Positions 1 through 64,000 of a stretch of DNA of 64,000 bases are shown in pieces (within the stretch, counting starts at the first letter, position 1; each line of letters begins with the position of its first letter). The position numbers and the translations under genes are program-made. The stretch covers positions 3,167,001 to 3,231,000 of the forward strand of contig CP099839.1 in assembly GCA_030062745.1 (NCBI GenBank), given 5' to 3'. Source of the DNA: Capitulum mitella. Taxonomy: Eukaryota; Arthropoda; Thecostraca; Pollicipedomorpha; Pollicipedidae. The notes beneath the pieces were generated by a model that made no database searches, was not told the DNA's origin, and worked only from the letters and a program-made list of their open reading frames with translations.

Positions 1-197
1 CTCTGTTCGCATCATCTATCTTCGTTACATTAGCCATGATGAGGGTAGTTGTCGGTTGTGATGAATATGAAGTACTTAGACAGACGTCAGTTTCGTATGG
101 GGCCGTTTTGAAGTAACTGTTATCAAGCTTTACCTGTTGTTTCCATTATTGTTATCTTCTCGGGCCTGGCAGTTGGCCTTGATTCGCCCAGCGAACA

Positions 198-596
198 TCA
201 GAGGCCAAGGCAGAGCATTTTGTGTTGACATGTGTGGAGTGATATTTGTTCGTCCATGCGTTGTGTATCCGTTGTCCAGAACTGTTTTGGCGGGGTTTTC
301 TTCTTTTTTGCGTCAACGCCAATCATGCGGCCTTTGGATACTGGTGGGAAGATTCTCTTTATCGCCCGCCCAGTCACCGACTGCAGCTCACGTAAAGTAC
401 TTGGGCTCACAGCGACAAGTAATTCTCCGGGAGATGCGTGGAACGTGGACTCCCTGTGAACGGCTATCAGTCTGTTGGACAGCTCCCGAAACTGTTCACA
501 CGTCTCAGGCGTTATGTGTTTGGATTCAAGATGCGAAATGGCTGAAGCAGCGACGGCTGAAACTACGAACTCCTTACGCCCAGGCTTCGAGCACAT
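198..596 (-). CDS. Hypothetical ORF of unknown function, doubtful
   Basis: An open frame of about 132 codons lies on the minus strand in a stretch of ordinary base composition. Its translation is mixed hydrophilic, with a run of lysines near residue 98 and no signal peptide, membrane segment or motif that I recognise. It could be one exon of a larger gene or a degenerate transposon ORF. The plus strand is also open over the same interval, which weakens both readings. No function is proposed. Confidence 0.2.
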   Translation of the reverse strand: MCSKPGRKEFVVSAVAASAISHLESKHITPETCEQFRELSNRLIAVHRESTFHASPGELLVAVSPSTLRELQSVTGRAIKRIFPPVSKGRMIGVDAKKKKTPPKQFWTTDTQRMDEQISLHTCQHKMLCLGL

Positions 597-949
597 TCAC
601 CTAGCTGGATGATCACTGCGAACATCTGTGTCAAGCCGGCTGGCGGCCCTGCTATATGTTTTAACCACTTGCTTATGCTCGTTCTTAGTTCATAAGTTTG
701 TGCACCAGCCATGGTATCGTTAAAGGAGCACGTGACGAGAAATAGGTCGGATGAAATCCGGCAAATGATTCAGAAGAATACGTATATCCGTCATATCACG
801 CCCCTAGGCGGAATGCCGCTGGTAACTTTGCCGTAGCTGAGAATATCATGGTCACACATTGGGGGCAGAGACAAAAAAAGTTTAGATAAAAGCCCAGGGT
901 ACATTTGGCTTTTCGCGTCGTCCCGGAGAAAATCGTATCTCGGAATGGA

Positions 950-2080
950 CTCGGTGCGGGCGGTCATGTGTCATGCGGGCCTTGACACCACGTCACTGAA
1001 AACCTGACGTTCCCGTCGTCCGATTGTGGTTTCCACTGGGGTGCCGTGTGTGCACCAGGTCCGCGCCGCCGTTTGTCACGCGCCCTGGGAAGCTCGTTTC
1101 TCCTGCCAGCCGCGGGTCGCTCGGTACAGAGCCGGTAAAGTGTTCGGCCGCCGGCACATCTACAGCGAGACCCGAGGCGATGTATCGCGGGCGGACGCCG
1201 TGTCGGGGTCAGACGGCCGGGCTCTGACCGGGCGTGACGCGCGTCTGCGGACGGCGACACCGTCACGTCACGTCACGTCACGTGACGGCGAGACGCCTGC
1301 CTCGGCAGCGGTGTGAGTCTGTCCGCCGCTGTCCCCACATTATTCAGGGCGGCCGGCGAGACCGGAGAAACTGGCGACGGTCAGCGCTGGACCGCAGCCC
1401 GGCCCCCGCCGCCACCCGAGGGGGACGCCCCGGACCGCCCGGACCGACCCGGGGTGTCGGCGCGATGTCGGCTGTGTCGTGTCACAGGTCGGCTGTGCCG
1501 CTGGGGACGTGAGGTGCCGCTGCCGCGCGCTGCCCGGCCGCCAGACGGCCGCCGCTCCCGGACTCCAAGTGAGACGCCGCGCGTCTCAGTGAAGTCGACC
1601 GAGAACAATGCCCAATCGCTTCCGGATGGGATCCGGCCGCGGGGCCAGAAAGAACGGACGGACAGGTCCAGGTCTCGGTACTTGTGACCCGGGCGTCTGC
1701 GTTTCACCCGAGGCCGGCCGACCGGGGCGGCTCTTCTCTATTAAATCGACACGTACGGCGCGCACGGACAGGGCGCCCCGCGGCACGGAACCGCCCATTT
1801 GTTCTCGGAGAGCGCCGGCCAGGAAGCGTGAATGTGATGGATCCGAGCCGGGTTTGAATGCGCCGTCGGTCCGCTGCGCCTGCATGCTGGCAGTTTCTCT
1901 GTTTTGGAAATGTCGAGGAAAACCCATGGTTCCCGTCGAACCGGCCGTGGCGCCTGCTGTGCTGCGTGCCTTTCGGTGGAACGGAAGGCAAATGACTGAT
2001 ATCCGTTGACGTGAAAGGATGCAGTTACGGCGCTTTTCACTCAGGTAGCGCGTGTGGCTGACGGGTTCGGGCATTGGCGC
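950..2080. promoter_or_regulatory. GC- and CpG-rich island, no confident exon
   Basis: The composition changes abruptly here to high GC with frequent CG dinucleotides, unlike the flanks. Several overlapping open frames exist on both strands, as expected from GC richness alone, and none resembles a known protein. It contains the CGTCA tandem repeat listed separately. It may be a CpG-island promoter or an unrecognised 5' exon. The region from 2080 to 3800 that follows is AT-richer and shows no gene; it has a G13 run near 2105 and a small CATGACATG-type repeat near 3320-3350. Confidence 0.3.
1261..1286. promoter_or_regulatory. Tandem CGTCA repeat ending in CACGTGACG
   Basis: Five consecutive CGTCA pentamers lead into CGTGACG, which creates a CACGTG E-box at the end. 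CGTCA/TGACG is the half-site for CREB/ATF bZIP factors and CACGTG is a bHLH site. The sequence is seen directly; a regulatory function is inferred from its position inside a CpG-rich island. Confidence 0.35.
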
Positions 2081-3803
2081 CCTGCGCTGTGACTGTTCAC
2101 ATTAAGGGGGGGGGGGGCTGGCTGACGGTTGTCGTGGCTAAGTTCGTTTCATCCCGGGATTTAGAGGAAACGTCGAGTGGCTTAGGTGTAGCCATTAATA
2201 ACTGAAAGCGCCCGGTCTGGGAGGTACACATACATAATATAGCTTCATAAGTCATAAGCGTATCTGTTCGTTTGTGCGTACAGCTTGGCCTGCGTGTGCG
2301 TACATGTTATACCGGGTGTTTATTTTTTCTTCATGGGATGCGGTGTCGTGACAGTTCACACGTCTCTGTTGCTGAGTTCACACGCAACTGTCGCCGGCCC
2401 GGAAGCGTTCATGGCTGTCAGTGCAGAGCTGGTGTGGACGACTGGTGCTCACTGTTCACAGCTGTCAGTATGAGGCTGGTATAGACGGCTAATAGAGCGT
2501 GGTGGTACGTAATGCCAGATAGTCTCGTCTCGAGTGCTTCGAACCTGACGAAGCGCACCGAGGAGGCTGGAGACGCTGGCGTTCGTCTTTACCGTTCAGT
2601 AGATTGGCAGCAGTGTCTTCACTGTAGCGTCCAGCCGTCGCAACGAAGAGACACACGTCTTAAAAAAAACTTTTTATGGGCACGTGGGAAATCGACGTGG
2701 CAAACGGCAGCTGACTGACGAGGCCTGCCACGCGCACTTCTCTTGAGCAAATTGTTTTCGGTGGGCCATCCTCCTACTGTTAATAGAACAACTAGCTGTT
2801 CCATGTTACAGCTTTAAGTACGTTACGCTGCCGGAGAGTTTTTGCTTACCCTCATCTTTGGATTGAAGATTCATGACATGCCCCAAGTTTTTGATGAAAC
2901 CTATGCCCCGTGATAAATGATTCTTAAATGATTCATAAAAGTCTCATAGCGGTTTTTCATAAGGGTCACTTGGGCACCGGGTGATGAGTGCGGCCATGCC
3001 ATAATAGTTGGAAGTTTGGTGGGAAGTCGTTTTTACGAAGGGGAGTTTTTGTGTAGATCGGATTGAGAACGTTTCATATCACTTATGGTCATGGAAGATA
3101 TGTTCGCATAAGAAATAAGCAGCGTGCTTCAAACAGTCAAACCAGATCAGTCCAGGTCCAGGTCATGGCCAGAGCCAAGAACCAGATCACCTTGATATTT
3201 ATGAAAATCTGACTTAAGAGAAATGCTGCATATGCCATGTTTGTTAACGTGATATGTACCATGTCAGTTGATGTATTTTGCTTGCATCACTTTATATGCA
3301 CACAGTCCTCTTTGATATGTCATGGCATGACATGACATGGCATGTCGAAGTCTGAAGACCCATTGACTGAGTTTTTGGCATAAAAAGAACGTAGAAAAAA
3401 TGTACCCTTGTAGTGTGTTGTTTCTGGGTCTCCTTTTGCATTAGAAAATCAAGGGTTTTTCATGATCCCCATCCAGCCCGGCGAAGCCTGTTTGCGTTTT
3501 ACTGCGAGTATATATGTTGCGAAAGTAGCATGCTTATTGGTTGGATAATGACATTCGATCTCTGTCCATGGCTGTAGTATGTCACCGACAACAGATGCCT
3601 AGACACACCGATATGTGTGTTGGCATCTGTATCAAATCAGCGTCTGTTTCTCGCTCCATTGCCCTAGGAATAGTGCGCCATGGGCGTCAGCGCACAACGA
3701 AGTCTCCAGGGCGCGTGGTCTCCTGTTTTCACGCAGCGCCATCACCGTCAACGGCCGCCACTTGGCGGACAATCGAGTGACTGGTTCTCGTCCTGGCCCA
3801 CAG

Positions 3804-6800
3804 GTGTCGCACCATCCGCCCATGTTGGCCCAGTTTTGCGAGGGCTCCGGCTGGGAGTGCTACCAGGAGTTCACCATGTCGTCCAAGTTCCGCGGCAAAT
3901 ACCTGCAGGTCATCCCGCTGGGCATTTCGCACCTGCACTTCACGAAGACAGGTGCGTGACGGCGGAGTTGGCGGGAGAACAGCTCGAGTGGCTCAACTGG
4001 AACGGCCCCATCTCACCGGCGTCGGGCTGATCCTCGTGTTGGGGCTAGCTAGGAGATTTCCGGACGTCAGTTCGTTGGGTGATGACGAGATCTGTCTGTG
4101 ACTTTCGGGCCAAAGCTTTTGCGTAGATCTGGCAATACTTTTGACGTTTGCTGGGCATTATCGTGAATGTATCGTCCGTGGTATTCGTTTGCCGTGTTAA
4201 CTATTCATGCTAGTTGCGTTGATGCCAGGGTAAACTCCAGCGCAATGTCGGCATCCGAACAGGTCATCTTTGTTCGTGTTTCAACGTTCCACGTCGACAC
4301 GTTTGCCCCAACTGAAGCTGCCGCATTTTCTCTTCTGAACGGAGCGCGATACGCCCTTGCCAGACAGCCGAGTCTGTCCCTGGCCGTTGTGCACGAGCTG
4401 GTGCCGGGCGCGTGACGCGTGCGCCGCCGGACAGGCAACCACCTGACCTGGCGGAAGGTGACGACCACCGTGCACAACATCATCGTGGGCCGGCTGTGGG
4501 TGGACCAGCACGGCGACATGGAGATCGTCAACCACAAGACGGGCGACAAGTGCAACCTGAAGTACGTCCCGTACAGCTACTTCTCGCGGGACGTGCTCCG
4601 GAAGGTGAGGGCGAGACGACGCGGCCGCCGCCGCCGGCGGAGGCCGCGCCGGGGAAGGGACGACCTCGGGCGGATGTTGGCCGCAGAAAGAAGGCATTTG
4701 AGACATTGCAGGTCGTTATGTGTCGTTATGCTCGCTAATCGTGAGCGGTGTTCGAGGGGATGATGTTATTTTGCATCGTCGTCCGTTGCGTGAATGCGCG
4801 GTAATGGGCATTGCGCTTATCTGGGCCAGCCGCTTCACTGCTGGTGACGTGAACGTGTATTACACCTTCACTCCGTGCCACGGTCGCTCTCGGGCGCGCC
4901 CCTGTGCCGGTGTTGTCGCACCCGGAGCCGTGCGGCGCGCCGTGTCGCGTGTCCACGTGTAGCGCGCTCGGGCCGTAGGTCGCGGCGGCCGCTGTCCGTC
5001 CCCGGACGTCCCGCGGGACCGTCGCCAGACCAGGCCGCGGCCGGCCAACTCCGACTCCGACTCCGACTCCGACTGTAACTCCGGCTCCGGCCCCGACTCG
5101 GTCCGCTTACGTCCCTGGCGCCGTCCGTGTGTCGCCAGGTGACGGGCTGTGTGACGGACGCCACCGGCCAGGTCCGGTGGGTGCTGATGGGCACCTGGGA
5201 CCAGAAGATGGAGTGCTGCAAGGTGCTCAACTCCAACACGTCCGTCAAGGGCAAGCCAGTGATCGAAACGGGCCCTCCGCGTCTGCTGTGGAAGGCCAAC
5301 CCCATACCGTGAGTGTTCGCGGGAACTGCTGTGGAAGGGCAGCCCCATATCCTTATTGTCCACTGGTCGTCCCATGGAGGCTGATAAAGGCAAAACTAGC
5401 GTAAAAGGATGCTTGTTTCTGGCATAAAAACGAGAACAGTTATTCTCTTCTCGGCGCTGGATAGTACTAGGATCGCCCGCGGCCCTGTGTGCCGGTGCCG
5501 GTGCTGGTGCTGCCGACTGTGCCGCCCGCGCTGGCTCTGACCGGGCGGCGCCGTCGCAGTCCGGAGGCGGAGAAGTACTACAACTTCAGCCAGCTGGCGA
5601 TCGAGCTGAACGAGCCGGAGGAGGGCGTGGCGCCGACCGACTGCCGGGTGCGGCCCGACCAGCGCCTCATGGAGGAGGGTCGCTGGGACGAGGCCAACGA
5701 GGAGAAAGTCAGGTGCGCGTCCGCCGCGAACGGGCGGGGCGAGGGCTGCTGGCTGCTTTCGGCGGTTGGCTGTCGGGTGTGTGTCTGTGTCTGTGTCTGC
5801 CAAGGGTGAAGCCCCTAGGTAGGCGAGGTGGTAATGGGAAACTGGTCTTTTTAATGAATGTGCTCTGGAAAGTTCGAAGCTTTGTCGTTAAGAGACTGTA
5901 TCGTGTTTCGCGTGTGCTCGGTAGTACGTTTTCCGTCGTGAAAATCCGGCACGGTGTCGACGGCCATTTTCGATGGCAGTGTGCCGGTGATATTCACGCT
6001 GCTCCTGTCGGACGTCCTGGTATTCGAGCTCAGGCGCCGGTAGCCGACCGGCCGGCCGGCAGCCTCTGAGCTGTGGAGAATGCGGGTCGACTGTTCTGAC
6101 TGACGACCGCTCGGCTGGCTGGCTGGCTGGCTGGTTCGGTCAGGTGTTCAGTCGTGAGAGCGGTTTTCGCCAACCCGGCCGGTGTCGTGGGTTTGTGACC
6201 GCAGGCTGGAGGAGAAACAGCGGGCAGTGCGTCGCAAGAGGGAGGCGGAGGCCGAGGCGGCGGCGGCAGAAGGTACGTCGAAGGGGCGGGACGCGGTCCT
6301 CCTCCCGCCGGAGAGGTCAGGGGTCGTACACCGCAGACTGGGGCTGTGCGGATCATTGTTTACGGTATATTGATTCGCTGAACCGCAGATGGCTGGCAAA
6401 AAAGGTATCGGTGCCGATACCGGTACCGATACCGGACGCGATAGAATGCACTCGATTCTGTGGATCAGAGTATGATGGGACACACCCAGACCCACCAGAA
6501 CTTCATGAAATGCGGCCAGATTGGCGGACAGGGGTGCCGAGGTTTGCAGGATCATTCAGGGCATGATAAACCGTAGTCAAAAAGCCCAGCGTGAATTAAA
6601 ATATTCACCGGACGCAGTGTGTAGCTTGTCTAAGCACCTACTCTGCGTCCGAGTGCGAAGAGTTTCACTGTGATGTGTTGTTATACTCTGCGGAGTTTAG
6701 CATCCACAAAGCATTAAATCTCGATGTCCCTCGTCCTTCAGGGATATCGGCCAGACACCCTGCATTCCATGCGTTAATGGCCGTCGCGTGATTGGATAGC

Positions 6801-6975
6801 GGCGGTATCTGACTGCGCCCCGTGATCCTCAGGCGTGGAATACAAGGGCCACGGACCGGCTTGGTTCCGCAAGGAGCTGGATCCGTACACCAGCCAGTAC
6901 ACGCACATGTACACGCGCGAGTACTGGGAATGCAAGGAGAAGGGCGACTGGTCGCGCTGTCCGGACATCTTCTAG
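3804..6975 (+). CDS. OSBP: Oxysterol-binding protein, C-terminal six exons (partial gene)
   Basis: The exons are 3804-3951, 4435-4604, 5139-5308, 5560-5712, 6205-6272 and 6833-6975, all with AG acceptors and GT donors. They sum to 852 nt, or 283 residues plus TAG. The piece starts in phase 0 with VSHHPP, so the EQ of the ORP fingerprint EQVSHHPP must end the preceding exon, which I do not find. Further landmarks are HNIIVGRLWVDQ, VNHKTGDKCNLKYVPYSYFS, LMGTWDQKMEC, PTDCRVRPDQRLMEEGRWDEA, a basic/acidic helix (LEEKQRAVRRKREAEAE) and the terminus YWECKEKGDWSRCPDIF. These match animal OSBP (OSBP1/2 type) rather than other ORPs. The family exchanges sterol for PI4P at ER-Golgi contact sites. The PH domain, coiled coil and FFAT motif should lie upstream, probably outside the window. 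No AATAAA was seen in the kilobase after the stop. The gene is convergent with the GPCR at 8618-11980. Confidence 0.95.
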
Positions 6976-7900
6976 GCGGCGCCGGCCGGCCCGTGCCGTC
7001 CCTCGCCGGTGACGGCGGCGGCGGCGGCGGGCCGCGCTGGCCGGGCCGTCGGCGGCCCGTACGGCGCGCGAACCCGCCGCCGGCCGCCGCCTGCTGTCGC
7101 GGGCGTGCCGTCGGCCGGAGCGAGCAGCAGTCTTTCGGGAGAGTGCGCCCGCCGGGCGCCGCGCGCCGGACGAGCATCGACCGGCGAATCGAGCATTCCT
7201 GGTAGCGGTGTCTTCTGCGAGGCCCGGGCCGTGGACGCGGCCACCCGCCTGCTGCCGGCCCGTCCGGAGGGCGGACCGAGTGCAGTCGGCGGCGGGCCGT
7301 CCCGCGCCGGGACCTCGGCACGGTTTGGGCGTGACGCCGTCGACGCGAGTGGCCGGCGAATGGCTCGGCTGGTGGGCAGGGTCTAGGTCGGCGTCGGTCC
7401 GGGCGGGGCTCGGCCTGCCGCCGCCGAGCGACGTGGCGCGGGCGCCGCCGTCGTCCGCTGGTGGCGCGGGAGAGCGGAGAGCGGCCGGAGCTGCGCCGTC
7501 GGGCCGTGCCGGTGTGGGGCGCCGCCGCCCGGCCGCCGCGCGGCATATCCTGTCGCGGCGCTGACTGGCGGCGCCGGAGAGCGCGGATCTTTTGTGTGTG
7601 CGCGCGCGTGTGTGGTTTGTACATTGCCTTGTGTGGGCTGGACGGGCCGCCGTCCGCCGGCCTCGGCGGCGTGCGCAACATTAACGCTTCGTGATTGTGA
7701 TCGGAGTTTGAAGGCACGGTCGGCACCGGGCCGGCCCTGCCGTGGTCCTGTGGGCTATTGGGGTTTACGGTATATAATGTTGTATTTATGTCGGTGGTCG
7801 GCCGCCGCCGCGCTGTAGGCGCCGGCAGCCTTCGCTCCTGGTTAACGGTGTACTGCGCTATGGTAGACAATAACGCGCCGCTGGTCGCCGGAAGCCTGAC
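6976..7900 (+). other. Probable 3' UTR of OSBP / intergenic, very GC-rich
   Basis: This stretch is extremely rich in GC and CG, so both strands contain long spurious open frames, including a minus frame of about 400 codons that I reject. Around 7677-7870 the sequence matches, in reverse complement, positions 63395-63575 beyond GPCR copy B. It is therefore the distal end of the inverted duplication. No polyadenylation signal is evident. Confidence 0.5.
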
Positions 7901-8617
7901 CCCTCTCGGGCCGGAAGGTCCGCGGCAGGGGCGGGCGTCCAGTCAGCAGAACGACGCCTCAGGAGGTGTTTTATGCGTTTTCGGTCTGTTTGCCCGCGAC
8001 AGGTTCCAAATATATCCACCCAGGTGATGATCGGGCGTCTTGGCTGGATGTTGGCTTCGTGAACGTCGGGACGCGGCCGGCGGCGTTGTCCGCACGAGTC
8101 TGGTGCGAACTTGAGCCCCGGGAAGACGTCGGTGCATCTAATCCGGACGTAGCCACGAAGGCGGGATCGTATCAATGTGCACGCTCTGAAGATGCCGTCC
8201 TGACGCGCCATGACGGTGTTCACTTGTTTTCGAATAATGCGGAAGTAAGTGATGGCCACTAAAACGAAGCGTTTATATTTCAAAATATTCCCTGCGGAGA
8301 TGGATGTCAGAATCCTAAAACCGGTGTCGTGCAGACTCAACCATCAGTACAACCGAGCGTTCTTCGGCAAGGTGCACACCGCATCAAACGGATGGAAAAC
8401 CGCCAAATGATCTAGAGCGCTGATAATTTGACGTGCCCATAGTCCCATAGTGCTCCTCCAGGCAGAGGTACAGTTGGCGTGTTTCGTCACAGCGCAGCAC
8501 GACAGACGTGACCGCGTCACGCCGGAGCTCACTGACGTCGTTCCGCCTTCAGGGGGCAACAGTCTGCGCGGCGCCAACGATGGCCGCGAGCCGGTGCTGT
8601 TCACGCTGTCAGGTACC

Positions 8618-11600
8618 CTAGAGATGGGTGGTGACGACTGAGGCGTTCTCCTCTGTCTCCCGGTCCTGCGGGTCTTCTGGCCGGGGCTCTGCACGGCCGG
8701 TCCCGTCCTCTGGGAGCGCCGACGGGCCTCCGTCCGGTCGGCCGTGCGGGCTCCGACCGGCAGCACCCTCAGCCGGCTCCTGGTCGGCCGCGCGCCACCT
8801 GGGCGGCGGGAACAGGGCGGCCATGCTGGAGGTCCAGCTGGTCACGAGGCGCAGTATCCACGCTCGAACGCTTCAGGTCTTCACGCCGGAATTTTGCTGA
8901 ATCCAACTCCGCCCGAATGAAAATGGTTTTTTTCAAGCCATCCGACAATTAGAAATGTTGACGTCAAAGCTGATTTTAGAACGTTAGCCTGTTGCCATCA
9001 AAGTCAAGTAACTGCTGATACGTAGACATCCAATCTCGTGCCACTCATCGCGAACTGTGTGCGTCTGTGTGTATGGGGGAGGGGGTGATAAGAGTCTCAG
9101 GACACTCCGACAGCTGGGGCATATGGCGCTCGTCATCACAAATTGCGAATCCACGAATCGAATAAATCGGAGAATATTGCTACCTCTCTATACCGTCCAT
9201 GCTGAAGGTTGCGAAGATGAAGACTCCCTGTAGCGTGTTCAGGATGACGAAGACGTACTGCAGCGGCTGGAAGTCGAACCAGCCCGCGGCCAAGCCGACC
9301 ACCCAAGACAGGCCCATGATCGCAGCCAGCCAGGAGGAGACCCGGAGAGTTTTCTGAAACGGCATAACATGGCGAGTAACACATGTAACGTCGAAGCCGA
9401 TGTAGGCATTCAGCGGTACCAATGTAGCTACGATTCATCTCCGTGACCTAGTTACAACACCATCCCTCAGGAAACATCATACACAACAAAATGAGAACGA
9501 TACGAACTCCGCGGCACTGCAGTGCGGGGTCACTGACCCGGGGCCGGCTTCTGGACGAGCGCGCTGTCGCAGAGGTCGACGCCTGGATCAACCTCGCGCT
9601 GGCCACGAACAGCACCACGTTCACGGCCATGGTGGCGGCCAGGGGCGCGGCGAAAAACGCCACCAGCGCCCGGCGCCGACTGAACCAGCAGACTCGCTCG
9701 CCGAAGCCGGGCCGGTACTGGTCCGGCACGGCCGGGGACGTGTCGGCCACCACGGCCGCCACGCCCGCGGCCGTGGTCGCCGTGCAGGCGTACAGGGCGT
9801 ACAGGGCGAACCGCTTCAGGCGATGTCCGCCGGAGACGCGGAGAGACGTGCTCGCCCTCCTGGGAGACGCGGATAGAATGGTGACGGGTCAGAGTCTCCG
9901 TCTGCTGACTCGTAATGCCCGAGTATCGTCGACTGAATAGGCCTCCTCGCCAGTTTCCGACGGACTTTCAACGGCATTGAAACAGTGCGTGTGCAGAAGA
10001 AACCAGAACAGAGTGAGAACAACATCAGACTAGATTACTTTGATTTATGTAAGAGACGGGCCACTTCCGCACTGAGAGCACTTCGTGCACGTGGTGTAGC
10101 AATGCGGCGCGGAAAACAGAAGTAATAGCAGTGCAGATAACGCACGTCCACCACTTCTCATTGATAGGTGTACGAGCCAATTCAGCAGGTAGAGTGGCAG
10201 CACTACCACCTTTAAAATGTTTTAACATAAGCCCTATTGTGTTGTATGGAGACAAATGACCTCAGAATGGTTCTCTACCAACTTTAAAACGAACCCACGC
10301 ACACATTCACATTGAGTACCTTGCGATTCTGAAGACGTCGTAAGCCAGGACATTCATCCAGAAGAGGGATCCCATCATGGAGAAGTACGTGACGGCGGCA
10401 AGCAACGCACAGCCGCGAGCGCCCGGCTCCTGAGATGGCGACACCAGGAAGCAGAGGTAGCCAATCAGCAGGCAGACGGTCAGTGACGTCATACTCTTCC
10501 CGGGCGGGTTCCTTAGTTCTGGCACGGCCATGACGGCCACCAGGTGCAACAGCAGACACAGCACTGACGCCACCAGACACACCAGCGAAATGTACGAGAG
10601 GGCGCCGTCGAACTTGCTGAGGTCCTCCGTCACGGCACAGACGACAAGCTCGCCATCGCGCAGCTCGAACTCTCCAACCGTGTATGTGAGGTCATGCACG
10701 GGCACATATACGGTACCATTTTCCACTGTTACATACTCAAAATCTGTGTAAAAATGTTTGGGACAGAAGGCAAAGCTGGCATGGCTGGTGCCATTCGATG
10801 TTTGGTTTCTTTTGTTCAGAACGTCGCTGCTAACCACGGCATCGCCGCACGACCCATCTGGGAGTCTAAAGCGCCGTGCACCACACACCACGTCTCGGCA
10901 CCTCTTGAAAAAAGGATCCCAGAGTTGTGAGCTGGAGCACGCGTTGCCTGGGCCGGTCTGGTCGCCACCGAATCGGTGCGTGATGCGCACATGGAGGAAG
11001 ACCGAAACCTCTGGTTCATAATCAGTAAAATCTGGCCACAAGCAGTCCATTGACACATAGTTGCAAATGGCGCAATGCACGTTTCGATAGCGGACTAAGT
11101 CACCGGCTGCCTCAGACGACGCCGTGATGTAAGCATTGTACGCACCACACAGCTCTTCAATTTCGGGCTCTGTCCAGTTCGGTGCGCAGCTACTGATTTT
11201 TTGTTCGCAAGGTCGCAACAGATAGTCAAGAGTCTTCGGAAAGTAAAACCCGACGTTACATTCATGGAAGGTCTCATTATCGCCGTCGAGCAAATACACG
11301 CCCCACTGTCCGGCGCTGTTACGCACAAGGTTTTTCTCGATAAACGCGCTGGTGATGTTGAGCTCGTACTGCATATCCGCCGTGATGGACTCGCAGTCGA
11401 CGCCGGAGGTCCAGGGGACGGAGCCCCGGGCGTCCTCGTGGCAGACGGCGCAGTAGACGTTGCCGTAGGTCATCCTGCTGACGCGGTTGCTGACGGGCAG
11501 GCCCGCGAACGGGTCCTCGGCTCCGTCGCCGGAGCACAGCCGCCGTACGGAGTCGTCTCCCCAGCGGTCTGGGCACCGCGTCACCATGTACACCGACCGC

Positions 11601-11980
11601 TCGTAGGCCGGGATGTCCCGGCAGCTGAGGTCGCCGCGGGCGGCGGCCGGCGCCGCCACGTCCAGGCAGCAGTCGCCGTACACGCCGCACTCACGATCGC
11701 ACGAGCACCGGCCACTGCCCCAGAAAATCGACCGGCACCTGCTGCCGCCGCTGAGCGTCAGGTTCCGCGAGGCGAGGTCGGCCTCGACGCGCGCCAGCAG
11801 TCGGGCGTTGTCGCGAGTCGCGCGGTCCGTGGCGCGGTCCGCCGACCCAGAGCCGGTGCCGAGCAGCAGCAGCACGGCCACCGCCGCCGCTCTGGCTGCG
11901 GACGGCGCGGCGGCCGGCCCCGGCGCTGTCACGGAGACGGCCGTCGCCGCCGACCGGCACGGCCGCCGCCGGCCGGCCAT
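8618..11980 (-). CDS. Methuselah-like family B GPCR with somatomedin-B-like ectodomain module (copy A, intact)
   Basis: Minus-strand exons are 11980-10320, 9859-9538, 9353-9184 and 8870-8618, totalling 2406 nt or 801 residues. All introns are GT-AG and the phases agree. I start at ATG 11980 because a hydrophobic signal segment (about residues 29-46) follows it. Residues about 82-105 hold the somatomedin-B pattern CSCDRECGVYGDCCLD. A long Cys-rich ectodomain with several N-x-S/T sites follows, then the Mth-type pre-TM segment (NGTVYVPVHDLTY...FELRDGELVVC). Seven helices lie near 461-485, 498-515, 523-550, 571-592, 618-644, 669-689 and 690-712. Conserved cysteines are present at the start of TM3 and in the second extracellular loop. 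The tail is Pro/Glu/Arg-rich and cytoplasmic. No GPS autoproteolysis motif is seen, so it is Mth-like rather than a true adhesion GPCR. The ligand is unknown. It is a plasma-membrane receptor that could signal through G proteins. Confidence 0.92.
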
Positions 11981-12222
11981 CGGAGCGGGCCCCGTGCTGT
12001 CAGCAGATGTCTTGCTCAACACCCGCCGGCCGCAGAGGCTGCGGCTGCGGCGTGCCGCTCCTCACCACCCTGTCTCGGGCCGGGCTCGGCGGCGTCCGGT
12101 CGGTCTACTCCCGGCCAGTGGCGTCACTACGGATGTGGGACGACCTCTTGCGTCGAGCGACGCCCGGCCCGCCCACCGGCTGCTTCCTGATGCGGGCAGA
12201 CACAAGCGGGTCACCGGGCCAA
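11981..12222 (-). promoter_or_regulatory. Conserved 5' flank / 5' UTR of GPCR copy A
   Basis: This GC-rich stretch is retained almost unchanged upstream of both GPCR copies (here and at about 58796-59047), while the DNA beyond it is unrelated. It probably holds the core promoter and 5' UTR. I see no convincing TATA box. Confidence 0.4.
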
Positions 12223-12875
12223 CTGCTTCCAGACGCAGGAGGCATAAGATCTCAGACAAAGATGTTCAAAATCTGGGAAGTCAGGGTATATTTTAATGTA
12301 ATTAAATCTGTGATAGTAACAATTCCATGACTGGTGTGAAGACGCAAGAAACAGGGGCGCGACGGATGTTGGAGAAGCTGAGCGAGTGCGTGAGTGAGTG
12401 ATTAAGAAAGTGATTACGTGCTGAGAGAGACAGAGACAGAGACAGAAACAGAGATAGAGACACAGAGAAAAGTCGAATGTATGTATGTTAGGAAATTACA
12501 TTCCCGAAAGCAAGCAACAAAAACAAAAGCATCCGACGCAGAAATTTACCGATTTAATGGGTTTAATCCTAACTGACGAAGATGTTGACCTAGGTCCATA
12601 AATTTGTACGCCAGTGTAAATTTCACGTCACATCTAGTACAGTTTTATGGATCGTAGAGGAACCAAGGGATTTCACCCCTCTTCACTGCACTTTTTAGAG
12701 TTCAGTTTTGTTCTTTTGTTTTGTTTTGTTTTGTTTTGTTCAGTTTTGTTCAGTTTTTAGAGTTCCTTCATTCCGAGTCAGAACAGGACGCATCTGAACA
12801 TCACAAAATGTTGTCTGTACACGGCATGTTTCGAACGGCCGAAATGTGGCAATATTTTTTTGTGTGAACATGGAC
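12223..12875. other. No gene seen; simple repeats
   Basis: A GAGACA-type purine repeat lies at about 12428-12465 and a (TTTTG)n tract at about 12712-12740. Nothing coding is apparent. Confidence 0.5.
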
Positions 12876-12876
12876 T

Positions 12877-13124
12877 GGCGGATCCAGGGGCAATCGGAGC
12901 CACGGCCCCCTTTCGTTGGAAAGGAGGGGGCAGCATGTCTTTTGCCTCCCGCTCTCGGACATAAGTGTATTTTTTATTTTCCAAATAGCCTTTTTCAACT
13001 ACGTGCCAATTTTTCAGAAGGGCGAAATAAAGTGGCCGAATTCCGGGGAGAAACCCACATTTGGGATCAGGTTAGGTTCGACGGCTGCAGATTCGCCCCC
13101 TTTAGCGCACGATCTGGATCCGCC
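12877..13124. mobile_element. Short hAT-like MITE with GGCGGATCCAG termini
   Basis: GGCGGATCCAG at 12877-12887 is mirrored by CTGGATCCGCC at 13114-13124, giving a non-coding element of about 248 bp. The interior (a block containing AATAAAGTGGCCGAA) recurs in opposite orientation near 57330-57440, which also ends in GCGGATCC. GGCGGATCCAG-type ends are common in invertebrate hAT MITEs. No clear target duplication was identified. Confidence 0.6.
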
Positions 13125-13805
13125 CGTGTGAGGGCGGAATGTTGTCTTGCGTTTATGTAATATACGTTGCATAGCTGCGTGATGTTTTCGCCAGTGGAAT
13201 GACTGAACCCCATCAAGCACAAGTGGCCTTTAGGTACTACCGGCGAATGGACAGTCCTACTGAATTGTGAGTACATTAATACAAATGTGCATCCAGGTAA
13301 AAGCACATCGTATTGAAGTTAATATTGGAGATGGCAGAGTTCATGGACTCCAGGCAGATAACATTAACCTATATCACACTTCCGTACGTGGAACTGAACG
13401 AGGCAATATCTGCAAAAAGGTGGAATCTGAAAGGCCGTTTAAAAAAGAAGAAACTCGACAATGCGAATCCGATCCCCCGGAAAGGATTTTGAATCCCGAT
13501 TTTGTAATCATCGACCGTGATCCTTTCTCTGCCTACCAGCATCGATGTAATAGGGCGAGGGGACGTTGGACGGGCGTACTTCCAACTTAAACAATAACAT
13601 AGGCACTAGGATACGGCGTCCATAGAAGTTCCTTGAAAATGGCTCTGGATCGATCAACTTTGAAAACTCTCCTAGTAACGTAATATCAGTGCTACACCGA
13701 TGTCCATGCACAACCAGAACGTGCATAACGATTACTGCATTCCAGCCCATCACAAAAATGCAACATGTGACACGGGGGTGCAGGAACTCCTCCACAGTTG
13801 GGGGA

Positions 13806-15035
13806 TTAACCCGTCCCCGACCGGGGGGGGGCAGTTGACTGCCCCCCCTGAGGTTTTTCTGGGATTGAGAGAGATCCAACAAACACAGAGTCACGAAACT
13901 TTATGTACCTTTTGCTCCATCAATTTTACGTCTCGTGTCAAAATTTTGACCTCAGGTCAGGTCAGATGCTTGACCTAGGCCAGGTCAAACAGACCTATGT
14001 CAAAAAAGTTTAGCGCCTTCTAACTTTTTCGCAAAACAAGATATGTCAGTAATACTTTCAGGGATTAGTCATCGTGATGAATGCAACAAATCTGCTATCT
14101 CAGATTTTTCGGAATTTTCCGGGTCATTGACCTAAGGTCAAGCCCATTTTTAACTTATGTCGCTGTTTTTTTCGGAAATTGACGGAATATTCCATGACAT
14201 TTTTAGTGTGGAGTGGAGCAGACATCTAGTTACCGTCATTGGGCAAAGTATCAGTGACTTCCAGCCATTGACCTGAGGTCAGGTCACGAATAACTGTAGT
14301 GGGCCAAAGTGTACCACCGTCAAAATCGACGATGAATTTCTCAGAATGGGTAGAAAATGGGAGAACTAGCTTGCACAGACGTAATTAATACCAGGAACCT
14401 CAAAAAGTTTGAAAAAGTAGCATATTTTGGAAATAAACAGGCTCTCGCGAATAAAGCTCCGCCAACTTTGTAGATTGGCAACTAACCAATTTTTGCAAAA
14501 TTTAAGCATGGGAAACCATCACAAGAACCACAAAGATCAATCAAATGTGCATAGATCGTCTTTTTTCGCGAAAATAAAGGAACGCTAAAATTAGTTTCCG
14601 TCAATTTGGTACCGCATACGGCAGCGGCGCACAGTGACGGCTGACGGGAGAATGACGGTGTCTTTAACTCAACGTTTCGGCGTATATATTGAACAAATCT
14701 GAGGCAATTAGACGTGTATCGGCATCTGCGGACATTTACTTGTGCGCTGGTACCTTTACCTATGCGTTGTTAGTCACAGTCCTTGAGATTCAGGCCATTT
14801 CTCGGTCTCATGCAGTCGGCTATGAGAAAACATATATAGGGCGTAAATTGGCTTACATATTATCTAAAACTAAAAATGACACCAGTTTCGAGCTCTACCC
14901 GTGACAGGCTTTCCAACGGTATGCTTATTTTTATCGTGCGACCAACCGTTCGTGAGTTAGAGGGGGGGCAGTCAACTGCCCCCTCCCCCCCAGTCGCCGG
15001 TGTTCGGGACGGACCGACGGTCGTGCGCGGGTTAA
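13806..15035 (+). mobile_element. Family A TTAA element, copy 1 (piggyBac-like MITE)
   Basis: TTAA at 13806-13809 and at 15032-15035 bracket an element starting CCCGTCCCCGAC and ending GTGCGCGGG. TTAA duplication with CCC...GGG ends is the piggyBac-superfamily hallmark. Both ends carry G-run/C-run palindromes around CAGTTGAC or CAACTGCC. No transposase frame is present. The interior is dense in TGACCT/AGGTCA palindromes. Other copies lie at 27872, 29818, 36876, 46006 and 48771. Confidence 0.8.
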
Positions 15036-15236
15036 GAAGCAATTGGGGCTAAATTCTTTCTAGTCAACGCCCATGGAGGCAATGATAGATCTCAAAAAAG
15101 TTAGGGGCCGTGGGCTTCCTCTGCCTCCCCCCCCCCGCTTCCTGCGCCCTTCATGTGACATGTCTGCCTGGTTAAAAGATAAATATAGGCAATGTAAATA
15201 ACACACAATAATAACTGCATGTATACTTATACATAC

Positions 15237-15437
15237 CTGGTTGAGGCCGTCCTGATCCACGTGCTCCGCAGGCGCTGCAGACACCTCCCGAGCGGCCACG
15301 CTATCCGTGGCCGTGCAGAGAACCGAGAACGAGTTTTCCTGGCGGCTGGATCCGGATGAGGACCTTGGGCGGCCCGGGCGGCCTGCGTGCGGTCCGATGC
15401 AGAAGCCGATGACGTCAGTGCGAGTGCGATCGCCCAT
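15237..15437 (-). CDS. Candidate isolated first coding exon (67 codons), unknown gene
   Basis: On the minus strand an ATG at 15437 opens 67 codons that end in phase 0 at a strong donor, CAG|GTATGT (boundary 15237/15236). The exon is GC-rich against AT-rich, repeat-filled flanks. A CCAAT-type box (ATTGGCTG on the plus strand) lies at the start codon, and a TGACGTCA site falls inside the exon near 15412. The peptide is rich in Gly, Arg, Ser and Ala and matches nothing I recognise. No partner exon was found to its left, where transposable elements dominate. It may be a first exon with distant partners, or chance. Confidence 0.35.
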
Positions 15438-15439
15438 TG

Positions 15440-16120
15440 GCTGAGGCAGTGTTGGCGCCGAAGCGCCGGAGGGGAGGCATAATGTCTATTGCAGAGAGGT
15501 GACGCTCGCTGGATCCAGCAGCGTAGATGGCAGGCAGTAGCGTCGGGACCTCTGTAGAGCAGGGGGTAGGGGCGCAGCCACGATTTCCTTATGGGGGGGA
15601 GTGCTCAGTGTGAACCGAAATCACAGAAAAACCGCCCGCTGGGAAGATGTGCGTTGGTTTTCATGAAAAATGCGATCCTAAGGGGCAAGGGAGGACCCCC
15701 GCTCCCCTGGGCTGCGCCTGTGTGTGTGTGGGTGGGGGGGGGGGGGCAAACGTGGTATTTACTTTGTTTCTTCCCATGCGCCGCTATAGGGTTAATATTA
15801 ACTGTTGTCCAAAGGGGACAACATTTATTTGGGGGGGGGGAGGAAGCTGCCTCTTCCCGGTTCTTAGGCTCTTGACAGCAGGGATGTCGTTTTGTGCAAA
15901 CGATGGGAGAGGGGGCCGGGCCGAGAGCCTTACAAGCTAACCCCACCTAAATGTGGATTTTTCAAAGGAGTTAGCCCCTTTATTTTGACTGACGGCGGTT
16001 TTTTGTTATCACTCATCAAATGCGTACATCTGTATTCTTGTATTTTATCTACGTTTATCACATACATTTGTGACTTAAGATCTTGTGCCAAAAGAAGAAC
16101 ATTGGTGGTATCCAGAGCAC
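15440..16120. repeat. Degenerate transposon-derived sequence with long G runs
   Basis: Paired fragments resembling hAT-type ends occur here: GGGGCGCAGCCACGATT near 15570 and CTGGGCTGCGCC near 15710. There are also poly-G runs at about 15735 and 15830. No gene is seen. Confidence 0.4.
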
Positions 16121-17640
16121 GGACTTAGCCAGGAGGCATGGGGACCATGCCTCCCCCCTGAACCAGGCGGTCTACATGAGATATTTAATGATTTCCAGGA
16201 CTACGGAAAAGTGATAATGTGTATGTTACATGTGCGTGTTATGCTACATCATGTTTTTCCTGTGCATTTTATGGCAGGTCAGTTACTTACGACTGCTTCT
16301 TTTTTCCCGCAAATTTTGCCATATGCCAGTGACACATGACAAAATTTGACATTTGGCCCAGGACGGCATGATAAGCCACTGGCCAGCCAGAGCGACCTCC
16401 TGAACGGGGATTCACCTTCACAACTTCAAGAGGAGACCCAAATGGGCCACACTGATCGTTTTAAAAACCCGAGGGGTTCTCGATGCAGTCGGGTGCCTTG
16501 GGAAGGCCAGGTGGGTCCTGAGACGGTAAGATGGGCCCTCGCACGACAGAGGACCCTTGAGACCGCCAAACAGATCAGAGGGGCCCCTGTGAGAGCAAGA
16601 GCAATGAAAGGGCGTCTTAGACGGCATGGGGACCCTGAACGACCAAAGGGTCCCAGAGTGTGTTGGGCAGGCTCCTGGCACGGAGAAAGTCCCCTGAGAT
16701 CATCAGCAAGGCTCCTGAAACGCCAACAAAGCTCCCTGATAAGGCTAGAGGAGCACTAGTACGGCCAGATATACCCCTATATAACAGAGGAAAACCCCTG
16801 ATACAGGCATGGGGACCACCGGAGACGTTCAACGGGCCCATGACACTACACAAGGCCCCTGAAATCGCCAAAAGGTCTTTTGTAACTGCCAGGGGGCCCA
16901 TGAGACGGCAAAAGTGTTTCCCAGGCAAGAGGGGAATCTAAGTTAACAGTGGTCCACTGAGACTGCTGGAGAGGGACCTTTGAGACTGCCAACTAGTACT
17001 CTTTAGCAATAGGGGACCCTGAGACGGCCAGAGGGGACCCTGCAGCTACCAAATCCTGAGACGCCCAGACAGCACCTGAACCGGCATTAGAGGGCCTTGA
17101 CACGGCAGACCACCCGGGACCATCAATCTGCCCCTGTAACTGCCAGAGGGAGCCTAACCGAAACTAACCTGAGCTGGCTAACCATCTCCAGAAACTACCA
17201 GGGACAGAGGTGTTCCTGGACGGTCCCTGAAAAGACTAGAAAAAGACTTAGAAAAAAGACCTGGAAAAGCACAAAAAGGTCTAGAAACTGTCAAATATCG
17301 ACACGGGGATTTCAAGCAGAGGAAGGGACGCGGCCGCCTACAATCCCGCCGTTTTTTTTTTATTTCGGTCATTTCGTACGGCAACAAAACGCAAAATGTT
17401 TTCAGATAAGGGACGATCTTGAATTTTGCCGGTTACTTAATGTGGTAAAAAAAAAACGGAAAGTGGTGCTTAACATTTCCCCTCTGCCGACGCAGATCCA
17501 CGTTATTTTTCATATCCGAAGAGCAAAAACCTGGGGGCGGGGGCGGCTAGGACGAGGGTCCCACGCTGACCATTCGTTCCCCTTCCCGCGTCCCCCTCTC
17601 CTCGGTGAAATCCTGAATCCGCCCTTGGCTCCATGTGCAG
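16120..17640. repeat. Degenerate minisatellite inside a hAT-like shell, copy 1
   Basis: Imperfect units of roughly 25-40 bp based on CCTGAGACGGCCAAAGGG repeat with heavy divergence. The block begins near a TTAGCCAGGAGGCATGGGG motif and ends near AATCCTGAATCCGCCCTTGG. A clearly related array with the same unit order (for example GGTCCTGAGACGGTAAGATG and CAGGCTCCTGGCACGG) fills 50927-52918. Open frames here are by-products of the repeat. Confidence 0.6.
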
Positions 17641-17699
17641 TGCTTTCAATCTGTTCACTTACATTCAGTCTATTCACCTAACTACCATACTTAGATTAC

Positions 17700-18240
17700 A
17701 TTACCGTCTTAGGATTCCTGACCATCCCAGGCACCCTGAGTCCCAGAGCCAATGGCCGTCCGAGGGCGGCAGGGCTCAGTTTGTCTCAGGGATGATAGTT
17801 GACCCGGAGCACCTGACCGTCTGAAGGACCCTGGCCACCGCAGGACCCCTGACCATTCTAGCCCACTGAGTGTCTCCGGGTACCTCTCCATCCCAGGATC
17901 CATGACTACCTCAGGACCCATGACTGTGCCGAGACCCCTGGCCATCCCTGGGCTCCTGGCCCTCCCAGGACCGCTGACTATCTCGCGACTCATGACTGTC
18001 CTGGGCCCCGACCATCCCGGGCGCTCGCCAGATCCCAGGACCCCTAACTGGCACCCCTGACGATCGCCTCCGACTGCTTCATGCTCATGAGAGCCTCGGG
18101 GCATCTGGCCGTCTTAGGACCCCGGCAGTCCCGAGACGTTTGAAAATCCCAGGGTCTTTGATGATACCAGCTACCTCGACTATTTCACGGTCCCTGATTG
18201 TTTCAGGACATCCGACCGTCTCGGCACCGCTGGCGATCGA
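17700..18240. repeat. Degenerate CCAGGACCCCTGACCATCCC array
   Basis: Repeated CCCAGGACCC(C/A)TGACCATC phrases of about 25-30 bp run through this block, with a consensus different from the 16.1-17.6 kb array but the same diverged style. Nothing coding is supported. Confidence 0.5.
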
Positions 18241-20299
18241 TGATTAACCTTGCGTAAGGTGCGATGGCTCCCCAGCCCTCCCTTGGATACACCACTTGGT
18301 GAAAGGCGTTGCTTTCTTTTCCGACCTCTTTCCACTGAAAATCGTCCGGCAAGCATAGGTTTAGTTTTTGCAAAATGATTGTGGCTGCCCAAAAGGCACA
18401 TAAGGGGATCCGTATACTGCGTATCAGGGGGAATGCGTCGTGACAGGCGTTTATGCCTAAAGTCCAGAAAAATAAATAAAAAGGTAATACGGGAGGTCAA
18501 TTGCAGAAGGATGAGCTACGTCAATCATGGATGGCTTAAAGATGGCGACATCCTTGAAGGGAATATATCTGCTTTTTCCGGTAAGCCAAAAACACACTGG
18601 GGAACATTTATGGCCATCTTAACCAATATTTCACGCAATTTAGTTAATGTGTTTATCGACAGTGCTATCGCTACGCGAAATACAGTAACACAGTAATACA
18701 GAAATGAAACCCGTCAGCGAGCAAAAAATACTTAGGTAAACCCAGGACGCACCCGAATTACCCAACCCTCCACCTTGCTGTACCAAACGCTGTTATAAAC
18801 TGTAGCGACGATTGTTTTGACAGGCAACAATAACGTATTTCGACCAATTCGCTTAATACATATATGCGGGCCAAATTCGTGGAAATGCAGCGGTACTTGC
18901 CTGAATTCATGGTGGTCGCCTTCATAACTCTGATGTTCGTCATCTGCTGCCAGCTTCGACATGCTAACGATGTTGACGTTGCGCTAACACGTGTTATCGC
19001 TGATGGTCATTGTGGGTGCCCAAGTCGTATTCTGGGCCACAACTTCCACTTTGTGGGTGCCGAGGCACCCACAAAAGAAGTAGGAAACCACATCCCTGCC
19101 GGCAAGTCAACTAAGGCAATAAACAAATGTCAGATATGTTTCTTACGTTAGCTACACACTAACGTTTGGATGAATGGCGATTATGAATATCGTTGGACTA
19201 GTTAACTGGCGGCGACATGTATGCTGTTTCATCCTTGGAATTCGTTCCTTTGTGACTTTCGATCCGGTACTCATTGGGTAGTTGCTGTTCTGTTTCTAGC
19301 GTGGATGTGTCACACCCCACCGTTACAAAAGCTCGCGCTCCTCGTTTGGAAAGCCCTGACGTCGCCAGGGACTGGCGAGTACGGGCATCAATTCCTGTTG
19401 TGCCTGACCTAAACGATTCGACATTTAGTTTTTGTTTTGAGCAAATCGACGCTTCGAGACCGCGTGGGACGTCATTTGCCCATTCATTACGTCTGGATTG
19501 TTTTATTTCACCTACGCGTTCAAAATGAAGCTCGTCATTGTTATTTCATTGACATAACGATGCATCTATTCATCGCTGCAACAATAAATCAAGACAAAAT
19601 GACAGTCACGGCATATCCCCGCCATGTGTCACGGATTCGTTTTCGTCGTACAAAACATTCAGTAATGACGCTGATTGCTTGGTCACGGGGCCAGCGGGGC
19701 AACTTTACTGCGCGAACAAATTGGACTCCGGGCTACCAGAGACAACATTCGCTTGAAACCTTGTAAGCCTCAGTTTTGGTGGAGGCCCAGACCAGTGCGG
19801 CGCCTCTCGACGTCATGTCCAAGCTGATACCACTGTTCGGTAAGTGTACCACTACCACGAAGCGTAAGTGCAAGGCAAGTTAGGCATGTACACTGCCGTG
19901 CACCTGCAGGGATTTCCTTCTTCTTTGAACAATAATGAGGTTTACGAACATTTTTACAGACGCTTTTCGCTGTTCATTAATTCCAACCATACTAAAAAAC
20001 AGGCAACAAAAAGTCAGAGAAGTAGAGAAGAGAAGAGAAGCTGCACGGGGAACTGACGTACATCCGATGAATGCATTATGTTAGTAGTTTTATTATTTGG
20101 AGCGCGTTATATGGGATAACTACTGGACCGGACATGCCTCCGCTCAAATATTAGTATGCTCCTGTAGTTATACCAGAATTTCTTACGCGCATGGGCGGCT
20201 GGAATGTTTCAATGAACGCTGTTTTGTGAAGATTACACATAAACGGAGGAAAGGTCATAAGTCTCAACAATACAATAATGCCAAGCAATACCAAGATGG
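18241..20299. other. No gene seen
   Basis: This is AT-rich DNA without a supported exon. It contains the perfect hairpin listed at 19050-19075 and scattered short open frames that resemble nothing. Confidence 0.4.
19050..19075. repeat. Perfect 12-bp-arm inverted repeat
   Basis: TTTGTGGGTGCC is followed by the 2-base spacer GA and then GGCACCCACAAA. A third copy of TGTGGGTGCC lies about 40 bp upstream, near 19011-19020. It could form a cruciform or RNA hairpin; its role is unknown. Confidence 0.7.
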
Positions 20300-20499
20300 C
20301 AGGGGTGTCGATTCCACTCTTTTCTGAAGTTCTTGCCCGTATGTTGCTTTGGACCCCCTTGATCTTCCCCTCAATATTTTCTGTCCGTTTTAAAATGGAA
20401 TGAGCAGTAATAACAAAAACAACGGTCGCAATAGATTAGAGACTGACGGAAATCATAGAATAAAACATGAAGTGATGTATCCATTTTTGTACTCTCTTT

Positions 20500-20540
<41 letters not shown>

Positions 20541-20952
20541 TATGTTGGTATACTTTGGCAGAATATGCTCTTTAATACACGTTTTGTTAAAGACCAAAGC
20601 GTTGTACACTTTGATGAGTTTTTTGTCCGTTTTTGTTTTCGATCTGTCTTATGTTCGTTTTATATGCAAAGGAAGATCAATCAAATTACACAGATACATA
20701 CATATACATATATATATATTTATATATATATATCACATATATGTCGTATTATATATAATCCAACTATATATATAAATGTGGGGAGATATGCAGTTTATTA
20801 TTTGATAAATAGTAACAAAAACTTATAGATTTCCTTTGGTCGAAGTAATGTGGGCTAAATCCGTTGAGAAACCCACAATTCGAGGAAGTTCGGTTGTCGG
20901 GTCCTCAGCTCGCTCCCCCCCCCCCGCCCATTTTCAGAAATCGACACCCCTG
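20300..20952. mobile_element. hAT-like MITE with 14-bp TIR and probable 8-bp TSD
   Basis: The element starts CAGGGGTGTCGATT (from 20300) and ends AATCGACACCCCTG (to 20952). The 8-bp flanks CAAGATGG (20292-20299) and TAAGCTGG (20953-20960) agree at 6 of 8 positions, which fits an aged hAT target duplication. The interior is AT-rich, contains (AT)n tracts at 20503-20537 and about 20700-20733, and lacks a transposase. Confidence 0.7.
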
Positions 20953-20959
20953 TAAGCTG

Positions 20960-21643
20960 GAAATGAATGGGTTTTGTTTCGTCGTCAGGCCTGAGAAGAA
21001 CGCGGCCGTAGGCCGAATGAGTCTTACTTGGACTATTAGTAAAAAAAAGTCTTACTTGGCCGGCCGGTCATAACGCTTTCTGCAGGCTAACAACTTCGCA
21101 ACCACTGGGCAATAAACACCGAGACAGCCAAAGTGGGCCCTGGAGGCCGGGACTCCCGCCCTTTGGCCCTCATTTTTTTGTGAAAACCATTCCAGGTCGT
21201 CTTCCCAGCAGGCGGTTTTCGTATGATTTCAGTTCACATTGAGCTCCCCTTCCCCCCCCCCGCCACTTCAGAAAACCCTGGCAATAAATGCTCCTCTGGC
21301 AATAAATCATGTTGTTTTCACCAGGAGTTACCACAGTACATTAACCGTCGCCGGGCAGGAGGAGAAGAATATGCCATGAGAATCCCCCTCCGGCCTTCTG
21401 AGCCTAGCTAAAGAACGAAAAGGTACATATACGAAACATAGGGTACCTTTCCATACATCATTCTTACGTTTCACGTCAGTCTTTAAGGTCAAGGCTACCT
21501 CAGTGCACTGACCTAGGACAGGTGGAGTAAAACCATATTTGCCACCTCCCAAAGAAAAAGAAGTTGCATGCCATTTTGTGAAATGTAAAGATTGATATGA
21601 AACTATGATATGAAATGTAAAAATTGATATGATTGATATGAAA

Positions 21644-21707
<64 letters not shown>

Positions 21708-22370
21708 ACAGTACTGTTAATGGTAATCACATATGCTCTGAGAACACCAATACACGATAAGACCATATTTTCTGAGCGTGGCTCAATCCCGTTTGGTCCA
21801 GGCTGACATGATTTGACTCTTTGGCATATTACGACTGTTTTCAATACAAACATTCTTTGTATGGCCACAAATGATAATGACTTTGTTCATACATCCATTC
21901 TATTTGTTTCTACTGCTCCAGTCCTCTTATTTTTGGTTGTGAAAATGAAAAATCCGCGACCTCGCAAAAATAATTTCCGCCAAATCTTAGGTTTTTGCAT
22001 TCGTGCCGTCCCAACCGTCCAGCATGGGAGTAACTCACGTGAAAAATTGCTTTGGGGTACGTATTTTATGATGCAGAAGGGATACTACATGATCCGATGT
22101 TACAGAATTGCATTCTGTACCGAGTCTGATCAGTGATGTTGTGGCAAATGATACGACAAACACCAGAAACGCCCGACGTATAGGCGTCAATACTTTGACC
22201 TTGGCTGACCTTGTTTGACTTTAATACGATGGTTACAGACTTCATATGCGTTCTGAACGCATCTGTGAATATTCCAGCCAATACACATAGTTATGTATTA
22301 CATTATACATGCAATACGGCCAATACACATACAATACTCCTGATATATACTCCAATACTCCTGCCCATGG
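20960..22370. repeat. Repeat-rich, no gene; (TA)n(TG)n microsatellite
   Basis: A (TA)n tract at about 21647-21687 runs into (TG)n to about 21707. The block near 21165-21265 (TTTTTTGTGAAAACCATT...TTCAGTTCACA) recurs at 54160-54250, so it is a fragment of the small element listed at 54116-54276. A family-A-like fragment lies near 21420-21560. Confidence 0.5.
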
Positions 22371-25237
22371 GTGTAGGAACGTCTCAGAAAGTGGGGGCGC
22401 CAAAGGCAGTTTTGCGGTCGATCCTTTTCGTGCAAAGCCATATTTTTTATAATCCATTTCCCATTAATGGACTGGTAGGAGTGCCGTCCATGTCCGTACG
22501 ACCCAATTACGTTAAATACCGTGGTTTCTAGACTACTTCAAGAATCCCTTCGGATCACACCCCTTCCTGTTATTCTTTTTTCCTAAATTTACTCCCACCA
22601 CCGATGATAGTTAATGATAGGCCTCGAGAACCGGGCAAGCAGGTAGCCAGTTAGTAACGCCGCCCGGTTCGCACGGAATACCATGTTTGGTTATCAAACA
22701 TGTGTTTGATACCAGAAAAAGTAGGATTAATATCCATCCTTCTCGGAAGGTGAGAGTGCCATGACACCCACGGCCCCTTCCCCGTTTCTACGTCTATGTT
22801 CCTGCCCTTACAAAAAGGCGATTTTTTGCCTTTACTTTTTACTTCCCTTGAAATGGCCAATTTGGCATCAAGTGCCCCTGAGGCCATTGTGGAATATTCC
22901 AGCCGATACATCCACTTATACATTAAAAAAACAATACTCCGGCCCTTACAAAAGACGAATTTTTGCCTTCATTTCCCGCTTTCCCCAAAACAGTCAATTT
23001 GGCCTCAGGTGCTCTTTTTCCGTGCCACATGGGTATATCAGGCATTCAACTGCTAAACCCCTTTTGAACGACGTGAAGGCCTTGGTTATTAAGTTTTCTG
23101 CCGCAAATGTCAACAGAGTAACTTGACCTGAGATGATTTCATGTGACCTCAGAAAGGTTTTGTTTGAGAAAATTCCAACAGCTTTCTTCTACCCTCGTCG
23201 AAGGCTCTCCAATGGTGTTTTTCTTTTATTTTTTTCCGTGGGATTTTTGGTTCTCGAGATCTTGGGGGCGGAGGTTGTCACGAACCCCCGGCGCGGCGAA
23301 GGTGGATGCGGAGGGCGGCCAGGCGAGGGTAAAATGTCATGCATCTGCATTCCCAAATGCGTTAGCTTGCTAGCTCCTTCGTTCACATGGATGCCCCGGG
23401 GCCAGTGTTTTTGTTCTCATACCTATTTTCTATGGATGTTTTTGAACCGCTTAGTAATAAAAGCAAACAGTGTTGGAAGCCCTGGGATGCCGGATATTAA
23501 AATGAATCGATGAACATTGATGTTGCATTTCGTCGCTCTTGCAAATTACATCAAAGAAATGCAATATGACAAAGCTAAAATCTGTCTGTGAATTTGGGGA
23601 GGAACGAAATAAACCTCGCTTGTCATCCGCTCTAGATCCTGGTTTATGGAGATGTTTACGAATAACTGTTCAGAGCTACGAGTCTGGTAGCTTCAACCAT
23701 AGGTGTAGGAACTTCAAAAATGGATCAGATGCACCAGCACATTATGAGGAACTTCGAATGCGCCCCTCTAAGCGAGAATTTTGCTATGAAATGCAACAAA
23801 GCGTTGTAAAGAAGGAGGGGACTGCAATTAGAGCTCCGCTGTCGGAGTTATTGACAAGGAATCAGTGACTTTACAGCTGAAATCTGCTTCGGTCATATCC
23901 GGGCCAACTTTTTTTGGGGGGGAGGAGGTCAAACGTCCTTACATCTTTTCTTGCCGCGCAGCCTCGTCACCAAACGGCATAGCAGCGTCAGGTGTTCAAT
24001 ATCCCTCGATGAATCAGCTACGCAAATTTTTATGAGAAGTTTTGTCGAGTTCGTCCAAGGTTTTTTAATCAATTGCGATGCTTTACATCTTTGCTGCGCG
24101 AAATGGACGACAGTGCGTGTATGTATTGTAATGCCATCCATATTTATGTATATTTATGTGGACTACCCATGGCGTCAAACGAGGTTGCCGTATGTCACAT
24201 TTCGGCAACAAAGATTTTTTTCAAATATGATACCAGTATACGTCGTAAGATCAATTGTGATAACCAGCTGAAGACTTTTTTTGTTTCAAACAAAGATTTT
24301 TCGAAGGTTTTTCTGTTCCAAACAAGTACTTAAATAATATGTTGATTAATTAATAATTGATGATGGATTGATGATAAATACTTAGAGGCATCTGATGCAG
24401 TTTTATGGTGTTTATGGAGCACTTATCCTTGTTCTTGAACCACTATGCATCAGGCGCCACAATCATACACTTAACAAGCAGGCCACTGCAAGCATAAGCC
24501 TTAGTTACCTGGGCGAGGAGAACGAGAGGGTAGGGTACATGAGCAGTAGAACAGGATGTGCGTAGTCCCGTCAGTGTAACTGTGTTATGCCATTTTAAAA
24601 GCAAGTGTCCTGTATGTACGTACGCAGTGTCGCTGTGTCATTTGAATTTGAAAATGGATGACGTAATATCCGGAATGTCTTAGAGATATCCCTCAAATGC
24701 GACTTTATGTTCATTTTGTCTCAGTTTTACAGAAGTCCAAAAGTGCAGTAAAATACGTCGTCCGAAATACAATAAACAACAAATAAAGAACAACAAAAAT
24801 ATGATACAAGCAAATCGTTTACTACTTTTTAGCAAAACTGAAAATATGAATGCTGAAATAGAGAGAGAGAGAAAGAGATTGCTAAAAGGAATGTTGATTT
24901 ATGGCCCGCAATTTAGTGCTGAGGTAAAAAAAAATGCGACATACTCAGGTTGGCATCGTCATTAGAAATCGATTACCGTTCGAATCAGATGAATCGGTCC
25001 CTTAGTTGCCAAGTCATTGAGATGGAAGTTTTTCCTCCAGTAAGTGCATTATGGAGAGATACCCGGGCAAGAATCAGTGGGGTCCCTCCGAATGCGTGGT
25101 CATTTGGGAGCGACATAAAACCATGCAGTGCATGCCGAAAATTCCATGCAACCATAGAATCGCAGTCACGATTGCAAAGTTACCATGTGCGTACCTATTT
25201 GAACCAGTTCACAGCTACATCGTTCAGTTTATTTCAG
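22371..25237. other. No confident gene; transposon fragments
   Basis: The part near 23190-23330 (TTTTTTTCCGTG...GAGATCTTGGGGGCGG) matches 41430-41546, so it is a third TTAA-type repeat family fragment. A GA-rich tract lies at about 24865. Signal-peptide exons of the gene beginning at 25238 may lie here: an ATG followed by a good CCA|GTAAGT donor occurs at 25022-25039, but its phase does not fit the next acceptor. Confidence 0.35.
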
Positions 25238-28200
25238 GACTTCTCCTGGCGTTCCCATGCACGGTGGCAATATCAGAAGACCTATTCGTCGGCGGCGACG
25301 GCGAGCCCAGTGACCTGCGATGTGCCGCCGGCTGCGCTCGGAACGACACCTGTCGGGGCTTCAGCCTGAAGCCCGAAGCCCGGCTCACTCCCTCCGCGGC
25401 CAACTCCGAGCGATGCCAGTACTGGGACAGCCTGCCGACTGGCCGGACTCTGTGGGAGAGGGTCAGGCCGGCTGGGAGTACCACCACTCCCCCTGCAGTG
25501 TCCACCACAGTCCCCGCGACCACGAAGACCACCGATACGACATCAATCGGCACTTCTCCAACGATCTCTGCTATCACCTCAGAGCCGGCTGCATCCACTA
25601 CGCTGGCACCGCCTACAACCAGGGCTAGCGCAACATATACTACACAGGGAGACCCCGCTACCACCACCAACTCGGCTGATGTCGTCTCCACTCAGTCTGC
25701 ATCCACTACGCTGACATCGCTTACAGCCAGTGCTAGCGCAACATATACTACACACCGAAATCCCGCTACCACCACCAACTCGGCTGATGTCACCTCCACT
25801 CAGTCTGCATCCACTACGCTGACAACCAGGGCTAGCGCAATATATACTACACAGGGAGACCCCGCTACCACCACCAGCTCGGCTGATGTCGCCTCCACTC
25901 AATCCACGACTGAATCGGCCAATTTAAATGGTGGAGCTTCCACCTCAGCTGTATCAGCTACGTCCACACAGTCTGCCGCCGAGGGCGCCGACACCTCCAA
26001 CATATCAAACACGGAGGCAGCGACTTCTCCCACACAATCCCACGCCGAAAATTCCGCAACTACAGGCGAACCGTCAGCCTTCCCCACCACCGCTGTCGCT
26101 ACCACGACATCCACTATATCCACTACCTCGACAACCACCACGGCCGCCGAGAGAACAGCGACCACCGCCAATCCGCGCCTGTGGAAGGAGAACGCCAGTG
26201 CACCGGCGTGTCCGTCCGAGTCTCCGCCTATCAGCATTGACGCTGTGGAGGAGATCGTGTTGGACGGGGAGAACCAGCTGCTGATGGTGGCCGCCAACGG
26301 CTCAGTGCTGTCGGGACGAGTGCGGGGGAGCGGGATCTGCCTGCTCAGCTCCGTGCCGGCCAGCCAGGTGTTCCTGGCGCAGGAAGCCGGCACCGACGCC
26401 TGTCTCCACCCCAGCTGTGTGGTGGACTACGCCGAGCACAGGCTCCTGCTGTCCACGGCTGACGGAACAATGTGCTTCTGCTCCAGCCACACGACGGCTG
26501 ACGAGTCCTCAACCGACCATCTGCAATGTAACGCTGACGTCATGTCCGCTCGCATGCCTTGTACTGGTGACAGTTTCCGCGTAGTGGACGACAAGTACGC
26601 CGTGGTCGGCCACGTCTTTGGCACGCGTTTGAGCTATTACCAGAAGAATTTCGGTGAGGCCGAGATCAACTCCGCCCTTGGACGTCATCTGACAGCTTTG
26701 GTGGAACAGGTCCGATCGTCTGGGCTGTAAGTACTGGACTTTGTATGCATACCCATTATCAACGTGCACAAAGTTTTAAAAATGGAGGTAATTGGTAAAG
26801 AGGTTTAATTTTGTGCAAATGATTGGCATGGCCGGGCCGATGGCCGGACAGTGAAGTCTATTATTTTAACCTAGGGCATTTTCAATGCCTTGATTTAACA
26901 AGTCATTGGTAGATATTTTCATAGAACCACACACACACATACATGTTTATCATACATCCAAGATTTCAGGTATGTATATCTTAAAAAAGCATCATCGGTA
27001 AGGCTCAGAGGAACATTGGTGGGGTTTAAAACAACATTGATAGGGCTTGGGGTCTGTCAGGCCTGTAGACAACAACACCCGTGAATCGGTGAAAGTGTAA
27101 GCCCAAAATTCTCGGGCTGATTTATCTTTAATTCCTTCATATGATTTAAAGCAGGATCATCGCAGCTCACGAGACGTGCATCAAAAATGAAGAGAAAAAT
27201 GGTTTCATGGACATACCAGAAAATATCTAATATCTAGGGCCTACCATTATCCCAAAATTTACTCAAGAAACCCATTGCGATGAAAATGTCAGTTGGGTAA
27301 TGCTGTTTGAGCGTTGAACGGCCAGCGTCAGTGAACGTGAACAGCATACTCGTGAGGTGCTCTGGAGGCGTGACCGCAACGTGAGGTCACGTGACGCGAG
27401 ATCACGTGACCTGGACTGCCTTAGCACCGTTTCACATCACGGCCGACCCAGCCCCAAAGCCCGGGTTAGTCCCAGGGGCCGGGTCAGCCCCAGGGGCACG
27501 GTCAGTCCCACAGCCCGGGACAGCCCCAGAGGCTGGGTCAGTCCTAGAGTAGAGGTCTTCAACAGCCGGGTTTACCGATTACCTATGGGTTAACCTGCGG
27601 GTACCGGTACAGTTATATGGGCGCCGAATGACCCTGCAGTCGGTGCGCCCCTAAGCCCCAATAACCAACCAACCAACCGGTACAGTTATGCAGAATAACA
27701 CTAGTGACGGGTGGGTAACTGGTAAGCTATTCACGGATAAGTCTATGAGTAAAAGATACGTTGCGGACTTACCAGAAAACATTGTTTTTAACAAAGAATC
27801 ATTCGCCGTCGTAAATCTACCTGCATACACGATACAACAGTCGAAGATTTGTAATCTACTGTAGTAATACTCTAACCCGTCCCCGACTGGGGGGGGGCAG
27901 TTGACGGCCCCCCTGAGGTTTTTCTGGGACTACGAGAGAACGAACAAACACAGAGTCACGAAACGTCGTGTACCTTTTGCTTCGTCATTTTTACACCTTG
28001 TGTCAAAGTTTTGAGCTCAGGCCGCCTCAGGCATTTGACCTAGGTCAGGCCAAACAGACCTATGTCCAAAAACGTTTAGCGTCCTCTAACTTTTTTGCAA
28101 AACAAGATATCACAATAATACTTTCAGGAATTAGTGATCTTGATAGATGCAATAAATCTGCTATCTCGGATTTTTCGGAATTTTCCGCGTCATTGACCTA

Positions 28201-29579
28201 GGGTCAAGCCCATTTTTAAGACATGTCGTCGTTTTTCAGAAATTGACGGAATATTTCATAACATTTTTAGTGTGGAGTCAAGCAGATATCTAGTTACCGT
28301 CGTTGGGCAAAGTATCAATGACTTCTAGCCGTTGACCTGAGGTCAGGTCACGAATAACTGTAGTCAGCCAAAATGTACCACCGTCAAAACCAGCGATGAA
28401 TTATTCAGAATGGGTAGAAATTGGCAGAACTGGCTTGCACAGACGTAAGTAATACTAGGTACCCCAAAAAGTTCGAAAAACGGCATATTTTAGAAATAAA
28501 CAGTCTCTCGCGAATAAAGGTCCGCCATTTTTGTACATTGGTAACTAATGAATGTTTCCAAAATTTAAGCGTGAAAAAAACATCACAAGAACCACTAAGA
28601 ATAATAAAATTTACATGGATAGGAATTTCCCGCAAAAATAAAGGAAGGCTAAAACTAGTTCCCGTCAATTTCTTTCTGCATACGGCTGCGCCGCACACCG
28701 ACAGATATATGGAAAAAATCTGAGAAATTAGATGTGTATCGGCATTTGGGGACTTTTGCTTGTGCCCTGGTGCCTTTAACTATGCGTCATTAGTCACAGC
28801 CCTTGAGATTCAGGCCGTTTCTCAGTATCATGCAGTCGGCTATGAGAAAACATATATGGGACGTAAATTGCTTACATATTATGTAAAACTAAAAGTGAGA
28901 CTGGGTTCGAGCTCTACTCGTCACAAGCTTTCCAACGGTATACTTATTTTTATCGTGCGACCAACCGTTAGTGAGTTAAAGGGGACGGCCAACTGCCCCC
29001 CCCCCCCCAGTCGCGCATGATCGAAATTGATTGACGGTCCTGCGCGTTAATAACAAAAGGCTATTTACTAATGCTGTTTTATCGAGAAGACTAGATCTAC
29101 CACTTTTAAATTCACGAACCTGCAGGTTCCAGCCTTTGTCATCTGGCCATGTAGGCTTCGACAGTGTCACATGTCAAATTGGAGGAGTTTATATTTTTTC
29201 TAGGTGTGCAGAGAAAACTTATGGCAACACCTACAGGAAAACAGCCTAGCCAAAGTGATTGCACCCATAAAAACTTAACGGAATGAAACATGTCAAGCAA
29301 TCTGCTTTTGTTACGCAGCTTCTTAAGAGTCATCTGTCGCGCGATCGGCCTTCCCATTCTGCCAAGCCACATGGTTATGGACTGATTTCACCTTTCTTTA
29401 CGTTAAAATATGCGCTATGGTTATGACGGAAAATCGATAAGATGACATTACTTTAGTCGGAATCATTCGAAAGGTATTCACAAAAACAGGAGTTATTGCC
29501 CTCTATCTGAGCAATTATTGCCCTCTATCTGTGCGTCTGTTGAGTGAGATGGCTGTTCTGAAGTTTGGACAGGAATGGT

Positions 29580-29632
<53 letters not shown>

Positions 29633-32600
29633 TATATTCCTATACGTCGTAACTGCAACACAGAAACTAAAGCAGTATTAAAATAGTTTGAATTGTTCTG
29701 CTACAGTTTGCCATGACTTTAACTGGCAATATCCCAATTTAGTACATCGAAGTACGCAGGTAAGTATAAACCCTGATTTAAGTAACTGAATGTGTGGTTC
29801 TGTGCAGATTGTATTAACCCGCGTTCAACCGTGGGTCGGCGGCGATCACGCCCAACTAGGGGGTGATCTAACTCTAACTCACAAACGGTGAGTCGCACGA
29901 TAGAAAAATAAACACACCGTTGGAAAGCTCGTGGCAAGTAGAGCTCGAAACTGGCAATGTTTTTAGTTTCGGATAGTATGTAAGCCATTTACCCTATATT
30001 AGCCTTATATATGTTTTCTCATAGTCGACTGCATGAGACCGAGAAAAGGCCTGAATCTCAAAGGCTGTGGCTAATAACGCATAGGTAAAGGCACCAACGG
30101 GCATGTAAAGGTTCGCAGGTGCCGATACACGTCTAATTCCTCGGATTTGTTCAATATGTACGCCAAAACTCCAAAACAAAACGCCAAAACCCTATTCCCG
30201 GCAGGGGGGGGGGCTGAACTCGCCCCCTCTTGAGTTTTTTTGCTTGCCAATTCCAGGCTTTTTAACGCAGCCTCACGAAACTTGGTGACTTTTCCTAGCT
30301 ATTCTTCCTACGTGCTGTGACGAAATTTCAAAATTCTATTCTGCTCAGGGGCGGAGCCAGGCAACGTTTTTTGGAGGCACCTCATGCCATTTCTGGCCAT
30401 GTTGAGGGTAAAAGGAAAATGTCTGCCAAAAACGGAGTTTTATAGGTAGAACTTAAAACTTTACGTCCACGTATAGCTAAATAGTTGGGCAATGTGCAGA
30501 TGTAGTTTTGTTTATCTGAGGTCATTTTACAAGGTCAGGTCAAGGTCAAAAGCCAAAATTTATTTTTTCGCTATGATTTAGGTGCCGTTTTTTCAAATGC
30601 CAAACCCGGAACATATATGACGTAGAAGGATGCCCTCTACTTGTGTACCAAGTTTCAGCTCGATATCAGGTCGGGTCACGGAGCTATGATCTAAAAGGTC
30701 TCTGCGCATATCCTATATCGCAATAGCCATAAAATGAAATTTTTGAAATAGAATGAATTCAAATGATTGAAAACGTTTACAGATAATATTGAATGCACAC
30801 GAATTCATCCGAAGTGACCCCAAGGTCACTGGAGATTATTTAAGGTCAAAGGTCACAAGTTGATCTGAGAAACGTGTGACCGTGACAGTTTCCCCTTTTT
30901 CATGTCCCTGGCACCGCCTATGCTAACATTATACAAACATTGTAATGCGATTTGTACTTCTTTAGTATAACATGACTAGCAGAAACCAAAAAAGGGTGTT
31001 TGCCTCTTTTGTTCATTCAGTTGTTAGGAAACTAATCCTCCTATTTTTGAAACCCTGTGAACGCCCATGAATTTTCTCAAAATTTCAGATTTGTGTACCC
31101 ATAGTAAAAGCCCTATCCATAATCTCTCGATTCATGCCAGTTTCATCGAAATCGATCCATAAACAACGGAGTTATAAGAAGTCAAAAAGTACCCCCCCAT
31201 TTTGACATTGTTGCCCCCTGTATCCACAAATTTCAAAATTTTGAAAATTTCCTTTTATAACAATGTAGTTCACGTCACGGGAAATCGATTTCCGTTTGTT
31301 GCGATGAAATCGGACAGGTAGTTCTCGAAATCTCAGGGGGGCCGAATCCGCCCCCCTGCCGGGAATCGACGATACCGTCTAGCCCTCCGAGAATAGGGTA
31401 AAAGACTCGGTAATTTTCGCGCCGGTTGTCAGCGGACGGCGCAGCCGTACGCAGTAAGAAATTAATGAGAACTGATTTTAGCGTTCGTTTGTTTTCGCGA
31501 CATAAGCCTATCCATGCAAAATTTTACTTATCTTAGTGTTTCTTCTGATGGTTTCTCCTGCTTAAATTCTGGAAAAAAATCGTTAGTTACCGATCTACAC
31601 AACTGGCACAGATTTAGTCCCGAGAGGCTGTTTATTCCCAGAAAACCCAATTTTTTTAAACCTTTTGAGGTTCTTGTTATTACTTGCTTCTGTGCAAACC
31701 AGCTCTGCCATTTCTGCCCATTCTGAATAATTTCTCACTGATTTTAACGGTGGTGCATTTCGGCTCACAACAGTTCTTCGTGAACTGACCTCATGTCAAT
31801 AGCTGGAAGTCATTGATACTTTGCCCATTGACGGTAACTAGATGTGTGCATCACTCCATACTAAAAATGTTATGGAAAATTCTGCCAATTTCCGACAAAG
31901 CAACATGTTTTAAAAATAAGCTTGACCTTAGGTCAATGACCCAGAAAATTCCGAAAAATCTGAGATAGCGGATTTGCCGCATCGATTAAGGTCTCTGAAT
32001 CCCTGGAATCTCTGATCCCTGAAAGTATTATTGTGATGTCTTGTTTTCCGAAAAAGTTACAGGGCGCTAAACTTTTTTGGACATAGGTCCATTTGACGTA
32101 ACCTAGGTCAGACATCTGGATTGACCTGAGGTCAAAACTTTGACACAAGGTGTGAAAATGATCAAGCAAAAGGTGCAAGAAGTTTTGTGTCGCTGCGTTT
32201 CTTTGTTCCGTTGCAGTCCAAGAAAACCTCGGGGGGGGTGGTCAACAGCCCCCCGTCGGGGGCGGGTTAACTACATTAGAACAATATATTAATTTTCCTG
32301 AGTCAGGGCTAATGCTTACATGCTTACCTAGGCAGGGCCTCGTCCAAGGAATTTTCACTGGGGTGAGGGCAGGTCTTTCAACCCGGCATTTCAGTAGCAC
32401 CCACCTACCCCGGTGATGTAAAAATGAAACTGCGCGAAGTCCGCATATATCTTAATGTAGCCCCCAGGAGCAAAATCTTTTGTTTATTTGCCTAGAGTAA
32501 TTCTCTATGTGGCACTGTCCTTTTTGAACCATACATCTTTGCCTTGAAAACGATCATTTTCCCAACTGCAAACTTTCCACGAGCCATGACCTCGTTTGAA

Positions 32601-35600
32601 TCACACCGACCATATGTTTTGACCCCCGCCAATTCAAACGCGGCCTTGCATTTTGCGCCAAATAGCCTAATTGACCTGAGGGCGTCATTTTCGGGTTGCA
32701 GATGTACCACGAAAAACATTTTTATAGAAGTGGAGCCAAGTCCGTTGGAGCACGTCAATAATACACTGTGCGGAAGACAGACGTGGGCTAGGTAACAACA
32801 ACCGCGTGGGACATGACGCAAGGGATATCGCAGAGAGACATAAGTGAACATGATGCAATTTGTCCACAAAACCGGCCATAAGAACTATGCACGACTCTGT
32901 CCGGCTTTTAATCATGTCTTTTTATGCGATATGATAGCCATGAGATTAACTTCCGCAGAACTCGGATGCATGTGTCCCAGTCTGGCTAAGCCAATGACAC
33001 GTCATACGTTGCTGCATTGCCGCAGCGCTTGACTGGCTATGTTTCTTGGGACGCTGAGAACGTCTGAATGATTCCCAGGTACAATTTTGGATATGTGCAA
33101 ATATTTGCAATAAGCATCCAAACATATCTGGGCATTTCATGCTGTCATACAGAGACAGAAACACACGTGAAACATCAGGAAACGAAAACGGCACGACGGT
33201 TTCAAAATGCCAAGAACGCGAACTCACGGAATGAGACGCGATTTACAACAGCTTACAGAGTTGCGCTCAGTAATGGCTTGAGGCAGGGTTTCCCATGATG
33301 CTGTTGCTCTGTAGGGCATGGCTGGCTAAGTGCACTCGAGTTTGACATGCGGCAGGTGTATTTTCATCCTACAGAGGCGCGAGTCTTGCGAACTGAGATC
33401 TCGTTGTGCGGCACAAACATCTTCTGGTGTCATTCTGACGGTAATACGGGTTCATGTAGTCTTCATTTGCTCCATTGAGTTCAGTGACCTGTGTAGTGTG
33501 TTGCGAGCACGTTCCGCACAGGGGCTGAGAATTTCCGCACTGGGTCGTCACCAACATTTCATTGTGTAAAAAGAAACCCATTACTTATGGTAGACTTGCA
33601 TTCATCGGCGGGTATCAAGACAAGACTATGCTCCTGTGAATGCTCCTAACTTCCTAGGTCACTGGCGACTGCAAAGTAAAATGCGAATGGCGACGAGGGT
33701 AGAGGCGGTTTCTTGAGAGCAATGAGTCTCTTGAATTATGTCATCGTGAGATGCAAAGGGATATGAAACACTGCTACTTGTAAGTAAAAGAGTGGAAACA
33801 TCTTCTCTCCGCGTAATGACCAATAAGCTTAACTACATAAACAGCATTAGAACAATTTCCGGAAAAATTAATAACGGTTAAGATAAAACATAGAACGAAC
33901 AAACGGTACCTGCAAGGAAATGATTATAAACATCTGCACTCACGTCGTAACCAATAAAGTTAGCTATGCAGCACTAGAAAACTTCCAGGAAAAATCAGCA
34001 GTGGTAAGGATAGGACATTATGCAAACTGATTACATTTCTTTCATGTCGCATGTGATTAATACATGCATTTTATCACGCACCATGTTCTAGCCCTCGTTC
34101 GTCTCCGGAACTAGGGACGAAACGGTTACTCCATAAAGTGTCGGTTGACGGAATATCGCGTGCGAAAATATTTTAAACAAACTGAAAAGGCAAAAAGCGA
34201 AATATCGAACAAGATAAACGTCGACAGAGACGAAAAACAAACGGGAAAACCCCGAAGGGCAAAATATCGAATACGAATAAATATCAAATAGCGATATTCA
34301 TAAAAAATGAAAAAGTTCTCGAACAAAATACCGAAGAAACAAATAACCGACGCAAGATACAGAAATGGAAAAATATGGGCTTTGATTAACATGAAAACGG
34401 TGAAGTGCCGAAGGGCAAAACATCGCGAGGTTATACTTTGCATCATCGAATCAGGGACGGGCATCGTGCATGGGCGAGTATAAAATGGCAACTTTCACAT
34501 CACAGAATATGGATTGGAATAATATGCAACCGCTAAGAATCTCAAAGGATACAGGTTGTACCCGAACACGAACCTCATGGTGGAGTGTTCAAGATTTCCG
34601 TCTGTCATTATCACATATGAAATTCAAGTCCCGGTTTTTCGAAATTTTCCCGGTCCTTCTTCGCTAGTTGTGACTGCTGTTGGCAAAGACAGCAATCAGC
34701 GCAGGTCGTCGTCCGAGACCACAGTTCTTGTGTACGCCAGCTGTCATGCGATGTTACCAGGTGGAAAGTCCCTGGCAACAGCAGTCACAGCTCGTCCATG
34801 AAAGACCACTGGGAAAAGAGGAAGGGGAATTTTTAGGGCCCAGATCTCGAACTCCGCGTGATATATGATGTAAAATGCCAGTATTTTTGCGGCCACATCA
34901 TCAGGTCCAGTGACGTAACCAGGATTTTTGTCTGGTCGGTTCCGTTCAGCAAACCCTTGAAACAACCGGAACATTCATTTCGAGGAATTGTAGTTTAATG
35001 GAGAAGGCAGTAAGGAGATTTTGTGTCAACCCTGGAAAGCCTTCGCAGCGTTCCTGCTGCACTGCCCACGTACAGTGATCGGGAGAAGTCAGTATCCGTG
35101 CCCACCGTATTGTGCTACTAGTTGTCTTGCGGTATTTGTGACATAACAATTGATCTAGTGTGTTATTGAACCCTACCTCGATATTTCGTTATTCAGTCAT
35201 CTATCATTTGGTATACAGCCAGTTTATACTTATACTGCTTCGATATTTATGTCCAATATTTTGCATTCGGTACCTTTTCATTCTACGTTTGGTTCCACGA
35301 CTTATTAGTTTTCCCACATTTATCCCAAGATCAATATCTGGCATTCCATATTTCCCCGTTCGAGATTTACGCCCGTCGTTATTTATCGTGTCTGATGTTT
35401 GTGTTCGTTGTCTTGCTTTCAACATTCCTTTTTCATTTGATACCGTACGGTGTTTTGTTCTGCAATCGAACAGCGCATGTAAATGAATTTGGTTCCGCTT
35501 CCAAGAAAATGGCCGATTTGAGACCATTACTACTTCAATATTACATCACGACGTGCTGCAGGTGACGTGGTTAACATATATCGGTTATGGTTAATATCTA

Positions 35601-36513
35601 TATGTCAATATCTGTTAATCTGCATTTCATTAAGCTCGAAGGATATTGGGTTGGTGTGGTTTAAACAAGTTTATGCCTCATGAAAAGGCAAGCAGTTGGA
35701 AAAGCGACAGTTTTCAAGGCAAAATGCACGATTTCAGAAAGTATATCCTTCGGAAGTAGATCATTTTGAAATAGGGCAGTCTGGTCTCCGGGGTATGGCT
35801 GCATAAAGGTATTATGTTTTTTCCTAGACTCTGGTTTTTCTTTTCCTTTAGCCTGTTACCTAATACGCCCCTTCCCACGCGACCTCCGCCCCCCCCCCCC
35901 ACCCATATTTCGGGCACATTAGTTTGGGTTTTTCCATTTTCGGTGCTATTGCGGCATAAAAATCTTAGTACATGACACATACATACACTACCACTGGCGA
36001 TTCAAGCGCACGGAACAATAATGTACAAAGCATTTCTGCAGTGACCCCTCATTTCGAAAAGCGTTATGTCTCCGCAGAAAACCGTGTATGTGTTGTATTC
36101 GCATACATGTGTATTTCCATGCTTATTCTTAATCAGTTTACACAATCCTGTGTTTGTGTACACTACCATTGTTGATACAAGCGTCGCTGAAGAGTGGATG
36201 GACGATGCATTTTTGCAATTACTTCGGGTCTGAAAAAGTTGCGTCTCCACGTAAAGCCCTGTATAAGAATTTATAATTTCGAGCGTTCCAACTAGCCCCA
36301 CCCCCAGTCACCCAGCTTTGCCTCGACTGGGGATGGGGGGTGGGGGGAAGGGGCTGGCGACTCCACTGCGGGCTGAGCTCCCCACGATTAACATGTTAGA
36401 CCCTGTACTTCGGTGAACTAAATGAGCATAATGCTAATTAATGTACTAACAAACTGTAACAAAACAGTCGAAACTGTTTTGACACATTTATTTTATTTTT
36501 GGTAATTACATGC

Positions 36514-36583
<70 letters not shown>

Positions 36584-38471
36584 CTTCATTGAACCTAACA
36601 GCATATCAGCAGTTAGTTAACTTCATATGGAGGGCTTCAGTGGCTCTCACCAGTTTTCTTTGTCTTAGTTCAAATTCAAATTACCAGGACAAAAGGAAGC
36701 TTCGTGCGCTCGAAGCGGCTTATATCCGAGACACTGGCCTGTCCACCAACCGACAAATGAGCCTGTGCTCGTCTCTGTCGAACACAGGATGGAATATGAC
36801 AGCTTGCCGTAGGAGCGAGGCTGTGAAGTGTAGAGACAGTGAGGAGTGGACGTTGACTTGTGATCTGTGTTTTAACCCGCGCACGACTGTCGGTCGGTTT
36901 CGAACATGCGCAACTGGAGGGGAGCAGTTGGCCGCCCCCCTCTAACTCACGAACGGTTGTTCGTACGATGAAAATAAGCATACCGTTGGAAAGCTTGTGA
37001 CGAGTAGAGCTCGAAACTGGTCTCATTTTTAGTTTTAGATAATATGTAAGCAATTTACGCCCTATATATGTTTTCTCATAGCCGACTGCATGACACCGAG
37101 AAATGGCCTGAATCTCAAGGACTGTGACTAATAACGCATTGGTAAAGGCACCAGCGCACAAGTAAAGGTCCGCGGATGCCGATACACGTCTAATTTCCCA
37201 GATTTGTCCAATGTGTACGCCGAAACGTTGAGTTAAAGACCCGGCATTTCTCGCGGCAGCTGTAGGCGGGCGCTGCTGCCGGATGCAGTAACAAATTGAC
37301 GGGAACTAATTTTAGCGTTCCTTTATTTTCGCGAAAAAGACGGTCTTTGTAAATTCCATTGATCTTAGTGGTTCTTGTGGTGGTTTTTCATGCTTAAATT
37401 TGGGAAAAATTCATTAGTTACCTATCTACACAATTGGCGGGGCTTTATTCGCGAGAACCTGTTTATTTCCAAAACATGCTATTTTTCAAAACTTTTTGAG
37501 GTTCGTGGTATTACTTACGTCTGTGCAAGCTAGTTCTGCCATTTTCAACCTATTCTGAGTAATTCATCGCCGATTTTGACGGTGGTACATTTTGGCTCAC
37601 TACAGTTATTCGTGACCTGACCTCAGGTCAATGACTGGAAGTCATTGATACTTTGCCCAATGACGGTAACTAGATATCTGCTTTATTTCACATTAAAAAT
37701 GTTATGAAATATTCCGTCAATTTTCGAAAAAAACGACGACATGTCTTAAAAATGGGCTTGACGTTAGGTCAATGAACCGGAAAATTCCGAAAAATCTGAG
37801 ATAGGAGATTTGTTGCATGTATCACGGTCACTAATCCCTGAAAGTATTATTGAGATATCTTGTTTTGCAAAAAAGTTAGAGGGCGCTAAACGTTTTTGGA
37901 CATAGGTCTGTTTGATCTGACATAGATCAGGCACCTGACCTGACCTGAGGTCAAACTTTTGACATGAGATGTAACATTGATGAAGCAAAAGGTACACGAC
38001 GTTTCGTGACTCTGTGTTTGTTCGTTCTCTCGCATTCCCAGAAAAACCTCAGGGGGGTGGCAGTCAACTGCCCCCCCCCCAGTCGGGCAGGGGTTAAAAC
38101 GTGTTTCATAAATGGTAGTATCCTGCTTTATTGTGATGTGTGGCACTGTGTGATTAAATGTGATATTGCTTGTAAAATGCACCCATATCTTGATGTCAGC
38201 TATTCACAGGACAGTTTGAAAGACTGAAACGACTTGAACCTGGCTTGATTCCAATGGTGTCCTTATGCCTGAATATAGTATTGGAAATATCAAAACGTTG
38301 AAACAGAGTTTTGGTTTCATTTTACATGAATTTGAACCGGAAAAAACTGATGAGAGTTACTAAAGCCCTCCTTAAGAAATTAGCCAACTGCTTATATGCT
38401 GTCAAGTTCAATAAAGCGTACTTGTTAAAACCTGTTTCCGAAGTACTCTCATGTATATATGTATATATGTA

Positions 38472-38514
<43 letters not shown>

Positions 38515-38818
38515 TCGGCAAAGTACCGTCACAAAGCAACGGCAGTGACGTCTGTTGTTCCTTCCATCCTAAATTTCGAAAACACAGTCGAAAACGACAA
38601 ATCAGCGTTCAGAGCTCGGTCTTTCCCACAGCCCAGCGACTGCAATGTCGGCTCTCTGGAACGACGACCGCAGCGGCACCATCGGCTACCTGGTCTTCGT
38701 CGGCGACGTGTTCTTCCTGGACAAGTTCGAGTGGCCAGCAGACAGCGTTCCTCCGATTGCCGACACGCTGACGGGGCCGTTCCGCCTGTGCGACAATCTG
38801 CCCAGCTGCGACGACTGA
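25238..38818 (+). CDS. Secreted PAN-like / Thr-rich mucin / hemopexin-like protein (5' end unresolved)
   Basis: Two exons are supported: 25238-26726 (acceptor TTTCAG, donor GGGCT|GTAAGT, phase 2) and 38632-38818 (acceptor CCCACAG, stop TGA 38816-38818). The first opens with LLLAFPCTVA, the end of a probable signal peptide whose ATG lies upstream. Next comes a Cys-rich PAN/apple-like segment (CAAGCARNDTCRGFSL...CQYW) and then about 215 residues of Thr/Ser-rich, surely O-glycosylated mucin with three tandem repeats of 33-36 residues. A Cys-containing region with beta-propeller-like blades (SIDAVEEIVLDGENQLLMV) follows. Joining the exons yields SGLPATAMSALWNDD...YLVFVGDVFFLDKF, which resembles a hemopexin blade (LP, DAA-like, YFFKGD-like) spanning the junction and so supports the splice. 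The 12-kb intron is full of transposons. The product is probably extracellular matrix, mucus or adhesive; the exact role is unknown. AATAAA lies at 39044-39049. Confidence 0.72.
25624..25910 (+). repeat. In-frame tandem repeat of the mucin domain
   Basis: GCTAGCGCAA-starting units begin at 25624, 25732 and 25831, with spacings of 108 and 99 bp. The length difference is exactly three codons, so the reading frame is kept. Units encode ASATYTTQGDPATTT-type Thr/Ser stretches that differ at a few positions. Confidence 0.85.
27386..27410. promoter_or_regulatory. Paired TCACGTGA E-boxes
   Basis: GTCACGTGAC at 27386-27395 is followed by ATCACGTGACC at 27401-27411. TCACGTGA is the core of the MiT/TFE (CLEAR) and USF type bHLH-Zip site. 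The pair lies about 660 bp into the mucin intron. The motif is seen; function is inference. Confidence 0.35.
27445..27552. repeat. 18-bp minisatellite, six copies
   Basis: Six consecutive 18-bp units of the form GGGTCAGYCCCAGGGGCC cover exactly 108 bp. In one frame it reads as an SPRG(R/T)V-type hexapeptide repeat, but the frame has no other support as a gene. Confidence 0.75.
27872..29050 (+). mobile_element. Family A TTAA element, copy 2
   Basis: It begins CTAACCCGTCCCCGACTGGGG (TTAA mutated to CTAA) and ends GTCCTGCGCG-TTAA (29047-29050). It is collinear with copy 1 and contains the same TGACCT/AGGTCA palindromes. Non-coding. Confidence 0.75.
29583..29637. repeat. (AT)n microsatellite
   Basis: Pure AT dinucleotides with a single interruption. 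Similar tracts occur at 20503, 21647, 36513, 38451, 40037, about 40327 and 44046. Confidence 0.9.
29814..32270 (-). mobile_element. Family A TTAA element, copy 6, split by a nested element
   Basis: TTAA at 29814-29817 and at 32267-32270 delimit an inverted family A element. Its two halves (29818-30189 and 31399-32266) are collinear with copy 3, and the interruption at 30190-31398 is a separate family B element. Confidence 0.75.
30190..31398. mobile_element. Family B TTAA element, copy 1, nested in family A
   Basis: It starts CCCTATTCCCGG and ends GAATAGGG, giving 8-bp perfect inverted ends of piggyBac style. The host family A sequence has a TTAA exactly at this point (37232-37235 in copy 3), here decayed to AAAA and TAAA. 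Non-coding. The second copy is at 41562-42960. Confidence 0.75.
32271..34120. other. No gene seen
   Basis: AT-rich intronic DNA within the mucin-like gene. Short open frames of about 60-120 codons on both strands resemble no protein, and no clear repeat termini were identified. Confidence 0.4.
34130..35490. repeat. Possible foldback element: degenerate CGAATATCG repeats in inverted halves
   Basis: About 34140-34430 contains diverged repeats of the CGAAATATCGAACAA type. About 35200-35480 contains the same vocabulary in reverse complement. The 750 bp between them is different. This fits a foldback-like element with repeat-built inverted ends, but the match is loose. Confidence 0.35.
36872..38097 (-). 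mobile_element. Family A TTAA element, copy 3
   Basis: TTAA at 36872-36875 and at 38094-38097 flank CCCGCGCACGAC...GTCGGGCAGGGG. It is inverted relative to copies 1, 2, 4 and 5. Non-coding, dense in TGACCT/AGGTCA palindromes. Confidence 0.8.
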
Positions 38819-39049
38819 AGAGGCCGTGCCCGGAGACGTGCACCGACTCTTGTCGTTTGAAAATAATTGTAGGAGTGTAAAGTCAAGAGTCAGTGCGAAT
38901 TTGGTTTAGATATTTTGGCTTCAGAGCTCGCAGTTCTAATAAGCTGTATTAATCGTAAGCATTTTTGTTGGTGTTTGTATTTATGTTAGGTTCTTAGCAC
39001 CATGTACGTACTTGTCTTGTGCTGCTGTTAGCCCTCGTAACAAAATAAA
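38819..39049 (+). terminator. 3' UTR and polyadenylation signal of the mucin-like gene
   Basis: AATAAA at 39044-39049 lies 226-231 bp after the stop codon. The run of A that follows is genomic here. Confidence 0.6.
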
Positions 39050-40032
39050 AAAAAAAAAAGAAGAAACGTTAAGTTATTTCCATTACCTACAGACCCTATT
39101 ACTCAGTAAATGACTTTAAGGCACCGCCTGCTGTAATACTTCCTGAAAAAATTACAATGATGCATAAATGCGACATTAAAAAAAACTTCCTTGCTACAGC
39201 ACCCAGTACTTACTGGTGCGGTGGCGATGGAATTGTCGCAGGCGTATGACTGAACCCGGCCTTGGCCCGGCCAATGGGATGGAAACAAGACGTGTATGCG
39301 TGGACAGAGGGACGCTACCCTTTGAGCCAGTCACAGAAAAGTTCTCATTGCGAGGGAAGAGCGGGAGATTTGCTTATACCGTAGAATGTATGTATCCTGT
39401 GCCTCACGGCACACACCTGTAGTAACCGCACAGTGCGGTATCAGCATATTCATAGAGAACAGTATGTTATCACCTGAAGCATGCGATAAAAGCACTTTGA
39501 ATCGCAAGGAAGAGCGTCCGCTGCAAAAAATGCAGGAGTGATTTTTTAAATGCTGCGAATGGCGAAGCTGCGAACAGCGAGAGTCCGCTGTATTCTGGGC
39601 GACAGCAGTATCACGAATGCTCGTGTATTTAGAACGTAGAGACGCACGGATTCCTACACTTGACAGCTTCGCCAATGCAGCACCTTTACAACAGGGCACT
39701 TCCAACGGTGTATGAGGGTAGAGAGAGCAGGAACCGCGGTTGGACGAGGCGACTGCTTCGCGATCCACTTCCGAAACGATGCAGATCAATCAAATGGACT
39801 CAGTCGTGCCGGGCTGCGAAATATTCAGTGGCCGTGCCGCGCCGAGCGGCGGGGCTGCGAAATGTTCAGTGGCTGTACCGCGCCGAACGGCGGGGGCAAA
39901 CGCAGTGGTCATTGAGAACACGTCAGTGACATTGTGACGAGCTTTTAACTTTCCATTGCTTTGCTTTCGCGTTATAGCTGATTTTCACAAACATATGTCC
40001 ATATGCACATGTGTATATGTGTACATATTCAC

Positions 40033-40085
<53 letters not shown>

Positions 40086-40356
40086 ATATAATTGGAAGGC
40101 AAGTAAAACTTTAGTTTGGGCTCTCTTGGACCATTACACATTAAAAAAGAGCAGCCCACCCTAAATTCCAATGTTTGATCATTTCCACTGAAGGCTGAGT
40201 CTTAAACTCTCCTAAATGTGGATGGTTACCAATATTTGTGTGAATGTCCGACTCCTCTTTTTCTGTTCATCTCGTGCTATTTTCTGGTTTAAGGCACAAC
40301 ACACACACAAACACACACACACACACATATATATATATATGTGTATATATATATAA
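39050..40356. other. No gene seen; local duplication and microsatellites
   Basis: A 41-bp tandem duplication (GGGCTGCGAAATNTTCAGTGG...GCGCCGA) lies at 39811-39894. An (AT)n tract lies at 40037-40080 and (CA)n(TA)n at about 40297-40355. No supported gene. Confidence 0.5.
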
Positions 40357-40364
40357 ACTATATA

Positions 40365-43300
40365 CATAGGTGGGCATCGTTACTAAAAAATGTAACTTCG
40401 TTACTCGTTACTCCGTTACTAAAAAAAGCCAGTCCGTTACTCGTTACTCCGTTACTCTGCCTTAAAAAGTAACGGAAGTTACCGTTACTCCGTTATTCCG
40501 TTACTTTTTTAAATGCAGCGAAAACCAAGCGAACGCGGGTTTTAAGTCTTTTATGCTGCTTTGTGGTTGTAAAACGCATTCCATATACAAAGGGAAGAAA
40601 CAAAAAGCGCTTACCCAAAACACTCCGCTAGCTGCCCATTGCCCTCACCAGCCATTGCAGAGTCGGCGGCGCCGGGACAACAGCCGCGGCGGGTATTCTA
40701 CCACTGTGTTAGCCACAATGTTCAAACCAACGAATTCCTGTTCATTGCCCGCGGCGCCGACGGAGCGGGAACAACCGGCGCTGGAGCGGACGCATGCAAA
40801 ATGCGACAAACAGCGGACATCTATCGACTGGGTTTGATCAACAATGCCTCTCGAAGTATCCGCCCTGAACATAATGGTCTCCGTTCAGAGCTCGTTTTGG
40901 TCTCGCGAACTTCTTGTTTTGTTTTGAAATTATGTGTGTGTATTAGTTTGCGTACGAACGCGTGCGTGGAGGTAAGATTCCTGATACCTCTGACGTTTTT
41001 TTAATACCAAACGACGAAGAACTCAAAAAAACATGACTGATATGGATTTTATTATTGTGAAATAAAAGACTAAAAAAGGTGCTTTAGTACCTCTTCAGCA
41101 CCCTTGAAAAGACAAATTAGCTATAAAAACATGGTCATAAGTAAGATGCAACGGAGGATGTTAGCCGTTCACAAGTGGAACATTTTGGAACGATAACGTG
41201 ACCTGACCTGACCCCTGTGAAAGGCCAAAATTGATATCAATGAACTCGCTATTGTCTTACGGTTCAGTATATGTCGCTTAACTTCAGGTTTTCAGGGACA
41301 AGGTATTATGTCTATTTACCTAATTCCAAGGACGTGTTTTGACCTTTCATGGCGTCTGGTGGCCTCAAAATTGACCTGAGGTCAAAGCTCTTGAATGTTT
41401 TCGTCCCGGTTTGACAAAACCTTTCCGCCGGTGTTTCCCTTTTTTCCGTGCGATATATGGGAGCCGAGATCCTGGGAGGTGCGGAAATCCACGCTCCCCC
41501 TCCGGCCGAGCAAAGGGCATTCTGAGCCCGGCCGGAGACGGGTTAAAAACACTTCATTTAACCCTATTCCCTGGGGGGGGACAGATTCTGCTACCCGTGT
41601 CTTTTTGCTTGTCGCTCCCACACTGTTTGCCGCAGCGCCACAAGATTTTCTGGCGTTTCATGGAATTGATACATACGTGTTTTGTCAACATTTAAAAAAA
41701 AATCGGTCCCGCAGAGGCGGTTCCAAGCCCCCGTTTTCGGCGGTAATGTGCTGTGCGTGAAGCTGCAAAGTTGTGCGGTTCACTATCGTGACATTCTGAG
41801 TAGAAATAAAGATCACTGACTCATTTATATAGTCATACACATCCTTAACAATGCGTATGCACACACATTTTCAGGCGAACGCACCCCCAGGTACTGAAAA
41901 AATGGGGGAGCACACTATTGTGCTTATGGTGCCCTCCCAATTTTGTTTACCTGGATCCACCTCTGCGCTACATATAAACTTAAACTGGCTTGCTAGTTGT
42001 ACATCTGATGTATATATCACCCAAAACAAACAAAAACAAAGGAAATTTCTTATTTGAAAAATCACCCTTCTTGCCCTCCCTGGAACTGCCTATGGTTTTC
42101 TATTTTGAATTTCAGCCTTCTGTATATAAAAGCCTTGGACATTCCAAGCTGAACCGTGTTATTCCCATGAAAATTGGTTGGTAAACACGGCCGCAGTGAC
42201 CTTTCAAAAATCCCGAAATTTTGAAGTTTGTTTGCCCCCATGCCCTATTTTCGCAATTTTTGAATTTTTGGGATCCGGAATTGGAGATCTCGTTGAAACA
42301 TATTAAATGGCATTCATCCCATCAACATTGGACGAATGCACCTCGAGATCTCTGGAAGGGCGGGGAGGGGAGGGGGCAGAATTGGTAATCTTCACCTTTC
42401 GGCCAATGCATATTTTTCGAAGGTGCAAAAGTGGCAACGGCTCATATCATGTTTGAGTTTGGGTCCTCACTTCTGCGTCTACAAAAAATAATGTGTCAGC
42501 CGAAAGGTGTTTCGGCCAGTTGATATTTTTTTCGGGAACGCAGGAGTGGTAACTCGAATCGCATGGACAATGTAGCCTGTCCTCCAAGTTAAAAATGATT
42601 TAACCTAACCTGACCTAAAACCTACTGTATGGTTGCAGGGATTGCCCTAGATGGGCATGTAAAACTAATTTTTTGTTAGGTTCAATTTGCTTGTTTTTTT
42701 GGTTTGGTTAGCTCGTATCGGCTGAAGGCAAACATGTGTCAACTGAATCAAAATTCAAGAGTTACCTAACCAAGTCAGTTTACACATCCAGTAGGGTCCA
42801 GTGCTTAGAAAAATACCTGAATGGGCTAAATTGTTCACACAACTTGTGTTGCCACTTCCGCGTCTCCAAAAATTACGCGTAAGCGTCGGCCGGAAGGTAG
42901 ATTACCGCAGATCTGCCCCCCCCAGGGTAATGTGAATCTCACTGCCTGCAGAGAATATGGTTAAGGAAAATAGTCCAAGCAATAGTCGACAAGCTTCATA
43001 ATTATGCTTCACTACTGACAACTTATTGTGCACATTCTGTTCTCACCTGAAAATACCGTAAATAATGTTTCCTCTTGATATGTGCCTTTAGGTTTGAAAG
43101 GCTACTCTTGTGACCCTTGATTATAACTTCTTTCGGTCGGCACAGGACATACGTAAAAATGACGTTTTTCCCCTCCTCCTAAAACTCAAAGTTCGTTTCT
43201 AGATGTGGCCATGGGTGACCCAGACCGGGCTCGTCCGCTGCCTCCGAAACTGAGGCACCGTCGAACTCGGAGTCAAGGTTTTCGACCTCCAGTGGCGGCA

Positions 43301-44043
43301 TAAAGACGCCTTGATGGGACATTTTAGTGTCAGGTAGTTAAAATTTCAGGCCAGTCAAGAATCAGTCACCACTCCATCGCCCCATGGACATCACAGATCC
43401 AAGGCCATGGCGGCAGTAATCATGTGCTCAACAGCCTTGAGTGATCTTGGCGGGGAACCGTGTGGCGGTGGTAAGCAATCCGTGACTAACTTGAGACAAC
43501 ATTGAAAACTGCCGTCAGCTGGCTGTTCCAGTATAAATGACAATAACTTTGATATCTTTTAGCCCGAAAAATGACGACTGGTTAATTTATAATTTTAAGT
43601 CATATCAAACTTACGCATAATTCAATACTTTTGTCCGAAAATAGACCAAAGTCAGCTGGCCTTTATACTGAACCATTGCCGCCAGCTTGCCGTCAACGTT
43701 TATCAGCTGACGAATATTGTCAACAAGTCGACTCTGCGATTGTCAGCTGAGTGCGCGCCCAGCCGCGTTTGTATCTCCGCACGCTATTGGGTGTTGGCTA
43801 TTCAAGTAGCCAATGGCGTGTGCCGATGCAAATAAAGCCGGGCGGTGTCTGTAAGGAGTTTAAAAAGTAACGGAGTAACGGAGTAACGGACCAAAAAGTA
43901 ACGGAGTAACGGACCACAAAAGTAACTTCCGTTACTCAGTCCGTTACAGTAAAATAAAAGTAACGGGTCCGTTACTCCGTTACTCAAAAAAGTAACTTCG
44001 TTAGTAACGGAGCAACGGAGTAACGGACCAGTGCCCACCTATG
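40365..44043. mobile_element. hAT-superfamily element, 3.7 kb, non-autonomous or decayed
   Basis: Perfect 12-bp inverted termini CATAGGTGGGCA / TGCCCACCTATG are flanked by identical 8-bp target duplications ACTATATA (40357-40364 and 44044-44051). CA...TG ends with 8-bp duplications define hAT. Subterminal regions (40373-40510 and 43860-44030) carry many GTAACG/CGTTAC repeats in opposite orientation, as hAT transposase-binding regions often do. No transposase frame is seen. A family B TTAA element is nested inside at 41562-42960. Confidence 0.85.
41562..42960. mobile_element. Family B TTAA element, copy 2, nested in the hAT element
   Basis: TTAA at 41558-41561 and at 42961-42964 flank CCCTATTCCC...GAATATGG. 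The ends match the family B element at 30190-31398 with one base changed. Immediately upstream, 41430-41546 ends GACGGG-TTAA and matches 23190-23330, suggesting a third TTAA family. Confidence 0.7.
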
Positions 44044-44051
44044 ACTATATA

Positions 44052-46001
44052 TATATATATATATATATATTCATGTGAAGATGCTTGGTCTTTGGCTTCA
44101 ATGGTAATCTTCTTATACTATTTTAGGCGGCCCCACTAACATGTTTGACTCTGCGACTCAATAACGACATAAGGACCAAGTCGGCAGCAGTAGGGGTCAC
44201 GGTAGCATTGGCAACCGAGGACAACAAAGTCCGTAAATGTCGGAAAGCTATCCAGCCTAATGCCTTTATGGCAATGACTGTGCTTTATGACATCTTCAAC
44301 GTAATGGCGTAATATCTCAAGTTTTTTTCTAAATCCATCAGGGCGTCGCAGAAAGTTCACAACTGATTATTATGGTCACACCATGAACTGAACTCCTCCC
44401 TAACTGCATTGTTTCTTTTCAGATCGGATTGCAGTTTGACGGCCACATTTGGAGGCGTGTTGATAAATGGGGTCTCTTGGAAACGAAGCAATGCTGAAAG
44501 CTCAACGGCTGGTGGACGTTTTTCCCACTCTGCCCGTACATATGACACGGTGCCAGACGTCCAAGGGCTTTAAAGGGACGCCCGAGTAAGAGTAAACCAT
44601 GGACGTAAACTACAGGACCATGGCCCATGGACATACCATGGACGTAAACCACATGACACTGTCCTGTGAATGACATTCCACGCAGGCCGCCATACTGGAT
44701 CAGCCAGCTGTCAATGTCTCCGTCCCCGCTGCGTGGGGGAATATGCGACCCGTTGGGCTAAGTGTCACCTCCAATCTGGCTGCCTGGCTTAGCTGACTTT
44801 AGCGCTGGTTCCTCCGACCCCGAAACGACCCCACCCACGTCCACCCTGGCCCCACTGACCCTCTGTCCGTACATACCCCACCCTGACTTCACCTAACCTC
44901 AACGACCGTTACCTTGACTCCACGGACCAGGTATGTGATCACACCAACCACCACGATGATCCCTTCCGCCCTCACCCTGATCCCAAAGATCCCACACTGA
45001 CCTCTATCTGTCGTCACCTACCGGCACCCTTACCCCAACGACTCTCGACTTCCCTACCCGACCCCAATGCTCCTCGCCGCGACTGCGCCTCAACTCCACC
45101 TACCCTGACCGACTCCACCCCCCATCACCCTGATTCCATCAAATGTCATCAGGATACCTTGACTGCCACCCTGGTCAGAACGGTCATCAGGTCAGGCGAC
45201 CCAATAAAGTGCCTGTCCGAAGGTCCTAGCATGGTGCGCCGTCCGCCGACGATGATGGATCGGCCGCTCGACTGCCGACCATGTGAGCCGTAGCGAATAA
45301 AACTATGGATAGATTTTAAATTTTACATGTCAAAGATGCGTTAAAAGTATGTGAAAAGGCTAGCGAAAGGATGGTATTCTAGCTCCAGTGATTGTAAACA
45401 TATTTACAAAGACGTGAAGGCTTAGGATTTTTGCCCCCAACAGCGCTCGTGCTCAAGTGAACATTGCGCCTTTAAAAACCCCACATATAGGTACTTACAT
45501 CGAGCTTTCCCACGAGTTTCCTCAATGAAGTTTAGCAGAAGACTCGTATGGTGTCATCAACGGACAACGCCAGAATAGGGTTGTTAATTAATTTTACATG
45601 TCTGCTTCTGGCCATCAGTCAGCAAAACGATTATCAAAAACATCGTCAGCAACATTTTTTTGAGGAACCGAATCCATGTATGAAAAGCTGTCGAAGGTGG
45701 GGCAGCTAAAAACCCATGTGTTTTTGCGGAATGTGTTTATTTAATGCACTTGCACTGGAGCGTGCTTATGTAAAAGGAGGCTGCTGGGTGCTGGCCTTGG
45801 TCGTCATGATGAAGTCCAGGCTTGCGGACAAGTTTGATTGTACACGCATGTTGCCGAGCGGCGGCATGATAAATCATACAACTTGTGCGGGGTCAGACTT
45901 CCCCGCCACGGGCGATCACACGGCACAAGAGCAGGGCACCGCCAGTTATTGCGCATTAGCAACATGCTTCCAACAGCACAATATCGTGCAGTCGCACGTC
46001 C
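44052..46001. repeat. No gene; degenerate CACCCTGACCCCA array
   Basis: 44820-45190 consists of diverged CCACCCTGACC/CCAACGACC phrases of about 20-30 bp. The rest is unremarkable AT-rich DNA. Short frames at 44136-44676 (minus) and 45716-46123 (plus) have no recognisable content. Confidence 0.4.
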
Positions 46002-47156
46002 TTAACCCGCCCGCGGCTGGACGAACAAACGCAGCTCCACGAAACTTTGTGTACTTTTTGCTTGACTATTTTTACATCTTGTTTCGAATTTCTACCTCAG
46101 TTAAAGCCAGGTATCTGACCTAGATTAGGTCGAATTGACCTATGCCCAAAATCGTTTAGCGCCCTGTAACATTTTCGGAAGACATGATCCCACGATAAAA
46201 TTTTCAGTCATGAGAGCTCATGATAAATGCAGTAAATCTGCCATCTCGGATTTTCCGGAAATTCCCGGGTCACGTAAGGTCAAGCCTTTTCTCAGCACAT
46301 GTCGACCTTTTTCGGCAATTGACGGATTTTAATAATTTGAGTGTGGGGAGATGAAGACATCCAGTTTCCGTTAATGGGCGAAGTTTCATTGACTCCAACC
46401 ACTGACCTGAGGCAGGTCGCGAACAACTGTTATGAGCTAAAATGCACTGCCTTCAAAACCGGCGATGAATGACTCAGATCAGGTAGAAAATGACAGGACT
46501 GACTCGCACAGTTGCAAATGATACCGAAAAGTTCAAAAAGTCTGAAAATCTCATATTTTGGAAATAAACAGGTTCTCGCGAATAAAACTCCGCCAGTTGC
46601 GTGGACTGGCAATAACGAACTTTTCAACATTTAAACATGGGAAGCTATCAGATGAACCACTAGGATCAAGAAACAACACTTTGAAAGGCTTATTTCGCGA
46701 AAATAAAGAAAACCTAGCATTATTTCCCGTTAATCTGATATCGGTTCGCCCACAGCACCCGTAGTGCAGCAGTACGAAAATCGCGGTGTGTTTAACTCAA
46801 CGTTCCGGCGTATATATTACACTACTCAGGGAAATTAAACGTGTTTCGGCGTATGAGGACTTTCACATGTCCGCTGGTGCCTTTACCTAGACCTTATTAG
46901 TCACAGTCCTTGAGATCCAAGTCGTTTCTTGGTCTCGTGCAGTCGGCCATGAGAAAACATATATATGGCTTAAATGGCTTATATAGTATCCAAAACTAAA
47001 AATGAGACCAGTTTCGAGCTCTACTCATCACGAGCTCCCCAACGGCGTGCTTATTCTTATCGTGCGATCAACCATCCGTCAGTTAGAGGGGGCGGCCAAC
47101 CGCAGCCACCCCCCCGTCGGGCGCCCATGGCCCGACTGCCAGGCGGGCGCGGGTAA
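46002..47156 (+). mobile_element. Family A TTAA element, copy 4, internally deleted
   Basis: It begins TTAACCCGCCCGCGGCTGG (46002) and ends GGCGCGGG-TAA (47156, TTAA decayed). Compared with other copies it lacks the 5' G-run palindrome. Non-coding. Confidence 0.7.
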
Positions 47157-47779
47157 TTATATAAAATAAATCAATAATAAAATAAACAATGAAATAAAAA
47201 GCGCGGGTCAAAAAAGGCCTAAGGGGTATGTTCGGTCTATTCGCGGATTCGCCTCATTTATGGGATTCAATACATACCTCCCGCGAAGGTCTAAGTCCAT
47301 TGTAGCATGATTACCTGATAGTGAACCTGATGGCGAGGAGGACTGACGTCAAGATGAATGTTATACGCGATATTTTTCGGTATCGGGGACTCAGCGGTAT
47401 TTATTAACAATTCGTAGCTGAAGTAATTTTGGTTGCCGGAGACTGTGAGTATGCAGAGACGTTCTATAGTCTTTGCCCACGAGGCAATGTTTGACAGTTG
47501 ACACAGACGCAATATTTCGAGGTAGGACATGTTTCTTCAGTTCGGTTGGTCATTTTGATACTGCACACCGGACGTGGTGCGCAAGAACTGAAATGGAACA
47601 TCCTCTTACCCTGACTGATGTGGCCGAGGGATGTCCATAATGACATGCATAAGCCCGGCATGCTCTCACGTCATGCTGTGGAGAAGAATTAATGACAGCC
47701 ATACCCTTGGTTTCTGAGAAACATGGGTTTTGACGCCACATGTGAGTGCCTGTATTGTTCTGCCTTTTAACCAGCCTGA

Positions 47780-47980
47780 CTTGGCTGTCAAAATACCGGT
47801 CGGGGGCCCGGACGGCCGGGTCCCCGGGCCCCTCTGGGCTGCGCCTGTGCTGCCATCTCTTGGCCCAAAAGCCCCATTCGCGCGCGGACGCCGCCGCTTC
47901 AAGGCGTCCGGCCGGAGACCGCCGTGCCGCCTGCATCTCTACAGCCAATCAGGAGCCACGTCCAGCCTGACGTAATAGCT
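47780..47980. promoter_or_regulatory. GC-rich island with CCAAT and CRE-like sites
   Basis: A CpG-rich block of about 200 bp with AGCCAATCAGG at 47941-47951 and TGACGTAA near 47968-47975. Open frames exist on both strands, but no splice site or similarity decides between them. It could be an orphan promoter or first exon. Confidence 0.3.
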
Positions 47981-48770
47981 AATGAGAGGAAGGCCGTCGG
48001 GTCGTCGGGTGCGCCAGTAATGGCCACGCAGCGTGGGTTGCTGCCGAGGTGCGGACGACAGGCCGGTTCACTGAGAATTCAGAGGTAATTCATAGGCTGT
48101 GCTAATCGTTTCTAAACCTCATCCAGCTCATTCGGTAAGCCGACAGCTCATGTCAGCTTACCGAACTCCGACTGAAGTTTTTTGTATGATGTATCAGGAC
48201 GCTGTATTTTACATCACATTCTGTCATGGGCGCGGGGACCATAGGAGGTTGAAAGGATGGTGCACGGGGTCGGTAATCCTTTAGAAGTGCAAATTTAGGG
48301 CGGAATTCCCATATGACCCTTCCTTTTATTTGAAGAGTCACGAAGTGCAACCAGCGACGGCAGAAGGGGGGGGGGGCAGGAGGGGCGGTCGCCCCCCAGT
48401 CTGACGCGTGGGGGGAGGCAAAGCTATGTTTCCTCCCCAGAAATTTCGTTCACCGCACCAAGCAAAACCGCAAAAATCAGCCTTACGCTATTAAAAAAAA
48501 ACGTGGGAGCATCGCAGACAGACGATAATAATAGTGCAAATCCGAAGATCTTTTCAGATATGGTAGTCATTAAATTTCATGGCACTCGGCGCCTACAGAT
48601 ATAAAAGGGATACACTGTTTTTATATATCTATGTCCCTTCTTTGTCTATGCTCGGCGCCCATTACAAGACGCGACGATTCTGACGATGATTTCACAAGTC
48701 TGCGCTGCAGCCTTTTGCACCAAGCGTGACGTCAATAGGAAGAAATATAACTGTTTTTGTGAACAATAAT

Positions 48771-49968
48771 CCGCCCCCGATTGGGGGGCAATTGATCGCT
48801 CCCCTGAGGTTTTCTGGGACTGCAAGAAAATGAATTAACACACAGCCACGAAACCTTGTGTACCCTTTGCTTTATTATTTTTACACCTTGTGTCAAAGTT
48901 TTGAGCTCAGGTCAAGTCAGGTGCTTGACCTAGGTCAGATCAACAGGACCTATGTCCAAAAAAGTTTAGCGCCCTGTAACTTTTTGCAGAACAAGGTATC
49001 ACAATAATACTTTCAGAGATTAGTGATCTTGATAGATGCAACAATGCTGTTATCTCAGATTTTTCGGAATTTTCCGGGTCATTGACCTAAGGTCAAGCCC
49101 ATTTTTAAGACATGTTGTTTTTCGGAAATTGACGGAATATGTCATAACATTTTTAGTGTGGAATGAAGTAGACATCTAGTCATCGTCATTAGGCGAAGTA
49201 TCAATGACTTCCAGCCATTGACCTGAGGTCAGGTCACGAATAACTGTAGTGAGCCAAAATGTACCACCGTCAAAATCAGGGATGAATTGCTCAGAATGGA
49301 TAGAAAATGGCAGAACTGGCTTGCACAGACGTAAGTAATACCAGCAACCTCAAAAAGTTTTAAAAAATTGCATATTTTAGAAATAAACAGGCTCTCACGA
49401 ACAAAGCTTCGCCAATTTTGTAGGTTGGTAACTAATGAATTTTTCGAAAATTTAAGCATGAAAAACCATCACAAGAACCACTGAGATCAATAAAATTTAC
49501 ATGAATAGACTTTTTCGCGAAAATAAAATAAGTTCCCGTTAATTTCTTACTCCGTACGGCTGCGGCGCACGCCGATAGCCGGCGCGAAAACTGCCGTGTC
49601 TTTAACTCAACGTTTCGGCGCACATATTGAACAAATCCGAGAAATGAGATGTGTATCGGCATTTGCGGACCTTTACTTGTGCGCTGGTGTCTTTACCTAT
49701 GCGTTATTAGTCACGGCCCTTGAGATTCAGGCCGTTTCTCGGTGTCATGCAGTCGGCTATGAAAAATCATATGTAGAGCGTAAATGGCGTACATATTATC
49801 TAAAACTAAAAAGTGAGACCGGTTTCGAGCCCTACTCTTCACAAGGTTTCCAACGGTGTGCTTATTTTTATCGTGCGACCAACCAGTCGTGAGTTAGAGG
49901 GGGCGGCCAACTGCCCCCCCCCCCAATCGGGCATGATCGTAACCGACCGACGATGGTGCGCGGGTTAA
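48771..49968 (+). mobile_element. Family A TTAA element, copy 5
   Basis: It begins CCGCCCCCGATTGGGG (left TTAA not preserved) and ends GGTGCGCGGG-TTAA (49965-49968). It is collinear with copies 1 and 2. Non-coding. Confidence 0.75.
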
Positions 49969-50217
49969 TACAAGTGCGTAGGAACAGGGGGAAGAGTGGA
50001 GGGCGGGACCATGGCCCTCAGTTTTCTGAAATTTAACATTAGCCCCATGGGGAAAATGACACCATGTTTATTATGTGCTTCCCTTATGTGATTTTAGCGT
50101 CACTCAGCTTGATGTATCTTGAGGTCCGTTTTTGTGTATACCATGAGTAGTAGTGTTGAACATGGAACTGATTATTAATCCCTTGGGCACTCTGGCAAGA
50201 TGGTTCCGTCCATTACA

Positions 50218-53000
50218 TTGGCGTAGCCAAGGGGGCAAAGGAGCCATGTCCTCCCCCCGCTGGAGGCCATGCGGGGCCATCTGGCGGCTGGGCGGGCGCC
50301 CTGGGGCCGAAGGCCCCGTTCTTTGTGTGAGGCGTGAAGTGTGAGGTGATGGCGTGGGGCATACGCTGGGCGTCGTGCATTGTCCGAAACAGACAAGTAA
50401 AGCAAAATAAGAATATTTTAAGCATTAAAGAATACTTACGAACCGAAAGAAAATGTACTCCGAAAATACAAGAAGGCTTTGTGCTACGAAGAGAGGCCCG
50501 TGGTCTGAATGAGCGTTTAGGGGCCCCTGCTAGCTTGTAGGGGAGTTCACTGCTTGTCTGGGGAGGGTCCCCTGTCGGCCAGCAAAGGGTTCCGTCAGCC
50601 TCTGAAGGGACATCCTTTCAGTTTGGAAGAAGGCTCCTGTCCCTGCCTCCAGAGGTGGACAGGGGCCCTTTACAAACAGATAAGGTGCCCTCTACAGACA
50701 GTCAGAGACCCCCCTGGCCAATAGGGGCTCCTAAACGATCATTCAGGAGTCCCTGCTTTCCAGTAAAGATGCCCTTGCCGACCCGTAAGAGGCACCTGCC
50801 ATGTTCGTCAGGAACGTCTTTACAGGTGAGCATGGGCCCCGTTTACACTTCAGCGAGGCACCTTTACAAACCGACGGTAATTTTAACCACATGGGTCCCC
50901 AATGATTTTGACGGCCAGGCGCGGATCCAAAGGGGGAGAAATTGGGGTGATCGCCCCTCCCCCCTGAGGTCTGAGAAGGAGACCATGTCAGACTTAAAAG
51001 GAGTCCCGAAAGGACCCCGTATGAGCTTTACGGGGTCTTTACAAGAACCTGGCGGGCTCTTGGTGTAGAGAGGCCTCCTGGAGGGCTAGATGACCTCTGA
51101 CACGCGTAGAGGGCCCCTGAAGCTCTCAAAGGGCCCCTGAGACCGCAGCAGGGTCCCAACACGGCAGAATATTCCCGAGACCGCCAGATGACTCATAGGG
51201 TCCCTGAGACGGCTAAGATGAGGACTAAGTCTCTAGGGGGCTGCTGTAAGTGAAAAGCTTAAGGTTTTTGATGTAGTCAGAGGGCTTCCGGGAGGGTTAA
51301 TGAGACCTTGAGATGACAAGGTGACCCCTATGATAGAAAGATGGGTCCTTGAAACCCTGCGAGGGCCCCTGGGACTGCAAGGGGCCCCAACACGGCAAAG
51401 GGTCCATGAAACGGCTAACATTGCCAAAGAGGCACCTGGGACGGAAAGAACTTTTAAGGGTGCCTAGCACGGCATAAGGAGACCCTGGCCAGCAGAGGGG
51501 CCACTTGAATGGGGATTCGTTGGTGACCTACTCAACCTCGAGAGGAGTCACAAACGGGTTAAACTTGCTTTTTTAAAATCTTGGAGGATCTTGGTACTTT
51601 CAGGGGCCCCCGGGAAGGTCAGGTGGTTTCTGAGACGGCAAGATGTGCCTGTACACCGCAGATGACCCCTGAGACCGCCAAAAAGATCGCAGGGCCTCAG
51701 CGAGACAATGACGATAAGAGGGCCTCTGAGACGGTATTTTGGTTTTATGGGGGCGCTGGGCGGCCAGAGGGTCCCCGAGTATAATAAGCAGGCTCCTGGC
51801 ACGGGCAAGGGCAAGGTCCCCCTGAGACTGCCAGTGAGGCCCCTGAAGCGCCAACGAAACGGCTAGAGTTGTTACAGTTAGAGGGGCCCTAAAAGTCTGC
51901 CAGATATGCCTCACGTAACAGAGTAAGACCCCTGATACAGCCATGGCGATCACTGGAGACGTTCACAGGGTCTATGACACTACAAAGGAGCCCTGAAGAA
52001 ATTGCCAGAAGGCCTTTTGTAACTGCCAGAGGACCCTTGAGATGGCAAAAATGTATCCCAGGGACGATAAGAAAGGTACTCAGGACCGCAGAGGGTCCAC
52101 TGAGACTGCTAGAGAAAGACCTTTTAGACTGCTTATTAGAAGTCTCTAGCAATAACAGCTCCTGAGACGACGAGTGGGGCCCCTGACTTGAGACGTCCAG
52201 ACTGCTCCAGAAATGGCCAAAGGACTTAGACGGTTGCAAGAGGCGCCCCTGTTACTGCAAAGAGAGACTTACAGCAAGCCCATTTTAGTGTCTGAGGGGC
52301 TCCTTAGATTGCAAAAACGTTCCAGGGACGACAGGGGGAACCCGAGATGGCTTAAACGTCCCTGAAATTGCCAGATTGGTCCCTGAGACTGTCCGAAATG
52401 CCCTTGAACTGCCAAAGAAGGGCCTAAGACGTCCCGCGGGACACGTGAAACTGTGAAAGGAACCTGAGACCACTAGAGGATCCTGGCACGGCAGAGGGCC
52501 CGAGACCACCAAAAGTGCCCCTGTAACGGCAAGGGGGAACCTAAACTAAGCTGACCTAAACTGAACTAATCTAAACTAAACTAACGTAAACTAAAAAAAA
52601 ATCCCACAAATTACGGAATGGGGAGGGGCTGACGGGCTCCCGAAACAGATACCGGCAAGACGTTTCAAATGAAGGGAGGGACGGAACCGCCTAAAATCCC
52701 GCCTTTTTTGTCACATTTCGGTCACTTTGTTCGGAAACAAAACGTAGAACTTTCAGCAATGAGACGACGCGTTTGAATTTTTCGGCTATTGTATATCGTA
52801 AAAAAGCAAAATTACATCATTTTTCATACCTCAAGGGCAAAAAATGGGGACCCCGCGCTGACCATTCACCTCCACCGCCTCCTCCCCCACCTGGGCGAAA
52901 ACCCGGATCCGCCATTGGCGAGGGTTCCCATTGATTACGAGGGTCCCCGTGATCCAATTGGGCCCCCCCCCCCGGGTGGAATCCTGGCTACGCCCCTGGT
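50218..53000. repeat. Degenerate minisatellite inside nested hAT-like shells, copy 2
   Basis: The outer ends read GGCGTAGCCAAGGGGGC (50219) and ATCCTGGCTACGCCCC (near 52980). The inner ends read GCGCGGATCCAAAGG (50929) and CCCGGATCCGCC (near 52903). The interior is a long array of diverged CCCCTGAGACNGCCA(A/G)A(G)GGG units collinear with 16120-17640. Nothing coding is supported. Confidence 0.55.
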
Positions 53001-53739
53001 TCATTATGTCAGGGCTTTGGTGCTGGCATTATTGCATTATGTGTGTATGGGGACAGGCAAAGCTGCTTTGGCAAGTGCTTGAGATAATGATTTCGTTCTC
53101 GTGTGATAGTCTGTAAGCGCTTTGTTACTGGGTGTCGAGTTTTAATTTAATGTTGTGGAAGGAAACTGTCCTTCAACCGTTTACGAATGTACCTTACAAT
53201 AATGTTGAATTCGTGATATCAGCGCAAACAGCATAAGAAGCGGAAATTTGCATCATTCGCCATTATGTAGATGGATGCCCAAGGGGAAAGTTCTGAAAAA
53301 TGGCAATGGGTACAGACCTGAATAGAAAAATTCACTCATTTTAGAGAACTTGAGTATACACTAGCGCCAAAACCTTGGGGAATTTTTTTGCTGTTTGTGT
53401 TTGTGTAAAATGTTTATTTAACGAAAAACTGAGTCATGGCAAAAGAACGAAATTTAGTTTTTTTCGGGACGGGGAAGAAGGTAACCTGAATGAGGTCGGC
53501 TGTTGATCCGATAGAGCTTGCCCCCCCCCCCAGCCGAAAATGCAATCCGCCGTCCCTGGGTCCAACAGTCACGTCATACTTTCCAAACCATTTCGGGAAT
53601 AGAAGATAATATGTAGATTTCATGAGCGTTTCTTGAGCACAAACCATTTGTTTGGCATCCGAAGCCAAGGTCATTTGACCATTTAGTCATCTTGACTGAC
53701 TAAAAATGCAAATAATTGCCACCTTGCCTAAGGTCAGAT

Positions 53740-55180
53740 AATGCACGTCCGTTAACTTGGCACACATATTCATATTCGTATTCAGCACGCACCACAGATT
53801 TTGCCCATAGTACGTCATTTGGTCAATTTTCCCATGCCATTCCCAAATATGAAATTCTTTCTCCTCTAAGTTTGACCATTTGACCTCTAGAGGTCAGAAT
53901 GGGAGCAAACATAGCAGTCGACCTATGACATCAACCTTTACAAATGAGGCATCAAGCCAAAGAGGGGAGCCGTCCGCAACTTTGACGACTCAAAAGGTCA
54001 AAGTCAAGGTCCTTCGTCAAGGTCCAGATCAAGGCCAAAGGATGGCGATAAACAAAACCGCCGACCTATGACATCATATCGTCCAAATGAGCTGTCACAT
54101 CAAAGACGGGAACCACAGGGGCAGCTGACGGGTGGTCTGGAGAGCCCGGGCACCCCTTTAGGCCAAGCATTTTTTGTGAAAACCATTGCACATTATCTTC
54201 TCAGCAAGCGGTCTCCGCAAGACTTCAATTCACACTGAGCTTCCCCCTCCCCCAGAGAATCCTTGCTGCGCCCCTGAGGGGAACCGCAAGGTCCGTAGCT
54301 TTGACGACCCAAAAGGTCAAGGTCAAGGTCAAGGGCCGTCGTAAAGAACCTAATCCGGGTCAAAGGACGTAGACAAACTTAGCGGTCGAAATACGACATC
54401 AGACGACAAGTTTGATCTCAGACCAAAAATGGGAACCATCCGCATTTAACGACCCATAACATCAATGTTATGGTCCGTCGTTAGGGTCATAATCAAGGTC
54501 AAAGGATGGAGGCAAGTGCAGCCGCTGACCTATGGCACCTAACTGTACAAATGAGATACCAGACCAAAAAGGGGAACCGTCCGCAGCTTTGATGATCCAA
54601 ATAGTCAAGGTCACAATCAAGGTCAGAGGACGGGGACAAGCACAGCCGCCGATCTATGGCACCAAATTGTACAACTGAGATATCACACCACCGAAGGCAG
54701 CTGTCCGCAGTTTCGACAACACAAAAGATCAAGGTCAAGGTCTGTCGTAAAAATCCTAATCAAGGTCGGAGGAGGGGGACAAGCATAGTCGTTGGCCTAC
54801 GTCACCAAACTATACAAATAAGGTATGACACCAAAGGCGGGAACCATGTTCAGTTTTGAAGACTTAAAAAGTTAAAGTCAAGGTCTGTCGTAAACATTGC
54901 AATGAATGTCAAAGGATCGGGACAAGCAAAGCCGCCGACCTATAGCACCAAACTTTACAAATGAGCCATCACGCCAAAGGGGGAACCATCCGCAACTTTG
55001 GTGCTGACCAGTGGCACCAAAATGTATAAATGACGTGCCACATCAAAAGGGAACAGTCCACAGCTTTGACAGCCCAAAAGGTCAAGGTCAGGTTACGTTG
55101 TCAAGGTCCTGAGCTAGATTTAAGGACGGGGACAAACATAGTCACCAACCTCTGACACCAAGCTTTACAAATGAGTCAGG
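53740..55180 (-). repeat. Left half of the head-to-head satellite, ~143-bp units
   Basis: Outer flank 53740-53850 (TTAACTTGGCACACATATTC...) is followed by about eight units containing CCGCAACTTTGACGACCCAAAAGGTCAAGGTC, TACAAATGAG and GCCGACCTATG. Orientation flips to the reverse complement at about 55165-55195. A small hAT-like MITE interrupts it at 54116-54276. Confidence 0.85.
54116..54276. mobile_element. 161-bp hAT-like MITE inside the satellite
   Basis: It starts CAGGGGCAGC and ends GCTGCGCCCCTG. The interior (TTTTTTGTGAAAACCATT...CACTGAGCTTCCCC) matches 21165-21265. It breaks an otherwise continuous satellite unit and so inserted after array formation. Confidence 0.65.
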
Positions 55181-55189
55181 AAACCAAGC

Positions 55190-56950
55190 AGACGACCTTG
55201 ATTATGACCCTCACGACGGGCCTTGACCTTGACATTTTGGGGTCGCCAAAATTGCGGACAGTTCCCCTCTATAATGTGATAGCTCAATGGTACAGTTTGG
55301 GGCCATAGTTCGACGGTTATGTTTTTTCCCGTCCATTGATCTTGATTAGGATCTTGACGACGGACCTTGACTTTGGCGTTTTGTGTTGTCAGAGTTGCGG
55401 GTGACTTTCCTCTCTGGTGTGACACCTTCTTTGAATGGTTTTGTGTCGTAGGTCTGCAGCAATGTTTTTTTCCAATCCGTTGACTTTAATTATGACCTTG
55501 ACGACAGAGCCTGACCTTGATGTCACGCGGACTATTTTGTTCTTTGGTTTGATGCCTCCTTTGTACAGTTTGGTGCCATAGGTTGTCGGCTATGTTTGTC
55601 CCCATCTTTTGGCCTTAATTAGGACCTTGACGACGGATCGTGACCTTGACCAGTGAGGTCGTCAAGGTTGCGGATAGTTCCACGGTTTGGTGCGATAGTT
55701 CATTCGTGCAAACTTGGGTCGTCGGCTATGCTTGTCCCCATTATTTGGTCTTGATTACGACCGTGACGAACGATGGACGTTGACCTTGACCCTTTGCTGA
55801 CGTTGACCTTGACCCTTTGCTTTGACAACCCAAAGTTGCGGACTTTTCTCCTCCATGGTACGTTACCCTATTTGTACAGTTTGGTGCAGGTCGGCGACTC
55901 TACGTGTCTCCGTCCTTTGGTTTTGATTAGGACCTTGACCTTGACCTTCTGGGTCACCAGAGTTGCGGACGGTTTCCCTGTTTGGTTTGGTACGTCATTT
56001 ATACAATTAGGTGTGGTAGGTCGGTGGCTTTGCGTGTCCCCGTCCTTCGACCTTGATGAGGACCTTGACAATGGACCTTGGCCTTGACCTTTTGGGTCAC
56101 CAAAGTTGCGGACGGTTTTCCTGTTTGGTGTGATACCTCATTGGTATACTTTGGTGCTATAGGTCGGCGGCTGTGCTTGTTGTTACACTTTCACCTTGAT
56201 TATGACCTTGAAGGCGAATTTTGACCTTGATTTTATTGGTCGTGAAAACTGTGGACGGCTCCCCTCTTTGGTCTGATGCCTTATTTGTACAGTTTGGTGT
56301 CATAGGTCGGCGGTTATCCTTGTCTACGTCTTTTGACCATGATTGTGGCCTTGACAACGGACCTTGACCTTGGTCTATCGGGTCGTTTAATTGCGAACGG
56401 TTCTCCTCCTTGGTGCGCTAGCTCATTTGTACAGTTTGGTGCCATAAGTCGGGAACTGTGCTCGGCCCCATCATTTGACCTTGATTTTGGCCACGACGAC
56501 GGACGATGACTTTGGCTTTTTTGGCCGTCAAAGTTGCGGACTATCTTCCTCTGTGGTCTGATACCTCATTTGTACAGTTTGGTGCCATATGTCGGTGGCT
56601 ATGTGTGTCCCCGTCCTTTGACCTTGACTAGGTCCTTGACGGCAGACCTTGACGTTGACCTTTTGGGTCGTCAGAGTTGCGAACGGTTGCCCTCTTTGGC
56701 TTGATGCCTCTTTTATACAGCGTGATGCCATATGTCCACGGTTCTGCTTGTCACCATCGTTGACCTTGAATTTGCGTTATTTGACCTGTGGAGTTCAAAT
56801 GCTCAGACTCAGGGTAGACAGATCTTCAGGTTCGGAAATGGCATAGGCATTTTGACCAAATGGGGTAATTTGAGCAAAACCTGCGATGTATGCTGAATAC
56901 GACTATGAATATGTGTGCCAAGTTAATAGACGTAGATACTGTCTGGTAAG
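55190..56950 (+). repeat. Right half of the head-to-head satellite, ~143-bp units
   Basis: GTTGCGGA-type landmarks near 55250, 55394, 55668, 55835, 55963, 56106, 56250, 56392, 56532 and 56677 are mostly spaced 128-167 bp, typically 140-145. Each unit has the order GACCTTGACC, TTTTGGGTCG, GTTGCGGACGGTT, TGTACAGTTTGGTGCCATAGGTCGG (partly varying). The outer flank 56830-56950 is the reverse complement of 53740-53850. Open frames here are repeat artefacts. Confidence 0.85.
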
Positions 56951-58795
56951 GAACGTAAAAACAAAATCGCTGTCTGGTGCATGAAGTTACGATTTGGTTG
57001 TTCCAGCAAAAGCAGCCTCCAAAGGTGTCTGCTCTCATAAACCGATTTGCACGTACTCAGGGAGTTTCATTTCTGATGCGGTCACATGAGGTCAGTCTAG
57101 CTCAAGTGAGCCACCGCTTGTAGCTCACGAACCAATGGAAGTATGAAAGCGGTAACAACGATAAGAAATTTGTCGCAATACCTTTGCCGAAGAAACACGT
57201 TTTAATCTTCGGTCGATGCAAAGTTAGGTCAGATCTGGTCACGCCATTTGAAGTAAAATGGTGCATGAATGTCAGCAGAGGCATTCGCTCATAGATCGCA
57301 AGAAGTGAATGGGAAAGTAGCATCGGCGGATCCAAACCATGTGCTGATGTGCGAAGGGAGGGGAGGGGTAAATGTCCACCCGTGTTACCTAAGCTACCCC
57401 AGATGTTCATTTTTGCTCTGATTTCGGCCACTTTATTAGGCGGCTTGCGAAAATTAACAAGTGCATTGGCGATTTTTTGAACGAAATATATGCAATTTCC
57501 ATTCGACAAGACATGTCGACCCCGGGTTTTCCAACGTAAGGGGGGCTATGGCCCCGATGTCCGCTGTCCCGGATCTGCGCAGGAAGTTCGTTGCATTCCC
57601 GTTTTGCCCTTTTCTCCGCTCCGTCATGTAAATCAGTTGGCTTCGTATGAAGTCAGCGACCTTTTGCTCAAAACTACGCTTTGTCCTTCAGCAAGGTGAA
57701 TAGGTAGTTTTTGGCGCTCCTACGATACAATAAAGCGACGTACCAAGCGTAATTTCCGGCGGAATGACCAATGCCGAATGACGAAAAACAGCACTTTAGC
57801 AAGGTCTACCTAGATTCATGCCTACAAAGTCCCGAAAATCGAGAATATACCTTTCTTAATGGACGAACTGCAGACCAGCCTAACGTCTTGTCTTATTTCA
57901 TCGACAGGCAAATTGATAAAATCTAATATAATTGATATAATCTAAAATCGATCTGCATGATCCGTGTATAACATGGACTTGAATGAAGCATAAAAGTGTC
58001 GACTTATGTCGTAAAAAGACTACGTATGTCGACAGTAGTTTTTATGCCTTCGTCATTTAGGCTAATTTCACCCCATTGAACAAGGCATAACGCTGAAATC
58101 TAATTCCACGGACGAAGGCATACCAGTTAATGCCTAACGATATGGTTTTTATGATATAACGCGGCCCATATATTCAAGTATACTCCAAAAACTTAGTCGA
58201 TAAGAATCTAAGGAGCGTGCTACTACGAAATTGCGTGCCATGTTTTTGTTAGGAAAAATAAAACCTGATTGAAATATTTCCACCGTGAAAAACGAAGCAG
58301 TTCAAAACCGCTGTGAAATTCTTATCGTGGGGGACATGGCTGGAGATTTGCGAAAACTACTGGTGGCCCACATAGGATTTCAGAACGTTTTTTTCAGTCA
58401 TTGTCATCGGCCTAATTTGGAAATTCCTGGATATTAGAGGGGAAAGAGGGTCCGGATTTCCCTTCCCCCGGGATCGCCAGCCATGACAGGAAGGGTGAAT
58501 TGTCAGGCAGTGTCGTGAGACTTATCAATCGTTTTCTCAAAACAGGACTTGCCGTATCGTGTTGCTGCCTCTGACATGCAGCCTATTCAGAATTTTCCAA
58601 ACAGCGGTCAGCAGGCATGTTTACAAGCTGTTAACGTTTGGCGACTATGGGCATGACTTCGCCTTGTCTACTAAAACTGTGATGTTTGGTAAGAGCACAC
58701 GTCCTGCGTGTCCAGCTGCATGCCTGGCTGGAACTAAGTCGTCGTGACGGCCCGTGGTCCCTGCGGGCCCCGCACTGTGTCGTGTGTCGCGTGGT
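56951..58795. other. No gene seen; MITE fragment
   Basis: 57330-57440 is related in reverse complement to the hAT-like MITE at 12877-13124 (shared AATAAAGTGGCCGAA and GGATCCGCC). The remainder is AT-rich and without a supported exon. Confidence 0.45.
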
Positions 58796-59047
58796 GTACT
58801 GCGGTTTGGCCCGGTGACCCGCTCGTGTCTGCCCGCATCAGGAAGCTGCCGGTGGGCGGGCCGGGCGTCGCCCGACGCAAGAGGTCGTCCCTCATCCGTA
58901 GTGACGTCACTGGCCGGGAGGAGACCGACCGGACGTCGCCGAGCCCGGCCCGAGACAGGGTGGTGAGGAGCGGCACACCGCAGCCGCAGCCTCTGCGGCC
59001 GGCGGGTGTTGAGCGAGACGTCTGCTGACAGCACGGGGCCCGCTCCG

Positions 59048-62000
59048 ATGGCCGGCCGGCGGCGGCCGTGCCGGTCGGCGGCGACGGCCGTCTCCGTGAC
59101 AGCGCCGGGGCCGGCCGCCGCGCCGTCCGCAGCCAGAGCGGCGGCGGTGGCCGTGCTGCTGCTGCTCGGCACCGGCTCTGGGTCGGCGGACCGCGCCACG
59201 GACCGCGCGGCTCACGACAACGCCCGACTGCTGGCGCGCGTCGAGGCCGACCTCGCCTCGCGGAACCTCAGAGTCCTCGATGGGCACCGATGCCAGAAGA
59301 TCACGTGGGAGTTCAACCTGTGCTCGTGCGACCGCGAGTGCGCGGTCTACGACGAGTGTTGTCTGGACATAGTACCCCTGGATCCACCCCGCGATGACTT
59401 GCAGTGCCGCACGATCGATTTTGAGGACCGGTACGTGGTGTCGCGCTGCCCTGTCCGGTGGCAGGACGACGCTGTGCGCGCGCTGTGTGCCCGACCGGCT
59501 CCGCTGTCCGAAGACCCCTTTGCTGGTCTTCCGGTCACGAATCCTGTTAGCAGAATGACCTACAGCAATTATTACTGCGCCATTTGCCACGAAGACCTTT
59601 CGGGAGCCATTTTTTGGACCGCTGAGTTGTATTGCCCTAACTTGTCGGAGGGTTTTCGGGACGCCTTGAAAGTTGCTCGCAGATCTGTCGAGGACGTCCT
59701 GTTTCAGACGAGTGACAAGCAGTGGGTGCTGGAAAACGGCCGAGGATGGTCAAACGTCACGCTATGATTGCGCTATTGACTATCTGCCTCCGGATGAAGT
59801 GCTGTACTTACTGCGACCTTGCAAGCTCATGGTGTCCACCTGTGCAGCGAATTGGACCGACGCCGACGTCGAGGAACTGTGTAGCTCCTACAATGCCTAC
59901 ATTTGGGACTTTGACGACATCCTCTACCGCAACGTTCATTGTGCTGTATGCAACTTCGTGTCACTGGACAACATCATGTACGAGGAACCCTCAATACCTA
60001 CTCGACCGGTGCCCGTGCCCGCTATTTTCTTGCTGGACGTTACGGATCGGTCCGGAAGTGACCAAGTGGGCATCGTCAACGCATGCTCCAGCTCACAGCT
60101 CTGGGACCCCTTCTTCAGGAAGTGTCGAGACGTTGTGTGTGATGCTCGAAACTCTCAGCTTGTGGATGGTGCCTGCGTTGGAACTGGTGAAAGCGTTTTT
60201 ACCTCCTTCTCTGAGTCGGCAGCCTTTGATGGAAGCAACGCCAGCAGCTTCCACCTCTGTCCAAAATATTTCTTGAACGTGTCCGAATACGAGACGCTCA
60301 AAAATGGTTCCGTGTACGTACCCGAATATGATCTCACTTACGCTCTCGGAGAATTTGAGCTTCGTGATGGCGAGCTTGTGGTATGTGCCCTGACGGAGGA
60401 CCTTAGCAAGTTCGACAGCACCCTCTCGTACATTTCGCTGGTGTGTCTGGTGGCGTCAGTGCTGTGTCTGCTGCTGCACCTGGTGGCATTCTGTGCCGTG
60501 CCTGAGCTCAGAAACCTGCCCGGGAAGAGTATGACGTCACTGGCCGTCTGCCTGCTGATTGGCTACCTCTGCTTCCTGGTGTCGCCATCTCAGGAGCCGG
60601 GCGCTCGCGGCTGTGCGTTGCTTGCCGCCGTCACGTACTTCTCCATGATGGGATCCCTCTTCTGGATGAACGCCATGGCCTACGACGTCTTCACTGCCCT
60701 CAGGCGAGCTCTCACATAATCAGAAGCAATGGCCTTTTGCATTATTCCAGTAACACATCCATTTCAAAGCGTCTCCCGTCCCTGGGTCCTGATGACATGC
60801 GGGTTGTCCCCGTCCTTCAGTGCTGACCCCTTCACCGACGTGGGCGTGTCATGACTTCACCTCGAACCGTCGCTCCCGAGAGAGCAAAGCTGTGCTCAGG
60901 TGACGCAACACTTCTCTTGATCAACTTAGAATCGGACGGGAAACGAGGGCAACCCGCACTCCATCGGGATGCAGGCACATGTCTGGTCTCCGACATTCAT
61001 TTGTTTACGATCCGATATTTAACATCAGTGATGCGCGCGCCTTGCCATAATAGCTGTCATTTTCAGAAAGCATCTCCTGGCAGATCTGGTATTTTGCGCA
61101 CGTCAAAGCACGTCGGAGTTGCATCTTGCATCCGCGCCTCCTGAGTTCTCGTGGCAACTTTGCATCAATCGTTTGCTTTGCCTCGATGGAACAGCATGGT
61201 GCCGTTCGTAGGTCTAAAAATTGTACTCGTTTCATTAACATATGCACATTTCTTACTCCTGTAAGGTTGTCTCCTGCAAAGCTGGGTAGTCGTTACTGAA
61301 TTTACCTCGAATCGTGTTGCGTCAGAATTTTGTTTTCATTGCAGATTCCGACTCGAGTTCATGGAGAATCGGACCTCGCTGACGTCACGCTATTTCCGCG
61401 TCTCCCAGGAGGGCGAGCACGTCTCTCCGCGTCTCCAGCGGACGTCGCCTGAAGCGGTTCGCCCTGTACGCCCTGTACGCCTGCACGGCGACCACGGCCG
61501 CGGGCGTGGCGGCCGTGGTGGCCGACTCGTCCCCGGCCGTGCCGGACCACTACCGGCCTGGCTTCGGCGAGCGAGTCTGCTGGTTCAGTCGGCGCCGGGC
61601 GCTGGTGGCGTTTTTCGCCGCGCCCCTGGCCGTCATCATGGCGGCGAACGTGGTGCTGTTCGTGGCCAGCGCGAGGTTGATCCAGGCGTCGACCTCTGCG
61701 ACAGCGCGCTCGTCCAGAAGCCGGCCCCGGGTCAGTGGCTCGAAATTTAGATTGCTGTCGTTTAGGTGTGCGTGTAATGTTTTCAAGGGGATGTGCCACA
61801 ATAACGTGCGGGGTACAAATCGGAGCTGCCTTAACGCCGTTGATTGCCCACATCAGTTTTAATGTAGATGTCAAAGACAGTATGAGTGGTATAGATGAAT
61901 GTATGAATGGTATGAATGTGAATGGTATGCAAGACAATTTGAATGGTACAGATATGCGCCGTTCATATTGTTTTAGATACCATCCGCACCATTCACGTTG

Positions 62001-62448
62001 TCTTTGATACTTTTGCAATATTCAATGTGTTATGCCGTTTCAGAAAAATCTCCGGGTGTACTCTCGGCTGGCGGTGATTATGGGCCTGTCCTGGGTGGTC
62101 GGCTTGGCGGCGGGCTGGCTCGACTTCCAGCCGCTGCAGTACGTCTTCGTCATCCTGAACACGCTGCAAGGAGTCTTCATATTCGCGTCCTTCAGCCTCA
62201 ACGGCAGCACAAGGGCGTGGATACTGCGCCTCGTGACCAGCTGGACCTCCAGCATGGCCGCCCTGTTCCCGCCGCCCAGGTGGCGCGCGTCCGACCAGGA
62301 GCCGGCTGAGGGTGCTGCCGGTCGGAGCCCGCACGGCCGACCGGACGGCGGTCCGGCGGGGCTCCCAGAGGACGGGCCCGGCCGTGCAGAGCCCCAGCCA
62401 GAAGACCCGCAGGACCGGGAGGCAGAGGAGGAAATTACCAGGCTATAG
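59048..62448 (+). pseudogene. Methuselah-like GPCR, copy B, frameshifted
   Basis: Exons are 59048-60703, 61409-61730 and 62044-62448; they sum to 2383 nt, one base over a multiple of three. After NGRGWSNVTL the frame hits TGA at 59765-59767, and the continuation (YDCAIDYLPPDEVLYLLRPC) lies in another frame, with no room for an intron. So there is a 1-base insertion or 2-base deletion, or a sequencing error. As it stands, translation yields 239 residues: signal peptide, somatomedin-B-like module (CSCDRECAVYDECCLD) and part of the ectodomain, with no membrane helix. The rest keeps all seven helices and an otherwise open frame, so decay is recent or the product is a soluble fragment. Intron 1 has a GC donor (CAG|GCGAGC) exactly where copy A has AG|GTACTC. 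The exon corresponding to exons 3 and 4 of copy A is fused here. AATAAA lies at 63264-63269. Confidence 0.82.
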
Positions 62449-63394
62449 CTCACCACGTGGTCTGCCACAGGAGAGCGCTGCAAAACGGCGCTGTCTGCAG
62501 GTGACAGCGAAGTCGCTTGTTTCAAAACATACGCGACTCCGGGCGCAGCAATCGTTTGACTCTGTTCCTCCGGGAGCATTAGTTTTTTCGCTGGACTGAG
62601 CTTCATCTGAGGGTCGTTTCATTGGCTGCCGTTGAATGAAATGGTGCGTGCGAAGTGACGGGCAAAGGGCGGCACGAAATCCGTTTATAGCTAGATTAGG
62701 TGTTGCAATGCCGTTTTATGCTGTCAGACAAAGGACATCGCTTGACGCATTCCCACTGCCTGCGCAGCTTTTGAAGAAAATCCAGTACGTTGGGCAGACT
62801 GTAAGGAAACAGCTTTTTGGGACCTGCAGAAATAATCGTTTGTTTGGCTCAAACCATGCATTTTCGGCAAAACTCACCGTGGTTGAAATGTGGTGGAGTG
62901 GCAGGAGTGAAGGTATACGTACGCGCAGATGATGTTTACGGCACCTTATGTTTTTTTCGGAAAGGTTGAGAGGGGCGATCTACCAAGAATGCCAACCCTC
63001 TCGAATTCAATAAGCGTCGCATGGTCACTGTGCACTCTAAAATCGTTCCCGTTCATCGGCGCCATAGGTTGGAATGCAGTGTTGCTGTTTTGTTGTCGGA
63101 TGCATTGCACGTTGTTTATGAACATGTCCTTCCGTCCGTTTAGAAGATCGCTGAGAGTAACATTTCATGTCATAATGGTCTTTTGAATGCAGTTTGATAT
63201 CTTGGACACAAGTGTCACACAGAGACACGCCGAATGCATGTAACTGAAGAATGTCGATGGGATAATAAAGCTAAAATGGAACTTGCGTTCGTGACGGTTG
63301 GAACGAAGCTAGCTAGAAGAGTCACAATCTCTAAAAACCATGCACACAAAGCCATTCCCCCTTGCACCACATACGCAATGATCTGTCGGCGGTA
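62449..63394 (+). other. 3' flank of GPCR copy B, no similarity to copy A flank seen
   Basis: It contains an AATAAA at 63264-63269 but no supported gene. A minus-strand 88-codon frame (63483 to 63215) with two hydrophobic stretches overlaps its end; I give it little weight. Confidence 0.35.
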
Positions 63395-63575
63395 GCTCAG
63401 TATAGCGTTAACCAGGAGCGCGGCGCAGCCCGCCACAATAACGGAACGACTGCAGGCATCCGAAATAAGGATGTCCGCCATAGAACAGCCCACGGGACGA
63501 CGGTGGGGCCGGCCCGGTGCCGACCGCGTCTTCAAACTCCGATCACAATCACGAAGCGTTTATGTCGTTAACCCC

Positions 63576-64000
63576 GTCGCCAGCGCGCAGATGTGATTGC
63601 ATTTCACGCCGGCCCTCAAAGTCTTGTAACTGCATTGCAAGCGCTCTTACCATTGGTATGACATCTTGACGCGTGGTCGGCATAACTTTCTAAACTTGTG
63701 CCAGGGCCGGAAGGGGAAAAACTTTGGCGGTCTTTTGAATATGTGTTGAAGTGGTAACATTTTCATAAACGCGGTTGCAGTGAACGCAACGCATGGCAAC
63801 TTGATTGCGGAGTTTGGAATATACGTGGATTTTATGAGTTTGATGCTATAAAAGCCCAAAGGTTTCGACATATCTTGATAAGTATTCGTGACTGCGATCA
63901 GTGATTAGCAATCGCCTGGCAGTGATTGATGCCACTGACGAAAACCTATCAGGTTATGCCAGAATATTTTGGGTTTTCATAACACTAAACCCGCTTTACC
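63576..64000. other. No gene seen
   Basis: Sequence beyond the duplication edge. It does not continue the similarity to the OSBP side, and no exon is apparent. Confidence 0.4.

Follow-up and report, generated by a model that had tools for sequence, protein, structure and literature searches.

How did two receptor genes come to be nearly identical at both ends and strongly diverged in between? The question arose in a 64,000-nucleotide stretch of the Capitulum mitella genome (the window), where a first-pass annotation had noticed such a pair. Receptor A lies on the plus strand. Its exon 1 (59048..60703), identified from open reading frames, alignment and Pfam, encodes a signal region, a cysteine-rich ectodomain with a somatomedin-B-like segment, and TM1-TM3. 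Exon 2 (61409..61730) encodes the middle of the 7TM region, and its splice sites and phase are those of gene B and of the paralogs C14a, C14b and C13 described below. Exon 3 (62044..62448), from open frames and alignment, encodes the last TMs and the C-tail, stop included. The partner of A is the minus-strand gene B (11980-8618), which is ~47 kb away, inverted and head-to-head. Its exon 1 (10320..11980) is an open frame supported by the frame list and by alignment; exon 2 (9538..9859), the 5' part of exon 3 with the last TMs (9194..9353) and a C-tail segment ~331 bases from the preceding part (8618..8862) were placed on the same strand by alignment. In start, phase and length, exon 2 of A and B agrees with that of the three paralogs elsewhere in the genome. 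The donor after A exon 1 is of GC type, at 60704 (AG/GCGAGC; CAG/GCGAG). A GC-type exon 1 donor was also seen in C14a (position 3151 of the C14a locus sequence), and B and C14b have GT. The annotation had placed the mosaic at 59048..60703. The pattern is found there, but these coordinates cover exon 1 only, and it runs on through exons 2 and 3.

We used Pfam to place the two genes in a receptor family. The 7tm_2 model (secretin-type 7TM) matched B at 62.1 bits and the second frame piece of A exon 1 at 26.2 bits, both above the curated cut-off of 20.6; the best-matching solved chains for B were adhesion receptors. Somatomedin B (PF01033) scored 22.7 bits in B, just under the curated cut-off of 23.1, and 20.8 bits in A, also below it, and a vitronectin chain matched B at E = 0.05. 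Neither a GPS or GAIN family nor a Methuselah N-terminal domain was among the Pfam matches up to E = 1 for B and the two A pieces. Judged by these matches, A and B are somatomedin-B-like plus secretin-type (class B/adhesion-type) 7TM receptors, with TM numbering taken from the 7TM match. The somatomedin-B-bearing adhesion-type 7TM receptors of amphioxus have the same order, a somatomedin-B-like segment followed by a class B/adhesion-type 7TM region, in the available part of their description (PMC2246102). Unlike those receptors, A and B had no GPS or GAIN match; the likeness is one of domain order. For B exon 1, a structure predicted from an alignment of six rows had a mean pLDDT of 38.5 and was not used.

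At the protein level the mosaic was clear. The annotation had reported two differences in the first 74 residues and a sharp divergence of the ectodomain from residue 75 onward with the cysteines kept. Both statements were borne out: A-B identity was 72/74 over residues 1-74 and 153/336 in the ectodomain core (alignment columns 76-467), and of the 25 cysteine columns from residue 75 up to TM1, 24 were common to A and B, the same 24 columns being cysteine in 5/5 aligned paralogs. Similarity was also said to return from the pre-TM segment. This holds for the protein (24/29), but the synonymous sites of that segment are saturated (dS 1.5) and nucleotide identity returns only from ~60366. Describing the 7TM region as nearly identical was slightly generous for the TM1-TM3 end of exon 1 (92/103, or 89%); in exon 2, counted on the alignment, only 7 of 107 residues differed.

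A family background was available from the same genome. With B exon 1 as query, a protein search of the whole genome gave ten matches, namely two pieces of A, B, three loci with identities of 48, 46 and 42%, and four weaker matches. The three loci were named C14a, C14b and C13 after their contigs, and the four weaker matches were left out. DNA searches with the TM1-3 part and with exon 2 each found six places; the former included one weak match in a gene that by eye is latrophilin-like, and the latter included a partial copy, C14c. In C14c, ~230 kb from C14a, we saw exons 2 and 3 with a stop inside exon 2, and exon 1 was not seen within the 10 kb examined.

We calculated dS and dN per segment from NG86 counts with the Jukes-Cantor correction. 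Between A and B, dS was 0.014 in the first 74 codons, 1.82 (saturated) in the core, 1.52 in the pre-TM segment, 0.14 in TM1-3, 0.022 in exon 2, 0.33 in the exon 3 start and 0.10 in the tail. Between A and C14a it was 1.25 in the first 74 codons, 1.62 in the core, saturated in the pre-TM segment, 0.67 in TM1-3, 0.75 in exon 2 and 0.84 in the exon 3 start, the tails being too unlike for comparison. Counted at degenerate codons with the residue kept, silent differences between A and B numbered 1/71 in the first 74 codons, 75/146 in the core, 11/24 in the pre-TM segment, 9/87 in TM1-3, 2/98 in exon 2, 10/42 in the exon 3 start and 3/62 in the tail. Fisher tests separated the first 74 codons (1/71) from core plus pre-TM (86/170) at P = 6e-16, and TM1-3 from core plus pre-TM at P = 5e-11. 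This mosaic of synonymous divergence is a direct observation. By the measure of its silent sites, the core is apparently of about the age of the split from the paralogs on other contigs; both ends are young.

A permutation test of silent codons on the concatenated exons gave the same picture. The longest run of A=B identity, 70 silent codons in columns 2-74, had P = 5e-5. The next three runs had P = 0.0007, 0.0017 and 0.006, and two more were not significant; the second-best run (columns 594-663) crosses the junction of exons 1 and 2 and is not physically contiguous. When only family-variable silent codons were used, three of the six longest runs reached P < 0.05 (P = 0.0002, again spanning the junction; 0.0014, at the N-terminus; and 0.013), and the other three were not significant.

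The dS profile bears on two explanations that dispense with conversion. If A and B were recent duplicates, diversifying selection on the ligand-binding ectodomain alone could be proposed, and core dN was high (0.47). Three 30-codon core windows had dN/dS near 1 (0.96, 0.99 and 1.12, on dS of ~0.9-1.1), with other windows of that size too saturated in dS for a ratio. However, selection at the protein level does not raise dS, and the dS profile therefore refutes it as the sole cause. That is, because core dS was saturated (1.8), as in older paralog pairs, and mean core dN/dS was 0.26, selection alone was not the main cause, and we give it almost no weight. On average the core would instead be under purifying selection, although single sites may have been selected. 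The annotation had offered conversion of the ends or diversifying selection of the middle, to be told apart by windowed synonymous and non-synonymous divergence. That comparison showed very low dS at the ends, a saturated middle and no uniformity along the gene; it favored conversion, and the selection half of the proposal did not stand. Alternatively, constraint at the nucleotide level, through overlapping antisense frames, RNA structure or codon selection, might have held the ends alike in old duplicates. The GC-rich ends are in fact overlapped by long antisense open frames. Against this, dS between A and C14a in the same segments was 0.67-1.25, which shows that this family tolerates change at silent sites, and Rfam at gathering scores had no match in the window. 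We consider such constraint extremely improbable as the explanation. A tRNA scan of the window found none, and Pfam found no match at E 0.01 in 8 other long open frames of the 51 listed.

The pair C14a/C14b served as a control from the same genome. Its segment dS was 0.055-0.34, with silent differences of 3/49 at the N-terminus, 26/354 in core plus pre-TM and 4/87 in TM1-3. There was no contrast between ends and core (Fisher P = 1.0 for the N-terminus and 0.48 for TM1-3, each against core plus pre-TM). In this pair the listed alignments took in all of intron 2 (504 of 504 bases), 1602 of the 4514 bases in intron 1, and, of the flanks, 459 of 1465 bases on the upstream side and 834 of 1219 on the downstream side, mostly at 68-77%. 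The control is imperfect in that most of its intron 1 is also unalignable.

We then compared A and B along the DNA, where five tracts of high identity have breakpoints that can be seen directly. Tract 1 (A 58806..59268, plus strand, paired with B 12222-11760), delimited by HMM segmentation, contains ~240 bases before the ATG and the 74 codons, with 451/463 bases identical; the 5' block is not coding alone, as it begins ~240 bases upstream of the ATG, at 58806. A genome DNA search with this block listed A, B, one weak 72% match over 139 query bases, and nothing else. The diverged core and pre-TM segment, saturated in dS, follows at A 59269..60365 (B 11759-10658). Tract 2 (A 60366..60693, B 10657-10330) consists of pieces at 94% and 97% flanking a 30-base patch at 67%. 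Tract 3 (A 61395..61737, B 9873-9531) covers exon 2 and reaches 14 and 7 bases into the flanking introns, with 334/343 identical. Tract 4 (A 62028..62196, B 9369-9201) is 16 intronic bases and the exon 3 start, 153/169 identical, with dS of 0.33 in its exon part. Tract 5 (A 62215..62430, B 8863-8648) covers the C-tail, with 208/216 identical. The intronic bases in tracts 3 and 4 are all identical between A and B.

Outside the tracts the introns have diverged, which is again observed directly. Over intron 1, 500 bases upstream and ~650 bases downstream, the A-B alignment did not exceed 500 shuffles. At its start (A 61741..61865, against B 9511-9388), intron 2 retains old homology of ~58% (score 27, against 19 for the best shuffle) and gives the unconverted background. 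The strong witness to age is intron 2, with its 58% next to the 97% of exon 2. The unalignable intron 1 is a weaker one, because intron 1 of the control pair decays too. A sensitive search also gave two weak matches. One, upstream, pairs 57365-57566 with 13099-12885 at 63% and by eye resembles an interspersed repeat. The other, downstream, pairs 63384-63579 with 7869-7664 at 71%, in matching order in both genes, and may be a repeat or residual duplication; in the latter case the duplicated stretch was originally longer than the gene. Between the receptors we also saw an array of ~143-base repeats in both orientations (53745-56933), and direct repeat pieces at 46089-49924, ~2810 bases apart and 77-84% alike.

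These non-coding data bear on a further possibility, that the whole gene was duplicated recently and the ectodomain core of one copy was then replaced from a third, divergent paralog. Core replacement would likewise give low-dS ends and a high-dS middle. Moreover, over the first half of the core A and B had no higher protein identity (74/176) than A and C14a (75/178) or B and C14a (81/177); over the second half they did (79/160, against 72/164 and 60/158). Recent duplication predicts, however, that introns and flanks should be about as similar as silent sites, and they were found to be unalignable or at 58%; the diverged intron 2 adjoining a 97% exon 2 argues strongly against replacement. Apart from A, the best relative found in the genome search with B exon 1 had only 48% identity. 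In unrooted nucleotide trees of seven segments, A joined B in 7/7, with support of 92-100, so that A's core was placed with B's core and not with C14 or C13. The A+B path was 0.02-0.15 in four homogenised segments vs 0.71 in the core. Because A joins B in all seven trees, we concluded that A and B form a true, old sister pair. On the intron evidence, these trees and a genome search made with B exon 1, we regard core replacement as very unlikely.

The tract ends lie near exon edges, and conversion through a reverse-transcribed spliced transcript (cDNA) would explain this: tract 3 is exon 2 plus 14 and 7 bases, and tract 4 starts 16 bases before exon 3. However, those 14, 7 and 16 intronic bases are identical, and spliced cDNA would not carry them. 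Some of them belong to the splice signal and could be alike through constraint. Introns that had already diverged would restrict DNA-level tracts to exons anyway. A cDNA intermediate is therefore unlikely in our judgment, and recombination at the DNA level is the probable route.

GC3 followed the tracts. In A it was high in the first 74 codons (0.92), TM1-3 (0.82), exon 2 (0.91) and exon 3 (0.82), and lower in the core (0.57-0.79) and the pre-TM segment (0.41). The values for B were 0.92 (first 74 codons), 0.56-0.90 (core), 0.62 (pre-TM), 0.81 (TM1-3), 0.92 (exon 2) and 0.83 (exon 3). This contrast is plain in the counts. In C14a, C14b and C13, GC3 was 0.79-1.00 throughout. Over 40 windows of 20 codons, GC3 was correlated with A-B third-position identity (Spearman 0.76 for A and 0.42 for B), a correlation that is partly built in and inflated, as GC-rich third positions agree more by chance. 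In C14a, C14b and C13 the same correlation was -0.24 to -0.02 (37-38 windows). Equally GC-rich paralogs nonetheless show high dS to A and B. A GC bias of the conversions would fit these values. On the core side of tract 1, B remains GC-rich and A less so; GC3 thus hints at B as donor of that tract, a direction too weak to claim. Sharp-edged low-dS tracts, the inclusion of non-coding bases and raised GC3 are hallmarks of ectopic conversion, and all three are present here.

We therefore favor, as very probable, the explanation that A and B are old inverted duplicates, that several short events of ectopic gene conversion homogenised their 5' end and their 7TM exons, and that the two ectodomains remain distinct. 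Conversion is here inferred from a single genome. An old pair, ~47 kb apart and inverted, would have diverged first, until most intron and flank sequence could no longer be aligned. Short conversions of differing age would then have transferred the leader and the first 74 codons, which make up the 5' end, and likewise the 7TM and C-tail exons, from one copy onto the other. Because tract dS ranges from 0.014 to 0.33, more than one event would be needed. The ectodomain between the tracts would have escaped recent conversion and retained its old divergence, under purifying selection on average. If both genes yield a product, two different ectodomains, perhaps binding different ligands, would be joined to a signal region and a signalling module that are nearly the same in both.

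Whether both products are made is another matter. A exon 1 contains a frame change of net one base (59731..59767, plus strand), with the break between ~59731 and 59746 and the resulting stop at 59765-59767, on which the annotation was silent. We found no further stop in A's modelled exons. The frame change may reflect a pseudogene or an assembly error. In C14b, too, the frame changes by one base close to the exon 1 end (3150-3210 of the C14b locus sequence), and the frame changes in A and C14b may be real or assembly errors. After its last TM, B has ~331 bases (9193-8863) that are absent from A, C14a, C14b and C13. Their borders could be GT...AG, and if they are unspliced, reading stops four residues on; this insert may be a new intron or a disrupted tail. 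The annotation had spoken of receptor variants sharing a signalling module. That is fair for the sequences, but because A exon 1 carries a frame change, the two may not both be functional receptors.

Selection since the last conversions may also have changed. The four young segments (first 74 codons, TM1-3, exon 2 and tail) have ~19 silent and 39 replacement differences over ~302 and 781 sites, a ratio of ~0.8 vs 0.26 in the core; the numbers are small, and the older exon 3 start is left out. This ratio hints that constraint has relaxed. Polarised by the paralogs, replacement changes on A and B were 0/1 in the first 74 codons, 5/10 in TM1-3, 3/2 in exon 2 and 0/7 in the exon 3 start, with 1, 5, 2 and 3 differences ambiguous. 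Relaxation confined to A was not supported, as B received as many such changes or more. A stronger idea is that of a maintained two-headed receptor, in which recurrent GC-biased conversion keeps a common leader and signalling module while the ectodomains recognise different ligands, as a selected arrangement and not an accident. We consider this unlikely.

The pair resembles systems already described, and the comparisons that follow hold for the available parts of those papers. In clustered protocadherins of fugu and other fish, regional gene conversion homogenises one part of the gene and raises GC3 there, with EC1-EC3 remaining diverse (PMC1852091). A and B are similar in having one part homogenised at raised GC3 and a diverse recognition part. 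The protocadherins, however, are clusters of many cadherin genes whose large variable exons are homogenised at the exon 3' part (PMC1852091), whereas A and B are one inverted pair of 7TM receptor genes whose two ends are alike and whose similarity extends across several introns. Among mammalian paired CEACAM receptors, conversion between paralogs was seen in cumulative synonymous and non-synonymous plots, and inverted clusters (LILR, Siglec) were suggested possibly to ease intrachromosomal conversion (PMC2832619). Gene conversion between receptor paralogs is common to both cases; in CEACAM the ligand-binding end is alike and the signalling ends differ (PMC2832619), the reverse of A and B. For fish LH receptors, a hypothesis of interallelic conversion was argued against (PMC4536197). 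The partially covered literature on receptor-paralog conversion, on exon homogenisation with diverged introns, and on somatomedin B with methuselah contained no account of the A/B pair. The pair is a tidy case of a known process, regional concerted evolution among receptor paralogs, and the process is not new.

What the pair offers is a clean natural case in which near-identical and saturated segments alternate along the exons and introns of two genes, and in which a sister pair of the same genome lacks the contrast. Trees or ages drawn from the 7TM region would make A and B seem recently duplicated, though their ectodomains are old. If both genes are functional, the pair would exemplify, within a class B/adhesion-type 7TM receptor family, common signalling combined with diverging recognition.
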